From contig CALXAV010000012.1 of NCBI GenBank assembly GCA_944386385.1, positions 1 to 55,970 on the forward strand: 55,970 bases of DNA, written 5' to 3'. The position numbers were made by a program, and so were the translations under genes. This document shows, piece by piece, positions 1 to 55,970 of this stretch. Source of the stretch: an uncultured Clostridia bacterium. GTDB lineage: Bacteria; Bacillota; Clostridia; TANB77; CAG-508. The number at the start of each line of letters is the position of its first letter. Position 1 is the first letter of the stretch. The notes beneath the pieces were generated by a model. It did not search any database and was not told the origin of the DNA. It worked only from the letters and a program-made list of their open reading frames with translations.

Positions 1-20
1 GAAGGGAGTTTTGTCTAGTA

Positions 21-56
21 CATAGCTAAAGCCTATGTTACTACCGGCATAGCCGG
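21..56 (+). ncRNA. Possible 3' end of a structured RNA (two hairpins)
   Basis: Two compact stems lie side by side: ACATAG/CTATGT around a 7-nt loop, then CCGGC-ATA-GCCGG. They are followed by the terminator at 75-114, and no reading frame crosses them. Downstream on the plus strand there is no gene to regulate, so this would be the tail of a small RNA or an unrelated 3' UTR. The window edge cuts off the rest and no RNA family is recognised. Confidence 0.25.
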
Positions 57-74
57 AAGATTATTTACATTTAA

Positions 75-114
75 AAAACCTGATTATTAAACTTTTGTCT
101 AATAATCAGGTTTT
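75..114. terminator. Bidirectional rho-independent terminator after dapB
   Basis: A perfect 15-bp stem (75-89 with 100-114) encloses a 10-nt loop. Both strands have a T-rich tail. It lies 5 bases past the dapB stop, so it ends the lysC-dapA-dapB transcript, and it may also end whatever enters from the left on the plus strand. Confidence 0.85.
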
Positions 115-119
115 ATTTC

Positions 120-866
120 TTATTTTACAACATTATTCATATCATATAAACCTTTAGTTTGTTTTACAATAAATTCTGCTGCTTTTAGTGCACCTTCAGC
201 AAAAACTTGTCTTGAATAAGCTTTATGTGTAATTTCAAGTTCTTCGTTATCACCAAAGAATTTAACACTATGTTCTCCTACAATATTTCCTCCTCTTATA
301 GAAGAAAATCCAATTTCATTTTTCTTTCTTGCTTCTCTTTTTTGCATTCTATCAAATGTATATGTTTTCTTGTCTTTTAGTACATCATTAATAGCATTAG
401 CAAGCAAAATTGCTGTTCCACTTGGTGCATCTATCTTTCTGTTATGATGTGTTTCAACTATCTCTATATCAGTATTAGTTAAAACCTTAGCAACCTCTTG
501 TACTATCTTTGCCATTAAGTTAATATCTAAAGACATATTAGAACTTCTAAATATAGGAATCTCTTTTGAGAATTCTTCTATTTGTTCAATTTCTTCTTTT
601 GTAAAACCAGTTGTTGCAATTACAATTGGAACTTTATTATTTACTGCATATTTTAATATTTTAAAAGTAGCAACTGGTACTGAAAAATCTATTATAACAT
701 CTACTTTTTCTTTAATATCTTCTATATTAGAATAAATAGGAAATTCTTTTTTATCGTTTGCTTCTCTATCAACTCCGCAAACAACCTCAAAACCTTCTTG
801 GTCATTTATAACACTTAGAAGTTCATTTCCCATTTTTCCATCTGCACCATTTATTAATACGTTCAT
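120..866 (-). CDS. dapB: 4-hydroxy-tetrahydrodipicolinate reductase
   Basis: This enzyme reduces the dapA product with NAD(P)H in the cytoplasm, the second committed step to diaminopimelate and lysine. The 248 residues are the usual length. The N-terminal nucleotide-binding loop GADGKMG is at residues 7-13. The family signature (ExHHxxKxDAPSGTA) is present around residues 137-153 as VETHHNRKIDAPSGTA, with the catalytic His pair and substrate-binding Lys. An AAGGAG site precedes the ATG. It is the last gene of the lysC-dapA-dapB operon, 25 bases after dapA, and is closed by the terminator at 75-114. Identification is secure. Confidence 0.97.
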   Translation of the reverse strand: MNVLINGADGKMGNELLSVINDQEGFEVVCGVDREANDKKEFPIYSNIEDIKEKVDVIIDFSVPVATFKILKYAVNNKVPIVIATTGFTKEEIEQIEEFSKEIPIFRSSNMSLDINLMAKIVQEVAKVLTNTDIEIVETHHNRKIDAPSGTAILLANAINDVLKDKKTYTFDRMQKREARKKNEIGFSSIRGGNIVGEHSVKFFGDNEELEITHKAYSRQVFAEGALKAAEFIVKQTKGLYDMNNVVK

Positions 867-891
867 TCTTTTCTCCTTATTCTTATTTTTA

Positions 892-1779
892 TTATATTAG
901 GTTATGTTTTTTCATAACTTCTTTCATTTTCTCTTTATTACTATCAGATAATTCTATTAAAGGCATACGAGGTGTTCCAAAATCATATCCCATTAAATTT
1001 AATGCATATTTTACAGGTATTGGGTTTACCTCTGAGAATAGAGCATCTATTAAGTCAATTACATTTAATTGCATTTTAGTTGCTTCTTCCACTTCTCCAT
1101 TAAAATATTTATAAGTCATTCTATGTGTATATTTTGGCATAACATTTGATAAAACTGATATAACCCCTTTTCCACCTAATGAAAGAACTGGAATAATTTG
1201 GTCATCATTTCCTGAATATATATATAAATCATCTCCACATAAAGCAGCAATTTTTGCTACTTGTGATATATTTCCACTTGCTTCTTTTATTGCTACTATA
1301 TTATCTACTTTAGATAATTCTAAACAAGTTTCAGGAGTAATATTTACACCTGTTCTGCTTGCTACACTATACATTATAATAGGTAAACTTACAGATTCTG
1401 CAATTGCTTTAAAATGAGCAACTAAACCTTTTTGTGTTGTTTTATTATAATATGGTGTTACAACAAGCAGAGCATCTGCACCTGCTTCCTCTGCAAATTT
1501 AGACATCTCAATTGCTGACTTTGTATTATTACTTCCTGTTCCTATAACTACTTTAGTTCTTTTTGCAATTTTATCAATTGCAAACTTAATTGTCTCTTTT
1601 TTCTCTTTTTCAGACATTGTAGCTGATTCTCCGGTAGTACCACAAACAATAATAGCATCTACTCCTGCTTCAATTTGGTCTTCTAAAAGTTTACCAAACT
1701 CCTCAAAATTCACTCCATCTTCTGTAAATGGTGTTGCAATAGCTGTTCCACAGCCCCTAAAAATAGTTTCTTTTGCCAT
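892..1779 (-). CDS. dapA: 4-hydroxy-tetrahydrodipicolinate synthase
   Basis: This enzyme condenses pyruvate with aspartate semialdehyde, the branch point to diaminopimelate/lysine. It is a 295-residue TIM barrel of standard length. The substrate loop GTTGESATM is near residue 47, the YYNKTTQKGL segment holds the catalytic Tyr, and the Schiff-base Lys lies in AIKEASGN near residue 165. Its ATG sits one base after the lysC stop, and its ribosome binding site (AAGGAGAG) is embedded in the last codons of lysC, so translation is probably coupled. No aspartate-semialdehyde dehydrogenase gene is in the window. Confidence 0.97.
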   Translation of the reverse strand: MAKETIFRGCGTAIATPFTEDGVNFEEFGKLLEDQIEAGVDAIIVCGTTGESATMSEKEKKETIKFAIDKIAKRTKVVIGTGSNNTKSAIEMSKFAEEAGADALLVVTPYYNKTTQKGLVAHFKAIAESVSLPIIMYSVASRTGVNITPETCLELSKVDNIVAIKEASGNISQVAKIAALCGDDLYIYSGNDDQIIPVLSLGGKGVISVLSNVMPKYTHRMTYKYFNGEVEEATKMQLNVIDLIDALFSEVNPIPVKYALNLMGYDFGTPRMPLIELSDSNKEKMKEVMKKHNLI

Positions 1780-1780
1780 A

Positions 1781-2962
1781 TTATCTCTCCTTCCTTATTA
1801 ATTTTTTATGTAATAAATCAATTGTTTCTCCCTTAATATCATCTACAACAATTTCTATCTTTGATTGTGTTAGACTAACTTTTATTACTTCTACATTATA
1901 TTCTTTAAGTATGTCCATTGTTTTGTTTAGTATTACATTGTCTTGTGTTATAGCATATCCGACAATCGTTAATTTAACAAAATCCTCTAATTCTATTTCA
2001 TATTGTGTGAATTTACTATCTAATAATTTTTGTACCTTATTTAGCTCTGCTTTCTTTATTCTAAACTTAAACGAGTCACTATCTCTTTCGAACCACTCTA
2101 CTATTATATTTTGTTCTAATAAATTCTTATAAATTGTGTAACCTTCTGCATTTGTTACTCCTGACTTTTTATTCATTATAACTGTGATTAATCCATCATT
2201 TTTTACAATACTTTTTACATCTCTAGTTTCTATTCCCTTGCAAACTCTAGTTCCACCTTCATCTGTAAAAGTAGATTTTGCAATTATATCATTTCCAAAT
2301 TTCTTTCCAATTTGTATACATCTATTATGTAATACCTTTGCTCCTGCATCTGCAATCTCCTGCATTTCATCAAAAGATATTTCATCTAATCTTTTTGCCA
2401 TTGTAACCATATTAGGATCTGCTGAATATATTCCATCTACATCTGAAAATATATAACATTTATCAGCCTTTAAAGCTGCTTGCAATGCAACGGCTGTTGT
2501 ATCTGAGCCACCTCTTCCAAGTGTTGTAATATCTTCTCTAGCATTTAATCCTTGGAATCCTGCTACTATTACAATCTTTCCTCTTTCTAATTCTTCTTCT
2601 ATTCTATTTGTGTAAATTTGTTTAATTTTAGCACTTCCATATACTAGATTTGTTTCTATTCCAGCTTGCCAACCTGTAAGTGATATTGCTGGATGTCCCA
2701 TTCTGTTTAATAAAATACTAAGCTTTGAAATAGTTATTTGCTCTCCTGTAGATAAAAGCATATCCATTTCTCTTTCATTTGGCACAGCTGATAATTCTTG
2801 TGCCTCTTTTATTAACTTATCTGTTGTCTTTCCTTGCGCTGATACAACTACTACAATGTTTTTAGCTTCTTTTTTTAAGCTAATGATTTTCTGTGCTACA
2901 ACATTAAGCTTAATGTTGTCTGCAACTGAACTCCCTCCAAATTTTAAAACTATTGTGTTCAT
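1781..2962 (-). CDS. lysC: Aspartate kinase (aspartokinase)
   Basis: This enzyme phosphorylates aspartate, the first step of the aspartate-family pathway. It has an N-terminal kinase domain with VLKFGGSSVA at residues 5-14 and RGGSDTTAVALQAAL near residue 155, and C-terminal ACT-type regulatory domains (roughly residues 260-393) that usually bind lysine or threonine. The open frame extends to a GTG at 2971. The ATG at 2962 is preferred because AAAGG is only 2 nt from the GTG but 11 nt from the ATG, and the family begins at MNTIVLKFGG. It leads the lysC-dapA-dapB operon from a near-consensus promoter. No lysine riboswitch was recognised in its short leader. Confidence 0.95.
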   Translation of the reverse strand: MNTIVLKFGGSSVADNIKLNVVAQKIISLKKEAKNIVVVVSAQGKTTDKLIKEAQELSAVPNEREMDMLLSTGEQITISKLSILLNRMGHPAISLTGWQAGIETNLVYGSAKIKQIYTNRIEEELERGKIVIVAGFQGLNAREDITTLGRGGSDTTAVALQAALKADKCYIFSDVDGIYSADPNMVTMAKRLDEISFDEMQEIADAGAKVLHNRCIQIGKKFGNDIIAKSTFTDEGGTRVCKGIETRDVKSIVKNDGLITVIMNKKSGVTNAEGYTIYKNLLEQNIIVEWFERDSDSFKFRIKKAELNKVQKLLDSKFTQYEIELEDFVKLTIVGYAITQDNVILNKTMDILKEYNVEVIKVSLTQSKIEIVVDDIKGETIDLLHKKLIRKER

Positions 2963-3030
2963 TTTAGTCACAACCTTTATTTATTTAACAAGCTCTATCT
3001 AAGTCTAGATACTGCTTTTTTGATTTTTTT

Positions 3031-3059
3031 ATTATATTATATATTACCTTATTTTTCAA
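3031..3059 (-). promoter_or_regulatory. SigA-type promoter of lysC-dapA-dapB
   Basis: On the minus strand TTGAAA (3054-3059) is followed after 17 nt by TATAAT (3031-3036). A second, overlapping TATAAT is at 3036-3041. Spacing and sequence are close to the housekeeping consensus. The leader to the lysC ATG is about 60 nt. Confidence 0.75.
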
Positions 3060-3258
3060 GTAATAATTGAATTAAAGTTCACAAATATATTTATTTTTAC
3101 TTAATGAATAGTAAATTATATTTATATATTTATTACATTATTATATCAAATATTAATCATAGAAACATAAATTAGATGAAACAAAAAATATAGAATAGAA
3201 CAAAAAATAGCTACCATAAATTAAGAAGACTACACCTTCTTAATCTATCTAGCACAAC
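3060..3258. other. AT-rich intergenic stretch without a gene
   Basis: The region between the lysC promoter and the spo0E-like gene is extremely AT-rich and has no credible reading frame. The one visible structure is a 9-bp stem, ATTAAGAAG/CTTCTTAAT, at 3220-3244. It lacks a close T-run and could be a weak extra terminator for the spo0E-like transcript. Confidence 0.5.
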
Positions 3259-3288
3259 AAAAGCCCCTAAACATATTTAAGGACTTTT
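3259..3288. terminator. Terminator of the spo0E-like gene
   Basis: A 13-bp stem including G-U pairs (3259-3271 with 3276-3288) has a 4-nt loop and T-rich flanks on both strands. It begins 7 bases past the stop codon of the small gene on the minus strand. Confidence 0.7.
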
Positions 3289-3294
3289 ATTCGT

Positions 3295-3459
3295 CTATAT
3301 CCATACCAGTTTTTTTTTACCTGATTTTAATTCTTTATAATACTTAGCAATAAGCTCGTCCAATTCAACACTTAACTTATATGTTTTGCTATAGTCGTCT
3401 CCTTGCTCTATGCTTTTATTTAATTTATCTCTTAATTTACAAATTTCATCATTTAACAT
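3295..3459 (-). CDS. Spo0E-like small sporulation regulator (aspartyl phosphatase)
   Basis: This is a 54-residue gene easily missed because of its size. Spo0E-family proteins dephosphorylate Spo0A~P and so delay sporulation; they are small two-helix hairpins with the signature SxxxD. Here KLRDKLNKSIEQ forms helix 1 (about residues 8-19), and KLSVELDELIAKYYKEL (about residues 28-44) is helix 2 and carries the motif as S30-V-E-L-D34. The ribosome binding site AAAGGAGAG lies 8 nt before the ATG, and a terminator follows the stop. A Spo0A-box-like heptamer (TTCGACA, 3580-3586) sits about 120 bp upstream. The Spo0A substrate is known for the family; the specific target here is inferred. Confidence 0.85.
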   Translation of the reverse strand: MLNDEICKLRDKLNKSIEQGDDYSKTYKLSVELDELIAKYYKELKSGKKKLVWI

Positions 3460-3599
3460 GCCTATCTCTCCTTTTCCATTTATTATCTTTTGTATATTTA
3501 TAAATTAACACATAATATTCCCCAAGTCAAGTATTTTCAATGGTTTTTGCCAACTTTCGTACGTCAAAAAACATCATTTTTCGACAAATAAAAACATAA

Positions 3600-3640
3600 A
3601 AAAACGGTATTATAATTTTTGTTTTACAAATACCGTTTTT
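3600..3640 (-). terminator. Terminator after the DUF4143 ATPase gene
   Basis: A perfect 12-bp stem (AAAAACGGTATT at 3600-3611 with its complement at 3629-3640) is followed on the minus strand by a T-rich tract. It lies about 80 bp past the ATPase stop. Confidence 0.75.
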
Positions 3641-3721
3641 AAAACATTTTTCTATGTGACTTTTTTTATTCATTTTCCACAATAGAAGGCAACATTTTTT
3701 ATCTCATTCTATTTTCTTATA

Positions 3722-4966
3722 TTAATATTCTAAACTATTAACATCTAAAAGAAAATCATATATACTCATTAATATAATCCCATTTTCATAACGAGATTTT
3801 TTTATATTATCTCCAACTATTATTATTTTCTTAAAGAAATCATTTACATTTAATAGTGACTTTTGCTCTTGCTTTACTTTTTCTGCCGTTTTCATTTCAA
3901 GAGCTGATTGGATATAAATTTTATTATTTCCTTTGTTAGCTACAAAATCAATTTCTAACTGTTTCTTTGCATCTCCCTCGCGTATTTCAACAGAACCCAC
4001 ATCAACATTATATCCGCGTTTTTTCAATTCTATATAAATAACATTTTCCATTATGTGTGATATTTCCTCACTTTGTCTAAAATCTAAAAATGAATTTCTA
4101 ATCCCCATATCTGTAAAATAATATTTTTGAGGTGTTTCGATAAATCTTTTCCCTCTTACATCAAACCTTCTGGCTTTTTCTATCATAAAAGCATCTTGTA
4201 AATATCCTAAATAGTTATATATTGTTTTATCTGTCATAGTAGATAGTTTATCTATTTCTTTAAAATTATTAGATAGTTTTAAAGGATTTGTAAGACATCC
4301 TATATCAGAAGCTATTATTTGAACTAACATTTCTAACTCTTCTTTATTTCTAACTTTGTTTCTATCAACAATATCATTAATATATACATTATCTTTTTGT
4401 GTTCTTAAGTAATTTATTTTATTATTATCAGTTTTTGCTAGTACTGTTAACGGTAAACCTCCATAAATATAATATTCGCTTAATGCCTTTTCCTCAGAGC
4501 CATCATAAACAGAGTAAAATTCTGCAAATGATAAAGGGTATACTCTTATTTCGTCACCTCTACCTCTAAACTCTGTTACAATATCTGATGATAAAAATTT
4601 TGAATTACTTCCTGTTACATATATATCTACATTATTTATATGCATAAATCCAATTAAAACTGATTCAAAATCCTTAACTTCTTGTATTTCGTCTAATATT
4701 ATATAGTATTTCTTTTCATCTTTAATTAGACTTCTTATATATTCATTTAATACATCTGGCTCTAAGTATTTTTTGTTTTTGTATTCATCCAAACTTAACT
4801 GTATTATATGCTCTTCATCTATTCCTTGTTTTATGAGATAATTTTTAAATATTACATTCAATAGGTATGACTTACCACATCTTCTGATTCCCGTTACTAT
4901 TTTTATAAGCTGATTATCTATTCTGTCTATAAGTTCTTTTAAATAATAGTCTCTATTTATTTCCAT
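3722..4966 (-). CDS. AAA-family ATPase with DUF4143 domain
   Basis: This 414-residue protein belongs to the large AAA_14/DUF4143 family, whose cellular role is poorly known. The N-terminal ATPase has Walker A GIRRCGKS near residue 30, Walker B YYIILDEIQEV near residue 95, and a VTGSNSKFLSSD sensor segment. The C-terminal DUF4143 region contains DMGIRNSFLDFR, HIMENVIYIELKKRGY and LEIDFVANKGNNKIYIQ, which resembles a degenerate restriction-endonuclease-like fold. The frame is open to 5050, but the ATG at 4966 is preferred because GGAGG lies 10 nt before it and the family starts at this point. The extra upstream codons run through a 38-bp palindrome. A paralogue is at 27166-28377. Such genes are often sporadic and mobile; nothing here shows a partner or target. 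Confidence 0.85.
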   Translation of the reverse strand: MEINRDYYLKELIDRIDNQLIKIVTGIRRCGKSYLLNVIFKNYLIKQGIDEEHIIQLSLDEYKNKKYLEPDVLNEYIRSLIKDEKKYYIILDEIQEVKDFESVLIGFMHINNVDIYVTGSNSKFLSSDIVTEFRGRGDEIRVYPLSFAEFYSVYDGSEEKALSEYYIYGGLPLTVLAKTDNNKINYLRTQKDNVYINDIVDRNKVRNKEELEMLVQIIASDIGCLTNPLKLSNNFKEIDKLSTMTDKTIYNYLGYLQDAFMIEKARRFDVRGKRFIETPQKYYFTDMGIRNSFLDFRQSEEISHIMENVIYIELKKRGYNVDVGSVEIREGDAKKQLEIDFVANKGNNKIYIQSALEMKTAEKVKQEQKSLLNVNDFFKKIIIVGDNIKKSRYENGIILMSIYDFLLDVNSLEY

Positions 4967-4981
4967 ATCCACGCAACCTCC

Positions 4982-5019
4982 ATTACGAATTTTTTCCGTC
5001 AACGGAACTTTTTCGTAAT
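4982..5019. repeat. 38-bp imperfect palindrome, copy 1, upstream of DUF4143 ATPase
   Basis: Outer arms ATTACGAA/TTCGTAAT (8 bp) flank a core TTCCGTCAACGGAA. Copy 2 (5058-5095) differs by one base and has a perfect core palindrome. The copies are 76 bp apart. This one ends 16 bp before the ATPase start codon and overlaps its likely leader, so an operator or RNA hairpin role is possible. Confidence 0.8.
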
Positions 5020-5057
5020 AATTATAACATATAATTATATATTTAGTCAAACATTTA

Positions 5058-5095
5058 ATTACGAATTTTTTCCGTTAACGGAACTTTTTCGTAAT
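5058..5095. repeat. 38-bp imperfect palindrome, copy 2
   Basis: The arms are the same as in copy 1, with a perfect 14-bp core palindrome TTCCGTTAACGGAA. The two copies match at 37 of 38 positions and share orientation. The core is separated from each arm by a 4-bp unmatched segment. Confidence 0.8.
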
Positions 5096-5169
5096 GAAAT
5101 ATTTTTAAATTAATTATATATATTATATACAATTTAAGTTTTATTAATTCCGACCAAATCCTTAATTTC

Positions 5170-5197
5170 AAAAAAAACGGTATTAAACGCCGTTTTT
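5170..5197 (-). terminator. Terminator of the M16 peptidase operon
   Basis: An 8-bp stem AAAAACGG/CCGTTTTT is followed by a run of T on the minus strand. It is the canonical terminator after the M16 pair, downstream of the hairpin at 5233-5263. Confidence 0.7.
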
Positions 5198-5232
5198 CTT
5201 TTTTACTTATTGTTCTATACTTTAATATATAA

Positions 5233-5263
5233 GCTGTTTTTTGACCCCGTCCTAAAAAACAGC
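5233..5263. repeat. Hairpin with GGGACGGG-type loop after the ymfH-like stop
   Basis: The stem GCTGTTTTTT (5233-5242) pairs with AAAAAACAGC (5254-5263) around a loop reading ACCCCGTCC on the plus strand. It sits 3 bases after the peptidase stop. Closely related hairpins occur at 19193-19219 and 40252-40289. Confidence 0.75.
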
Positions 5264-5265
5264 AT

Positions 5266-6552
5266 TTATCCATTCTCTACAATAGAAAGTACCATTTTGT
5301 CTTCTTTAAATACATCTTTTAACACTTGATTTAAATATTCTACATTTATACCTTCAATCTCTTCTAAATAGTCAAAACTACAAATACCTTTAAAGTAATC
5401 AGACAAGAACATTCTTGCAATATCTTGTACATCATTATATTCTCTTACATAATTACCATATATCATTTTCTTAAGTCTTTCGAAATCAGATTTATCTACA
5501 CCATTATTTTTTAGTTCTTCTACTCTTTCCTTAAAAGCTTTAAATACTTTTCTAGGATCACTTGACATTCCTGTAATTAAAACATGAGAATAATTCTTGC
5601 CAAATTCATAATCTAGACTTGCTTCTCCATATATAGTACCTTCTTTATACAAATCTTGATATAATTTTGAACTTCTACCAAATATAATATTTAATAGTAT
5701 TTCCATACTTATATGTTTTTTTACAAGTTCATTTTTGTCTTTATTATCACATTTCTTTACATCTTTTATTCCAATTGTATAAATTGGATTACTTACTTCT
5801 AACTTCTGAACTATTTCAGGTTTTACTATTTCCTCTTTTTCTTCTGGATAAATTCTTTTTATTTCTCCAGCCGCTTCTTTCTTTACTAATCTTTTCTTTA
5901 CCTCTTTTAATAATTCCTCTGGCACAAAATCTCCAACAATTACCATTGCCATATTAGATGGGTGATAAAATGTATTATAACATTTATATAAAATATCTTT
6001 GTCTATTTTACTTATTGTTTCTATTGTACCTGTTATATCTATTTTTATAGGATTTTCATGATACATCGCTTCTAATGTATTTAGATAAACTCTCCATTCT
6101 GGATAATCATCATACATTCTTATCTCTTGACCTATAATTCCCTTTTCTTTCTCTACATTCTCATCTGTAAAATATGGGTGTTGTACGTAATCCATTAGTT
6201 CATCCATTGCTTCATAAAAATTATCTGTACATTCAAATAAATATGCTGTATGGTCATTTGTTGTATAAGCATTTGCATTTACTCCTAATGCTGTTAATGT
6301 ATCTAAACTATTTGTTCCATCTTCTTGTTCAAATAGCTTATGCTCTAAAAAATGTGCAACTCCATTTGGAACTTCTGTAACATCCTGTTCTCCTGGAACT
6401 ATAAATTTATTATCATTTGAGCCATAATTAGTTCCCCATATCATATACTTCTTTTTCATTCCTGGTTTTGGAACTATCATCACTGTTAAACCATTTTGTA
6501 GCTTTTCTATATATAATTTTTCTTTAACCTTTAAGTTTTCTATTATCTGCAT
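5266..6552 (-). CDS. ymfH: M16 family zinc peptidase (YmfH-like, catalytic partner)
   Basis: This is a pitrilysin/insulinase-family metallopeptidase of 428 residues. The inverted zinc motif HxxEH is present as HFLEH near residue 70, and the third ligand Glu lies downstream in EKEKGIIGQEIRMYDD. The C-terminal half is the usual inactive M16_C domain. It forms a pair with the upstream gene, which lacks HxxEH. In Bacillus, ymfF-ymfH have the same order and the same division into catalytic and non-catalytic members; such pairs generally act as heterodimers on peptides. It starts 31 nt after its partner, with AAAGGAG 12 nt before the ATG. The substrate is unknown. A weak copy of its last codons appears at 3666-3698. 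Confidence 0.9.
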   Translation of the reverse strand: MQIIENLKVKEKLYIEKLQNGLTVMIVPKPGMKKKYMIWGTNYGSNDNKFIVPGEQDVTEVPNGVAHFLEHKLFEQEDGTNSLDTLTALGVNANAYTTNDHTAYLFECTDNFYEAMDELMDYVQHPYFTDENVEKEKGIIGQEIRMYDDYPEWRVYLNTLEAMYHENPIKIDITGTIETISKIDKDILYKCYNTFYHPSNMAMVIVGDFVPEELLKEVKKRLVKKEAAGEIKRIYPEEKEEIVKPEIVQKLEVSNPIYTIGIKDVKKCDNKDKNELVKKHISMEILLNIIFGRSSKLYQDLYKEGTIYGEASLDYEFGKNYSHVLITGMSSDPRKVFKAFKERVEELKNNGVDKSDFERLKKMIYGNYVREYNDVQDIARMFLSDYFKGICSFDYLEEIEGINVEYLNQVLKDVFKEDKMVLSIVENG

Positions 6553-6583
6553 TACTTCTACACTCTCCTTTCTTAGAATTAAT

Positions 6584-7852
6584 TTAATCTTTTAGAAAAT
6601 ATATAGTATTTATTTGTACTTTATTTGCAATATCTACGATATTCTCCTTATTTATATTCTCTATCTTTTTGATATACTCTTCTTCAGATACATTTGACTC
6701 TGCTAATTCTTGTCCAAAATAATATGTTATTCCTGTATCTTGTTCATCATCTATTGTATTTATTGCTGCAATTATTCCTTTTTTACTATTATCAATTTCC
6801 TCTTCTGTAAAGTTTCCTTGTTTCATTTCTTCTATTTGCTTTCTAATTAGCTCTAAAGCATTATCATAATTTGATATTTCTATTCCACTATTAATAAATA
6901 TGATACTCTTAAATCTATAATAAGTAGATGATGCAACATATGCTAAATGTGCTTTTTCTCTTACATTTTGGAATAATTTTGAATTAGCTGAACCTCCTAA
7001 AATACTGTTATACATTAATGTCCAATATTTTTCTTCGTCATTATCGATATTTACATTTAATCCTATTACTAATTTTCCTTGTGTTACTTCCATTGATTCA
7101 GTAACTATATTTTCTTTTATATCCTTTTTCTCTGGAATTTTAGGTACTTCAAATTGAGGCTCTCTTTCTTGTAAGTTCTTAATATTTTCATTTTCTTCTA
7201 TAAGCTTTTCTACATCATCACTTAAATTTCCTGATAAGAAAATATCTATCTTACAATTATTTATTAAATCAATATAATATTTATATAAATCTTTTTCATT
7301 TATTTTATCTAAATCTTCTATATATCCAAATTTATATAATCCATAAGGCTCATTTTTATACATTTCTTCAATAGCTCTTTCTAATGAATATCTTGCCTTA
7401 TTATCTATTTTTCCTTCAATTCTTTGCTTCACATTATTCTTTTCTTGCTCTAGATATTCCTTTTTAAACCCATCATTTTCTATATATGGGTCAAATACTA
7501 TTTCTAATAGACTTTCTATAACTATTTTTAATATATTCTCATTATGTTGTGGTAAATAATTATCATTTATTGCCTCAATATAAAATTTTAATACTTGATT
7601 ATCACCAGTTTTATCAAGACCACAATCAAAACTTGCACCATATAGTTCTTCCATTTTTTTGCTTATTTCTTCTTGTGAGTTCATTGTTCTACTACCTCTT
7701 CTAAGAAGCATAGATATTAGTGCATTCTTAGTTACATTTTCTCTATCTAATTTTGTGCTCAAAAATATTGCAAATAAGTTTGTTTTAAATTTATCAGTAT
7801 TTAGAGTATGGAATTTTATACCCTTTTTTATTTCTTTTACTTCATGTTCCAT
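6584..7852 (-). CDS. ymfF: M16 family peptidase-like protein (YmfF-like, non-catalytic partner)
   Basis: This 422-residue M16-fold protein has NALISMLLRRGS where the catalytic member has its zinc motif, so HxxEH is absent and it should be inactive alone. Family context (YmfF with YmfH, AlbE with AlbF) indicates that it is the structural half of a heterodimeric peptidase with the next gene. The ribosome binding site AAAGGAGGAG precedes the ATG. It is first in the two-gene operon and is separated from rpsU by the rpsU terminator. No signal peptide is visible, so action is probably cytoplasmic. Confidence 0.88.
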   Translation of the reverse strand: MEHEVKEIKKGIKFHTLNTDKFKTNLFAIFLSTKLDRENVTKNALISMLLRRGSRTMNSQEEISKKMEELYGASFDCGLDKTGDNQVLKFYIEAINDNYLPQHNENILKIVIESLLEIVFDPYIENDGFKKEYLEQEKNNVKQRIEGKIDNKARYSLERAIEEMYKNEPYGLYKFGYIEDLDKINEKDLYKYYIDLINNCKIDIFLSGNLSDDVEKLIEENENIKNLQEREPQFEVPKIPEKKDIKENIVTESMEVTQGKLVIGLNVNIDNDEEKYWTLMYNSILGGSANSKLFQNVREKAHLAYVASSTYYRFKSIIFINSGIEISNYDNALELIRKQIEEMKQGNFTEEEIDNSKKGIIAAINTIDDEQDTGITYYFGQELAESNVSEEEYIKKIENINKENIVDIANKVQINTIYFLKD

Positions 7853-7919
7853 AAATTCTCCTCCTTTTCGTATTTATTATACACCAAATAATCATTTTTT
7901 ATAGATTTTTCAAAAATAA

Positions 7920-7956
7920 AAATTGGAAGCTCAAGTTCTCCCTTTACTTCCAATTT
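7920..7956 (-). terminator. rpsU terminator
   Basis: A 10-bp stem AAATTGGAAG/CTTCCAATTT is followed by TTATTTTT on the minus strand, 9 bases past the rpsU stop. Confidence 0.8.
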
Positions 7957-7964
7957 ATGTATAA

Positions 7965-8138
7965 CTAATTAAATTTTCTTTTTCTAGCTGCTTCTGATTT
8001 TTTCTTTCTTCTTACGCTAGGTTTTTCATAATGTTCTCTTTTACGTACTTCTTGAAGTACTCCATTTCTAGCACATTGTCTTTTAAATCTTTTTAAAGCA
8101 TCTTCTATATTACCATTATTAACTTTTATTTCTGACAT
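7965..8138 (-). CDS. rpsU: 30S ribosomal protein S21
   Basis: The 57-residue product begins [20 protein letters not shown] and is rich in Arg and Lys towards the end, with [20 protein letters not shown]. This matches S21 throughout and at full length. S21 binds the small-subunit platform near the anti-Shine-Dalgarno sequence. The ribosome binding site AAGGAGGGG precedes the ATG. It has its own promoter and terminator, so it is monocistronic here, with nrdG upstream and ymfF downstream on the same strand. Confidence 0.96.
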
Positions 8139-8202
8139 TTATATTTCCCCTCCTTCCGGTCCATACAAAAAAGTATGTGGGATAACCCTTATAACGTTAT
8201 TT

Positions 8203-8232
8203 ATTATACCTTAAAATAGCATATTTTGTCAA
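8203..8232 (-). promoter_or_regulatory. rpsU promoter
   Basis: TTGACA (8227-8232) and TATAAT (8203-8208) are both exact consensus hexamers with an 18-nt spacer. The -35 box abuts the nrdG stop. The leader carries a small hairpin (CCATAC ... GTATGTGG, 8161-8180) just before the ribosome binding site. Confidence 0.85.
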
Positions 8233-8235
8233 TAG

Positions 8236-8757
8236 TTATAAGTCAAAAAGAACAGTCTTATTTTCTTTTAATGATTTTTTTACATCTATAATCCTTTGAT
8301 TACTAGAACCTCTAAATCTTAATTTGATATCTTTCTTATCTTCTTCGAACTTTCCATCTACTAAAACATCTATATATGATAAAAGCTCTGGCGTTTCTTC
8401 CCACTCTTTATACATTCTACCTAATATATCTTTTTCAAATGTATATCCTGAATAACACCAAATGTTTTTATCAGGGAATTTTTCTTTTACCTTTCTTAAC
8501 AATGGTAGTATTCCTTGTTGATTTACATGTTCTAATGGTTCTCCTCCAAGTAATGTTAACCCTGCTATATATGGGTGATTCATTAAATCTAATATTTTAT
8601 CTATTTCTCTTTCAGTAAATTCATTTCCATAGTGAAAATCCCATGCTTCTTCATTAAAACAACCTTTACAATGATGTGTACAACCACTTACAAATAAAGA
8701 TATTCTAACTCCTATTCCATTTGCTACATCTGCTTTTTTTATATCTGCATAATACAT
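8236..8757 (-). CDS. nrdG: Anaerobic ribonucleotide reductase activating protein (radical SAM)
   Basis: NrdG uses S-adenosylmethionine and a [4Fe-4S] cluster to install the glycyl radical on the class III reductase NrdD. The 173 residues show the cluster motif CTHHCKGC (CX3CX2C) near residues 26-33 and a GGEP-like LLGGEPL near residue 70. Length and the N-terminus MYYADIKKADVANGIG fit NrdG. NrdD is not in the window. nrdG is co-transcribed with the upstream J-domain gene (20-nt gap). Confidence 0.93.
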   Translation of the reverse strand: MYYADIKKADVANGIGVRISLFVSGCTHHCKGCFNEEAWDFHYGNEFTEREIDKILDLMNHPYIAGLTLLGGEPLEHVNQQGILPLLRKVKEKFPDKNIWCYSGYTFEKDILGRMYKEWEETPELLSYIDVLVDGKFEEDKKDIKLRFRGSSNQRIIDVKKSLKENKTVLFDL

Positions 8758-8777
8758 CTATTTTTCCTCTTTTCTTT

Positions 8778-9317
8778 TTAGAATGGTATTAAACTTCTCA
8801 TAAAACCATTTGTCGCTGGTATAAACCACAATACTACCCCCAGTACAACAACTATTATAAGTGTTATTATAGCTGCCATTTTATCTTCTTTTTTTATTTC
8901 ATGTGGTCCTTCATTTTTACCTCTTTTTCTAAAAATTTCTTTTACTAAATCTACCATAGACATAAAGGTTCCAACTTTATGTTGTTTTTGTTCTGTATTT
9001 TCTTTATCTTTTTTCTTTTGTTTTCTTTCTCCATTATTACTATTATTATTTTGAGTTTTAAATTGCTTATTTGTAACATTTGCATTATTAAATTGTTTCT
9101 CTTTTTCCAATTCCATATCATATTGTTCTCTTAAGAAATCACTAGAAAGTATATGGTAAGCTTCATTTAATTCTCTTGACTTACTTTCTGCATATATTCT
9201 TTCTTCCCCTTGATATAAATCTGGGTGATATTTTTTTATCAATACTCTATATGCTTTTTCTATTATTTCCTTTGATGCTTTAGGATTAACTTCTAATAAC
9301 TCATAATAATTTTTCAT
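8778..9317 (-). CDS. Membrane-anchored J-domain protein
   Basis: An N-terminal J domain (residues about 1-70) has the essential HPD tripeptide in KKYHPDLYQ, the part that stimulates a DnaK ATPase. A polar Asn/Lys/Gln-rich linker (about 75-120) and one C-terminal hydrophobic segment follow (AAIITLIIVVVLGVVLWFIP, about residues 148-167). It lacks the Gly/Phe, zinc-finger and substrate domains of true DnaJ, so it is a class-C co-chaperone held at the membrane. The job of such proteins is generally unknown. It starts an operon with nrdG. Confidence 0.85.
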   Translation of the reverse strand: MKNYYELLEVNPKASKEIIEKAYRVLIKKYHPDLYQGEERIYAESKSRELNEAYHILSSDFLREQYDMELEKEKQFNNANVTNKQFKTQNNNSNNGERKQKKKDKENTEQKQHKVGTFMSMVDLVKEIFRKRGKNEGPHEIKKEDKMAAIITLIIVVVLGVVLWFIPATNGFMRSLIPF

Positions 9318-9355
9318 ATGCTCTTTCTTTCACTTTCCTATTTATTTTTACAAAT

Positions 9356-9384
9356 ATTTTATACTAAAAAAAATAAAATATCAA
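9356..9384 (-). promoter_or_regulatory. Promoter of the J-domain/nrdG operon
   Basis: TTGATA (9379-9384) and TAAAAT (9356-9361) are separated by 17 nt, about 40 bp upstream of the start codon. Confidence 0.6.
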
Positions 9385-9411
9385 TAGAAATATATTATTT
9401 GTTATAAGATT

Positions 9412-9441
9412 AATGCCACATAGAATGTTCTATGCGGCATT
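9412..9441 (-). terminator. Hairpin after ftsH
   Basis: A 13-bp stem with one mismatch (9412-9424 with 9429-9441) begins 6 bases after the ftsH stop. The T-tract on the minus strand is weak, so termination may be leaky. Confidence 0.55.
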
Positions 9442-9447
9442 TTCTTA

Positions 9448-11256
9448 TTATTCATTAAATATCGCTTCAAATTCATCTGCTTCTATCTTCTCTTTTTCAA
9501 GTAATATTCCTGCAACTCTGTGTAATTTATCTACATTTTCAGATAAAATTTGTTTTGCTCTATTATATCCCTGGTCTACTATTTTCTTTGTTTCTTCATC
9601 AATTATAGCTGCTGTTTCTTCTGAATATTCTTTAGTATGACCAAAATCTCTTCCTAAGAACACTTCTTCTTGTCCCTGTCCTAATGTTAATGTTCCTATT
9701 TTCTCACTCATACCATATTTTGTAACCATACTTCTTGCAATTTTAGTTGCTCTTTCAATATCATTACTTGCACCTGTTGATATATCATTTAATATAAGAG
9801 CTTCTGCTACTCTACCACCAAGTAGTGATACAATATTTTCTTCCATCTCTGTTTTTGACATAAATGATTTATCTTCTGTTGGTCTATACATTGTATATCC
9901 ACCAGCCATACCTCTTGGTACTATTGATATTTGATGTACTGGGTCTTGTGATGGTAAGAAATGACTTACAACCGCATGACCTGCTTCATGATATGCAACT
10001 AATCTATTTTCTTTTTCACTTCTTACTTTTGTCTTTTTCTCTGGTCCCATTGTTACTTTAACCATCGCATCTTCTATTTCTTGCATTCCAATTTCGTTCA
10101 TATTTCTTCTTGCTGCAAGTAAAGCTGCTTCATTTAATACATTCTCTAAATCTGCTCCTGCAAATCCTGATGTATTTTTAGCAATTACTTTTAAGTCAAC
10201 ATCATCTGCAAGTCTTTTCTTTCTACTATGAACTTCTAATATTTGCTCTCTTGCTTTTACATCTGGCATTCCTACTACTATTTGTCTATCAAATCTTCCT
10301 GCTCTTAATAATGCTTTATCTAATACATCAGGTCTGTTTGTTGCTGCTAATACTATTACACCTTCATTTTCAGCAAATCCATCCATCTCTACTAATAATT
10401 GGTTTAATGTTTGTTCTCTTTCATCATGTCCTCCGCCAAGGCCTGCACCTCTTTGACGTCCTACAGCATCAATTTCATCTATAAATATAATACATGGTGC
10501 ATTTTTCTTAGCTTGATCAAATAAATCTCTTACTCTTGAAGCACCCACACCAACAAACATTTCAACAAAGTCTGAACCACTTATTATAAAGAATGGTACT
10601 CCTGCTTCTCCTGCTACAGCTTTAGCAAGTAATGTTTTACCAGTACCTGGTTGACCAACAAGTAATACTCCTTTTGGTATTCTTGCTCCCATGTCTGTAT
10701 ATTTTTTAGGGTTTTTCAAAAATTCTACTATTTCTTCTAATTCTTCTTTCTCTTCATCTACACCTGCTACATCTTCAAATGTTATTCTATTTTTATCAGC
10801 TGGTGTCATCATTCTAGCTTTGCTCTTTCCAAAAGACATTGTCTTTCCACCAGCATTACCGTTTGCTGTACCACCCATCATCAAGAACCAGAATATAAAG
10901 AATATTATAAGTAACCCGAATGGTGTAAGCAAACTAAGTACTGTAACAAATATTGATTGTGATTTTTCCTCTAAAGTAAATGCTCCTTCTTTTAAATATT
11001 CTTCTGCATAATTCATAAAGTTCCCCATATCAGGAATATTAACTTCTTTTTTTGCTCTATCATCTTTTAATGTTACTGTTGCTGTTGTTCCATTTGATTC
11101 TATCTCTATATCTTCAACATTTCCATTATTAATATTTGTTATTAATTCTGAATACTTCAATTTTGCATCACTATTTTCAACTATTGATGATAGTACTACA
11201 ATAAAAATAACCCCTATTATTAACCACATTGCTAATGTTTTAATTCCATTTTTCAA
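9448..11256 (-). CDS. ftsH: ATP-dependent zinc metalloprotease FtsH
   Basis: This membrane AAA+ protease degrades misassembled membrane proteins and short-lived regulators. TM1 is at about residues 7-26 and TM2 at about 106-128, flanking an extracytoplasmic domain. Walker A GQPGTGKT is at about 200-207, followed by Walker [13 protein letters not shown] and the second region of homology. The zinc motif HEAGH is near residue 423. The start chosen is TTG at 11256: GGAGG lies 7 nt upstream, and translation then begins [10 protein letters not shown] as in the family. The longer open frame to 11364 runs across the promoter and is not credible. The gene gives 602 residues. tilS lies upstream as in other Firmicutes, but hpt, usually between them, is absent. 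Confidence 0.96.
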
Positions 11257-11299
11257 AATAATTCCTCCTCTTGTTTTACTTTTGCATTTATCATATTGT

Positions 11300-11328
11300 T
11301 TTATAACATATATTTTTTCCTTTGTAAA
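11300..11328 (-). promoter_or_regulatory. ftsH promoter
   Basis: TTTACA (11323-11328), a 17-nt spacer and TATAAA (11300-11305) lie 44 bp upstream of the TTG start. The promoter falls inside the longer alternative reading frame, which supports the short start. Confidence 0.7.
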
Positions 11329-11389
11329 CAGTTTTTTTATGACGATTTTATTACAAACAAGCATGTTTCACAAGATTTGCTACGGCTAC

Positions 11390-12376
11390 TTAATTTTCCC
11401 TTATAAAATAAATTTTGTGATTTTTTACTAAAACTTTTATATTTTTATTTGGAGTCAGATATTTATTACCTATATTGTTTTCACAAAGTTTAATTATATC
11501 ATCTATATGTACTTTGGATATCTCTTTACTTGTTCCAAATAGTCTTGTTATAGTATATAAGATAACCCTTGATTTTATTACTTTTTCCTGTTTATTAAAG
11601 CTTTTTAAATCAAGAATTATTTCTTTTTCGTTTTCACTATCCAATAATCCTTTATATACTTTTTCTACTTGTTTTTCTACATAATTTTCTTCATCTATTA
11701 CAAGCTCTGATAATCTATTTAAAGTTTCTATAATATTAGGATTAAATTCCTTCTTTACATACGGAATAACAATATTCCTGATTTTATTTCTTGTATATGT
11801 ATTTTCAAAATTAGTTTTATCTATTCTTGGATTTAATTTTTCTTTCTCACAATAATCTTCAATTTCAAATCTCTCACATTCTATTAAAGGTCTAATATAT
11901 TTTCCTCTTTTAGGTTCTATTCCTTTTAATCCTGTTATTCCGCTTCCTCTCATAATATTCATAATCATTGTTTCTGCTTTATCATTTTTATTATGTGCTA
12001 TTGCTATTTTATTTGAACTTGTTTCTTCTAAAATTTCATCAAAAAACTTATATCTTACATATCTTCCAGCTTCTTCAGTTCCTACTTTATTATTATTAGC
12101 AAGTTTTTGTACATCTATACTTTTTGAATAAAAATCTATTCCATTTTGCATACAATATTTTTTCACATATTCTTCATCTTCTTTTGCTTCTTTTCTAATC
12201 ATATGATTTACATGTGCCACACAAAAACTAAAGTCTATAACACATTCATTTTTTAATTCATTTAATATATTAAGCATAGATATTGAGTCTGGTCCACCAG
12301 ATACTGCTAACACTAACTTATCTCCATCTTCTATTAGATTATATTTTTTTATTGTCTCTAAAACTTTTTCTTTCAT
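11390..12376 (-). CDS. tilS: tRNA(Ile) lysidine synthase
   Basis: TilS attaches lysine to C34 of tRNA(Ile) with anticodon CAU, so that AUA codons are read as isoleucine. The PP-loop SGGPDS is near residue 26, and the lysidine-synthase motifs RYVRYKFFDEIL, HNKNDKAETMIMNIMRGSG and RNKIRN follow. At 328 residues it lacks the full C-terminal substrate domain of the E. coli/Bacillus enzyme and resembles the compact forms. It has its own promoter and lies directly upstream of ftsH, the conserved neighbour. Confidence 0.93.
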   Translation of the reverse strand: MKEKVLETIKKYNLIEDGDKLVLAVSGGPDSISMLNILNELKNECVIDFSFCVAHVNHMIRKEAKEDEEYVKKYCMQNGIDFYSKSIDVQKLANNNKVGTEEAGRYVRYKFFDEILEETSSNKIAIAHNKNDKAETMIMNIMRGSGITGLKGIEPKRGKYIRPLIECERFEIEDYCEKEKLNPRIDKTNFENTYTRNKIRNIVIPYVKKEFNPNIIETLNRLSELVIDEENYVEKQVEKVYKGLLDSENEKEIILDLKSFNKQEKVIKSRVILYTITRLFGTSKEISKVHIDDIIKLCENNIGNKYLTPNKNIKVLVKNHKIYFIREN

Positions 12377-12400
12377 TTCTTCTTCCTTCTTTTAAAAAAT

Positions 12401-12433
12401 AAAATAAGTAATATCTTAAATATTACTTATTTT
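12401..12433 (-). terminator. Hairpin terminator/leader hairpin between Rpn gene and tilS
   Basis: A perfect 13-bp stem (12401-12413 with 12421-12433) and a 7-nt loop are followed by a T-rich tract on the minus strand. It can end the Rpn transcript. Because it overlaps the tilS -10 box, most of it also lies at the very 5' end of the tilS transcript. Confidence 0.7.
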
Positions 12434-12457
12434 ACTATATTTCCATCTATTTTTCAA
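12429..12457 (-). promoter_or_regulatory. tilS promoter
   Basis: TTGAAA (12452-12457) and TAAAAT (12429-12434) are separated by exactly 17 nt. The -10 box forms the edge of the hairpin at 12401-12433. Confidence 0.6.
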
Positions 12458-12493
12458 GTATCACAATTTTCATCTTTCCTTTTCCATTTCTTC

Positions 12494-13444
12494 TTACTTC
12501 CCTACTTTTTCTTTTAGTTCTTTTAGTTCACTTTCATTAAGTTCTGCCATTTTTCCTACTTGGTCTATACTATATCCCATTGTTAGTAAATTTTTAGCCA
12601 CACTTATCTTGCCTTCTTTTCTACCTTCTCTTCTTCCTTTCCTTCTTACTCCTTCTATTTCATTCCTTATTGTTCTTGTTATTGCTAATTCCATTTCTTT
12701 CTCACTTCCTTTCTCTTTCCTTACTTTTCTATACTTTTCTAAAATCTTTTTCACTTTTTCCTCTTCTAGGTCATTAACCAGAATATTTTTTATTATATTT
12801 TCTATATATTTTAAGCCATCTTCATCTAAATATTTTACCATTTTAATTAATGTCTTTACTAATTCGTCCGTTTTCCTTACTTTCTCTATTAGCATTACTT
12901 TACTAATTAGTCCTTTGTCTTTTAACAATTCTTCTTCTGTACATTTATTTACATCTAGTACAGAATAATTTCCTAATGTTTTATTATCTCCAAGTACTAC
13001 CCTTGCTCCATCTTCCAATTTATATTGTATATTTCTTATATACAATTCAGCATTCCATTCTTTTCTTCCTGTATATAATACTATTCCAATAACTAGAGCT
13101 TCTTTATTATCTTTTGTATTTTTATAACTTTCACAACTCCTCATTACTTCTATTTGATAATTTGACATTCTATATGGCATTCTAAAATCAACCACACTTT
13201 GGTGTTCTATTACCAAAAATACTCTCTCATTCTTTTTCTTATATACACAATCTGCTTCTTTGTATTTATACCCACTTGTTACAAAACTATTTGTGTATCT
13301 TTGTATTTCATTTGATTTTAAATTTAATTTTAAAACTTTATTTATTATATGAACTGCTTCATTTACATCACAGAATAAGTCTTTGAACACTTTATCATGC
13401 TCATTTTCAATTCTATTAAATTTTTCTGCATTTTGTTCCGTCAA
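12494..13444 (-). CDS. Rpn-family PD-(D/E)XK nuclease/transposase-like protein
   Basis: The 316-residue protein resembles the Rpn (recombination-promoting nuclease)/transposase_31 group. HDKVFKDLF near residue 17 opens the domain. EADCVYKKKNERVFLVIEHQS (residues about 63-83) supplies the acidic and E-x-Q core of a PD-(D/E)XK fold. The Arg/Lys/Glu-rich tail GRREGRKEGK followed by a helix-turn-helix-like AKNLLTMGYSIDQVGKMAEL is typical. It starts at TTG: GGAGG is 7 nt upstream and no ATG exists nearby. It has its own promoter and terminator. Rpn proteins cut DNA and promote RecA-independent recombination in E. coli; the role in Clostridia is unknown. Two related loci lie at 31859-33021. Confidence 0.82.
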   Translation of the reverse strand: MTEQNAEKFNRIENEHDKVFKDLFCDVNEAVHIINKVLKLNLKSNEIQRYTNSFVTSGYKYKEADCVYKKKNERVFLVIEHQSVVDFRMPYRMSNYQIEVMRSCESYKNTKDNKEALVIGIVLYTGRKEWNAELYIRNIQYKLEDGARVVLGDNKTLGNYSVLDVNKCTEEELLKDKGLISKVMLIEKVRKTDELVKTLIKMVKYLDEDGLKYIENIIKNILVNDLEEEKVKKILEKYRKVRKEKGSEKEMELAITRTIRNEIEGVRRKGRREGRKEGKISVAKNLLTMGYSIDQVGKMAELNESELKELKEKVGK

Positions 13445-13458
13445 CTATCTTCCTCCTT

Positions 13459-13487
13459 ATTATAGTATCTTGTAATTCATAAATCAA
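13459..13487 (-). promoter_or_regulatory. Promoter of the Rpn gene
   Basis: TTGATT (13482-13487), 17 nt, then TATAAT (13459-13464). The transcript would start just before the AAGGAGG ribosome binding site. Confidence 0.65.
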
Positions 13488-13758
13488 ATTTAATTTTGTA
13501 GTAAATCAAGAGATAAAAGTATTAATACTCATTTTTTCTTCATTTTTCTAATTTTTTCTTTGATTTTATTTTTTGTGAATTTTTTCGATAAAAAACTTTG
13601 AATAAATCTCTATATATAATTTGAAAAGAAATATATATTAAAAATTATTAGTCGACTAAATCTAAGCAAAACTATAACACATTCTATCTAATTTTGCAAC
13701 TCTTTACCAAAAGAAACTTAAACTTTTCATCGCAAATTTCGACAAAAAAACACAAAAA
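13488..13758. other. Gene-free AT-rich stretch between the Rpn promoter and the dnaB terminator
   Basis: No reading frame is credible. The notable element is a 30-bp block at 13721-13750 that recurs with one change at 33245-33274 and contains TTCGACA, a match to the Spo0A box (TGTCGAA on the minus strand). The remainder is low-complexity A/T. Confidence 0.6.
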
Positions 13759-13789
13759 AATTCAGGGAAGATTTAATCTCCTCTGAATT
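13759..13789 (-). terminator. rplI-dnaB terminator
   Basis: The stem AATTCAG/CTGAATT extends inward with further pairs and is followed by seven T on the minus strand. The right arm contains the first two bases of the dnaB stop codon complement. Confidence 0.75.
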
Positions 13790-15122
13790 AATTATCAAAA
13801 CCTTTTGCAATATTAACAAATTTTGTATAACTTCCAAGCCATAGAAGTTCTACTGTTCCTGTTGATCCACCTCTATGTTTTGCAATTATAACTTCTGCTA
13901 CCCCTTTCTTTTCTGTGTCTGGATTATAATAATCATCTCTATATAAAAACATTACAATATCAGCATCTTGTTCTATCGCTCCAGACTCTCTTAAGTCTGA
14001 AAGCATTGGTCTGTGGTCTGGTCTTTGTTCCGCAGCTCTTGATAGCTGTGATAATGCTATTACAGGGACATCTAATTCTTTTGCAAGAATTTTTAATGAA
14101 CGACTTATTTCTGAAATTTCTTGTTCACGGCTTCCATTTCTTTTTCCAGTTCCTTGTATTAATTGTAAGTAGTCTATTACCACTAGCCCTATGTTTTTCT
14201 CTATTTTTAATTTTCTACATTTTGCTCTTATTTCCATTATATTTATACCTGGTGTATCATCTATATACATCTCTGCTTCTGATAAAGGTCCTATTGTTCC
14301 TGCAAGTTTAGCCCAGTCATCTTCTTCTAACTTACCTGTTCTTACTTTATTACTATCTACCATAGATTCAGAACATAAAATTCTGTTTACCAATTGTTCT
14401 TTTGACATCTCTAAACTAAATACCGCTACTGGCACATTAGCTCTTAGTGCTGCATTTGTTGCTATATTTAATGCAAATGCTGTTTTACCCATAGCAGGTC
14501 TTGCAGCAATTAATATTAATTCAGAACCATGAAAACCAGCTGTTCTATAATCTAAGTCTGTAAAACCTGAAGGCACCCCTGTTATATGTTGTTTTCTATT
14601 ATATAATTCTTCTAGTTTTGTAAAGCTTTCTACTAAAACATCTTTTAATGGACTATAACCTTTTTGGTCTTTATCTTGCATAATATTAAATATTTTCTTT
14701 TCTGCACCTTCCATTATATCGTCGACTTCTTCTGTTGGGTTATATCCTAATTCTATTATTTCATTTGCTGTTTTTATTAGTTTTCTTAAAGATGATTTTT
14801 CTTCTACTATTTTTATATACTTCATAGCATTTGCAGTTGTTGGTACTTTTTCTGGTAATTCTGCTAAGTATTCCAAACCTCCTACATTATCTATCATTCC
14901 CATTGACTCTAGTTCTGACCTTACTGTTATAATGTCGATTGGTTCTGAACGATTATATAAATTTAAAATAGCCTCATATATTGTTTTATTATCTTCTCTA
15001 TAAAAGTCATCTGGCTTTAATACCTCAATTGCAGAAATTACAGCATCTTTATCTGTTAACATACTACCAATAATTGCTTGCTCTGCTTCTATATCATGTG
15101 GTGGTACTTTACCTAATTCCAT
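13788..15122 (-). CDS. dnaB: Replicative DNA helicase
   Basis: This is the hexameric RecA-type helicase that unwinds DNA at the replication fork (named dnaC in Bacillus subtilis). The 444 residues comprise the N-terminal primase-interacting domain (PHDIEAEQAIIGSML at residues 8-22), a linker, and the C-terminal ATPase with Walker A ARPAMGKT near 207-214 and Walker B VVIDYLQLIQG near 315-325. AGGAG precedes the ATG. It follows rplI by 11 nt, the standard Firmicute arrangement. Confidence 0.97.
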   Translation of the reverse strand: MELGKVPPHDIEAEQAIIGSMLTDKDAVISAIEVLKPDDFYREDNKTIYEAILNLYNRSEPIDIITVRSELESMGMIDNVGGLEYLAELPEKVPTTANAMKYIKIVEEKSSLRKLIKTANEIIELGYNPTEEVDDIMEGAEKKIFNIMQDKDQKGYSPLKDVLVESFTKLEELYNRKQHITGVPSGFTDLDYRTAGFHGSELILIAARPAMGKTAFALNIATNAALRANVPVAVFSLEMSKEQLVNRILCSESMVDSNKVRTGKLEEDDWAKLAGTIGPLSEAEMYIDDTPGINIMEIRAKCRKLKIEKNIGLVVIDYLQLIQGTGKRNGSREQEISEISRSLKILAKELDVPVIALSQLSRAAEQRPDHRPMLSDLRESGAIEQDADIVMFLYRDDYYNPDTEKKGVAEVIIAKHRGGSTGTVELLWLGSYTKFVNIAKGFDN

Positions 15123-15133
15123 TATTTCAACTC

Positions 15134-15580
15134 CTATTTACTAATTACATCTACTTTTAAGTTTCCAATAACTCCATCATATAGTTTTATTGTAACTGTT
15201 CTTAATCCTAATGTTTTTATTGTTTCTTTTAAGTCTATTTTCTTTTTATCTACTTCTATACCATAATTTGATTTTAATAAGTCTGCTATTTCTTTTGCTG
15301 ATACTCCACCAAATATCTTTCCATTTTCTCCTGCTTTTACTGGTACTTTTAATTGTATTCCAGCAAGCCTCTCAGCAACTTTTTTTGCTTCTTCTTTTTC
15401 TTGTTCTTTTCTATATGCTTTTGAATCTTCTTTTGCTTTTAGCTTACTCATATTTTCATTAGTTGCTTCTACTGCTAATCCTTTTGGTAACAAATAATTT
15501 CTTGCATACCCATCTGATGCATTTATTACTTCATCTTTTTTTCCTACACCTTTTATATCTGCTTTTAATATTACTTTCAT
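15134..15580 (-). CDS. rplI: 50S ribosomal protein L9
   Basis: The 148-residue two-domain protein has the diagnostic N-terminus MKVILKADIKGVGKKDEV and GYARNYLLPKGLA. A long charged connecting helix (residues about 42-75) and a C-terminal domain with GKIFGGVSAKEIA follow. L9 bridges the L1 region of the large subunit and affects frame maintenance. It is first in the rplI-dnaB operon, with its own promoter. The usual upstream neighbour gdpP is present but separated by a surface-protein gene and its terminator. Confidence 0.97.
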   Translation of the reverse strand: MKVILKADIKGVGKKDEVINASDGYARNYLLPKGLAVEATNENMSKLKAKEDSKAYRKEQEKEEAKKVAERLAGIQLKVPVKAGENGKIFGGVSAKEIADLLKSNYGIEVDKKKIDLKETIKTLGLRTVTIKLYDGVIGNLKVDVISK

Positions 15581-15604
15581 ACTATCACGCCTTTCTAAGA
15601 CAAT

Positions 15605-15633
15605 ATTTTACTCTATTTTATCATTTTTTTCAA
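15605..15633 (-). promoter_or_regulatory. rplI-dnaB promoter
   Basis: TTGAAA (15628-15633), 17 nt, TAAAAT (15605-15610). It lies between the terminator at 15663-15708 and the rplI start. Confidence 0.7.
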
Positions 15634-15662
15634 GGAATTAAATGAAATTTATTCTAAAACAA

Positions 15663-15708
15663 AAAATCAGAAAGCTAATTCCAATCAAACGAAATACTTT
15701 CTGATTTT
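15663..15708 (-). terminator. Terminator of the gdpP/FGE-like operon
   Basis: A perfect 12-bp stem AAAATCAGAAAG/CTTTCTGATTTT is followed by TTGTTTT on the minus strand. It separates the FGE-like gene from rplI. Confidence 0.8.
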
Positions 15709-15817
15709 CGTAGTCATTTATTAAATTTTTTCAACCTTAGAAGTTAAATTTTTATACTTGCTTCAATTTAGCAAACTCTTTTCTTACTATTTATAACATA
15801 CAGCTTGGCTTTCAATT

Positions 15818-16972
15818 CTACAAGAATAAAGTTAATCGGAAACCGATGTGAGGACCACTATAGTCTGGGGCGCAGTTGTAACGGTAACTACAAGGACAAA
15901 CAGAGCCAGTATCACCATAATGAGCTCCTCGAACAAGAGTTCTGGCAGTAGAATACGCTTCCATTGTCCATTCCCATGCATTTCCAGCTAAATCATATAT
16001 ATGTTTCATTTGATAAGTATCTACTGCTCCTGTTTTTGCTGGATTATTTGTATCATCGTTATCATAATAATTTCCTTTTCCAGTACTATCTGTTAACCAG
16101 CCTTGCTCTTCTTCTGTTCCCTCTGATAGCCATCTCATTACTGCATCCCATTGTACCCCATAAACTAATGTACTTGTTACATTTGTATGATTTGTTTCGC
16201 TACTGAAGTTTCTTGCTTTTTCTACTGCTCCTCCTATTTCTGCTGTTTCTGTTTCCATTGTTCCATCATTATTCCAACCTATATAATTATATACAAATTT
16301 ATTCTTTTTACTTACTACAGCATCTTCTATTGTTGATTCTTCATTTCTTTCTGTTTCTGTTCCTGCTTCATATCTTCCAATATAAAATCCTTTATTATCC
16401 CTTACACTATTATACATTTTTTCTGCTTCTGTTCCATTTGCTACTCCGTCACCTGCTGGTTCATAATATAATTCACTTGTAAGTTCTGTACTTATAAAAG
16501 AGCTATCAGAAATTCCTTGAATTCCAAAGTCATGTCTCTTAAATTCTGAAAAATTTGTTACTGGTACCCATACAAATTGGTTTCCTTCCGCTACCGTTTC
16601 TTGTCCTTCAATTTCTGTATCATTTGAATTATCTGATATTACTAAACCTTCTGATATATCATCTAATCCTGGTACTATTTCAAAGCCAGCTGGTATAATT
16701 GCTATATCTCCATCATCATCTTTGTAAGTTTCATTCTTTTGTGCTATTTGCCCTGAACCAAAGGGTTCATTTTCATAATAAACTTGATTCATTGCATCTG
16801 CTGATTGATTATATTCTTCTTGTATTTTATTTAATTCAGCTGCTTGAGAATTGCTTTTGTTCATCATAGAAAAATAGAAAATAAAAACAATTCCTACAAT
16901 AAGCAACATAGTTGAAAGCACAAATACTGTAATAGAACCTCTTTCACTTTTTTTAAATCTTTCTAAAACCAT
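15818..16972 (-). CDS. Membrane-anchored FGE-sulfatase (SUMF1)-domain surface protein
   Basis: The 384-residue protein has a short basic N-terminus and one membrane segment (GSITVFVLSTMLLIVGIVFI, about residues 12-31), then a coiled stretch and a C-terminal formylglycine-generating-enzyme fold. The fold is recognised by DLAGNAWEWTMEAYS, a VRGAHYG segment and the terminal GPHIGFRLTLFL. True FGE makes formylglycine on sulfatases using cysteines in this last block. Here C359, C361 and C367 fall in that block but with a different spacing, so activity is uncertain; many bacterial members are binding or structural modules. It starts 15 nt after the gdpP stop with GAGGAG, so it is co-transcribed with gdpP, where rplI normally follows directly. 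Confidence 0.8.
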   Translation of the reverse strand: MVLERFKKSERGSITVFVLSTMLLIVGIVFIFYFSMMNKSNSQAAELNKIQEEYNQSADAMNQVYYENEPFGSGQIAQKNETYKDDDGDIAIIPAGFEIVPGLDDISEGLVISDNSNDTEIEGQETVAEGNQFVWVPVTNFSEFKRHDFGIQGISDSSFISTELTSELYYEPAGDGVANGTEAEKMYNSVRDNKGFYIGRYEAGTETERNEESTIEDAVVSKKNKFVYNYIGWNNDGTMETETAEIGGAVEKARNFSSETNHTNVTSTLVYGVQWDAVMRWLSEGTEEEQGWLTDSTGKGNYYDNDDTNNPAKTGAVDTYQMKHIYDLAGNAWEWTMEAYSTARTLVRGAHYGDTGSVCPCSYRYNCAPDYSGPHIGFRLTLFL

Positions 16973-16987
16973 AATCTTTCTCCTCTA

Positions 16988-19009
16988 TTAACCTTCTATT
17001 TCTGAGAAATATTCATTTATTCTGTTTATTAGTTCTTGTCTTGCTTCTTCCATTGTCATACCTTCTACTTGGGCTCCGGCTAGAGTAATATGTCCTCCTC
17101 CACCTAGTTTTTCTAATATTACTTGTACATTAATATCTCCAATAGAACGTCCGCTAATACAAATTTTATTACCTGTATTTCCAAGTACAAATGAAGCTGT
17201 AATATCACTTATTGTTAATAATTCATCTGCCGCTTTAGCACAAATAAGATTTGCATTTTCTGTTACTTCATCATATGTTGAAATAGCAATTTCATCACTT
17301 ATTATCTCTGCTTTCTTTACTATATCAGCAATAATGTTAAAGCTTTTTAAATCACTTTGGAACCATTTTTTTACTCTAATTATATCAATACCACATTTAC
17401 GTAAATATGCTGCTGCTTCAAACGTTCTTACACCTGTTTTAAATGTAAAGTTCTTAGTATCCATCATTATTCCTGCATATAAACTTTCAGCTTCTATAGT
17501 TTTTAATTGAACTTTAGTTCCAGCATATTGTAGTAATTCTGTGACTAACTCTGCAGCTGAAGAAGCATATACTTCTTGGAACATTAATGTTGCATCTTCT
17601 ATAAAGTCTGTACTTCTTCTATGGTGATCTACTATAACTATTTTTTTAGCTTTATCTAATAATTCTGGGCTATCTACATAGTTTATTTTATGAGTATCTA
17701 CTACAACTAATAATGTATCTTCATCTACATTTTCTAAAGCTACTTCTTTATTAATTATAATATCTTCATATTCTGGATCTTTTTTTACTGACTCCATAAA
17801 AGTTTCTAAAGCTGGAGTATCTTCACTACATACTATATAAGCATTCGTATTTAAAGTTTTAGCTAAACGATAAATTCCCATACAAGAACCTATGCTATCC
17901 ATATCAGGATTTGTATGTCCCATAACCATTACTTTGTTTGCATCTTTTATTAAATTAACTAAAGCATGTGCAACAACTCTTGCTTTAACTTTTGTTCTTT
18001 TTTCTACTTCTTCTACTCTTCCACCATAGAATTTATATATCTCATTTTCTCTAATAACAGCTTGATCTCCACCACGTCCTAAAACAACATCCATTGCACT
18101 TTGAGCTGATTTATATTTTTCTTTATCAGTATTTCCCTCATTTGATATTGCTATACTTAATGTAAATTGTACTTTTTCTTTAGTATCTATATCTTTAATC
18201 TTATCTAATATACTAAATTTATCTTCTCTTACACTATCTAAATATCTTTGTTCAAATAAATATACGTATCTATCTCTATCTGCCTTTATTAAAACACCAT
18301 TTGTTTTATTAGCCCAATCATATATTTCTTTATCTATTTCTGCTGTTACTTGTGGTTTTTCTTCTGCATCTATTCTTTGTATAGTCTCTTCATAATTATC
18401 TACCATAATAATTCCAACACAAGATTTAGAATCTCTATATTCTTTTTGTAATTTTATATTTTCTGTATCATCTATAAAATATAAAATTACCATGTATTCT
18501 TTTTTATTTTTTCTGTCTTTATCTTTATTTCTAAAATTAACATATCTTCCCATTATTTTATACATATTATTTCCAATTTTCATTTCTGTTAAGATATCAC
18601 TATTTCCTGTAGAGCCACTTTCTACTTCATCTTTGATATCTACTATTAAATCATTTAAATATGTATTAATATCAATATTTGCAAATTCTGTTGTGAATTT
18701 TGTACTTCTCCATATTACATTTCCATCTGTTTCTAGTATAATTAATGGAAAAGGTGAATTTATTAAACTTGTTTTTGCTGCTGTATCTACTGTTAAAGTT
18801 AAATCTTGCAAAGTTTCTGATATTTCACTTTTTCTTTTTTTATTTGCATAATAAGTATATCCTACTATAATCACATATAGTAGAATTGCAGGAAACATCA
18901 TATTAATATCTTCTATACTTATTATTATTAATAAAATTAATATTATCGCTAAATATATCTTTGTTCTAGATACAAGCGAGTCAAAGACTTTTCTATTATT
19001 ATTTTGCAT
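16988..19009 (-). CDS. gdpP: Cyclic-di-AMP phosphodiesterase GdpP (DHH family)
   Basis: GdpP hydrolyses c-di-AMP and so controls turgor and wall homeostasis. Two membrane helices lie at about residues 13-55. They are followed by a PAS-like domain, a degenerate GGDEF domain (LGRGGDQAVI near 305), the DHH domain with MVMGHTNPDMDSIGS (about 360) and IVDHHRRSTDF, and DHHA1 with GGGGHITLAGAQ near 635. The second of two in-frame ATGs (19009) is used because AAGGAG touches the first. It gives 673 residues, near the usual 655-660. It heads a two-gene operon with the FGE-like protein. Confidence 0.96.
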   Translation of the reverse strand: MQNNNRKVFDSLVSRTKIYLAIILILLIIISIEDINMMFPAILLYVIIVGYTYYANKKRKSEISETLQDLTLTVDTAAKTSLINSPFPLIILETDGNVIWRSTKFTTEFANIDINTYLNDLIVDIKDEVESGSTGNSDILTEMKIGNNMYKIMGRYVNFRNKDKDRKNKKEYMVILYFIDDTENIKLQKEYRDSKSCVGIIMVDNYEETIQRIDAEEKPQVTAEIDKEIYDWANKTNGVLIKADRDRYVYLFEQRYLDSVREDKFSILDKIKDIDTKEKVQFTLSIAISNEGNTDKEKYKSAQSAMDVVLGRGGDQAVIRENEIYKFYGGRVEEVEKRTKVKARVVAHALVNLIKDANKVMVMGHTNPDMDSIGSCMGIYRLAKTLNTNAYIVCSEDTPALETFMESVKKDPEYEDIIINKEVALENVDEDTLLVVVDTHKINYVDSPELLDKAKKIVIVDHHRRSTDFIEDATLMFQEVYASSAAELVTELLQYAGTKVQLKTIEAESLYAGIMMDTKNFTFKTGVRTFEAAAYLRKCGIDIIRVKKWFQSDLKSFNIIADIVKKAEIISDEIAISTYDEVTENANLICAKAADELLTISDITASFVLGNTGNKICISGRSIGDINVQVILEKLGGGGHITLAGAQVEGMTMEEARQELINRINEYFSEIEG

Positions 19010-19037
19010 ACGCATCTCCTTATATTAATTCTATTTT

Positions 19038-19066
19038 ATTTTACTAGCAAATAGTAATTTTGTCAA
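19038..19066 (-). promoter_or_regulatory. gdpP promoter
   Basis: TTGACA (19061-19066), 17 nt, TAAAAT (19038-19043), about 30 bp before the start codon. Confidence 0.75.
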
Positions 19067-19145
19067 GGTAAGATATATTTCCAATATTTTTGCTAACAAA
19101 ATAAAAATGCACAACATTGTACATTCTTATTTTATCACTTATAAA

Positions 19146-19182
19146 AAAATAGATAGAAAACATTACATTCTCTATCTATTTT
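19146..19182 (-). terminator. rpoBC terminator
   Basis: A perfect 12-bp stem AAAATAGATAGA/TCTATCTATTTT is followed by eight T on the minus strand, about 40 bp past the rpoC stop. Confidence 0.85.
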
Positions 19183-19192
19183 AGTTTAATGC

Positions 19193-19219
19193 TGTTTTTT
19201 GAGCCCGTCCCAAAAAACA
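19193..19219. repeat. Hairpin with GGGACGGG-type loop after rpoC
   Basis: The stem TGTTTTTTG/CAAAAAACA encloses the loop AGCCCGTCC (plus strand), almost the same as the hairpin at 5233-5263. It lies directly after the rpoC stop and before the strong terminator. Confidence 0.75.
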
Positions 19220-19221
19220 TG

Positions 19222-22200
19222 TTACACTTGTGCATCAGAAGTTTCTTCTAATTCTTTTTCTGTATTAATATGAATATTTTGATATTTCTTCATACCTGTT
19301 CCTGCTGGGATTAATTTACCTATAATAACATTTTCTTTTAATCCTACTAAATCGTCAGTCTTACCTTTTACTGCTGCTTCTGTTAATACTCTTGTTGTTT
19401 CTTGGAATGATGCTGCTGATAAGAAACTATCTGTAGCAAGAGAAGCCTTAGTAATACCAAGTAATACTCTCTTACCTGTAGCAGGACGTTTTCCTTGAGC
19501 AATTATTTCCTTGTTTTTATCTGCAAATTCATACATATCAATTAATTCACCTGGGAACATATCTGTATCTGCATTATCTTCAACTCTAACTTTTTTAAGC
19601 ATTTGTCTTCCGATAACTTCGATATGTTTATCATTTATATCAACACCTTGATTTCTATAAACTTTTTGTACTTCTGAGATTAAGTATTCATAAACTCCTT
19701 CTGGTCCTTTTATTTCAAGTATATCTGCTGGATTTATTGAACCTTCGATAAATGCATCTCCTGCTTTTACGATATCTCCATCTCTTACTTTCATTTTAGA
19801 ACCAAATGGTATTGTATAAGTTTTTGAATTATCTTTTGAAGTAACGATAACTTCTTTCTTCTTCTTAGTTTCTTTAATTTTAACTTTACCATCTATTTCA
19901 GAAATTATTGCAACTCCTTTTGGTTTTCTAGCTTCAAATAACTCCTCAACTCTAGGAAGACCTTGAGTAATATCGGCAACACCTGCAACACCACCAGAGT
20001 GGATAGTTCTCATTGTAAGCTGTGTACCAGGTTCACCAATTGATTGAGCTGCAATTATTCCAACAGATTCACCAATTGATACTAAATCTCTTCTTGCTAA
20101 TCCCATTCCATAACATTTTTGACATACACCACGTTTTGAATGACATCCTAGAACTGAACGTACTTTTAATTCTTCAATTCCAGCTGCAATTATTTCTTCT
20201 GCTATTTTTTCAGTAATCATAGTATCTGTATCTACTATTAATTCCTTAGTTTCTGGATTATAAACGTTTTCTAATGGATATCTACCAATTAATCTTTCTT
20301 CCATTTTTTCGATTATTTGATTTCCATCTTTAATATCGTAAACAGTAATTCCTTCATCTGTACCGCAATCATGTTCTCTTACTATAATATCTTGTGAAAC
20401 ATCAACTAATCTTCTTGTTAAATATCCAGAATCGGCTGTTCTTAAAGCTGTATCTGAAAGTCCTTTACGAGCTCCATGGGCAGAAATGAAGTACTCTAAT
20501 GCATCTAGTCCTTCTGCAAATGATGATTTAATTGGAATTTCAACTGCTTTACCTGTAGTACTTGCCATAAGTCCACGCATACCTGCAATTTGACGCAATT
20601 GGTTCATATTACCACGGGCTCCAGATTTAACCATCATATATATTGGGTTTAATTCATCAAAGTTTTCTTCCATTGCATTACTTACTTTATTTGTTGTATT
20701 TTCCCAGATATTAATAACAGCATTATATCTTTCATCATCTGTTATTAAACCACGAACATATTGTTTTCTTATTTGTTCAACTTGTTCGTCAGCTTCTTTT
20801 AATAATCCTTCTTTAGCTTCTGGTACCTTAACATCATCCATAGAGAATGTAATACCTGCTAAAGTTGAATATTTAAATCCTAAAGCTTTAATATAATCTA
20901 TTACTTCTGCTGATTCTGTTAGTCCGTGCGTTCTAATTACTCTTTCAATAATTGTTCCCATTGATTTTTTCATAACAGGGAAGCTAATTTCATATTGGAA
21001 CGGATCTTCTTTTCTATCAATGAATCCTAAATCTTGAGGAATTCCTTGGTTAAAAATAATTCTTCCAACACTTGTTTCTACTCTTCTTACTTTTACTTCT
21101 CCGTCTATTTCTTTTGTTATTCTAACATTTATTTTAGCATGGATACCAACTTCATGATTTTCATAAGCCATAATAGCTTCTTCTGGGTCTTTAAAGTATT
21201 TTCCTTCACCTTTTTCACCATCTAGTACCATTGTTAGATAATAAGATCCTAAAATCATATCTAGTCTAGGTACTGCAACTGGTTTACCATCTTGCGGTTT
21301 AAGTAAGTTATTTGTTGATAACATTAAGTATCTTGATTCTGCTTGTGCTTCTGGTGACAAAGGTAAGTGAACTGCCATTTGGTCACCGTCGAAGTCAGCA
21401 TTGAAAGCTTCACAAACTAATGGGTGAAGTTTAATTGCTCTACCTTCTACTAATACTGGTTCAAAGCTTTGAATACCAAGTCTATGTAGTGTAGGAGCAC
21501 GGTTTAACATTACAGGGTGGTCTTTAATAACTTCCTCTAATATTCCCCATACTTCTGGTCTTAATCTTTCAACCATTCTCTTAGCATTTTTAATATTTTG
21601 AGCAATTCCACGACCTACTAATTCTTTCATTACAAATGGTTTGAATAATTCAACAGCCATTTCTTTTGGAAGTCCACATTGATAAATCTTAAGTTCTGGT
21701 CCAACTACGATAACAGAACGTCCAGAATAGTCAACACGTTTTCCAAGTAAGTTTTGACGGAAACGACCTTGTTTTCCCTTTAATAAATCTGATAAAGATT
21801 TTAAAGGTCTATTCCCAGCTCCTGTTACTGGTCTTCCACGTCTACCGTTATCAATTAAAGCATCTACTGATTCTTGAAGCATTCTCTTTTCATTACGTAC
21901 AATTATTTCAGGTGCTCCTAATTCTAATAATCTTTTTAAACGGTTATTTCTGTTTATAACTCTTCTATATAAATCATTTAAGTCTGATGTTGCAAATCTA
22001 CCACCATCTAATTGTACCATTGGTCTTAACTCTGGTGGAATAACTGGTATAACATTCATTACCATCCATTCAGGTTTGTTTCCTGAAATTCTAAATGATT
22101 CTACTGTATCTAATCTTTTAACTAATTTTCCTTTTCTTTGTTCACTAGCTGTCTCTAATTCTTTTTTGATTTCTTCTGATAATTTTTCTACATCTACTTG

Positions 22201-22743
22201 CTCTAGTAATTCTCTTATTGCTTCAGCTCCCATTTTAGCTTTGAAAGAACCTCTTCCATATTTTTCTTCTGCTTCATGATATTCTTTTTCATTTAATATT
22301 TGACATTTTTCTAAGTTAGTTGAACCTTTATCTATTACTACATATGAAGCAAAGTATATAACTCTTTCTAAGTTTCTTGGTGAAATGTCAAGCATTAAAG
22401 CAATTCTACTTGGAATTCCTTTAAAATACCAAATATGTGCAACAGGTGCGGCTAACTCAATATGTCCCATTCTTTCACGTCTAACTTTTGATTTTGTAAC
22501 TTCTACACCACATCTGTCACAAACTATTCCTTTATATCTAACCCTTTTATATTTACCACAATGACATTCCCAGTCTTTTGTTGGACCAAATATTCTCTCA
22601 CAAAATAGTCCATCTTTTTCTGGTTTTAAAGTTCTATAGTTAATAGTCTCTGGCTTTTTAACTTCACCCTTTGACCATTCTCTTATTTTTTCATCTGATG
22701 CTATTCCAATTTTTAACTTATTAAAAGTATTTAATTCGTCCAC
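19222..22743 (-). CDS. rpoC: DNA-directed RNA polymerase subunit beta'
   Basis: This is the large catalytic subunit, 1173 residues. The N-terminal zinc site [20 protein letters not shown] is at about residues 60-79. The Mg-binding active-site motif NADFDGDQM is near 450. The second zinc cluster (CGTDEG ... [11 protein letters not shown]) is near 785-870, and the bridge-helix/trigger-loop region and [14 protein letters not shown] follow. It starts at GTG (22743), which aligns with other clostridial RpoC N-termini (xxELNxFxxxxIG). It follows rpoB after an unusually large 217-bp gap with two hairpins. rpsL, rpsG and fusA, common downstream neighbours, are absent. Confidence 0.98.
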
Positions 22744-22884
22744 TCTTTCTATTTTCCCCTTTCTTTGTCTTTAAAAGACTTTATATTTTTTATACGGGTA
22801 ATTCTAAAACAGGTAAAAAAGACTATCCTCTGCTCTTGCAAAATCTAATGTCGCTTCTTTCCTTTTTAGAATTTATTAAATTGC

Positions 22885-22952
22885 TGAGGTTGTTAGGCTT
22901 TGACCGTTACAACCTTAGTATACAAATTTAAGATAAACTTAAATTTGTATAC
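22885..22952 (-). promoter_or_regulatory. Hairpins in the rpoB-rpoC intergenic region
   Basis: A perfect 15-bp stem with a 5-nt loop (22918-22932 with 22938-22952) begins 8 bases after the rpoB stop. A second pairing (GGTTGT near 22888 with ACAACC near 22910) follows it on the minus strand. Neither has a T-run, so they are more likely processing or stability elements than terminators. Confidence 0.5.
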
Positions 22953-22960
22953 CTTAATTA

Positions 22961-25900
22961 TTATTCAATAATATCATCATCATTATCTAAATTGTCATTT
23001 GCTAAGTCATTTCCAAATAGCATTTCTTCGCCTTCATCATCTAATTCTTCGAACAATTCGTCTTTTCCATCATCTATTGCATCTTCTTCCCCATCTAGTA
23101 AAACATCATCATCTGTTTCTTCAGAATATCCGTCTAAATCTCCATCTGCTACAACTTCATCTTCTGATAATATTTTACCATCTTTGCTTGGGTCATATTC
23201 TACACCTTCGTCTACATCTTCTTTTAGTTCTAACTCTTCATTGTCTTCAGAATACAAACGTACATCTAATCCTAATGATTGAAGTTCTTTAACTAAAACT
23301 TTAAAGCTTTCTGGAACTCCTGGTTCTGGAATATTTTCACCTTTAACAATAGCTTCATATGTATTAACACGTCCTACAACATCGTCTGATTTTACTGTTA
23401 ACATTTCTTGTAATGTATATGCTGCACCATATGCCTCTAATGCCCAAACTTCCATTTCTCCAAAACGTTGTCCACCAAATTGTGCCTTTCCTCCTAATGG
23501 TTGTTGTGTTACCAATGAGTATGGTCCAGTTGAACGAGCATGTATTTTATCATCTACTAAATGGTGAAGTTTTAACATGTACATAACACCAACTGTTACT
23601 GGGCTACCAAATGGATCTCCAGTTCTTCCATCATAAAGAATTGTTTTTCCATCTTCGCTCATTCCAGCTTGTTTTAATAATTCTTTTACATCCTCTTCGT
23701 TTGCACCATCAAATACTGGTGTTGAAATTTTCCATCCTAAAGCTTTTGCAGCTCCACCTAAGTGTACTTCTAGAACTTGACCTAAGTTCATACGAGAAGG
23801 AACACCTAGAGGGTTAAGTAAAATATCTATTGGTGTACCATCTGGCATAAATGGCATATCTTCTTCTGGTAATACTCTTGAGATAACACCTTTGTTACCA
23901 TGACGTCCTGCCATTTTATCTCCGACTGATATTTTTCTCTTTGTAGCTATGTAACATCTAATTATTTGATTTACTCCAGGTCCTAATTCATCTGAATTAT
24001 CTCTTGTAAATATTTTAACATCTACAACTGTTCCTTGTTCTCCATGTGGTACTCGAAGTGAAGTATCTCTTACTTCTCTTGCTTTTTCACCAAAAATAGC
24101 ACGAAGTAATCTTTCTTCTGCTGTTAATTCTGTCTCACCTTTTGGAGTAACTTTTCCAACTAATATATCTCCTGGTCTTACTTCTGCACCAATTCTTATA
24201 ATTCCGTTTTCATCTAAGTCTTTTAATGAATCATCACCGATATTTGGAATATCACGTGTAATTTCTTCTGCACCTAGTTTTGTATCACGACATTCACAAT
24301 CATATTCTTCAATATGAATTGATGTAAATACGTCATCTTTTACTAATCTTTCATTTATAAGAATGGCATCCTCATAGTTATAACCTTCCCAAGTAGAGAA
24401 TGCTACTAATACGTTTTTACCAAGTGCCATTTCTCCATTACTTGTTGCTGGTCCATCTGCTATTGCGTCACCTTTTTTAACCTTTTCACCTTTTTTAACA
24501 ATTGGCTTTTGGTTTATACAAGTTCCACCATTAGTTCTTTTGAACTTACGTAATTTATGAACTACAGTTTTTCCATTTTTATATTTTACAGTAATAGCGC
24601 TTCCTGTTACTTTTTCAATAACACCATCATCCTCTGCCAAAACTAATATTCCAGAGTCTTTTGCTGCTCTATATTCTATACCTGTTCCAACTATTGGACT
24701 TTCTGTTGTCATAAGTGGAACTGCTTGACGTTGCATGTTAGCACCCATAAGAGCTCTTTTTGCATCATCATGCTCTAAGAATGGAATCATAGCTGCTGCA
24801 ACTGATACTAATTGTTTTGGTGATACATCTACATATTGTACTTTATCACTATCAACTTCTATAATATCATTTCTACGTCTTACTCTTACTCTCTTATTAA
24901 TAAAATGTCCGTCTTTATCAACTGGTTCTGATGCTTGAGCTATGATATAATTATCTTCTACATCAGCACTCATATATTCTACTTCATCTGTTAATGTATG
25001 AGTTTCTGGGTTTACTTTTCTATATGGTGTTTCTATAAATCCATATTCATTAATTTGTGCAAATGACGAAAGCGCTGATATAAGTCCAATGTTTGGTCCT
25101 TCTGGAGATTCAATTGGACAAAGTCTTCCATAGTGTGTATAGTGAACGTCACGTACTTCGAATCCAGCTCTTTCTCTTGTTAATCCTCCAGGTCCTAATG
25201 CTGAAATTCTTCTTTTATGTGTTAATTCTGATAATGGGTTTGTTTGGTCCATGAATTGTGACAATTGTGAACTTCCGAAGAATTCTCTTATTGCTGATGT
25301 AATAGGTTTTGTATTAATTAATGTTTGTGGTGTTACTACATCTAAGTCTTGTATTGTCATTCTTTCACGAACAACTCTTTCTAATCTTGTTAAACCAATT
25401 CTAAATTGATTTTGTAATAATTCTCCAACACAACGAATTCTACGATTTGCTAAATGGTCTATATCATCAGGTTTTCCTAATCCGTGAGAAAGATTAAATA
25501 AGAAGTTTACAGACGCCAGCATATCTTCTGTTGTGATATGTTTTGGTACCAATTCTTCCATTCTTTCTTCTATTGTTTTAACTAAATCTTTCTCGTCTGT
25601 ATTTTCAATAATATTTTGTAAAACATTATAATTAACATTTTCTTTAATATGTAAATCACTTAAATCTACAGTTGGTAATACTTTGTGAATATCTACTGTA
25701 CTATTTCCTATAATTCTTATTTGCTTATCTAAGTACATAATATCAACAGTATTTATACCTGCGTTTTGGATATTTTCTGCAACTTCGTCTTCTATAACTT
25801 CTCCAGCTTGTACGAAAACTTCTCCTGTTTCATTATCTACTATGTCTTTTGCTGCTACTTTTCCTTTTATTCTTGATGCTAATGATAATTTTTGGTTAAA

Positions 25901-26725
25901 TTTATATCTACCAACTTTTGCCAAATCATATCTCTTATTATCAAAGAATAATCCATTAAATAAGTTTCTTGCAGCATCAACTGTTGGAAGTTCTCCTGGT
26001 CTTAATTTCTTATAAATTTCTATTAATGCTTCATCTTGGTCTTTTATAGTGTCTTTATTAAGAGTTGCTTTTAACATTTCTTCATCACCAAAGAAATCAA
26101 GCATTTGGCTGTCTGTTGCAAGTCCAATTGCCCTTAATAATGTAGTAATTGGAACTTTTCTTGTTCTATCAACACGTACCCAGAAAATATCATTTCCATC
26201 TGTTTCATATTCAAGCCATGCACCTCTTAAAGGCATAACTGTAGAATTGTATGTTCTTTTTCCTGTCTTTGTGTCAAATTCTTCGCCATAATAGCAACCT
26301 GGTGAACGTACCAACTGACTTACTACAACTCTTTCTGCACCATTTATAATGAATGTTCCACTATCTGTCATAAGTGGGAAATCACCTAAGTAGATTTCTT
26401 GTTCTTTGATTTCTCCTGTTTCACGGTTAATTAATCTTACTTTTACGTGTAATCTTGCAGAGTATGTTGCATCTCTTTCTTTTGCTTCTTCTACTGAATA
26501 TTTTGTTTTGTCCTCCATGTAATAATCGAAAAATTCAAGAACTAAATTTCCAGAATAGTCTTCAATTGGTGAAATATCTTTTAATACTTCTCCTAAACCT
26601 TCTTTTATAAAGTAGTCATAAGAATCTTTTTGTACTTTAATAAGGTTAGGCATTTCAATAAAGTCACCAACTTTTGCGAAATCTTTACGAGAAGATTTCT
26701 CGTGGCTAATTTCTCTTATTTTCAA
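22961..26725 (-). CDS. rpoB: DNA-directed RNA polymerase subunit beta
   Basis: This is the second catalytic subunit, 1254 residues. The rifampicin-region segment [34 protein letters not shown] is intact and reads as wild type. [20 protein letters not shown] and the [25 protein letters not shown] block are present. A very acidic tail (last ~70 residues, mostly Asp/Glu) extends past the usual end. TTG at 26725 is the likely start: GAGGTGAT, complementary to 16S rRNA, ends just before it, and the GTG at 26734 is part of that site. rplJ/rplL do not precede it; the gene has its own promoter and a long leader. Confidence 0.97.
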
Positions 26726-27090
26726 AAAAATCACCTCATAAACTATATTAAAGCAGAAAAAATATATTTTTTAAAAGAAGTCCTTCTCAGAATTCAAATC
26801 GCTTGTCTAATTTTTAAGCCTGCCTGCTCTTTCAAACCTAAAAGCTTAGGGCTCCTTGAATTTGATTCCTCTTCTTTTAATTTTAAACTTTAGAATAAAA
26901 ATTTAGAATGGATTTTTAATGTTATGTTTCCTACAAAAATGACAACAAAAAGCAATCGAAAAAATCTTGTTTTTTCAACTCCTTTTACACTATTTTATTA
27001 GGTTTTAACTAATATTTTCTCTTTCTATTTTAATCACCCTATCTAAATATTTTGGGTACAAAAATCCATTTTTAGTAAATTCTACACATT
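26726..27090 (-). promoter_or_regulatory. Long leader (5' UTR) of rpoBC
   Basis: About 365 nt separate the promoter from rpoB with no credible reading frame. On the minus strand the 3' half can fold: AATTCAA pairs with TTGAATT, enclosing CCTAA-GCTT-TTAGG-type and AGCAGGCAGGC elements. GAAGGACTTC follows. No known RNA family was recognised; an attenuation or ribosomal-protein-like control element is possible. Confidence 0.5.
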
Positions 27091-27119
27091 AGTTTATCAC
27101 AAACAAAAATATAAGTCAA
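27091..27119 (-). promoter_or_regulatory. rpoBC promoter
   Basis: TTGACT (27114-27119), 17 nt, TAAACT (27091-27096). It is the best promoter-like match upstream of rpoB. Confidence 0.6.
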
Positions 27120-27165
27120 GCTATTTCCGTAGGTTTTTCAAAGTTTTTTTACAAATTTGTTACAA

Positions 27166-28377
27166 CTAATTTTTTTTATCCAATAACCAGTCTATTAAAT
27201 TTATTTTTTTTATTCCATCGAAGTCAGCTTCCAAGTCATCGTCTAATGTTAAAATTGTTTTTGGATAATTGTCATTAATCTTCTTTAACGGATTCAACTC
27301 TCTTTGTAAAGTACTTTCTTCTCTGGTTGTAGCTGACACCTGATAATACATTAGGCCTTCTTGGTTTTGTGCCACAAAATCAACTTCTAATTCATCTAAT
27401 TTTCCTACATATACTTTATATCCTCTTCTTAGCAATTCTAAATACACAACATTTTCAAGTATATGTCCCATGTCTCTACCTGCTTTTTGCCCTAATAAAT
27501 AATATCTTAATCCTATATCTATAACATAATACTTTTCTTGAGTTTTTAATAATTCCCTTCCTTTTACATCAAATCTTTGAACTTTATATACAAGAAAACT
27601 ATCTATTAGAGCATTAACATAGTTTTCTACTGTATGAGTAGACACACTTCTTCCCGCAGAAGTTAAAGTATCACTAATCTTTTTTATAGAACATAAGTTG
27701 CCAATATTATCATATAAAAATTCAGTTACGCTCTCTAAAATTCCCTTGTTATTTATTTCTCTTCTATTAACTACATCTTTATATAAAACAGATGTATATA
27801 CTCCATCTAAGTAAGTTTGTATCTCTTGTGGATTATCATACAGCTCTAATGTCTGAGGAAATGAACCATATCTTAGGTAATCTCTAAATCTTCTTGATAT
27901 TTCTTCATTATTATCAAAACTAGATATGTATTCCTTAAAAGATAACGGTAACATCTTTATTTCTATATATCTACCTGTTAATAATGTAGCAATATCTGAA
28001 GATAATAAATATGCGTTTGATCCTGTTATATATATATCGACATTGTTTTTTATATATAATCCATCAACAGCAACTTCAAATTTATCCACACTTTGTATTT
28101 CATCCAAGAATATATAGTTCATTTTATCGTCTAGTAATTTATCTTTTAGGTAATCATATAATTTTTCTCCTGTTCTTAATTCTCTATAATCCGGATTTTC
28201 AAAATTTATTGCAATTATTTGTTCTTTAGAAACATCATTTTCTAAAAGATATTTTTGGAATATTTCTAATAATGTAGATTTACCACATCTTCTTATTCCT
28301 GTTATTACTTTAATTAAGTGTTTATCCTTAAAACTTTTTAATTTATTTAAATATTCTTCTCTTTCTATTATTTTCAT
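27166..28377 (-). CDS. AAA-family ATPase with DUF4143 domain (second copy)
   Basis: The 403-residue protein has the same architecture as the ATPase at 3722-4966 but clearly diverged sequence. Walker A GIRRCGKS is near residue 30, Walker B NYIFLDEIQSV near 95, and the YITGSNAYLLSSDIATLLTGRY segment follows. DUF4143 has IDIGLRYYLLGQ, GHILENVVYLELLRRGY and LEVDFVAQNQEGLMYYQVS. The open frame continues to 28482, but the extra residues translate the hairpins at 28399-28438 and are not homologous, so ATG 28377 is used even though its ribosome binding site is poor. Function is unknown; families of this type are scattered and often near mobile DNA. Confidence 0.82.
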   Translation of the reverse strand: MKIIEREEYLNKLKSFKDKHLIKVITGIRRCGKSTLLEIFQKYLLENDVSKEQIIAINFENPDYRELRTGEKLYDYLKDKLLDDKMNYIFLDEIQSVDKFEVAVDGLYIKNNVDIYITGSNAYLLSSDIATLLTGRYIEIKMLPLSFKEYISSFDNNEEISRRFRDYLRYGSFPQTLELYDNPQEIQTYLDGVYTSVLYKDVVNRREINNKGILESVTEFLYDNIGNLCSIKKISDTLTSAGRSVSTHTVENYVNALIDSFLVYKVQRFDVKGRELLKTQEKYYVIDIGLRYYLLGQKAGRDMGHILENVVYLELLRRGYKVYVGKLDELEVDFVAQNQEGLMYYQVSATTREESTLQRELNPLKKINDNYPKTILTLDDDLEADFDGIKKINLIDWLLDKKN

Positions 28378-28398
28378 AAATTTACTTAGGCACGGAAA

Positions 28399-28438
28399 CC
28401 CACTACTTTTAAGTGGTGGGAGGAGTGCCATTCCTCCT
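28399..28438 (+). mobile_element. Possible IS200/IS605-type terminal hairpin (remnant)
   Basis: On the plus strand CCCACTACTT-TT-AAGTGGTGGG forms a 10-bp stem (one U-G pair), directly followed by AGGAG-loop-CTCCT. Two adjacent GC-rich hairpins in very AT-rich DNA resemble the subterminal structures of IS605-type elements. No tnpA or tnpB is present, so this would be a solo end or short non-autonomous derivative. The assignment rests on structure only. Confidence 0.35.
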
Positions 28439-28799
28439 TTCCAATGTTTTGCGAACTTTTTTCGTTTTTTCTTAACAAACAAGCTTTACCATGTTAATGT
28501 TATGTACAAAGAGAAAACCGTTGGTAATTTTTCTACAAAGGCTCTCTTTTTGTTCTTTGAAAAGTTAAGATATGAGTTTTTTACAACTAACCATTTGTAA
28601 TGTAAAATCTTAATCGTTTGTACTACTGGGCATTTACAAATCCATTACATTTAGTTGATTGGCAATTGACTCTCATCACCCATATATATATATTATACTA
28701 CTTTTCCACATTTTATTCAAGTTTTTGTAAAATATTTCAAAAACTTCTGAAATTTAAAATATTTTTGAAATATTTTAAATTTTCTTCGTCAAAATAAGA
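28439..28799. other. Gene-free region between the DUF4143 gene and the AI-2E transporter gene
   Basis: No credible coding frame is present. GTAATGTAAA (near 28598) and TTACAAATCCATTACAT (near 28634) are partly inverted relative to each other. An AT dinucleotide run lies at 28681-28692. A perfect 15-bp stem, AAAATATTTCAAAAA and its complement, spans 28729-28776, with an overlapping alternative stem. Together with 28399-28438 the segment looks like decayed mobile DNA, but no element can be delimited. Confidence 0.45.
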
Positions 28800-28822
28800 A
28801 CCCAAAAACTATGTTTCTGGGT
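28800..28822 (-). terminator. Terminator after the AI-2E transporter gene
   Basis: The stem ACCCAAAAAC/GTTTCTGGGT has one mismatch and a 3-nt loop, with TTCTTATTTT on the minus strand. It lies about 35 bp past the stop. Confidence 0.65.
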
Positions 28823-28856
28823 CCTGAAATCAATTTAAAAATGAAATTAATATTAC

Positions 28857-30002
28857 TTATTCCTCACTTACTTTATTTAGTTTCTTAACTGCTAATCTAT
28901 AATCCACGAAGTCTTCTATAAGTATTTTTATAATAGCAATAACAGGAACTGCTAAAAACATTCCAAGAATTCCAAAATAAGCTCCACCAATTGTTACTGC
29001 TAAAAGAACAAGTATTGGACTAATCTTTAATGATTTACCCACAATCTTTGGATTAATAATATTAGCATCTATTTGTTGTAAAATAATTACTATAATAAGC
29101 ATCCATATAGCTTGAGATAGTCCTCCAGTAATTAAAGTAATAATAGCTGAAATAGCAACAGCAATAATTGCTCCAACAAAAGGTATCATATTAAATAATC
29201 CTATAAAGAATCCAAGAAGTGGTGCATATCTAACTCCCATAATTGTCATAGCAATTGTTGTTAAAATACCTACTACTACTGCATCTAAGAATTGACTTGC
29301 AATAAATTTAAAGAAGATTTCATTTGAATGTTTATAATATTTATCAATATTCTTATATGTTCTTTCTTTAAATACCGCTTCTGCAAACCTCTTTACAAAA
29401 GTTAAAATCTTTCCTCTTTCTGCTAAAACATATATAGAAACAATCACGGCAACAAATACATCTACAATTCCAGTAACTGCACTTATTGCACTTGATATGT
29501 ATTCCATTACTCTATCAAAATTAAAATATTCTCTTAAGTCAATATGTTGAATACTATCAATAAAATCATTTACTTGTTGACTCTTTAATACAGAATCTTG
29601 TGGTAATTCATTATATTTGTCAATTGCTGTTTCATAATAACTTTGAATATTACTTACAAAATCCACTATACTATCCCATACAACCGGGAAAATGAAACTA
29701 ACTAAAATGACGATTATAGCTAAAATTATTAAATAAACTGTAATAATACTAAAAGTCCTTGCTTTTCTTTTAATGAATTTTATCTTACTTTTCCTATAGA
29801 AAGTTTCAAACTTTCTACATGGCATATACAATATATATGCAATAAAAATACCAACAAAAAACGGTGCTAAAACACTTAAGAAATTACCAATAACACCTGT
29901 TACAGCTGTAAAATTATTAAAGCACATATAAACAACAATAAGAGCTAAGCCAAGTAAAAACCAATAACTCCATTTTCTTATTTTTTCTTTTTTATTTTCC
30001 AT
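28857..30002 (-). CDS. AI-2E family transporter (PerM/YtvI-like permease)
   Basis: The 381-residue integral membrane protein has about eight hydrophobic segments and a central polar region (about residues 130-215). Conserved family features are present: FFVGIFIAYILYMPC near residue 47, GFFIGLFNMIPFVGAIIAV near 270 and GILGMFLAVPVIAIIKILIED near the end. The family name comes from one exporter of autoinducer-2; other members (YtvI, SA-family Na+/H+ antiporters) do different jobs, so the substrate is unknown. It is last in the Nudix-Nudix-xth operon, 38 nt after xth. Confidence 0.88.
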   Translation of the reverse strand: MENKKEKIRKWSYWFLLGLALIVVYMCFNNFTAVTGVIGNFLSVLAPFFVGIFIAYILYMPCRKFETFYRKSKIKFIKRKARTFSIITVYLIILAIIVILVSFIFPVVWDSIVDFVSNIQSYYETAIDKYNELPQDSVLKSQQVNDFIDSIQHIDLREYFNFDRVMEYISSAISAVTGIVDVFVAVIVSIYVLAERGKILTFVKRFAEAVFKERTYKNIDKYYKHSNEIFFKFIASQFLDAVVVGILTTIAMTIMGVRYAPLLGFFIGLFNMIPFVGAIIAVAISAIITLITGGLSQAIWMLIIVIILQQIDANIINPKIVGKSLKISPILVLLAVTIGGAYFGILGMFLAVPVIAIIKILIEDFVDYRLAVKKLNKVSEE

Positions 30003-30040
30003 TCTTCTCTCCTTTTAATTAATTTTGTTATTTTATCACT

Positions 30041-30796
30041 TTATAACTCTATTTCTAAACCAACTGGGCAATGGTCGCTTCCCATTACATCTGAGTATAT
30101 ACTTGCTTCTTTTATTTTATCTTTTATACTTTCAGACACTATAAAATAATCTATTCTCCAGCCTACATTCTTTTCTCTTGCTTTTCTCATATAAGACCAC
30201 CAGCTATAACAATCAGTTTTATCTGGGTACAAGTATCTAAACGTATCTACAAAACCTGCATCTAATAATTCTGTCATCTTACTTCTTTCTTCAATTGTAA
30301 ATCCTGCATTATGTGTGTTTGTTTTAGGATTTTTTAAATCTATTTCTTTATGTGCTACATTTAAATCTCCACACATTATAACTGGTTTTGTCTCATTTAA
30401 TTTTAATAAATATTTTCTAATCTCATCTTCCCATATTTGTCTATAATCAAGTCTTTCTAATTCTCTTTTAGAATTTGGTGTATATATATCTACCATATAA
30501 AACTTATCAAATTCTAAAGTAATAACTCTTCCTTCTTTATCATGTTCTTCTATTCCTATTCCATATTTCACAGACAATGGTTTTATTTTAGTAAATATTG
30601 CTGTTCCTGAATATCCTTTTTTCTCTGCACTATTCCAATAGCTTTCATAACCATCATATTCTAAATCAACTTGCCCTTCCTGGCATTTTGTTTCTTGTAT
30701 ACAAAATATATCTGCATTAACTTCCTTAAAAAAATCATCAAATCCTTTATTCAAACAGGCTCTTATTCCATTTACGTTCCAAGATATTAATTTCAT
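30041..30796 (-). CDS. xth: Exodeoxyribonuclease III / AP endonuclease
   Basis: The 251-residue member of the exonuclease/endonuclease/phosphatase superfamily cuts 5' to abasic sites and trims 3' blocks in base excision repair. The catalytic landmarks are all present: KLISWNVNGIR at 2-12, the metal ligand Glu in IQETK near 35, the Tyr/Asp in VDIYTPNS, GDLNVAHKEIDL near 145, and the final SDHCPVGLEI. GGAGG precedes the ATG. It sits 9 nt after a Nudix gene, which fits a nucleotide-pool and DNA repair operon. Confidence 0.95.
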   Translation of the reverse strand: MKLISWNVNGIRACLNKGFDDFFKEVNADIFCIQETKCQEGQVDLEYDGYESYWNSAEKKGYSGTAIFTKIKPLSVKYGIGIEEHDKEGRVITLEFDKFYMVDIYTPNSKRELERLDYRQIWEDEIRKYLLKLNETKPVIMCGDLNVAHKEIDLKNPKTNTHNAGFTIEERSKMTELLDAGFVDTFRYLYPDKTDCYSWWSYMRKAREKNVGWRIDYFIVSESIKDKIKEASIYSDVMGSDHCPVGLEIEL

Positions 30797-30805
30797 TACT
30801 TCCTC

Positions 30806-31309
30806 CTACAAACTAAAATTTTCTAATATATACATAAGCATTTTAAAATATATATTTACAGTTCCTGCTACTTCATCATTTTCTATCATTTTTTCTAACT
30901 CTTCTTTAGTTACAAACTTTACCTCTGAAACCTCTTCTTTTTGCATAACTATATTTTTTAAATCTACATTTTGTCTTGTTAGCCATACATCAACAAATCC
31001 ATGACTTCTTTTAAATGAAAGCATAAATTCCATTTTTTCTTTATCAATATCAATTCCTATTTCTTCTTTTACTTCTCTTAAAGCTCCTTCTAAAGAAGTT
31101 TCTCCTGAATCTACGGCTCCGCCAGTTATAGACCATTTATTAGGATATATTTTCTTATTTGCACTTCTTTTTTGAATTAAGAACTCATTTTTATCATTCA
31201 TTATCCAAGTATGTACATATGTACAATATTCCCCATCTATTCTGTCATATCTTTTAGATGTTTTATTTAAAGGTTCTCTTCTTTTATTAAACTTATCTAC
31301 TAATTCCAT
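30806..31309 (-). CDS. Nudix hydrolase
   Basis: The 167-residue protein has a complete Nudix box GAVDSGETSLEGALREVKEEIGI (about residues 63-85), matching Gx5Ex7REUxEExGU. The N-terminus (WIMNDKNEFLIQKRSANKKIYPNKW) resembles the YfcD/isopentenyl-diphosphate-isomerase-like branch. It hydrolyses a nucleoside-diphosphate-linked substrate that cannot be named from sequence. It lies between a second Nudix gene (12-nt gap) and xth (9-nt gap) in one operon. Confidence 0.9.
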   Translation of the reverse strand: MELVDKFNKRREPLNKTSKRYDRIDGEYCTYVHTWIMNDKNEFLIQKRSANKKIYPNKWSITGGAVDSGETSLEGALREVKEEIGIDIDKEKMEFMLSFKRSHGFVDVWLTRQNVDLKNIVMQKEEVSEVKFVTKEELEKMIENDEVAGTVNIYFKMLMYILENFSL

Positions 31310-31321
31310 ATAGACTCCTTC

Positions 31322-31741
31322 TTATTTTTTATTTATAATATCAATTACTTTATCTTTTAGATTACCCCATAACTCTTTAAGGTTATCATATGTAAGTAAA
31401 TCATTTACTTCATCTACATCTTTCCATATAAGTTCTTCTCTATCTTTTAAAGGTATCTCTTTTTCCGTCTTGCCATCATCAATTGCCAAATAATAATATG
31501 TCTCTACATCTTTTTCTTTTCCTGAACTATATCTATCAATTGCTATTACTTCATCGTCTATTAAATGATTCTTTCTTAATGTTTCTTCTTCAGTTTCTCT
31601 TACAGCACATTCTAAAAAAGATTCTCCTTCTTCTAAATGTCCTTTTGGGAATGAATAGTCATCTTGATCTTCCCTGTAAACTAAACCCACTTTCTTATTT
31701 TCTAAATTAATCAATATTGTACCTGCTTTTTTTATACTCAT
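31322..31741 (-). CDS. Nudix hydrolase with slightly degenerate box
   Basis: The 139-residue protein has FPKGHLEEGESFLECAVRETEEET at about residues 31-54. The box matches except that the final Gly of EExG is Thr. The catalytic REUxEE core is intact, so activity is likely. The FPKGHLEEGE form is typical of Ap4A-hydrolase/MutT-like enzymes. It is first in the operon with the second Nudix gene, xth and the AI-2E transporter gene. Confidence 0.87.
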   Translation of the reverse strand: MSIKKAGTILINLENKKVGLVYREDQDDYSFPKGHLEEGESFLECAVRETEEETLRKNHLIDDEVIAIDRYSSGKEKDVETYYYLAIDDGKTEKEIPLKDREELIWKDVDEVNDLLTYDNLKELWGNLKDKVIDIINKK

Positions 31742-31765
31742 AATACCCTCTCCTTAATATCTAAT

Positions 31766-31794
31766 ATTTTACTATAAATTAAGGAAAATATCAA
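31766..31794 (-). promoter_or_regulatory. Promoter of the Nudix-xth operon
   Basis: TTGATA (31789-31794), 17 nt, TAAAAT (31766-31771), directly before the TAAGGAGAG ribosome binding site. Confidence 0.65.
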
Positions 31795-31812
31795 TTATAA
31801 TCTTATTCTATA

Positions 31813-31851
31813 TTATTAATACCCCAATGATAAACATTGGAGTATTAATAA
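31813..31851 (-). terminator. Terminator of the Rpn locus
   Basis: A 17-bp stem with one mismatch and a 5-nt loop ends 7 bases past the stop of the short Rpn gene. The T-tract is weak, but the stem is the longest in the region. Confidence 0.6.
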
Positions 31852-31858
31852 TTTTATG

Positions 31859-32131
31859 CTAATCAATTTGTTTTTTTATTTCTTCAATTTCTTCTTCTGT
31901 TAATTTAGTAACTTTTTCTATTTGCTCTGTTTCCATTCCTATACTTAATAGTTTTTTGGCCGCTTCTTTCTTTTCTTCTTTTCTTCCTTCTTCTCTAAAA
32001 TTATTTTCACTTATTCTTTGGAGGAATTCTTCTGTTTTTATATTTTCATACATTTGTTTTTCTTTTGGATATTTCTCTAATACCTTCATAGCTTCTACTA
32101 CTTTTTCATAATTACTTTCTGATATTCCCAT
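31859..32131 (-). pseudogene. Partial duplicate of an Rpn-family gene (C-terminal part only)
   Basis: The 90-residue product is homologous only to the last ~85 residues of the gene immediately upstream. Both contain TEEFLQRISENN followed by REEG and end in TKLT(E/K)EEIEEI. The nuclease core is missing. DNA identity in the shared part is high (TTATTTTCACTTATTCTTTG occurs in both), suggesting a fairly recent tandem duplication and deletion. ATG 32131 is preferred to the GTG at 32143 because the G-rich ribosome binding site lies between them. It could still be made as a small free C-terminal domain, since the frame and ribosome binding site are intact. Confidence 0.7.
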
Positions 32132-32148
32132 TTTTACCCCCACATATT

Positions 32149-33021
32149 TTAATTATTTTTTCTTATTTCTTCTATCTCTTCTTTTGTTAATTTTGTATAC
32201 TTCTTTATACGTTCTACATTCACACCATCTTTTAACATTTCTTTAACAATTTCTGTTTCTTTTTTTCTTTCTCCTTCCTCTCTAATATTATTTTCACTTA
32301 TTCTTTGGAGAAATTCTTCTGTCTGTATAGACTCATACATTTCTCTTTCTTTTGGGTCTAGACTTATTCTTTCTAATGTATTCATAGCTTTTTTCACCTT
32401 CTTATTTTTTCTTTTAACCATTTCCATTTTCTCCTCATCTTCTGAAAATAACCATAACCATTCATCCAATTTTGTTTTCATACCAGGATTTTTCTTAAAA
32501 TATTTTGGAAGTTCTATATAATGCATTTCTACATATTTTGATGCTAATTCTTCTTGCTTTTTATATCCCATGTCTACAAAATATTCTTCCTCGATTTCAT
32601 CAAATCTTGGTCTTGCTACATGATAATAGCTATTTCTTTTATAATATTCAAAATCTAATATTCCTATAAATATTACCTTATTTAATCTTGTGTATTCTTC
32701 GCCTGATTGTAGTTGTTCTGATACCATTCTCGCTGAATATGCTGTGCTTCTTTCTTGAATATTTCTCTCATCTGCTGTTTGCATTTCTATGTCTACAATT
32801 GTTCCATCGTCTAATTCTGCTTTAATGTCTAGTATAAACTTTTTACCATTTTCTTTTTCTGATACCATTTCTGGATTTCTTACTTCTACTTTTGTTATTT
32901 TTCTTTTAAGTATTGCTTCCAATAAGTCAATTAATACATCCTCATTTCCTTTATATGAAAAAACTCTTTTAAAGACATAATCATTTTTTATTGGAAGTAA
33001 GTTTAATTCTCTTTTTGCCAT
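32149..33021 (-). CDS. Rpn-family PD-(D/E)XK nuclease/transposase
   Basis: The full-length 290-residue member of the PD-(D/E)XK transposase group (PF12784-like) begins LLPIKNDYVFKRVFSYKGNE. The core FILDIKAELDDGTIVDIEMQ (about residues 62-81) supplies the acidic residues and the E-x-Q in place of E-x-K. An Arg/Glu-rich tail with a helix-turn-helix-like end follows (KEMLKDGVNVERIKKYTKLT). It is related in layout but not close in sequence to the Rpn gene at 12494-13444. A partial duplicate follows after 17 nt. Rpn proteins promote recombination in E. coli; the host role is unknown. Confidence 0.85.
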   Translation of the reverse strand: MAKRELNLLPIKNDYVFKRVFSYKGNEDVLIDLLEAILKRKITKVEVRNPEMVSEKENGKKFILDIKAELDDGTIVDIEMQTADERNIQERSTAYSARMVSEQLQSGEEYTRLNKVIFIGILDFEYYKRNSYYHVARPRFDEIEEEYFVDMGYKKQEELASKYVEMHYIELPKYFKKNPGMKTKLDEWLWLFSEDEEKMEMVKRKNKKVKKAMNTLERISLDPKEREMYESIQTEEFLQRISENNIREEGERKKETEIVKEMLKDGVNVERIKKYTKLTKEEIEEIRKNN

Positions 33022-33037
33022 AAATTACTTCCTTTCT

Positions 33038-33066
33038 ATTTTACCAAAAAGGCATGAAAAATACAA
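33038..33066 (-). promoter_or_regulatory. Promoter of the Rpn locus
   Basis: TTGTAT (33061-33066), 17 nt, TAAAAT (33038-33043), 17 bp before the start codon and overlapping the ribosome binding site region. Moderate match. Confidence 0.5.
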
Positions 33067-33244
33067 CCCTTAGGGTAAAATTTTATTTTAAAATTTAATT
33101 TTGCTTTGAATTTTTAGATTCAATTTTTAGAATTAAATTAAAATTATAAAAAATCATTTGAAAAAATTTAATTATTCTAGAATAATATGTGGATATAATA
33201 TCATAAAACAAAATATATTTCAATCATTCTTAGTAATTTTCCTG

Positions 33245-33274
33245 AACTTTTCATCGCAAAATTCGACAAAAAAA
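33245..33274. repeat. 30-bp intergenic repeat (29/30 match to 13721-13750)
   Basis: The block begins AACTTTTCATCGCAAA and ends TTCGACAAAAAAA. It differs from the 13721-13750 copy by a single base. Both copies lie just beyond a terminator and upstream of an Rpn-family gene, and both include the heptamer TTCGACA. Confidence 0.8.
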
Positions 33275-33276
33275 GA

Positions 33277-33293
33277 CAGTCTATATTAGACTG
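33277..33293 (-). terminator. Terminator of the 3D-domain protein gene
   Basis: The stem CAGTCTA/TAGACTG with a 3-nt loop is followed on the minus strand by a run of seven T that overlaps the 30-bp repeat. Confidence 0.7.
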
Positions 33294-33319
33294 CCTATAA
33301 AGTTCATATTCAATTAATT

Positions 33320-34246
33320 TTATTCTACTACTGAAACATTTAGATATCTAACTCCCCATGCAAGTGCTTCTGCGTGTGAGTTAACAAATATATCTATTTT
33401 GTTACCATTTACTGCTCCGCCTCTATCTTCTACTGTATAAACATGTCCACCGATGTTTAATTTAGTTCCAAAAGCAAATTTTGAAGATGCTGCAACTGTT
33501 CTTCCAGCTGTTGCTTTTGTTCCTGATGCAGTCATTCCATTTGTTTTACCACAACATTTGCTACATGGACAATATGCTGTAATTTTATAAGTTGTTCCAC
33601 CTGTTGTTGTTGATGAAGTTCTTGGTAAAGTAGAACTTCTTGAAGTTGCCTTCTTTTGAACTTGAACAATCTTATCAACTGGTTCTGTAATTACCTTTTC
33701 AGAAATAACTGTTTTTTCAATCTCAACATCGTTTTGATATTTAACTTTATATGTTACTTCTTTTAAACCATCTTTTCCTTCTTGTAGAACTCTGTCTGTT
33801 GTATCTCCAGTTGTTCCACTATTTTTTGTTACTGTCTCATATGGTATTGTAACTTGTTCTACAACTATTTTTTCAGTAATTGGTGCATAGTTCTCTAATA
33901 ATTGATCTAGAGATGTAGAAACACCTTCTTCTGAAATCTTAGCTATTTGAACTTCGTTATATGATTTATCAGTTATTTTAATACTTTGACCTGAAGTTAC
34001 TTCTTCATCTAGGTCTGGTATTGTCTTTTGATTATCTTCTAATACAATATTATTTTCTGCTAAAACTTCTGAAACTGTAGCTTTACTTGTTAAAGCTGTC
34101 ATTTCATATCCATTTTGAAGAATAATTTTAACATCCTTTAAGTCTGTATTTACTGCCATTACTCCTATTCCTGATACTAAAATAAGAATAATTGTTACAC
34201 AGATGATTTTCATGATAGAAATCGAAGCGTTTTCTTCTTTTTTCAT
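33320..34246 (-). CDS. Secreted G5/3D-domain cell-wall protein (YabE-like)
   Basis: The 308-residue protein has an N-terminal membrane segment (MKIICVTIILILVSGIGVMA, about residues 12-31). Next are a DUF348 ubiquitin-like repeat, a G5 domain (about 140-205, with VEQVTIPYETV and KEVTYKVKYQNDVE) and a C-terminal 3D domain beginning ITAYCPCSKCCGK. The three conserved Asp lie in the DRGGAVNGNKIDIFV block. 3D domains are found in lytic transglycosylases such as MltA and in YabE/YocH-type wall enzymes, so peptidoglycan cleavage at the envelope is likely. ATG 34246 is used; a TTG directly before it (34249) shares the AAAGGAGGAA site. The open frame further upstream overlaps the promoter and is rejected. 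Confidence 0.88.
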   Translation of the reverse strand: MKKEENASISIMKIICVTIILILVSGIGVMAVNTDLKDVKIILQNGYEMTALTSKATVSEVLAENNIVLEDNQKTIPDLDEEVTSGQSIKITDKSYNEVQIAKISEEGVSTSLDQLLENYAPITEKIVVEQVTIPYETVTKNSGTTGDTTDRVLQEGKDGLKEVTYKVKYQNDVEIEKTVISEKVITEPVDKIVQVQKKATSRSSTLPRTSSTTTGGTTYKITAYCPCSKCCGKTNGMTASGTKATAGRTVAASSKFAFGTKLNIGGHVYTVEDRGGAVNGNKIDIFVNSHAEALAWGVRYLNVSVVE

Positions 34247-34277
34247 CAATTTAATTCCTCCTTTTGGCAACAACTTA

Positions 34278-34306
34278 ATTATACTATTTTTTTTCACATT
34301 TGTCAA
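34278..34306 (-). promoter_or_regulatory. Promoter of the 3D-domain protein gene
   Basis: A perfect consensus TTGACA (34301-34306), 17-nt spacer and TATAAT (34278-34283), about 30 bp before the start codon. Confidence 0.85.
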
Positions 34307-34478
34307 ATTTTGCTCATTTCCTACTGGCAGAAGCACTTTATAATTTTGATATTTTTCTACAATTTGTCCTCTTTCATAAGAAATCAGCATTTAGTATATG
34401 CATAATATATTGTATGTAATTTTTTAAAAATTATTCCTAAATTTTCCATAATAATTTCATAAAATTGCCATATTATTA

Positions 34479-34507
34479 TTGTATAAGTATGTATAATATG
34501 TTATTAT
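34479..34507 (+). promoter_or_regulatory. Candidate lemA-htpX promoter
   Basis: TTGTAT (34479-34484), 17 nt, TATTAT (34502-34507). A palindrome GTATAAT-ATGTT-ATTATAC (34491-34509) overlaps the -10 box and could be an operator. Confidence 0.45.
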
Positions 34508-34542
34508 ACTTGTATATCATATAGAATAGGAGGATTTTATAA

Positions 34543-35106
34543 ATGGTAGGTTTAATCATTTTAGCAATCGTGGTTATTCTTGTTATTGCTGTTATTGCTA
34601 TATATAACGGATTAGTAAAAGCAAGAATCAAAGTAGATAATGCTTGGAGCCAAATAGATGTACAACTTCAAAGAAGATTTGATTTAATTCCAAACTTCGT
34701 TGAAACAGTAAAAGGTTACATGACTCATGAAAGTGAAACATTTGAAAAAATCGCTGAACTTAGAAGTTCTTGGGCAAATGCAGGAAGTGTACCTGAAAAA
34801 GCTAAATTAGATAACGAATTATCTGATACATTAAAAACAATTATGGCTATTTCAGAAGGTTATCCTGAATTAAAAGCAAACCAAAACTTCTCTGAACTAT
34901 CAGAAGAATTAAGAAACACAGAAAATAAAATTTCTTTTGCTAGACAATTTTATAATGATTCTGTAACTATTTATAACACTAAACTAGAAGTATTTCCTTC
35001 TAACATCATTGCAGAAATGTTCCATTTTAAAGCTCGTGACTTATTTAATACTGAAAGCGATGAAGCAAGGAAAAATGTCAAAGTTGATTTTGGAAGTAAC
35101 AAATAG
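34543..35106 (+). CDS. lemA: LemA family protein
   Basis: The 187-residue protein has an N-terminal membrane helix (LIILAIVVILVIAVIAI, about residues 4-20) and the LemA signature VDNAWSQIDVQLQRRFDLIPNFVETVKGY. The helical body is exposed outside the membrane, and its biochemical role is not established. lemA is commonly paired with htpX, as here. AGGAGG precedes the ATG. With htpX it is one of the few plus-strand genes in the window. Confidence 0.95.
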   Translation: MVGLIILAIVVILVIAVIAIYNGLVKARIKVDNAWSQIDVQLQRRFDLIPNFVETVKGYMTHESETFEKIAELRSSWANAGSVPEKAKLDNELSDTLKTIMAISEGYPELKANQNFSELSEELRNTENKISFARQFYNDSVTIYNTKLEVFPSNIIAEMFHFKARDLFNTESDEARKNVKVDFGSNK

Positions 35107-35119
35107 AAAATTTAACGGG

Positions 35120-35140
35120 GATTGGAGATATTCTCCAATC
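35120..35140 (+). terminator. Attenuator-like hairpin between lemA and htpX
   Basis: A 9-bp stem GATTGGAGA/TCTCCAATC with a 3-nt loop is followed by TCTTTT. It may reduce htpX expression relative to lemA. Confidence 0.55.
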
Positions 35141-35171
35141 TCTTTTCAAAAGGAAAGGTGTAAATAATAAT

Positions 35172-36080
35172 ATGTTTCAAAATATAAGAAAAAATAAAAT
35201 AGAATCAGGTGTAATTATAAGTATCTTTATCGTAGTAATTACTTTAATTGTTTACTTTATTTGTAACGCATTAAATTTAGGTACAATTTCAATTGTAATA
35301 GCATTAGTTTTTTCAATAGTATCAGCATGGGGTTCTTATTACTATAGTGATAAAATAGTTTTATCAGTAAATAGAGCAAGACCTGCAACTAAGGAAGAAG
35401 ACCAAAAATTAGTAAACATTCTAGACGCTTTAATGGTTGCATCTGGATTACCTAATAAGCCTAGATTATATGTAGTAGACGACGCTCAACCCAATGCTTT
35501 TGCAACAGGTAGAAATCCAGAGAATGCTGTTATATGTGTTACAACAGGTTTGTTAGAAAAACTAGATTATTATGAATTAGAAGGTGTAATAGCTCATGAA
35601 ATGAGTCACATCAAAAACTATGATATCCGTCTATCTTGTGTTGTATCTGTTATGGTAGGATTTATAGTAATGCTAGCTGATTTATTCTCTAGAACATTAT
35701 TCTGGGGTGGATTAAGAGATAACGATAACGATGGTGACAGTAAAGCAAATGGTATATTAATGATTATTGGTTTAATCTTTTTAATATTATCTCCAATATT
35801 CGGTTCTTTAATGCAACTTGCACTATCTAGAAAAAGAGAATTTTTAGCAGACGCAACTGCAGTAGAATTTACTAGAAATCCTGATGGATTAATCTCAGCA
35901 TTAGAAAAACTTGAAAACGATCCTAACCAACTAGAAACTGCAAACAGTGCTACTGCAAATATGTATATTGTAAATCCGTTTAAAAAAGATACAAAAGAAG
36001 GAAGAAAGAGAACAACAAGTATTTGGTCTACACACCCAAGTACAGAAGACCGAATAGCAGCACTAAGAAATTTAAAATAA
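35172..36080 (+). CDS. htpX: Membrane zinc metalloprotease HtpX
   Basis: The 302-residue M48 peptidase does membrane protein quality control. Two N-terminal membrane helices (about residues 13-60) come first. The zinc motif HEMSH (H142, E143, H146) is followed by a second hydrophobic pair (VMVGFIVMLADLF, ILMIIGLIFLILSPIFGSL) and the third ligand Glu in SRKREFLADATA near residue 222. STHPSTEDRIAALRNL closes the protein. It forms an operon with lemA. Confidence 0.96.
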   Translation: MFQNIRKNKIESGVIISIFIVVITLIVYFICNALNLGTISIVIALVFSIVSAWGSYYYSDKIVLSVNRARPATKEEDQKLVNILDALMVASGLPNKPRLYVVDDAQPNAFATGRNPENAVICVTTGLLEKLDYYELEGVIAHEMSHIKNYDIRLSCVVSVMVGFIVMLADLFSRTLFWGGLRDNDNDGDSKANGILMIIGLIFLILSPIFGSLMQLALSRKREFLADATAVEFTRNPDGLISALEKLENDPNQLETANSATANMYIVNPFKKDTKEGRKRTTSIWSTHPSTEDRIAALRNLK

Positions 36081-36118
36081 TTCGCATTTGGGACACATCT
36101 ATGAAAATATTAGAATAA

Positions 36119-36146
36119 AAGATGAAGAAATTATTCTCTTCATCTT
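36119..36146. terminator. Convergent terminator between htpX and the LamG gene
   Basis: A 9-bp stem AAGATGAAG/CTTCATCTT with T-rich flanks lies between two convergent genes and overlaps the LamG gene stop, so it can serve both. Confidence 0.65.
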
Positions 36147-37335
36147 ATTTTTCGCCTTGAACTAAAACATTATGATATGCAACTGTTTTATCATAATTTG
36201 CTTTTACTTCATCTGCTGTTAATACTTTATTATACAATCTACAGGCATATAAGTCCATTTTAGAATACACTTCATTATACTGGTTTCCTGTAACTAACAA
36301 TCCTATTGTAAATGGAATTGAATTATCTGTTAATCCACCACTTACCATCCAGTCATGACTACAAGTTGTTGAACCAATATATTTTCCATTCCAATACAGT
36401 GTTGTTGTATTATCTTTCATATTAGCAGTCATTGTTAAATATCCACCATTTTCTTCTTTAAAATTTCCTTCTACAATTCTACTTATCCAATGCCTATTAG
36501 AAACCTCTCCTTCTTTCCAATCTGACATAGAATCTAATCCAGACATGCAACATAAAAATTTCTTTTCATTTTGAAAGAAGTTAGTTCTAAATTTATTAGC
36601 ATAATTATTATCATTTTTTATAGTCTTCCCCAACATCCAAACATAATCCTGTTCATCTTTAGCATAAAATTCAAATGTTAAGCCATTTTCTATATTTACA
36701 TCTGCTTGAGGATATACTTCTATGTAATCATCTACTCCATCTAATTTAAATTCTGTTTCATTCCAACCATATCCATCTCCTTCTTGTATTCCATGTACTG
36801 TTACTCCTTTTCCCCAAGAATTTTCATTTCCCATATTTATTGGATCAGCATTTAATATTATTCCGTCGGTCACAGCTAAATTCTCTCCATAAGCAAGTTT
36901 TATAAAACCTTCTTCTGGTAATTCTATCACTTCTCCTGTATTATAATTTATTACCCATTCATGTTTTGTTTCTCCGTAATTTTCTAAACTTACACCCGTA
37001 CCTACATAATACCAATCTGTTCCATATATTTGTTTTGTATCATTTACTGATACTATTTTCCAATTGTCTCCATTTGCTAAAGTTCTGTCTCTTAACTCTT
37101 CTCCTATATTATATTTATCATTATCTGTCATTTCTCTATTTACCATTGTTAGCTGAATAGCTTCTTTTTCTGATGCTATTTCTGTCTCTTCTTTTGCATT
37201 TTGTGCTTGTTTAATAATTCCATTGTCACTTGTAAGCATTGAAATAGATACTCCAGCAAGTATTAGTAGAACTATTATCGTAATTACTAATGCAATAAGT
37301 GTAATACCTTTTGTTTTTCTTGCTTTTCCTTTCAT
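36145..37335 (-). CDS. Pilin-like N-terminus with LamG/concanavalin-type domain
   Basis: The 396-residue protein begins MKGKARKTKGITLIALVITIIVLLILAGVSISML. This resembles a type IV prepilin leader and hydrophobic helix, with GITLIA in place of the canonical GFTLIE. It is followed by SDNGIIKQAQNAKEETEIASEK. A linker region (about 45-160) precedes a laminin-G/concanavalin-like sandwich (about 165-390) with NGLTFEFYAKDEQDYVWMLGK and TTLYWNGKYIGS. It is probably exported and surface bound, and may bind carbohydrate. It is divergent from an XRE regulator across two palindromic operators, one of which fills its promoter spacer. Confidence 0.8.
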   Translation of the reverse strand: MKGKARKTKGITLIALVITIIVLLILAGVSISMLTSDNGIIKQAQNAKEETEIASEKEAIQLTMVNREMTDNDKYNIGEELRDRTLANGDNWKIVSVNDTKQIYGTDWYYVGTGVSLENYGETKHEWVINYNTGEVIELPEEGFIKLAYGENLAVTDGIILNADPINMGNENSWGKGVTVHGIQEGDGYGWNETEFKLDGVDDYIEVYPQADVNIENGLTFEFYAKDEQDYVWMLGKTIKNDNNYANKFRTNFFQNEKKFLCCMSGLDSMSDWKEGEVSNRHWISRIVEGNFKEENGGYLTMTANMKDNTTTLYWNGKYIGSTTCSHDWMVSGGLTDNSIPFTIGLLVTGNQYNEVYSKMDLYACRLYNKVLTADEVKANYDKTVAYHNVLVQGEK

Positions 37336-37367
37336 TTAATCCTTCCTCCTCTTATGTAATCAAAATA

Positions 37368-37396
37368 ATAATATCTTAAATTAAGATAAAAGTCAA
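37368..37396 (-). promoter_or_regulatory. Promoter of the LamG surface protein gene
   Basis: TTGACT (37391-37396), 17 nt, TATTAT (37368-37373). The spacer contains most of operator 1, so a bound repressor would block polymerase. Confidence 0.65.
37372..37388. promoter_or_regulatory. Palindromic operator 1 (XRE/LamG intergenic)
   Basis: TATCTTAAATTAAGATA is a 17-bp palindrome. A near copy is centred 25 bp away. It is the likely binding site of the neighbouring XRE protein. Confidence 0.65.
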
Positions 37397-37413
37397 TATC
37401 GTAATTTAAGATA
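37397..37413. promoter_or_regulatory. Palindromic operator 2 (XRE/LamG intergenic)
   Basis: TATCGTAATTTAAGATA matches operator 1 at 15 of 17 positions. It overlaps a TATAAT (37412-37417) that could be the -10 box of the XRE gene, so autorepression is expected. Confidence 0.6.
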
Positions 37414-37438
37414 TAATAAAATTTCATTGGTGATTTAA

Positions 37439-37660
37439 ATGTATAAGAGAATTAAAGATTTAAGAGAAGATAAAGATCTAACACAAAAAACAATTGCTGA
37501 ATACTTGCATATGTCTCAAAATGGATATTCTCAATATGAGACAGATACAAATAAAATTCCTGTTGAAGTCTTAAAAAAGCTTGCTATTTATTACAATACA
37601 AGCATAGATTATTTAGTAGAATTAACTGATGAAAAAAAACCTTACAAAAGAAAAAAATAA
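37439..37660 (+). CDS. Small XRE-family transcriptional regulator
   Basis: The 73-residue Cro/CI-type helix-turn-helix protein has RIKDLREDKDLTQKTIAEYLHMSQNGYSQYE as the DNA-binding core (about residues 4-34). ALYYNTSIDYL-type ending and a short basic tail (KKPYKRKK) follow. There is no effector or peptidase domain. It is divergently transcribed from the LamG pilin-like gene, and the 100-bp gap has two 17-bp palindromes. It therefore most likely represses both itself and that gene; this is inferred from position. Confidence 0.88.
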   Translation: MYKRIKDLREDKDLTQKTIAEYLHMSQNGYSQYETDTNKIPVEVLKKLAIYYNTSIDYLVELTDEKKPYKRKK

Positions 37661-37687
37661 ATCAATTTCAAAAATTTAAACAAAATA

Positions 37688-37727
37688 TTCCCAAGCATTT
37701 TATTGGATATATAAAAATGCTTGGGAA
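37688..37727. terminator. Convergent terminator between the XRE gene and sua5
   Basis: A perfect 14-bp stem TTCCCAAGCATTTT/AAAATGCTTGGGAA lies between convergent genes. Confidence 0.75.
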
Positions 37728-37780
37728 ATACTAGCTCTTAACGATTTTTATAACTAAATCTATTTATTATTTACAACTTC

Positions 37781-38395
37781 TTATATTTGTTTCTTTGTGA
37801 TAGAACCTTCTCGTAAAATATGTGGAACATTATTTATTACTTTAACAATAGTAGAAGCAATACCTAATTTACTTTCTCCACTATCTATAATACAGTCAAC
37901 TTTTCCATCAAAATCTTTTATAATATTATCTATATTTGTTCCGCTAGGTTTTCCTGAAATATTAGCACTAGGAGTCGCAATTGGAACACCAGCATACTCT
38001 ATTATTTTTTTAGCAATTTCTCCGCTTGGCATACGAATCCCCACTGTATCTCCATTTGCAGTAAGAATATCTGGTACATCCTTTTTCTTTTTTAATATAA
38101 TAGTAAAAGGACCTGGCCAAAATTTTTCCATTAGGGCATATTCTAAATCAGAAATATCTTCTGCAACCATCTTAACCATTTCCATATTACTTACAAGTAA
38201 GCTTATAGGTTTACTAAAATCTCTTTTCTTTATTTCATAAATTTTTCTTATAGATTCTTCATTAAATCCATTTGTACCTATTCCATAAACAGTCTCGGTT
38301 GGAAATATTACAATTCCACCATCTCTAATTATACTAGCTGGTTCTTTTAATTTTTCTAAATCTAAATTATTTCTTAAATCAATATATTTTTGCAT
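37781..38395 (-). CDS. tsaC: L-threonylcarbamoyladenylate synthase (Sua5/YrdC/YwlC)
   Basis: This enzyme makes threonylcarbamoyl-AMP for the t6A37 modification of ANN-reading tRNAs. The 204 residues are the YrdC-type length without the Sua5 C-terminal domain. The motifs are complete: FPTETVYGIGTNG near residue 30, KKRDFSKPISLLV, WPGPFTIIL near 92, and IATPSANISGKPSGTN near 138. GGAAG precedes the ATG. It is transcribed alone, bounded by hairpins. Confidence 0.94.
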   Translation of the reverse strand: MQKYIDLRNNLDLEKLKEPASIIRDGGIVIFPTETVYGIGTNGFNEESIRKIYEIKKRDFSKPISLLVSNMEMVKMVAEDISDLEYALMEKFWPGPFTIILKKKKDVPDILTANGDTVGIRMPSGEIAKKIIEYAGVPIATPSANISGKPSGTNIDNIIKDFDGKVDCIIDSGESKLGIASTIVKVINNVPHILREGSITKKQI

Positions 38396-38445
38396 AAAAT
38401 TCTTCCTTCACTTATAATTTTTATAGATGTTCTCCAATTACGTGA

Positions 38446-38482
38446 AAATGTGCTAAAAGGAAACGTTCCCAATAGCACATTT
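38446..38482 (-). terminator. Terminator after the small membrane protein gene
   Basis: The outer stem AAATGTGCT/AGCACATTT encloses an inner pairing around GGAAACGTTCC. It lies 5 bp past the stop. Confidence 0.65.
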
Positions 38483-38486
38483 ATTT

Positions 38487-38918
38487 TTATTTATTGTCTT
38501 CTGATTTCTTTTCTTCAACTTTCTTTGATGTATTTTTAGCAATTTCTGTAGTATTTCTACAAATTACTAATAATATTAATGAAAATTCATAAACAACTCT
38601 TGCAATTACATTTCCTAGTACTAATTGAAGCAAGAACGCTAAGAAGCTCTCTCCTATTAAAGCAAAAGATGATAATGTTATATAAATTGCAATAATTAAG
38701 TAAGTTACTTTTAATAAAGTTTCTAAGAACATTTTCTTAAATGATAAGAAATCATATAACCATCCAAGAAATCCTGTGAATTTTCCTTCATTTTTCTTAC
38801 TTAAGAATAAGAAATAAACTAGAATACCACCTACTATTGCTAGTATTAATGATAAAATAATCCATACTGTACTTCCTACAGCACTTGAAAAACTTGTTAT
38901 TGATCTTGTTCCGTACAT
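38487..38918 (-). CDS. Small membrane protein of unknown function
   Basis: The 143-residue protein is not recognised. It has a first strong hydrophobic segment (STVWIILSLILAIVGGILVYFLFL, about residues 16-39), a short basic loop with FLGWLYDFLSFKKMF, two or three further hydrophobic segments (about 65-125), and a charged Lys/Glu tail (KKVEEKKSEDNK). ATG 38918 is used, with AAAGGGGG before it. It has its own promoter and terminator, so its position between tatD and sua5 gives no functional hint. Confidence 0.75.
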   Translation of the reverse strand: MYGTRSITSFSSAVGSTVWIILSLILAIVGGILVYFLFLSKKNEGKFTGFLGWLYDFLSFKKMFLETLLKVTYLIIAIYITLSSFALIGESFLAFLLQLVLGNVIARVVYEFSLILLVICRNTTEIAKNTSKKVEEKKSEDNK

Positions 38919-38945
38919 TTTCAATTCCCCCTTTATTTTTTTCAT

Positions 38946-38974
38946 ATTTTATCACACAAATCAAATTTCGTCAA
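38946..38974 (-). promoter_or_regulatory. Promoter of the small membrane protein gene
   Basis: TTGACG (38969-38974), 17 nt, TAAAAT (38946-38951). Confidence 0.65.
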
Positions 38975-39064
38975 ATTTTACTAAAATTCGTCATACTGTA
39001 AACATTTTAATTCTAACCTATAGTTAATTATATTTTAAATTTTCTATAATATAACTAACATCAT

Positions 39065-39847
39065 TTATTTAATTTTATATATTCTTCTAGCATTTTCATA
39101 AGTAATTCTAGCTACTACTTCTTCTGAAACTCCTTTTACATCAGCTATCTTTTTTGCTATATATTTAACATTCCTTGGGTCGTTTCTTCTTCCTCTTAAT
39201 GGTTCTGGAGACAAATAAGGACTATCTGTTTCAATTAGCATCTTATCATTTGGTACCATCTCTATTATTTCATTTGCATTCTTTGAATTTTTAAAAGTTA
39301 CAGGGCCTGCAAATGATATATAAAATCCTAATTTTAATCCTTCTTTTACAAGTTCTCTATTTAATGGGCAACAGTGAAAAATACCCTTATTTTCCACATT
39401 ATTTTCCTTTAAAATTTCTAATGTATCCATTACAGCATCTCTTGTATGTATAACAATCGGTAACCCTAACCTATTTGCCATATTTATTTGTTCCACAAAT
39501 GCTTTCCTTTGAATTTCACGCATTTTTTCATCTTTTTCCCAATAATAATCTAAGCCAATCTCTCCGATTGCTAAAACCTTTGAATTTTCTTTAGCTAAAA
39601 TTTCTATTTCTTCTAACATTTTCCACAATTCTTCTTCAATTTGTGGAATATCATTAGGAGAAATACCACAAGTTGAATAGATAAAATCATATTTTTTTGA
39701 AAGTTCAATTGCCTTTTTTGAACCTTCTAAACTATATCCTGCTGAAATAAAACTTACATTTTCGCTATGAATTTTCTCTATTATTTCTTCTCTATCTTCG
39801 TCAAATTTCTCATCATCTAAATGTGCATGATTATCAAATAATTTCAT
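39065..39847 (-). CDS. tatD: TatD-family metal-dependent hydrolase/DNase
   Basis: The 260-residue amidohydrolase-fold protein has the metal motif DNHAHLDDEKFDEDR at residues 4-18. GEIGLDYYW near 105, PIVIHTRDA near 135 and a terminal LIETDSPYLSPEPLRGRRNDP follow, all family markers. Members act as 3'-5' DNases or in tRNA/D-amino-acid metabolism; the exact substrate is not set by sequence. It follows acpS by 14 nt in one operon. Confidence 0.93.
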   Translation of the reverse strand: MKLFDNHAHLDDEKFDEDREEIIEKIHSENVSFISAGYSLEGSKKAIELSKKYDFIYSTCGISPNDIPQIEEELWKMLEEIEILAKENSKVLAIGEIGLDYYWEKDEKMREIQRKAFVEQINMANRLGLPIVIHTRDAVMDTLEILKENNVENKGIFHCCPLNRELVKEGLKLGFYISFAGPVTFKNSKNANEIIEMVPNDKMLIETDSPYLSPEPLRGRRNDPRNVKYIAKKIADVKGVSEEVVARITYENARRIYKIK

Positions 39848-39861
39848 AACTCTTTTCCTTT

Positions 39862-40236
39862 CTATTTTGCTAAGACTATTACATTTGCTATCGCATATTC
39901 TTTGCAGTGAGAAATGCTAATATCTATATCTTCAATATCTTTTAAATCAATACCAACTATTTTTAAAGTAGGTCTTCCTTGCTCTGTATTTTCCACCTCA
40001 AAATCTCTCCAACAAACAGAGTATTTATCATCTATCTTCCAAGATAAAGCCTTAAAGGCTGCTTCTTTTGCCGCAAATCTTGCAGCATAATGTTGATATT
40101 TTTGTTTTTTCTTACTTTCACAATATTTAATTTCATTTTCAGTAAAAACTCTTTCTAAAAAAGCTTTACCTGTTTTTTCTATACTTTCTTTAATTCTACT
40201 AATTTCAATAATATCAGTTCCACAAGTTATTTTCAT
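39862..40236 (-). CDS. acpS: Holo-[acyl-carrier-protein] synthase
   Basis: AcpS transfers 4'-phosphopantetheine from CoA to acyl carrier protein. The 124 residues contain CGTDIIEISRIK at 5-16 (the Mg-binding Asp) and ARFAAKEAAFKAL near 55-67 with the second metal ligand Glu, the two defining motifs. AAGGAG precedes the ATG. It starts the acpS-tatD operon, directly after the terminator hairpin of the preceding gene. Confidence 0.95.
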   Translation of the reverse strand: MKITCGTDIIEISRIKESIEKTGKAFLERVFTENEIKYCESKKKQKYQHYAARFAAKEAAFKALSWKIDDKYSVCWRDFEVENTEQGRPTLKIVGIDLKDIEDIDISISHCKEYAIANVIVLAK

Positions 40237-40251
40237 ATTCTTCTCCTTAAA

Positions 40252-40289
40252 AATGAGACAGAAAAGGCCCGTCCCTCTACTGTCTCATT
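40252..40289 (-). terminator. Hairpin with GGGACGGG-type loop between the unknown gene and acpS
   Basis: The stem AATGAGACAG (40252-40261) pairs with CTGTCTCATT (40280-40289). The loop holds GGCCCGTCCC (plus strand), matching hairpins at 5233 and 19193. The right arm lies inside the last codons of the gene at 40277-41506. Confidence 0.7.
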
Positions 40290-41506
40290 AAAACTATAAA
40301 ATTTAATATATTAAATATTAATGATGCCGCAAGTACCAGCCCCATAACTATCGTTGATGTTCTATTTTTTTCTATATTTAAATCTTTATATAAAATATCA
40401 TATTTATTTTTCACTTGACTATACAATGTTTCTAACTCTAATGTATCTGAAATTCTATGATTTAACATTGTTCCTGTTTCATCATCTGTTATTTCTCTTA
40501 TCCATAAATCTTTAGTAAAATCAATAAACTCTTTTCTTGCCTTCTTTACTTGTTTTGGATCTTTAAGTTTTAATTCAATTTTCTTCAAATATATCTTCTT
40601 ATATAAGTTAATTATATATGTATATAAAAATTGGTTCTCAAATTCATCTGGTAATATTGTATAGTTATTCATATCTTCACTAGATGAAAATAACATAACT
40701 CCTAATTTGCTTAATGCAAGTTTTGCGTATTTCCAACTTGATATTGTTGTTATTTTTTCTTCTTCTAATTTTCTACTATTATCTGCTGGTAGTACATTTG
40801 CAAATCTTATATAGTGATGAGCTATTTTTTCAAAATCAGCAGTACTACTCCATGCTTCTTGATCTATACAAATATATGAATATGTCAAAAATCTTTCTGT
40901 ATCAATATCTAGTTTTAATGCCTCTAAATTAGAACCTGTTACTTTTCTTATAAACTCTCTAAATGTTTCGATGTTGGAAAAGCTATTTGTTTGAAGACGT
41001 ATATTATCATAAGCATCTAAAGTTGCTTCTCCATTAATATCTCTAAATTTACAATTAAAGTTTAATATATTTGAAAAACTAGTATCATCTTCAACATTTG
41101 TTTTCATCACTAAGAAACATATTCCTGTTTCAAAACATACAATTTCTATTTTTGATATTGTAAAAAATATTCCTTTACTATCTTCTACTTTTCCTTGTAT
41201 ATCCTTTTTTATTCTATATTCAAATATATTACAAGGATATTTGCTAAGAAGTGCTGCTCTTGTTTCATCTGGCAAATCTTCTAATTTTTTTAATCTACTA
41301 CTCCCAAAACTAAAACTTGAGAACAAGAATTCCCTTGTTTTAGGTAAAAAGTATTGATACATTTTAAAATCTTTTTCTTTTTGAAATGTTTTTAACTTAA
41401 AATCTTTATCTCTTAACATTTTTAATATGTATTTTTGATATTTTCCTTCCTTTATCACAAATGGATGAAGGAAATATGTATATTGGTAATTTGTCTTTAG
41501 TTCCAT
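40277..41506 (-). CDS. Unknown tail-anchored protein
   Basis: The 409-residue protein is not recognised. The long N-terminal part is mixed charged and hydrophobic, with no signal peptide. One hydrophobic segment sits at the very C-terminus (TSTIVMGLVLAASLIFNILNFIVLM), preceded by charged, probably helical sequence (LETLYSQVKNKYDILYKDLNIEKNR). This resembles the layout of a cytoplasmic protein anchored by its tail, loosely like CorA-type C-termini but with one helix only. The ribosome binding site is GAGGGTGAT. It starts 17 nt after the WG-repeat gene and shares its transcript, suggesting a joint envelope-linked role. Confidence 0.7.
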   Translation of the reverse strand: MELKTNYQYTYFLHPFVIKEGKYQKYILKMLRDKDFKLKTFQKEKDFKMYQYFLPKTREFLFSSFSFGSSRLKKLEDLPDETRAALLSKYPCNIFEYRIKKDIQGKVEDSKGIFFTISKIEIVCFETGICFLVMKTNVEDDTSFSNILNFNCKFRDINGEATLDAYDNIRLQTNSFSNIETFREFIRKVTGSNLEALKLDIDTERFLTYSYICIDQEAWSSTADFEKIAHHYIRFANVLPADNSRKLEEEKITTISSWKYAKLALSKLGVMLFSSSEDMNNYTILPDEFENQFLYTYIINLYKKIYLKKIELKLKDPKQVKKARKEFIDFTKDLWIREITDDETGTMLNHRISDTLELETLYSQVKNKYDILYKDLNIEKNRTSTIVMGLVLAASLIFNILNFIVLMRQ

Positions 41507-41523
41507 ATAATCACCCTCGTTTT

Positions 41524-43041
41524 TTATTTCCTATAATAGTTCATATTAAGGTCTTTTCCTAAGTACCAACTTCCAATGAAGTCAACTTGTAGATAGTCTT
41601 CTAAGTCATATGTTGGTTCTTGTACAACTTTTCCATTTCTATCAATTGATCCCCATTTTCCGTCTTTTTTTACTCCTGCATAACCAAAAGCATTTTGATT
41701 TGTTACATCATCATATATGTAATCAACTACAACATTTCCATCTTTGTCTACGAAACCATATTTTCCATCTTTTTTACTTACAAACAATGTATTTGATGAG
41801 AAAATATCTGATTCTTTTTGTTCTTCGAATCTAAAGTTATAATATTTATATTCATCATCTTGTCTTACTTCTATATATCCTTTTTCATCATCTAAATCTG
41901 TTACCATACCTGTTAATTTTATTTCATAATTACTATCTAGCACTTCATTATTATAACTTTCATCTTCTGTTACATATAAATCTGCTTTTTCATTATACGT
42001 TATTCCTCTATATTTAAATTCTACCAAAGTATTTCCTTCTAAATCTATTATTCCGTAATTCTCGCCTGTTTTTGCAATAAATACTCCTGTTTTTGCTTCT
42101 TTTAAGTCGTCATATTGTGTTCCTATTGTAGTTTCACCAGATAAACTCATAACGCCGAACTTATCTCCATCTTTATAGATTACTCCATTTTCTGGATTCT
42201 TAAGAATAGCTGTTATTTCATCATAACTTCCATTTAAGCTTTCAGTTCCATCTCTATTTACAACTTTTTGTTTTCCATCTTCAGTTACTACGTAATAGTC
42301 TCCTTGATGTATTTTAGCTATATTATCATATTTTGTTTCTAATACTTGTCCATTTCCAATATCTACTATTCCACATTTTCCTTCTGCATTTCTTACTATA
42401 AAACCTTGTGAAGCTTCATCTCCTAAGTTTTGTATTTCTGCATACTCTGTAGGAAGTAATATCTTTCCTTCGTCACTTACTGTTCCGTAGTTTCCATCTT
42501 TTGAAACAAGCAAAGTATTTTCTACTCCTTGAAGAGCAGTTATCTCATCATATTCACATGGTAATACTTCATTTCCTTCCATGTTTATTAATCCATATTT
42601 TCCTCCACTTTGTACTTTTAATACCTTGCTGTCATATGATAAATTTTGACTTTCGTCTGTATTAGATATTGCTTCTATTTGTTCATAATTTGTAAAAATT
42701 TCTTCATTTTTACTATTTAGAGCTTTTGTACTATATGTTCCATCATCATAATTCACATCAAATGTACATAAGAAGACATCTTCTTTACTATTAGGAACTA
42801 CTATCATTTCAGCATATGATGGGTCTATTACGATATTTCCATTTGAATCTATTACTCCCCACTTATTATTTTGATATGCTGCAAAATAATCTATACTAGT
42901 TACATTTCCTTGTTCTTCATCTCCATCTAATATTCCTTTTAACATAACGATACACATAATAATAACAACAAATAAAATTATTACTGCAAACACCTTTTTT
43001 AAGTTTAATTTTGGCTCATCATATCTTCTTCCTCTACTCAA
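41524..43041 (-). CDS. Membrane-anchored WG-repeat protein
   Basis: The 505-residue protein has an N-terminal membrane helix (VFAVIILFVVIIMCIVMLKGI, about residues 17-37). About nine WG repeats follow, each roughly DGK(Y/W)GxxDxxGNxVxxxxYDxI. Clear ones are NNKWGVIDSNGNIVIDPSY, DGKYGFVDKDGNVVVDYIY and DGKWGSIDRNGKVV. WG repeats form extracytoplasmic beta-structures, presumably for binding; no enzyme domain is seen. It starts at TTG (43041), with GGAGG 8 nt upstream and no closer ATG. It has its own promoter directly after spoIIE and is followed by the tail-anchored unknown gene. Confidence 0.85.
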   Translation of the reverse strand: MSRGRRYDEPKLNLKKVFAVIILFVVIIMCIVMLKGILDGDEEQGNVTSIDYFAAYQNNKWGVIDSNGNIVIDPSYAEMIVVPNSKEDVFLCTFDVNYDDGTYSTKALNSKNEEIFTNYEQIEAISNTDESQNLSYDSKVLKVQSGGKYGLINMEGNEVLPCEYDEITALQGVENTLLVSKDGNYGTVSDEGKILLPTEYAEIQNLGDEASQGFIVRNAEGKCGIVDIGNGQVLETKYDNIAKIHQGDYYVVTEDGKQKVVNRDGTESLNGSYDEITAILKNPENGVIYKDGDKFGVMSLSGETTIGTQYDDLKEAKTGVFIAKTGENYGIIDLEGNTLVEFKYRGITYNEKADLYVTEDESYNNEVLDSNYEIKLTGMVTDLDDEKGYIEVRQDDEYKYYNFRFEEQKESDIFSSNTLFVSKKDGKYGFVDKDGNVVVDYIYDDVTNQNAFGYAGVKKDGKWGSIDRNGKVVQEPTYDLEDYLQVDFIGSWYLGKDLNMNYYRK

Positions 43042-43068
43042 AGGTTATTCCTCCTTTTGCACATCTAT

Positions 43069-43097
43069 AATATATCATATGTCACATCTCTTATCAA
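43069..43097 (-). promoter_or_regulatory. Promoter of the WG-repeat operon
   Basis: TTGATA (43092-43097), 17 nt, TATATT (43069-43074), in the 62-bp gap after spoIIE. Confidence 0.6.
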
Positions 43098-43103
43098 CTA
43101 ATT

Positions 43104-45551
43104 TTAGTTTTCTTTTTTTCTAAATTTACATACTAAAACACTCATATCATCTTTTGCTATTCCATAGTTATTATCTATGGCTTCTTCTAATATCAAGTTA
43201 GCTATTTTTTGTGTATTAGTTGTTTCTATATCTTCTAATAAATATTTAATCCATAATTCTTTATTTTTATATTCTACATTTGAATCTAGAATTCCATCTG
43301 AGCAAAGTACCATTATTTCTCCTGTTTCTATATCTCTATCAAATGTTTGAATTTTACTTCCTTCTATTATTCCTGTTGGTAAAGAATTAGATTTTACCAT
43401 TTGAACTTTCTTTCCATGTTTTATATATGTTGGACATGCTGCACTTTTTATAAATTCAACATTTCCTGCATATAAATCTACTATTGCTATATCTAATGTT
43501 GCAAAACTTTCTTTATTTTGGTTAATTAATGCATTATTTATCAGATCTAGTGATATATTTTTATCAAAGCCTGATAATAATAAGTTTTCCAATAACCTTA
43601 AAGCATTTGAACTACTATCTCTTGCTTCTTTTCCGCTTCCCATCCCATCACTTATAGCTACTAAATATTTTCCATCTTTTAATCTAATTGTTAAAGTACT
43701 ATCACCTGAAAGTTTGCTTTTTGATTTTGTCATATTTGCAATTCCCATAGCCATTACATATTTATCATCTGATAAAAAGCTTAATTTCTTACCAACATTT
43801 GCTTCTTCATTTAATACTATTTTCTCTCCTAATACTTTAGTAAGTATTTTTTCTATTGTCTCTATTTTTACTGTCTCTAAGTTTTCATTTAGATAAATTT
43901 CTATTATAAATCTATTTTCTTTTTTAATAGCTATATCTTGAACCTCTATTTCCTTTTGTTCTAATAATTCTATTATTTCTTGTTTTTCTCTTACATATTT
44001 CTCTTCATTTACTATGTCATCTTCTAATCCTTTTGCCATGCTCTCTATTGCTTTTGACACACCTTTTAGTTGCTTTTCTACGTTTTTCTTGTTTTGAGCA
44101 ATTTTCTTTTTCCAGATAAAATCTGATTTAGCTACTTTATATGAAACATTTATTGTTCTTACTATTTGCATGATATTTTCTTCTAAGCGTTTGCTTATAT
44201 CTTTATCATCAAAACCTATTATATAACTATTACAATCTGCAAATATTTTTAATAAATCTTGTCTTGTTATTTCTTGTTTATCAAGTAATAAATTAAATAT
44301 TTTATCAATAATTTTACCATTTACATCTGCTATATCATCATATAACATATTATCTTTATAAGGTTCTAAATTGTTTAACAATTCTGATATAAATATTTTC
44401 TTATTTTCGTCTTGCTCTTTACTTACTTCTTCTTTGCCTACTGGCTCTTCTTTGTATGTTGTCGCCATCTGATTTATAGCTTCTGATACATTGTTTAAGC
44501 TTTCTGCAACTTCCTTACTTTTATTTAAAGCTCTTCCGGAAGTATAAGGTAAAAATTTTGAATTTCCTATAAATTCTTCTAAGTCAATTTGTAAGTTCTT
44601 TGGTACTAATAATAATCCGATTGATGCAACTAATATCTCTTTAAAATGTATTAATTCTACTGTATATCCATTTGATACATATGCTAAAACTATATTTCCT
44701 AAAGCAAAACCTACAACTACTCCTATTTTTCCAAACCTGTTTAATATCCCTGCTATCATTCCTGATATTGCATATGCAGCTATCATTATTGGTTCATTAT
44801 TACTAATAACACCTAAAGTTACACCTATTGTCACTCCTGATGTTGTTCCTACTAATATTCCATTTTTCCAACCCAAAATCATTACAATTAATATACTAAA
44901 TACATTTCTTATGCTAAATCCATATATACTTGAGCCTCCAAATGCTGCAACTGCTATTGCAAATAATAGACTTGCTCCTATTACTTCTTCTATTGAAAAA
45001 GCCTTTCTCTTATAAAACTCTTGAACAACAACTAATGAATTTACAAATATCTTGTAAAATACTAATGCTATTATTGATAATGTTATTACACTTAATACAT
45101 CATATAATGTAAATACTGACATTAGTATCTTTACTAATCCTATTAAAAAACAAGATATAAATACATTTTTTCCTACTTTTATTTTTTCATTTCTTTCTTG
45201 TTCATTATAACGTGGTTTTACTATAAATAATGTTGCTATCATTACTAAAGAAGTTAGTAAATATTCTACCGCTCCACCAACTCCAAATTTTATTAAGTTA
45301 CCAAGTAGCGAAATCACTACTACCCCTAGAGCTGGAACAGAAAATGCTAAACAAGCTCCTAATAAACTTATACTAAATATCGAAAACTCTCCACCTAAAG
45401 AAACAAATGATAACATAAATGCTACAATATATATTACTATATTTTCTTTAGCAAATACTTTTCCTAATATATTAAACTTGCTTTTTTCTTCACTTCCTAA
45501 ATCTTTTTTACTATTTAAATCTATTGTATCTTCACTTAAATTTTGAAACAT
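43104..45551 (-). CDS. spoIIE: Stage II sporulation protein E (PP2C phosphatase)
   Basis: SpoIIE dephosphorylates the anti-anti-sigma factor SpoIIAA to activate sigma F in the forespore, and it interacts with FtsZ at the polar septum. The 815-residue protein has about ten membrane segments in residues 40-320, a central coiled regulatory region (about 340-590) and a C-terminal PP2C domain. The domain has AISDGMGSGKEARDSSSNALRLLENL near 628-650 and LCSDGILDSN near 755. ATG 45551 is used, with GAGGTGG before it. It is strong evidence that the organism forms endospores. Confidence 0.95.
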   Translation of the reverse strand: MFQNLSEDTIDLNSKKDLGSEEKSKFNILGKVFAKENIVIYIVAFMLSFVSLGGEFSIFSISLLGACLAFSVPALGVVVISLLGNLIKFGVGGAVEYLLTSLVMIATLFIVKPRYNEQERNEKIKVGKNVFISCFLIGLVKILMSVFTLYDVLSVITLSIIALVFYKIFVNSLVVVQEFYKRKAFSIEEVIGASLLFAIAVAAFGGSSIYGFSIRNVFSILIVMILGWKNGILVGTTSGVTIGVTLGVISNNEPIMIAAYAISGMIAGILNRFGKIGVVVGFALGNIVLAYVSNGYTVELIHFKEILVASIGLLLVPKNLQIDLEEFIGNSKFLPYTSGRALNKSKEVAESLNNVSEAINQMATTYKEEPVGKEEVSKEQDENKKIFISELLNNLEPYKDNMLYDDIADVNGKIIDKIFNLLLDKQEITRQDLLKIFADCNSYIIGFDDKDISKRLEENIMQIVRTINVSYKVAKSDFIWKKKIAQNKKNVEKQLKGVSKAIESMAKGLEDDIVNEEKYVREKQEIIELLEQKEIEVQDIAIKKENRFIIEIYLNENLETVKIETIEKILTKVLGEKIVLNEEANVGKKLSFLSDDKYVMAMGIANMTKSKSKLSGDSTLTIRLKDGKYLVAISDGMGSGKEARDSSSNALRLLENLLLSGFDKNISLDLINNALINQNKESFATLDIAIVDLYAGNVEFIKSAACPTYIKHGKKVQMVKSNSLPTGIIEGSKIQTFDRDIETGEIMVLCSDGILDSNVEYKNKELWIKYLLEDIETTNTQKIANLILEEAIDNNYGIAKDDMSVLVCKFRKKEN

Positions 45552-45755
45552 CCTTACCACCTCTTAAATTTTGATAAGCTCATTTTACTACTTGTCCTTT
45601 GTGGTTTTTGTCTTTTCTAGTCTGCTAAACTAAAAAAGTTTTTTACAAATTTTTATATATATTTTTTATTTTTTTCATAATAATATAATATACGATTTTT
45701 ATTTTATTACAGAATATCGAAAAAAGCAATATTTTAAAAAAAGGTTGTAAAAAAA

Positions 45756-45785
45756 ATCAGGTTAAATATTTCTATTTAACCTGAT
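45756..45785 (-). terminator. Duplicated terminator hairpin, copy 1
   Basis: A perfect 13-bp stem ATCAGGTTAAATA/TATTTAACCTGAT with a 4-nt loop is followed by eight T on the minus strand. Confidence 0.8.
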
Positions 45786-45791
45786 CAGACC

Positions 45792-45831
45792 GTTGACAAA
45801 GTCCACTTTTTTAAAAAGTGACTTTGTCAAC
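45792..45831. repeat. Long hairpin between the duplicated terminators
   Basis: The outer stem GTTGACAAAGT/ACTTTGTCAAC (11 bp) continues inward as CACTTTTT/AAAAAGTG after a one-base bulge. It is followed on the plus strand by TATTTTTTT, so it can also terminate plus-strand RNA. Confidence 0.7.
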
Positions 45832-45974
45832 TATTTTTTTCTCCCACTTTGCTATTAAAAAGTCTATATTTTTTATAATATTAAAAAATTTTTATACAAG
45901 AAAGTATTATTGCTCTCCACTTTTAATAACTTTATTTTAGAAAATTTTTAAATATATAGTTTGTCAACAAACTG

Positions 45975-46004
45975 ATCAGGTTAAATATTTCTATTTAACC
46001 TGAT
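45975..46004. terminator. Duplicated terminator hairpin, copy 2
   Basis: This is a 30-bp exact copy of 45756-45785, 219 bp away, about 20 bp after the giant protein stop. A T-tract is missing on the minus strand here, so copy 1 is the better terminator. Confidence 0.75.
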
Positions 46005-46025
46005 TTTACGTATCTAATTATTTAA

Positions 46026-49000
46026 TTATAATACTTTCTTCTTAATGAATACAATTCCTGTAGCTAAGATTATAAATGAGCTAACTCCTAAAATAATATA
46101 AGGTATATAGTTTCTATCTTCACCAGTTGGTCCTGTTACTGTTAGGTAAATATAGTCATCATCATATCCTGTTTCTCTTCCTGTTTCACTTGGTACATAA
46201 TCACCTGGTGTTGTATATTCTCCATCATGTTCCATTCTTCTATTTATTACTTCGTTTACCTCAATATCATTTTCGAATATTAAGTCTTCTTCATTATTAG
46301 ATAATAATCTAGAAACTACTAATGGTACTCTTCTTTCTCCTTCTCCTGGTCTCATGTCATCAAATGCTGATGTTTGAAGTATTTGATTATATTCTTTAAT
46401 TGCTTTTAATGCATCTTCTGATAATAATCCTTGGTTAAACAAATCTGTATATTCTGTACTAGAAATTTGTTGCCAGTTACTTGTATTGTCTGGATTATTA
46501 TTATCATACATTAATCCATTTGATAAGTAATCAAATATGCTAGATATAGTTGCTAATTTCCAACTATTTCTATTTTGTGCTTCTCCATAAATATAGTAAT
46601 CTCTATCATTATAATCAATTTCTGCATCTGAATTATCAACTACTATTTCATATCTGATAGTTAATGTAGCACCTTGTAATAACTCACTGTCTAATTCAAC
46701 ATGAACATTACCATCTGGTAAGAATCTTAAGTGTTCAATATTTCCTTCTCTTGGATCTCCTTCAGCTACTACTTGTCCATTTGATAATTTTACTTGAACA
46801 TAAACTATTTCTTTTCTAACATCAATATTTTGAATTGGTCTTCTTATAATTCCCAAATCTATATTATCAAATACAAACTTAAGTTGTTCACCATATCTGC
46901 TTATATTATCTAAGTTAACATCATAATCCATTTTTATATCAAATAATCTTGTATTTGATTCGATAGCTTGTAAGTCTGGACTATCTTCTTCTATTGATGT
47001 TCCGTAATTATATGTCTTATCTTCAATATAAGTTCCACTCTCACTTTGTCTAGTTCTATATTCTATTATATCTTCTATTCTTGAGCCATCTTCTCTTATT
47101 CCCGCTGTATCTACAGCATCTGACCATCTACTTACGTTTGTTTCTCCTGAAGTTTCAGATCTATACCAGTAATCATTCATGTTTTCAGCTGCTTCTTTAT
47201 CTCCGCCTCTGTAAATTGTTGATTTATATTTTTCTGGATTTAGATTTTCTTGACTTCCATCTGATTTTACTATTATACTTTGATCTCCATATGTATATCT
47301 TATTACATATTTTCCTGGTATTATTCCAGATATTTCATAATTACCATCTGAGTCTGTATTTGCAACAGCTGTTTCTGGTTCTTCTACATCATTTCCAGAT
47401 ACATCATCTTTCTTATATGTTGCGGCAACTCCTATTGGATTTCCGCTATCATCACATTCTAATAGTTCTACTTTTACTTGGCTTACTACATTTTCACCAT
47501 TTACGTAGATACCATCACCTTTTCTTTCTTTTAATAGACCGTTTTCTAAGTTTCCAGTTCTATCTAATAATTCTTGAATTGCATTGTCTTCCCATACTGT
47601 TCCTCTTATTACTCTTCCTTCACTTCCGCTTACTTCTAGTATGAATGATGGTGCCTTATCTGTATCATCCTCATATGTTTCTAAGTTTGCATCGTCATTG
47701 TTGTTATTTTTATTTTCAGGAATTGTTGAACCTGGTCTAGAGTCTCTATCTACTCCTCCATAATGTACACTATAATTTTCATCTGAGTATGTTGAATATG
47801 ATGTTATTTCAGATACAGAATCTAATGTTACTCTACCATTTAATATTGAATTTACCGCATCATTTTGTAGTTTATATCTAATATATACTACCTTTTCAGC
47901 TTGATGTCTTATATTCTGATTTGTTTCTATTGTTACTTTCTTAAATCCATTATTATTATATCTTGTATCTTCTGTATAATTTAGTGCTACGTAGTTTGAT
48001 GTGTTTTCATCTTGTATATAAACACTATCTACATCATATCTATTATCATAGTAATTTACAATCTCATTTGCTGTTGAATATAGATTTGTTGACTCATTTC
48101 TTATTCTTACTTTATATGTTACATATATCTCTAATTTTCCTTCGTTTCCTTCTTGCATATTATATACAATGTCTGATGAATATACTGTTCTTCTGTATGT
48201 TGCTGATCCATATTTATTTTCAAATCTTACACCTACTCCAAAGTCCTCTTCAAATCCGTCTCCAAATTCTTCTGTATTAACAGTTCTTTGGTCATAATAG
48301 TATGTATGATTATATCCATTTAATCCTATTTCTGCTGTATAAACATCTTGTACTATAGCTAAATCTGGTTGTTCTCTTTCTTGTAATCCTAGGTTAATTT
48401 CAGTTATTTCTGTTAATCCACTAGCTCTTATTTCATCTGGTGATTTTATGTCTGATAAGTATCCTGTATATCCTTGATTTACTGAAAGGAACGCATCTCT
48501 TGTATTTGATGTTATTATATACTGTTCTTCTGTATTATTTATTGGGAAGTTTTGTCCATCATATCCATATACAGAATTTGGTCCATAGTTTAATTTACTT
48601 GTTCTGTCTGCGTCTACATTTTCATCATAATTTAAGTCATATGTTTTTTGTCCATTTTCATCAAGTGCTTCTCCCACAGAGTCTGTTACTCCTTGATGTG
48701 TTATTGTTGAATAATTATTATTAAACTCTGTTCTCTCATTTGTATTTTCTATTGCTCTAGTTCCATTATAAGCTTCAACCCTGTTTGCCGGATCTGCCTC
48801 TCTAGTTAGGTCTGCATCTACAATTGGAACTGATGTGTAACTCATTCCATTATAAGAGAATTCTATATAATAATTTTGTAATTCATCAATTAAGACATCT
48901 ACCATTTCGTATGTTCCATAATCTTCTTCATTTGAGCTTGTTAATGTTTCTGTTACTAATGGTCCATTTTCTACTTCCCTAAATTGAACATAATTTCCAT

Positions 49001-52000
49001 TTCTATCTTTTAATCTTACTGTTACATTAGCTACTAGTTTATCTGGATTTGGTTCATCATTACCTGTTGCATTATATCTATAATCTCTTGAATCAGTTTT
49101 ACCACTTGTCATATCTTCCCATACTTTTCCTGATAATTTAATGTATTTTCTCTTGTTACTAAATGTAAGCGTATTTTCTGAAGCATTAGACAATTCTGCT
49201 AAATTATTAAACTTGAATTTCTGTGCAACACTTCCATTTATTTCAAATGTTTGTACATTTTGAGTATTATAAACATTAGTAGTTGTAGCTCCATTAACAT
49301 CTAGTGTAAAGTTCTCATTAGATCTTGGATACAAGTTATAATATCCGTCTCCTGTAGATGTAATTTTCCATTGTTGGTTAGTTTGGTTGTTTACAAAATA
49401 TACCTGTACATTTGAATAGTTTTGAGTAATTACATGACCATTTTGTACATCAAGAACTTTATTTGATGCTAAGTTTACTATTCTATAATATCCTCCACCT
49501 AGGTATCTTACATACCATTGTTGTGCTAAAGAGCTATTTCTTTGATATATTGCAACATTTGATGAATTATATGTATACGCACCTGTTACTTCCACTACAT
49601 AATTTGAATTTGCTCCTATTTCTATTTCATAAGTTCCGTCTGGTATAGTTTTTTGGTCGTCATATATTATGCTACTTTCTCTTTCTGTATCATATGACCT
49701 TTGTCTTGTTACTTCTATTATAGCATCTTTTCCATTTCCTGATGTTTGTCCATTATCCCACTCTATATAATCATCATCTATATCATAACCATAATTGTTA
49801 TCTCCTACAGATACCTCTGTTACTGTATATGTTCCAGTTCTTATGTTATAAATTTCTATTTGTCCATTACTATCTGTTTTAAATTCTGTTGCAGAATTTA
49901 TATCAGTAGTTGTTCTCATACTACCTAAGTAGATTGTTCCCGATGCCTCGCTTAAAGCCTGGCCATCTTCGCCTACTCCTATTACATACTGTCCATTAGA
50001 ATCTCTAAGTTTAAATCCTACATTTTCTAAAGGAGTATTATTGTTATTTGAATCTCTTTTTACAATCTGTAATATACCAGTATGTTTTTCGTTTGTCATT
50101 ACAATTAGTTGTTCCATTCCGCTATATGTGTATATTTCTAAAGTTTGGTTTATTTCTTCTTCATATCCATAATCATTAGTTGCTGTTTCTGTTAATATAT
50201 ATCTTCCTGGTGCTAAGTTATCAAAATGATATTCACCATTTGTTGTAGTAAATGATTGACTATATGTTCCATCATCTTTAACTAATGTTCCTTGAATATT
50301 TACTCTTTTATCTTTATTATCTTTATCTACTTTTAAGATGTCTAAAGAAGCATTGAAGTTTGTCCATTCTACACTAGCTTCTTTTGTTATCTCTTTTTCT
50401 TCTCTATGAGTAATAAATTCATATAAATTCTTAGTTCTAACTCTTTGTTGTACGTATCCGTCTGCTTCTGGTGCATAATATATAGCATAAGCTTTGTATC
50501 CTTCTACATATTCACCTTTTTCTGTTTGTGAAATTGTTATTTTTACTCTAGAAACTCCACCTTCCATTTGAGCTACTGGCATTCTTAAATAGAAAGTTGA
50601 TGTTCCTGTTACCATCATATCATTTCCATTTTCGTCACAGCTTGCATATCCTGTTAATTGATTTCCTACTTTGTCATAAACTTCATAAGTATAAGTTCCA
50701 TTATAAGAACTCTCTACTTGGAAAGGTCCTAATATATAATTATCATCTATCTGTTTTATTCCTATATTATCATTTAATTTATTTAATGTTAAAGTAAAAT
50801 CTGAGTTAAAGCCACTCATATCAACTTTTCCTTCTTCATAGGCTCCAACTAAAGTTCTATCTCCAAAATATCTAGCATCCGCACTACTATCAATACAAAC
50901 TCCACCTTCATCTTCTGGTCCTCCAGCAAATGTCCAAGATTGATATAAATGACCCGTACATACTGTTCCTTCTGGAGCGTCTCCATGAGCCGCGTGTGTT
51001 CCCCAACTACCACATATTGGGCATTGTAAATTAGAAAATGTCCAATCTGTTGTTCCATGAGGTACATATCCTCCTCTTGTTACCCAGTTACATCCTCTGA
51101 TATTTTTAAAATATGCTGTTTCTGGTGCTTCAGCTGCGAATACACCGCCTCCTAATGAAACCACTGTCATAAACAATATTAAGAATAAACTGATTTTCCT
51201 AAATATACTATTTCTAAGCTTTTTATTTCTAATTATTATAAATGCTATAATTCCAAATGCAATAATACCAATTATTGCAATTGATATATATATAATGCCT
51301 CCTGTACTTACTGATATGATTAATTCAGCTTGCGAAGAGTTGTCTGATGTATTTTGTTCTTCTACTTCACCATTATTTCCTATCTCAGCTCTATTTATAA
51401 AGTTTCCTGTTGATTCTGATGACATTGTCTTAGTTAACACTAAAACAACTTCTTTACTCTCTCCAGGTTGTATACTTTGATTAGCTAAACTTCTATTTAC
51501 AACATTATTATTTGAAACGCTTGTCCAAGACATGTTGTTACTAGCTGAAAACTCCATTCCGTCTGGAACATAATCTATTATTTCTCCTACAGTTGCTGGT
51601 ACTGTTCCTTCATTTGTTATAACTATTCTATATTTTGCAGTTACTATTGCCCCTTCTATTTCCTTGGCCCTAATTTCAACTCTACCAAGTTTTGTATTAT
51701 CATAAGAATAACTTTTCGTTCCACTTCCTGTTTCTACAGAAACTTCATAAATGTATTTATCTAATTTTAGGTTATAAGCTCCTTTTTCTATTAAACCTAT
51801 ATCCAAATTATCTATTGCTTGATTTAAAGTTATTTGATCTGTAACACCTACATTTACTCTATCTCCATTTAATGTTATAGTTTGAGCTGTAGCATCAGAG
51901 TTTGAACTTTCCGGTACTCCGCTAGCTTTATATTGTGTTATTGAATAAGTTTCAGTATTATATCTAAATACTACAATATAATTTCCTTGTTCTATATTTG

Positions 52001-55000
52001 AAAATGTATATCTACCATTATTAGTCGTCGTACTTGCTTTTACATTACCTGAGTCTGCCATATCAACTAACATTACTTGTAATCCACTAATTAAATTTTC
52101 ATCATTTTGTCTATTACCATCACCATTTATATCATTCCAAGAAATTCCTGATATACTATATGTTGCATCACTTGGATTATCTGGGTTATCTGGGTTATCT
52201 GGGTCGTCTGGATTATTTGGATTATCCGGATCATCTGGGTTGGTTGGCTCACTTGGTCCGTAACCTCCGTTAGTATTATATGGTACTATTGTATGGCTAA
52301 TAACATTTGATGATTTAGTTGTTATTCTATCGCCCTCTACTGTTGCACTATTTTCTATTTCTGTTTCTTCATATACAAATCCTGCTGTAACTTTTATACT
52401 TATAGTAATTGATTTTTGATATGGTATAAGGAAACGTAAATCAATATCTGGTAATTTGTTTCCATTTTCATCATATTGTGCGCTACTTATATCTATAGTT
52501 TCTTCAGTTAATTCGTCTGCAAGTTCCATTGTATCCTCGTTAATTACTGGATAATACTGATATGTAGCACTTACCGGTTGTACATTTTCTGGTAAGTAAT
52601 CTGTTACATCAACAACTATATTATTATAAAGTTCAAAACTTGAATTTGGTCTACCTGTATTTGTAACTGTTATATTATAAGTTATCTCGTCACCATAGTT
52701 AACTTCTTCACCTTCATTGTCAGATGTCATTACAATTGAAGCACTATCTCCTGTTAGTATTACTCTATTTTCATTTGTCTTGAAAGTATTATTTGCTGTA
52801 TTTATTGTCACATTGGATATTACTTCTAATTCATTAGAACCTTGTTCTTCTTCTAATTTTGATGTATCTATATATCCTTGAATATCAATTATTCCTGTTT
52901 CTGTTGTAGTTATTGAAACTGTATTATCATCTTCATTATATTCTACTTCACTTTCATCTAGTATTCTTCCATTAATTATAGTTAATTCATAATCAAAATC
53001 ATCTGAAGATTGGAATTTTATAGTTACTTCTTCATTTTCTGGGTTTTCTAATTGAACTGTATAATACCATTTATCAACTACACTATCCATATGAGCTTCT
53101 AAGAATGCTTTAACTGTTGTTTTGTTTACTAAATTAGTTAAACTATAATCTGTTACTTCTGTGCTATCAATAAATACTTTAACGTTACTTTCAATTGATT
53201 TTTCCGTTACACTTTCTTCTAAATCATCTATTCTAACTTCATAAAATTCATCAACACTTTGTCCTGCTGCTAAAGTCCCTACATTTATTTCTTTTTCAGT
53301 TAAATTTTCATCAAATGTATATTCATATACTCCTCCATATGAATAATAATCTGCATTTAATTCACCATAAGTTGTGCCGTCTGGAATAGTTCCCACTATT
53401 CTTACGTTATTTATATCTTCTTCTGTTGTATTAACAATTTTAACATTATATTTTATATATTCTCCTTCATAAACAACATCATCATTTTTTAATTCTGTAT
53501 CTCCTCTTACTGGTTGAATATATACATTTAGGCCATCTATTTCTTCTTGCGTTGCAGCCATTATCTGTGTTCTCACACTTTTTTCTACTTCTTCTGCTAT
53601 TGTATCTATTAAGTTACTATCATTGTTTGATATTATTCCACCTTCTGTAGTATTTGTTGTACTTTGAATTTCTTGAAAATCTTCTATGGTAATATCTTTC
53701 TCTATATTTCCTTCTTCTTTATTACCAAAGATTCCCTCATTTGTATAATATAGATTTATTTTTCCATTCGTGCTTTGTATGTCTTTTTTCAATATTACTT
53801 TTGCTTGTATTTTTAAATTAGTTATTAATCCTAGATTATTTTCACTGTATTGTGTTTGACTTCCTTTTAGATTGCCAACTATGCTTAAACTTCCATCTTC
53901 GTTTGTTTGTACTTCTAGATTTTCTAATGTTAATCCATTTGCATAAACCAGTTGAGTATCATCTAATATTACTTTTTCAACTTCTGATGGTAAATCTATT
54001 CTTATGCTTGGATTTTTAAATAAATTATATTGTTTACTATTTGAATTTAAATAAACGTCAAAAGTTACTTCATTTTGTTTTTCATTTGTCCAATTTGTAT
54101 TATCTACATTTAATGATACATTAGTTGTAGCATCTTTAACTTCTATTGTATTATCTTTTTCTGTTCTATAACTTTCTTCTTCTACAATTTGTTTTTCTGT
54201 TGTAGGCTCACTATTTAAACCACTTATATTTCTTGTTTGTATTTCGCTTTCTACTTCTACTTCTTTTTCATTTATTCCTATTATACTTAATTTTGTATTT
54301 ATATCTTTATCATCAATATTTAATACATCGCTTTTAATTTTCTTTACATTCTCTATATGTAAAAATCCTTCATTAATAATATCACTTGTTTTTATAGTGA
54401 TATTATTTACATCTTCTGGATAAACAACTAAAGCTTCTCCATTTTCATTAAATCCATTATTATTATCTAAAGTTGCTACAAGATTGTTATTTCCGTCAAA
54501 GATTTCTATCTTTCCGTTTTCACCTAAAAGGTCCAAAAAATCTTCTTTTAATATTTTTGTACTTTTATAATATATATCACCAGAATTTACAAAAGCATTT
54601 TCCTCTGTAATGTTAATCTTTTGATGTGCTTCTTTTTTACTTATCATTATCTCATTATTTTCTGTATATTCTGTATCATATGTAGTTCCATTTATAATGT
54701 TAGATTTGATATATCCATTGTATATTTCACTTCTTGTAGTATCAACTGAAGTTAAATCTCCAAAATCATCTGTTACATTTTGTGTTAAAAATCCTTCACA
54801 ACTTACTTCTCTGTTATCATCTGTGAATAAATTTGCTTTATAATTTACCTCAATTGATATAGTTCTTTCTGGTTTTTCTTGTGAATAAGTATCATAATAA
54901 GCAACAACTACAAACTTGTCTCTATCTGTATCTTCAGGTTTTGTATTGTATATTGGCTCTCCATCTTCATTTTCGTTATTTGTTCTGATTACCAAATTTC

Positions 55001-55379
55001 CTGAATTAGAGTCATAACTGTAATCTTCTTCTACATTACTAGTTTGTCCGTTTGTAACTTTAGTTCCTTCACTAATTACCTTAACATCATATGGATACTT
55101 TCCATCAATCTGATTCAAATTAACATTTATTTCAGAATTTCTAATGGCTGTATATTCATCTCCATATTCAATTCCAGTTCTAATACTGTATTGTACTAAA
55201 GTACCTTGTTCTCCATTAGCTAATTGATAATTTATATATTTATCAATATTGCCTTCAAGGATACCTTTTTCCTCATTGTCTGCTCCAAAACTTGTTTTAG
55301 TAAAAAACTTACTCATAACTAATGCTAAAATTAGCAAAATAGTTACTGTAAATATTCTTCCTAAGTTACTTTTTTTCAT
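46026..55379 (-). CDS. Giant multidomain surface protein (two surface proteins fused in frame)
   Basis: This is a 3117-residue exported adhesin-like protein. Signal peptide: about 1-33. Part A: unknown beta-rich region; DUF11-like domains (~610-750, 880-1030, 1200-1355); Asp/Asn/Pro linker (~1045-1075); SdrD B-like domain (~1076-1180); membrane helix (~1360-1385, GGIIYISIAIIGIIAFGIIA) and basic loop. Part B: a second signal-peptide-like helix ending VFAAEA (~1390-1415); a Cys/His cluster (~1429-1480, CPICG); SpaA/Cna-B-like domains (~1680-1880); a ricin-B lectin domain (~1914-2058, QQW repeats); two more SdrD B-like domains (from ~2081 and ~2592); a beta-rich stalk; and a C-terminal membrane helix with KKKVL. 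The tail motif TGPTGEDRNY before that helix is sortase-signal-like but not LPXTG. A strong GGGGGAG site precedes the ATG. Ligands are unknown. Confidence 0.88.
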   Translation of the reverse strand: MKKSNLGRIFTVTILLILALVMSKFFTKTSFGADNEEKGILEGNIDKYINYQLANGEQGTLVQYSIRTGIEYGDEYTAIRNSEINVNLNQIDGKYPYDVKVISEGTKVTNGQTSNVEEDYSYDSNSGNLVIRTNNENEDGEPIYNTKPEDTDRDKFVVVAYYDTYSQEKPERTISIEVNYKANLFTDDNREVSCEGFLTQNVTDDFGDLTSVDTTRSEIYNGYIKSNIINGTTYDTEYTENNEIMISKKEAHQKINITEENAFVNSGDIYYKSTKILKEDFLDLLGENGKIEIFDGNNNLVATLDNNNGFNENGEALVVYPEDVNNITIKTSDIINEGFLHIENVKKIKSDVLNIDDKDINTKLSIIGINEKEVEVESEIQTRNISGLNSEPTTEKQIVEEESYRTEKDNTIEVKDATTNVSLNVDNTNWTNEKQNEVTFDVYLNSNSKQYNLFKNPSIRIDLPSEVEKVILDDTQLVYANGLTLENLEVQTNEDGSLSIVGNLKGSQTQYSENNLGLITNLKIQAKVILKKDIQSTNGKINLYYTNEGIFGNKEEGNIEKDITIEDFQEIQSTTNTTEGGIISNNDSNLIDTIAEEVEKSVRTQIMAATQEEIDGLNVYIQPVRGDTELKNDDVVYEGEYIKYNVKIVNTTEEDINNVRIVGTIPDGTTYGELNADYYSYGGVYEYTFDENLTEKEINVGTLAAGQSVDEFYEVRIDDLEESVTEKSIESNVKVFIDSTEVTDYSLTNLVNKTTVKAFLEAHMDSVVDKWYYTVQLENPENEEVTIKFQSSDDFDYELTIINGRILDESEVEYNEDDNTVSITTTETGIIDIQGYIDTSKLEEEQGSNELEVISNVTINTANNTFKTNENRVILTGDSASIVMTSDNEGEEVNYGDEITYNITVTNTGRPNSSFELYNNIVVDVTDYLPENVQPVSATYQYYPVINEDTMELADELTEETIDISSAQYDENGNKLPDIDLRFLIPYQKSITISIKVTAGFVYEETEIENSATVEGDRITTKSSNVISHTIVPYNTNGGYGPSEPTNPDDPDNPNNPDDPDNPDNPDNPSDATYSISGISWNDINGDGNRQNDENLISGLQVMLVDMADSGNVKASTTTNNGRYTFSNIEQGNYIVVFRYNTETYSITQYKASGVPESSNSDATAQTITLNGDRVNVGVTDQITLNQAIDNLDIGLIEKGAYNLKLDKYIYEVSVETGSGTKSYSYDNTKLGRVEIRAKEIEGAIVTAKYRIVITNEGTVPATVGEIIDYVPDGMEFSASNNMSWTSVSNNNVVNRSLANQSIQPGESKEVVLVLTKTMSSESTGNFINRAEIGNNGEVEEQNTSDNSSQAELIISVSTGGIIYISIAIIGIIAFGIIAFIIIRNKKLRNSIFRKISLFLILFMTVVSLGGGVFAAEAPETAYFKNIRGCNWVTRGGYVPHGTTDWTFSNLQCPICGSWGTHAAHGDAPEGTVCTGHLYQSWTFAGGPEDEGGVCIDSSADARYFGDRTLVGAYEEGKVDMSGFNSDFTLTLNKLNDNIGIKQIDDNYILGPFQVESSYNGTYTYEVYDKVGNQLTGYASCDENGNDMMVTGTSTFYLRMPVAQMEGGVSRVKITISQTEKGEYVEGYKAYAIYYAPEADGYVQQRVRTKNLYEFITHREEKEITKEASVEWTNFNASLDILKVDKDNKDKRVNIQGTLVKDDGTYSQSFTTTNGEYHFDNLAPGRYILTETATNDYGYEEEINQTLEIYTYSGMEQLIVMTNEKHTGILQIVKRDSNNNNTPLENVGFKLRDSNGQYVIGVGEDGQALSEASGTIYLGSMRTTTDINSATEFKTDSNGQIEIYNIRTGTYTVTEVSVGDNNYGYDIDDDYIEWDNGQTSGNGKDAIIEVTRQRSYDTERESSIIYDDQKTIPDGTYEIEIGANSNYVVEVTGAYTYNSSNVAIYQRNSSLAQQWYVRYLGGGYYRIVNLASNKVLDVQNGHVITQNYSNVQVYFVNNQTNQQWKITSTGDGYYNLYPRSNENFTLDVNGATTTNVYNTQNVQTFEINGSVAQKFKFNNLAELSNASENTLTFSNKRKYIKLSGKVWEDMTSGKTDSRDYRYNATGNDEPNPDKLVANVTVRLKDRNGNYVQFREVENGPLVTETLTSSNEEDYGTYEMVDVLIDELQNYYIEFSYNGMSYTSVPIVDADLTREADPANRVEAYNGTRAIENTNERTEFNNNYSTITHQGVTDSVGEALDENGQKTYDLNYDENVDADRTSKLNYGPNSVYGYDGQNFPINNTEEQYIITSNTRDAFLSVNQGYTGYLSDIKSPDEIRASGLTEITEINLGLQEREQPDLAIVQDVYTAEIGLNGYNHTYYYDQRTVNTEEFGDGFEEDFGVGVRFENKYGSATYRRTVYSSDIVYNMQEGNEGKLEIYVTYKVRIRNESTNLYSTANEIVNYYDNRYDVDSVYIQDENTSNYVALNYTEDTRYNNNGFKKVTIETNQNIRHQAEKVVYIRYKLQNDAVNSILNGRVTLDSVSEITSYSTYSDENYSVHYGGVDRDSRPGSTIPENKNNNNDDANLETYEDDTDKAPSFILEVSGSEGRVIRGTVWEDNAIQELLDRTGNLENGLLKERKGDGIYVNGENVVSQVKVELLECDDSGNPIGVAATYKKDDVSGNDVEEPETAVANTDSDGNYEISGIIPGKYVIRYTYGDQSIIVKSDGSQENLNPEKYKSTIYRGGDKEAAENMNDYWYRSETSGETNVSRWSDAVDTAGIREDGSRIEDIIEYRTRQSESGTYIEDKTYNYGTSIEEDSPDLQAIESNTRLFDIKMDYDVNLDNISRYGEQLKFVFDNIDLGIIRRPIQNIDVRKEIVYVQVKLSNGQVVAEGDPREGNIEHLRFLPDGNVHVELDSELLQGATLTIRYEIVVDNSDAEIDYNDRDYYIYGEAQNRNSWKLATISSIFDYLSNGLMYDNNNPDNTSNWQQISSTEYTDLFNQGLLSEDALKAIKEYNQILQTSAFDDMRPGEGERRVPLVVSRLLSNNEEDLIFENDIEVNEVINRRMEHDGEYTTPGDYVPSETGRETGYDDDYIYLTVTGPTGEDRNYIPYIILGVSSFIILATGIVFIKKKVL
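52160..52250 (-). repeat. Asp/Asn/Pro-rich coding repeat in the giant protein
   Basis: Tandem 9-nt units encode repeats of (D/N)NP and DDP (PDDPDNPNNPDDPDNP and onward). They form a flexible linker before the SdrD B-like domain. Such units can vary in number by slippage. Confidence 0.75.
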
Positions 55380-55416
55380 GACACTTCTCCCCCATAGCTA
55401 TAATATTCTTATATTA

Positions 55417-55445
55417 ATATTACAAGTTTTTTTTATCGAATTCAA
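55417..55445 (-). promoter_or_regulatory. Candidate promoter of the giant surface protein gene
   Basis: TTGAAT (55440-55445), 17 nt, TAATAT (55417-55422), about 40 bp before the start codon. Confidence 0.5.
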
Positions 55446-55613
55446 CGTATATTTTTTCCTACTATGGTAAAATAAGCAAAAACCTTCTAGGGATACTCAT
55501 TAAGAAGCTAATTGTTAAAATCTTTTTACATTTTTATTACATTTTCAGACATTTTTTTGTAAAAATGTCCAAAGTGCTTATTTGCGTAAACATTTCAAGT
55601 TTTTAACAGAAAA

Positions 55614-55645
55614 AAGGAGAAGAACTTACTTAAGTTTCTTCTCCT
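55614..55645 (-). terminator. Terminator of the partial surface-protein gene
   Basis: The stem AGGAGAAGAACT pairs with AGTTTCTTCTCCT (one bulged base) and is followed by six T on the minus strand, 13 bp past the stop. Confidence 0.75.
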
Positions 55646-55658
55646 AATTTATTTTAAG

Positions 55659-55970
55659 TTATTTATTTCCTAAAGCTCTTCTTTTTATTAAGAATATTCC
55701 TACTCCTAATATTACTAACACTGCTACTCCAATTGTAATTGGTAATATGAATGCTCTATTTTCACCAGTTGCTGGTGTTACGATAACTGTTTCTGCTGTA
55801 TCGTCATCTGTTTCTGTTTTTCCTGTACCTGGAATATAATTTCCTGGTGTTTCTTCTGGTTCAGAACCTCCTGTTTTATCTAATTTATTAATCTCTGTTT
55901 CATTATCTATTGAAATATCATCAGATGTTGTTAATATCTTAGATACTATTAAGTCTACACTTGCTGTTTG
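55659..55970 (-). CDS. C-terminal end of a second surface protein (partial, paralogue of the giant protein)
   Basis: Only the last 103 codons are in the window; the 5' part lies beyond 55970. The segment aligns with the tail of the giant protein: VDLIVSKILTTSDDISIDNETEIN corresponds to VPLVVSRLLSNNEEDLIFENDIEVNE there. PGNYIPGTGK matches PGDYVPSETG. VTPATGENRAF matches VTGPTGEDRNY, and a membrane helix (ILPITIGVAVLVILGVGIFLI) with KRRALGNK ends it. It is therefore a tandem paralogue anchored the same way. PATGE resembles a sortase signal with the leading Leu replaced. Confidence 0.85.
   Translation of the reverse strand, partial: QTASVDLIVSKILTTSDDISIDNETEINKLDKTGGSEPEETPGNYIPGTGKTETDDDTAETVIVTPATGENRAFILPITIGVAVLVILGVGIFLIKRRALGNK

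What the first reader, a model, noticed from the sequence alone, without database searches (positions are those of the whole stretch)
51120..51310. In-frame fusion of two complete surface proteins with an internal anchor and an internal signal peptide
Seen: in the 3117-residue protein, a membrane helix with a basic stop-transfer tail (about 1360-1388) is followed at once by a second basic-hydrophobic segment ending VFAAEA (about 1390-1415), like a signal peptidase I site. A new ectodomain follows. No ATG, GTG or TTG with a ribosome binding site lies at the junction. Inference: either a genuine double-spanning surface polyprotein is made and possibly cleaved into two products, or two adjacent genes fused recently. 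The topology (outside, in, outside, anchor) would tether part A by its C-terminus and expose part B independently.
Basis: partly seen in the sequence, partly recalled or inferred. Interest (0 to 1): 0.75.

Follow-up and report, generated by a model that had tools for sequence, protein, structure and literature searches.

The report
Conserved bacterial two-adhesin surface polyprotein
A gut bacterium makes two giant surface proteins as one continuous chain, with a membrane anchor and a second secretion signal in the middle; many related species keep this layout, and the chain is probably cut into two proteins after export.

Summary
The 3117-residue ORF (46026-55379, minus) holds, at 51132-51314, an anchor helix, a basic loop and a signal-peptide-like segment ending VFA|A, with no usable internal start.

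It is neither an assembly error nor recent. In the same genome a paralogous A/B pair is two genes, 22 nt apart. Among 185 distinct A ends in the loci fetched, 60 read in frame into B, 106 end in a stop, 18 belong to a distant class, 1 was unclassified. Fused copies form one clade in two of three trees (against: four changes). At least 58 of 210 species of the genus show a stop-free match through the junction (hand count).

The second segment still looks like a signal peptide: a signal peptidase (-3,-1) motif follows the hydrophobic core in 55 of 60 fused copies (shuffled mean 32.0, none of 2000 as high).

Best reading: an old gene fusion kept as a surface polyprotein, most likely cut by signal peptidase I into A, anchored by a helical hairpin, and B, a thioester-domain-like adhesin with a sortase-type tail. 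The cut is inferred, not shown.

The parts
46026..55379 (-). fused A-B gene, 3117 residues
55281..55379 (-). N-terminal signal peptide of part A (residues 1-33)
   Evidence: hydropathy
51846..52154 (-). SdrD_B domain of part A (1076-1178)
   Evidence: Pfam; SdrD chain 10ps
51324..51641 (-). last DUF11 domain of part A (1247-1352)
   Evidence: Pfam; in 30 of 30 members of A2
51300..51314 (-). SVSTG motif (1356-1360); xTG kept in A ends of the genus, possible processing signal
   Evidence: (TG in 87 of 88 A ends)
51231..51299 (-). internal anchor helix (1361-1383)
51195..51230 (-). basic cytoplasmic loop RNKKLRNSIFRK (1384-1395)
   Evidence: net charge +3 or more in 60 of 60 fused copies
51135..51194 (-). 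internal signal-peptide-like segment (1396-1415) ending GGVFA
51132..51137 (-). predicted signal peptidase I site between A1415 and A1416
   Evidence: inferred site
50316..51131 (-). first domain of part B (1417-1688), thioester-domain-like; Cys1495 and Gln1645 conserved
49770..50072 (-). SpaA-type domain of part B (1770-1870)
49272..49643 (-). ricin-type lectin domain of part B (1913-2036)
46029..46133 (-). C-terminal tail of part B: GPTGE, helix, KKKVL (3083-3117), sortase-type sorting signal by layout
55671..55958 (-). C-terminal end of another B-type gene upstream (38% identity to the end of part B)

Best explanation
Two adjacent surface-protein genes, A then B, were joined in frame long ago in this genus and the join was kept. 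One chain is now made: the first signal peptide exports A, the helix after SVSTG stops transfer, the basic loop stays inside, and the former signal peptide of B starts a second export. Signal peptidase I then most likely cuts after residue 1415, leaving A held by a two-helix hairpin and freeing the N-terminus of B, whose own C-terminal tail has the layout of a sortase sorting signal. Shown: the open frame, the shared junction, the kept motifs. Inferred: the cut, the sortase step and the benefit (equal amounts and joint delivery of the pair).
For: Own genome has a split A/B paralogue. 60 of 185 distinct A ends are fused with the same layout; at least 58 of 210 genomes of the genus show a stop-free match through the junction. 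One clade: 11 fused rows, SH-aLRT 99; 61 fused rows, SH-aLRT 93, after five long-branch rows were left out and one frame-broken row relabelled. (-3,-1) motif in 55 of 60 fused, shuffled mean 32.0, 0 of 2000 as high; separate B signal peptides 92 of 100; control stretch after the A helix 3 of 60. Loop net charge at least +3 in 60 of 60. 34 of 35 longer fused ORFs keep junction and C-terminal anchor and 0 of 35 have any other membrane segment. dN below dS across the junction in 15 of 17 close pairs. Signal peptidase I and 10 sortase-domain matches in the genome.
Against: No proteomic evidence. By a matrix trained on separate B signal peptides the fused sites score lower (median 3.8 against 10.2; shuffled 1.1). 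5 of 60 fused copies lack the motif. The 60 copies are related and some are near-copies, so they are not independent. One tree needs four changes of state. dN was not below dS in 2 of 17 pairs.
Confidence: 0.68

Rival explanations
1. Uncut double-pass protein: the second segment is a signal anchor, so A and B stay joined by a membrane hairpin and are displayed as a tethered pair.
For: Two helices are predicted; the layout works without a cut; fused sites score lower than separate B signal peptides.
Against: A small-residue (-3,-1) motif has no use in an uncut anchor, yet is kept in 55 of 60 against 32.0 expected from shuffles.
Confidence: 0.22
2. A is also released from its hairpin: S[VI]xTG is a noncanonical sortase signal in mid-chain, so both halves become wall-linked separately. 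This is an added step to the best explanation, not exclusive of it.
For: TG directly before the helix in 87 of 88 A ends, with S and I or V in front in most, kept in fused copies; 10 sortase-domain matches in the genome.
Against: The proline of known LPxTG-type signals is absent in the A motif though present in most B tails. No enzyme was matched to the motif.
Confidence: 0.15
3. B is also made separately by internal translation start at the junction.
For: Some fused copies carry ATG, GTG or TTG near the core.
Against: Only 2 of 60 fused copies have even a weak in-frame Shine-Dalgarno plus start in the loop, against a 7-nt Shine-Dalgarno in 81 of 100 separate B genes. The window has none.
Confidence: 0.03
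4. Assembly or sequencing error that removed a stop codon.
For: The window is a contig of a draft genome (61 contigs).
Against: The same fused layout occurs in relatives from many separate assemblies.
Confidence: 0.01

Closest known systems
Bradyrhizobium FbcH, cytochrome b / cytochrome c1 precursor cut at the c1 signal peptide (recalled; searches found no open paper describing it)
   Same: one bacterial chain holding a membrane part, then an internal signal peptide, then an exported part; thought to be cut into two products
   Different: respiratory subunits of a Gram-negative; here two giant wall-type adhesins with a stop-transfer helix between them
SdrD / SpaA-type surface proteins with sortase tails
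   Same: SdrD_B, DUF11 and SpaA-type domains, C-terminal motif-helix-basic tail
   Different: known ones (from general knowledge) carry one signal peptide and one C-terminal anchor per chain
TIE / thioester-domain adhesins (6fwy, 6fwv)
   Same: best fold match of the first B domain in two searches; conserved Cys and Gln 150 residues apart
   Different: 10-16% identity, low TM-scores; B here is the second half of a polyprotein
viral glycoprotein polyproteins such as those of bunyaviruses (listing and abstract starts only)
   Same: membrane anchor followed by internal signal peptide between two surface proteins
   Different: unrelated proteins, eukaryotic host enzymes

Membership tests
bacterial precursor with internal cleavable signal peptide (FbcH-like layout) | single open frame through both proteins | tested here: met
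bacterial precursor with internal cleavable signal peptide (FbcH-like layout) | internal signal peptide with signal peptidase motif | tested here: met
   55 of 60; window VFA|A
bacterial precursor with internal cleavable signal peptide (FbcH-like layout) | two mature products in the cell | not testable with these tools
   needs proteomics
LPxTG-type sortase substrate (tail of part B) | xPxTG motif, helix, basic end at the C-terminus | tested here: inconclusive
   motif-helix-basic layout present; most relatives have PxTG, the window has GPTGE, where the proline stands one place later
LPxTG-type sortase substrate (end of part A) | proline at the second motif place | tested here: not met
   second place is I or V in most of 88 A ends, window SVSTG
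thioester-domain adhesin (part B) | thioester-domain fold | tested here: inconclusive
   best PDB matches but TM 0.13 and 0.25 by query
thioester-domain adhesin (part B) | Cys and Gln that form the thioester | tested here: inconclusive
   Cys1495 in 29 of 30, Gln1645 in 28 of 28 without gap; bond not testable here
DUF11 / SdrD_B surface proteins (part A) | Pfam models over their cut-off | tested here: met

The most novel reading that the evidence does not exclude
A standing class of bacterial surface polyprotein: one gene encodes two wall adhesins with an internal anchor, possibly itself a noncanonical sortase signal (S[VI]xTG), and an internal cleavable signal peptide, so that two separately sorted adhesins are delivered in fixed ratio at one translocon; it arose once and is kept in over a quarter of the sampled species of one genus.
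Probability: 0.35. Interest if true: 0.75.

Novelty: new variant of a known kind. Interest (0 to 1): 0.6.

Why it matters
Bacterial surface proteins usually have one signal peptide and one anchor per chain. A long-lived fusion that keeps an internal anchor and a working-looking internal signal peptide is a natural test of how the translocon, signal peptidase I and sortases treat signals in mid-chain. The genus holds fused and split versions of the pair, often in one genome, as ready controls. Tools that look for signal peptides only at N-termini will miss the second product.

Tried and rejected
Assembly error and recent fusion: rejected by relatives. Internal start: rejected for lack of a ribosome site. 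In one search minus-strand loci were not turned and its stop calls for those are void; redone. The [FY]C test near the B start was uninformative (64 of 98 separate, 22 of 50 fused). NCBIfam added only a DUF11-type repeat over its cut-off. Five paper searches for bacterial precedents were seen as listings and abstract starts only, in an open-licence library, so a printed precedent is not excluded. The 58 of 210 genomes were counted by hand from the printed, cut match list (bits at least 240, match through model position 224, no stop); I did not look at each.

Full report
What is there. The minus-strand ORF at 46026-55379 encodes 3117 residues. Hydropathy gives four membrane-grade segments: the N-terminus, two back to back at 1350-1388 and 1389-1419, and the C-terminus. 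The middle pair reads SVSTG, helix, RNKKLRNSIFRK, hydrophobic core, GGVFA|AEA. Part A carries SdrD_B and DUF11 domains, part B SpaA-type and ricin-lectin domains. The window is one contig of a 1.98-Mb draft genome in 61 contigs. The 76 named loci found with a fused-junction profile are mostly titled as metagenome-assembled uncultured Clostridia, Clostridium, Clostridiaceae or Eubacteriales (one 'Bacilli'); titles of some name goat, sheep or water buffalo, and 'Lapin' suggests rabbit.

Two genes elsewhere. In the same genome, contig C8 has an A paralogue of 1610 residues that ends in a stop, then 22 nt, then a B paralogue with its own ATG and signal peptide, cut by the contig end. Upstream in the window, 55671-55958 matches the end of part B at 38% identity, so another B-type gene precedes. 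In relatives such as G005:C12 and G003:C9 a separate A gene lies next to a fused A-B gene on one contig, with a separate B between them in the tables.

Fused copies are common. A 533-residue junction query matched 35 of 55 genomes, 35 of 35 in the window's genus and 0 of 20 in other families of the order. A profile of ten fused junctions matched 207 of 210 genomes of the genus; at least 58 of the 210 have a strong match that runs stop-free into the second segment (hand count from a cut list). From the loci fetched, which were chosen as the best matches and so lean towards fused copies, I derived 185 distinct A ends: 60 fused, 106 separate, 18 of a distant class, 1 unclassified. For separate ends a B start was found in 100 of 106, with a 7-nt Shine-Dalgarno in 81 of the 100.

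One origin. On the A-end domain, 11 of 11 fused rows formed one clade among 82 rows (SH-aLRT 99). With 184 rows under a simpler model the fused label needed four changes, and the smallest clade with all 60 fused rows held three rows labelled separate. One of these three is a fused copy with a frame break in the loop; two are separate genes on long branches. After leaving out five long-branch rows and relabelling that one, 61 fused rows formed one clade (SH-aLRT 93) with one change. A single old fusion is the simplest reading; a later re-split of a copy or two is not excluded.

The second segment still looks like a signal peptide. Within 14 residues after the core, [AVST]x[AG] occurs in 55 of 60 fused copies; shuffling those residues gives 32.0 on average and 0 of 2000 trials reached 55. 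Separate B signal peptides: 92 of 100 (shuffled 65.9). The stretch after the A helix in the same 60 proteins: 3 (shuffled 7.6). Three of the five misses have isoleucine at -3 and alanine at -1. Against: a matrix trained on the separate B signal peptides gives fused copies a median of 3.8, shuffles 1.1, separate copies 10.2, so the fused sites are weaker or more diverged. The loop has net charge +3 or more in 60 of 60 (median +5, length 9-22). Of 35 longer fused ORFs, 34 keep both junction and C-terminal anchor, 29 show an N-terminal signal (in the other six the ORF piece begins late), and 0 have a further membrane segment. dN was below dS across the junction in 15 of 17 close pairs, so the junction is read as protein.

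How it most likely works. Shown: one frame, old and kept; stop-transfer and re-export signals; a kept cut motif; signal peptidase I and ten sortase-domain matches in the genome. Inferred: export of A, stop-transfer, second export of B, a cut after residue 1415, and sorting of B by its tail. A would keep a hairpin anchor unless a sortase also acts at SVSTG; TG stands before the helix in 87 of 88 A ends, but the usual proline is missing. The first domain of B matches thioester domains best in two fold searches (models), with Cys1495 in 29 of 30 and Gln1645 in 28 of 28 ungapped rows. B may thus be a covalent adhesin; TM-scores are low and this is a lead only.

Known or new. The nearest bacterial precedent I can name is FbcH of Bradyrhizobium (recalled; no paper seen). 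Searches showed no bacterial adhesin pair of this kind in their listings, which does not prove absence. I rate it a new variant of a known kind.

A separate thing noticed. Frame breaks in relatives fall on CGG codons. The 32 window ORFs hold 0 CGG among 16,063 codons (639 arginine codons). Over the loci scanned, CGG stood in frame 57 times among 537,082 codon positions that follow at least 150 open codons; in 33 of 57 the frame closes within 40 codons while the next frame stays open at least 80 codons longer, against 0.25% for all codons; the opposite shift fits 1 of 57. In 4 of 5 broken genes searched as separate pieces, both pieces matched the same or successive Pfam domains, with one profile position between them in two. 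Arginine tRNAs seen in the window's genome have anticodons TCT, CCT and ACG, none CCG (genome 91.9% complete). A review reports +1 frameshifting at rare CGG_A or UGG_A codons in glass sponge mitochondria (PMC5009743, passage seen), and a code screen reports CGG reassignments in some Firmicutes (PMC8629427, passages seen). This explains why several fused copies look broken, and deserves its own study.

Noticed in passing
relatives' loci, e.g. L173, L185, L162, L124, L052, L147, L132, L134; no case in the window's own ORFs: Apparent genus-wide +1 shift at CGG: 57 in-frame CGG in 537,082 codon positions, 33 of them followed by an early stop while the next frame stays open (0.25% for all codons; opposite shift 1 of 57). 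Broken pieces of transpeptidase-type and SpoIIE genes match successive parts of one profile. The window's 32 ORFs have 0 CGG in 16,063 codons, and no tRNA-Arg(CCG) was seen in its genome. CGG looks unassigned and read with a one-base step. Closest print: glass sponge mitochondria (PMC5009743, passage).
   Followed up: partly
L058, L052, L132, L134, L130, L147, L152, L159, L197: The 9 fused copies whose ORF closes early and whose DNA was printed all have an in-frame CGG just before the break, so these copies may not be pseudogenes.
   Followed up: partly
own genome, 10 places listed: Ten sortase-domain matches over cut-off in a 2-Mb genome, many for its size.
   Followed up: no
L010 (G000:C3), L068, L096, L102, L098: A second, distant class of A-type proteins (D-D-A-P-V before an SxETG-like motif), 19 of 88 A ends, some followed by a protein beginning MNQIL.
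   Followed up: no
window 43104-45560: SpoIIE, a sporulation gene, is the next long ORF downstream of the fused gene.
   Followed up: no
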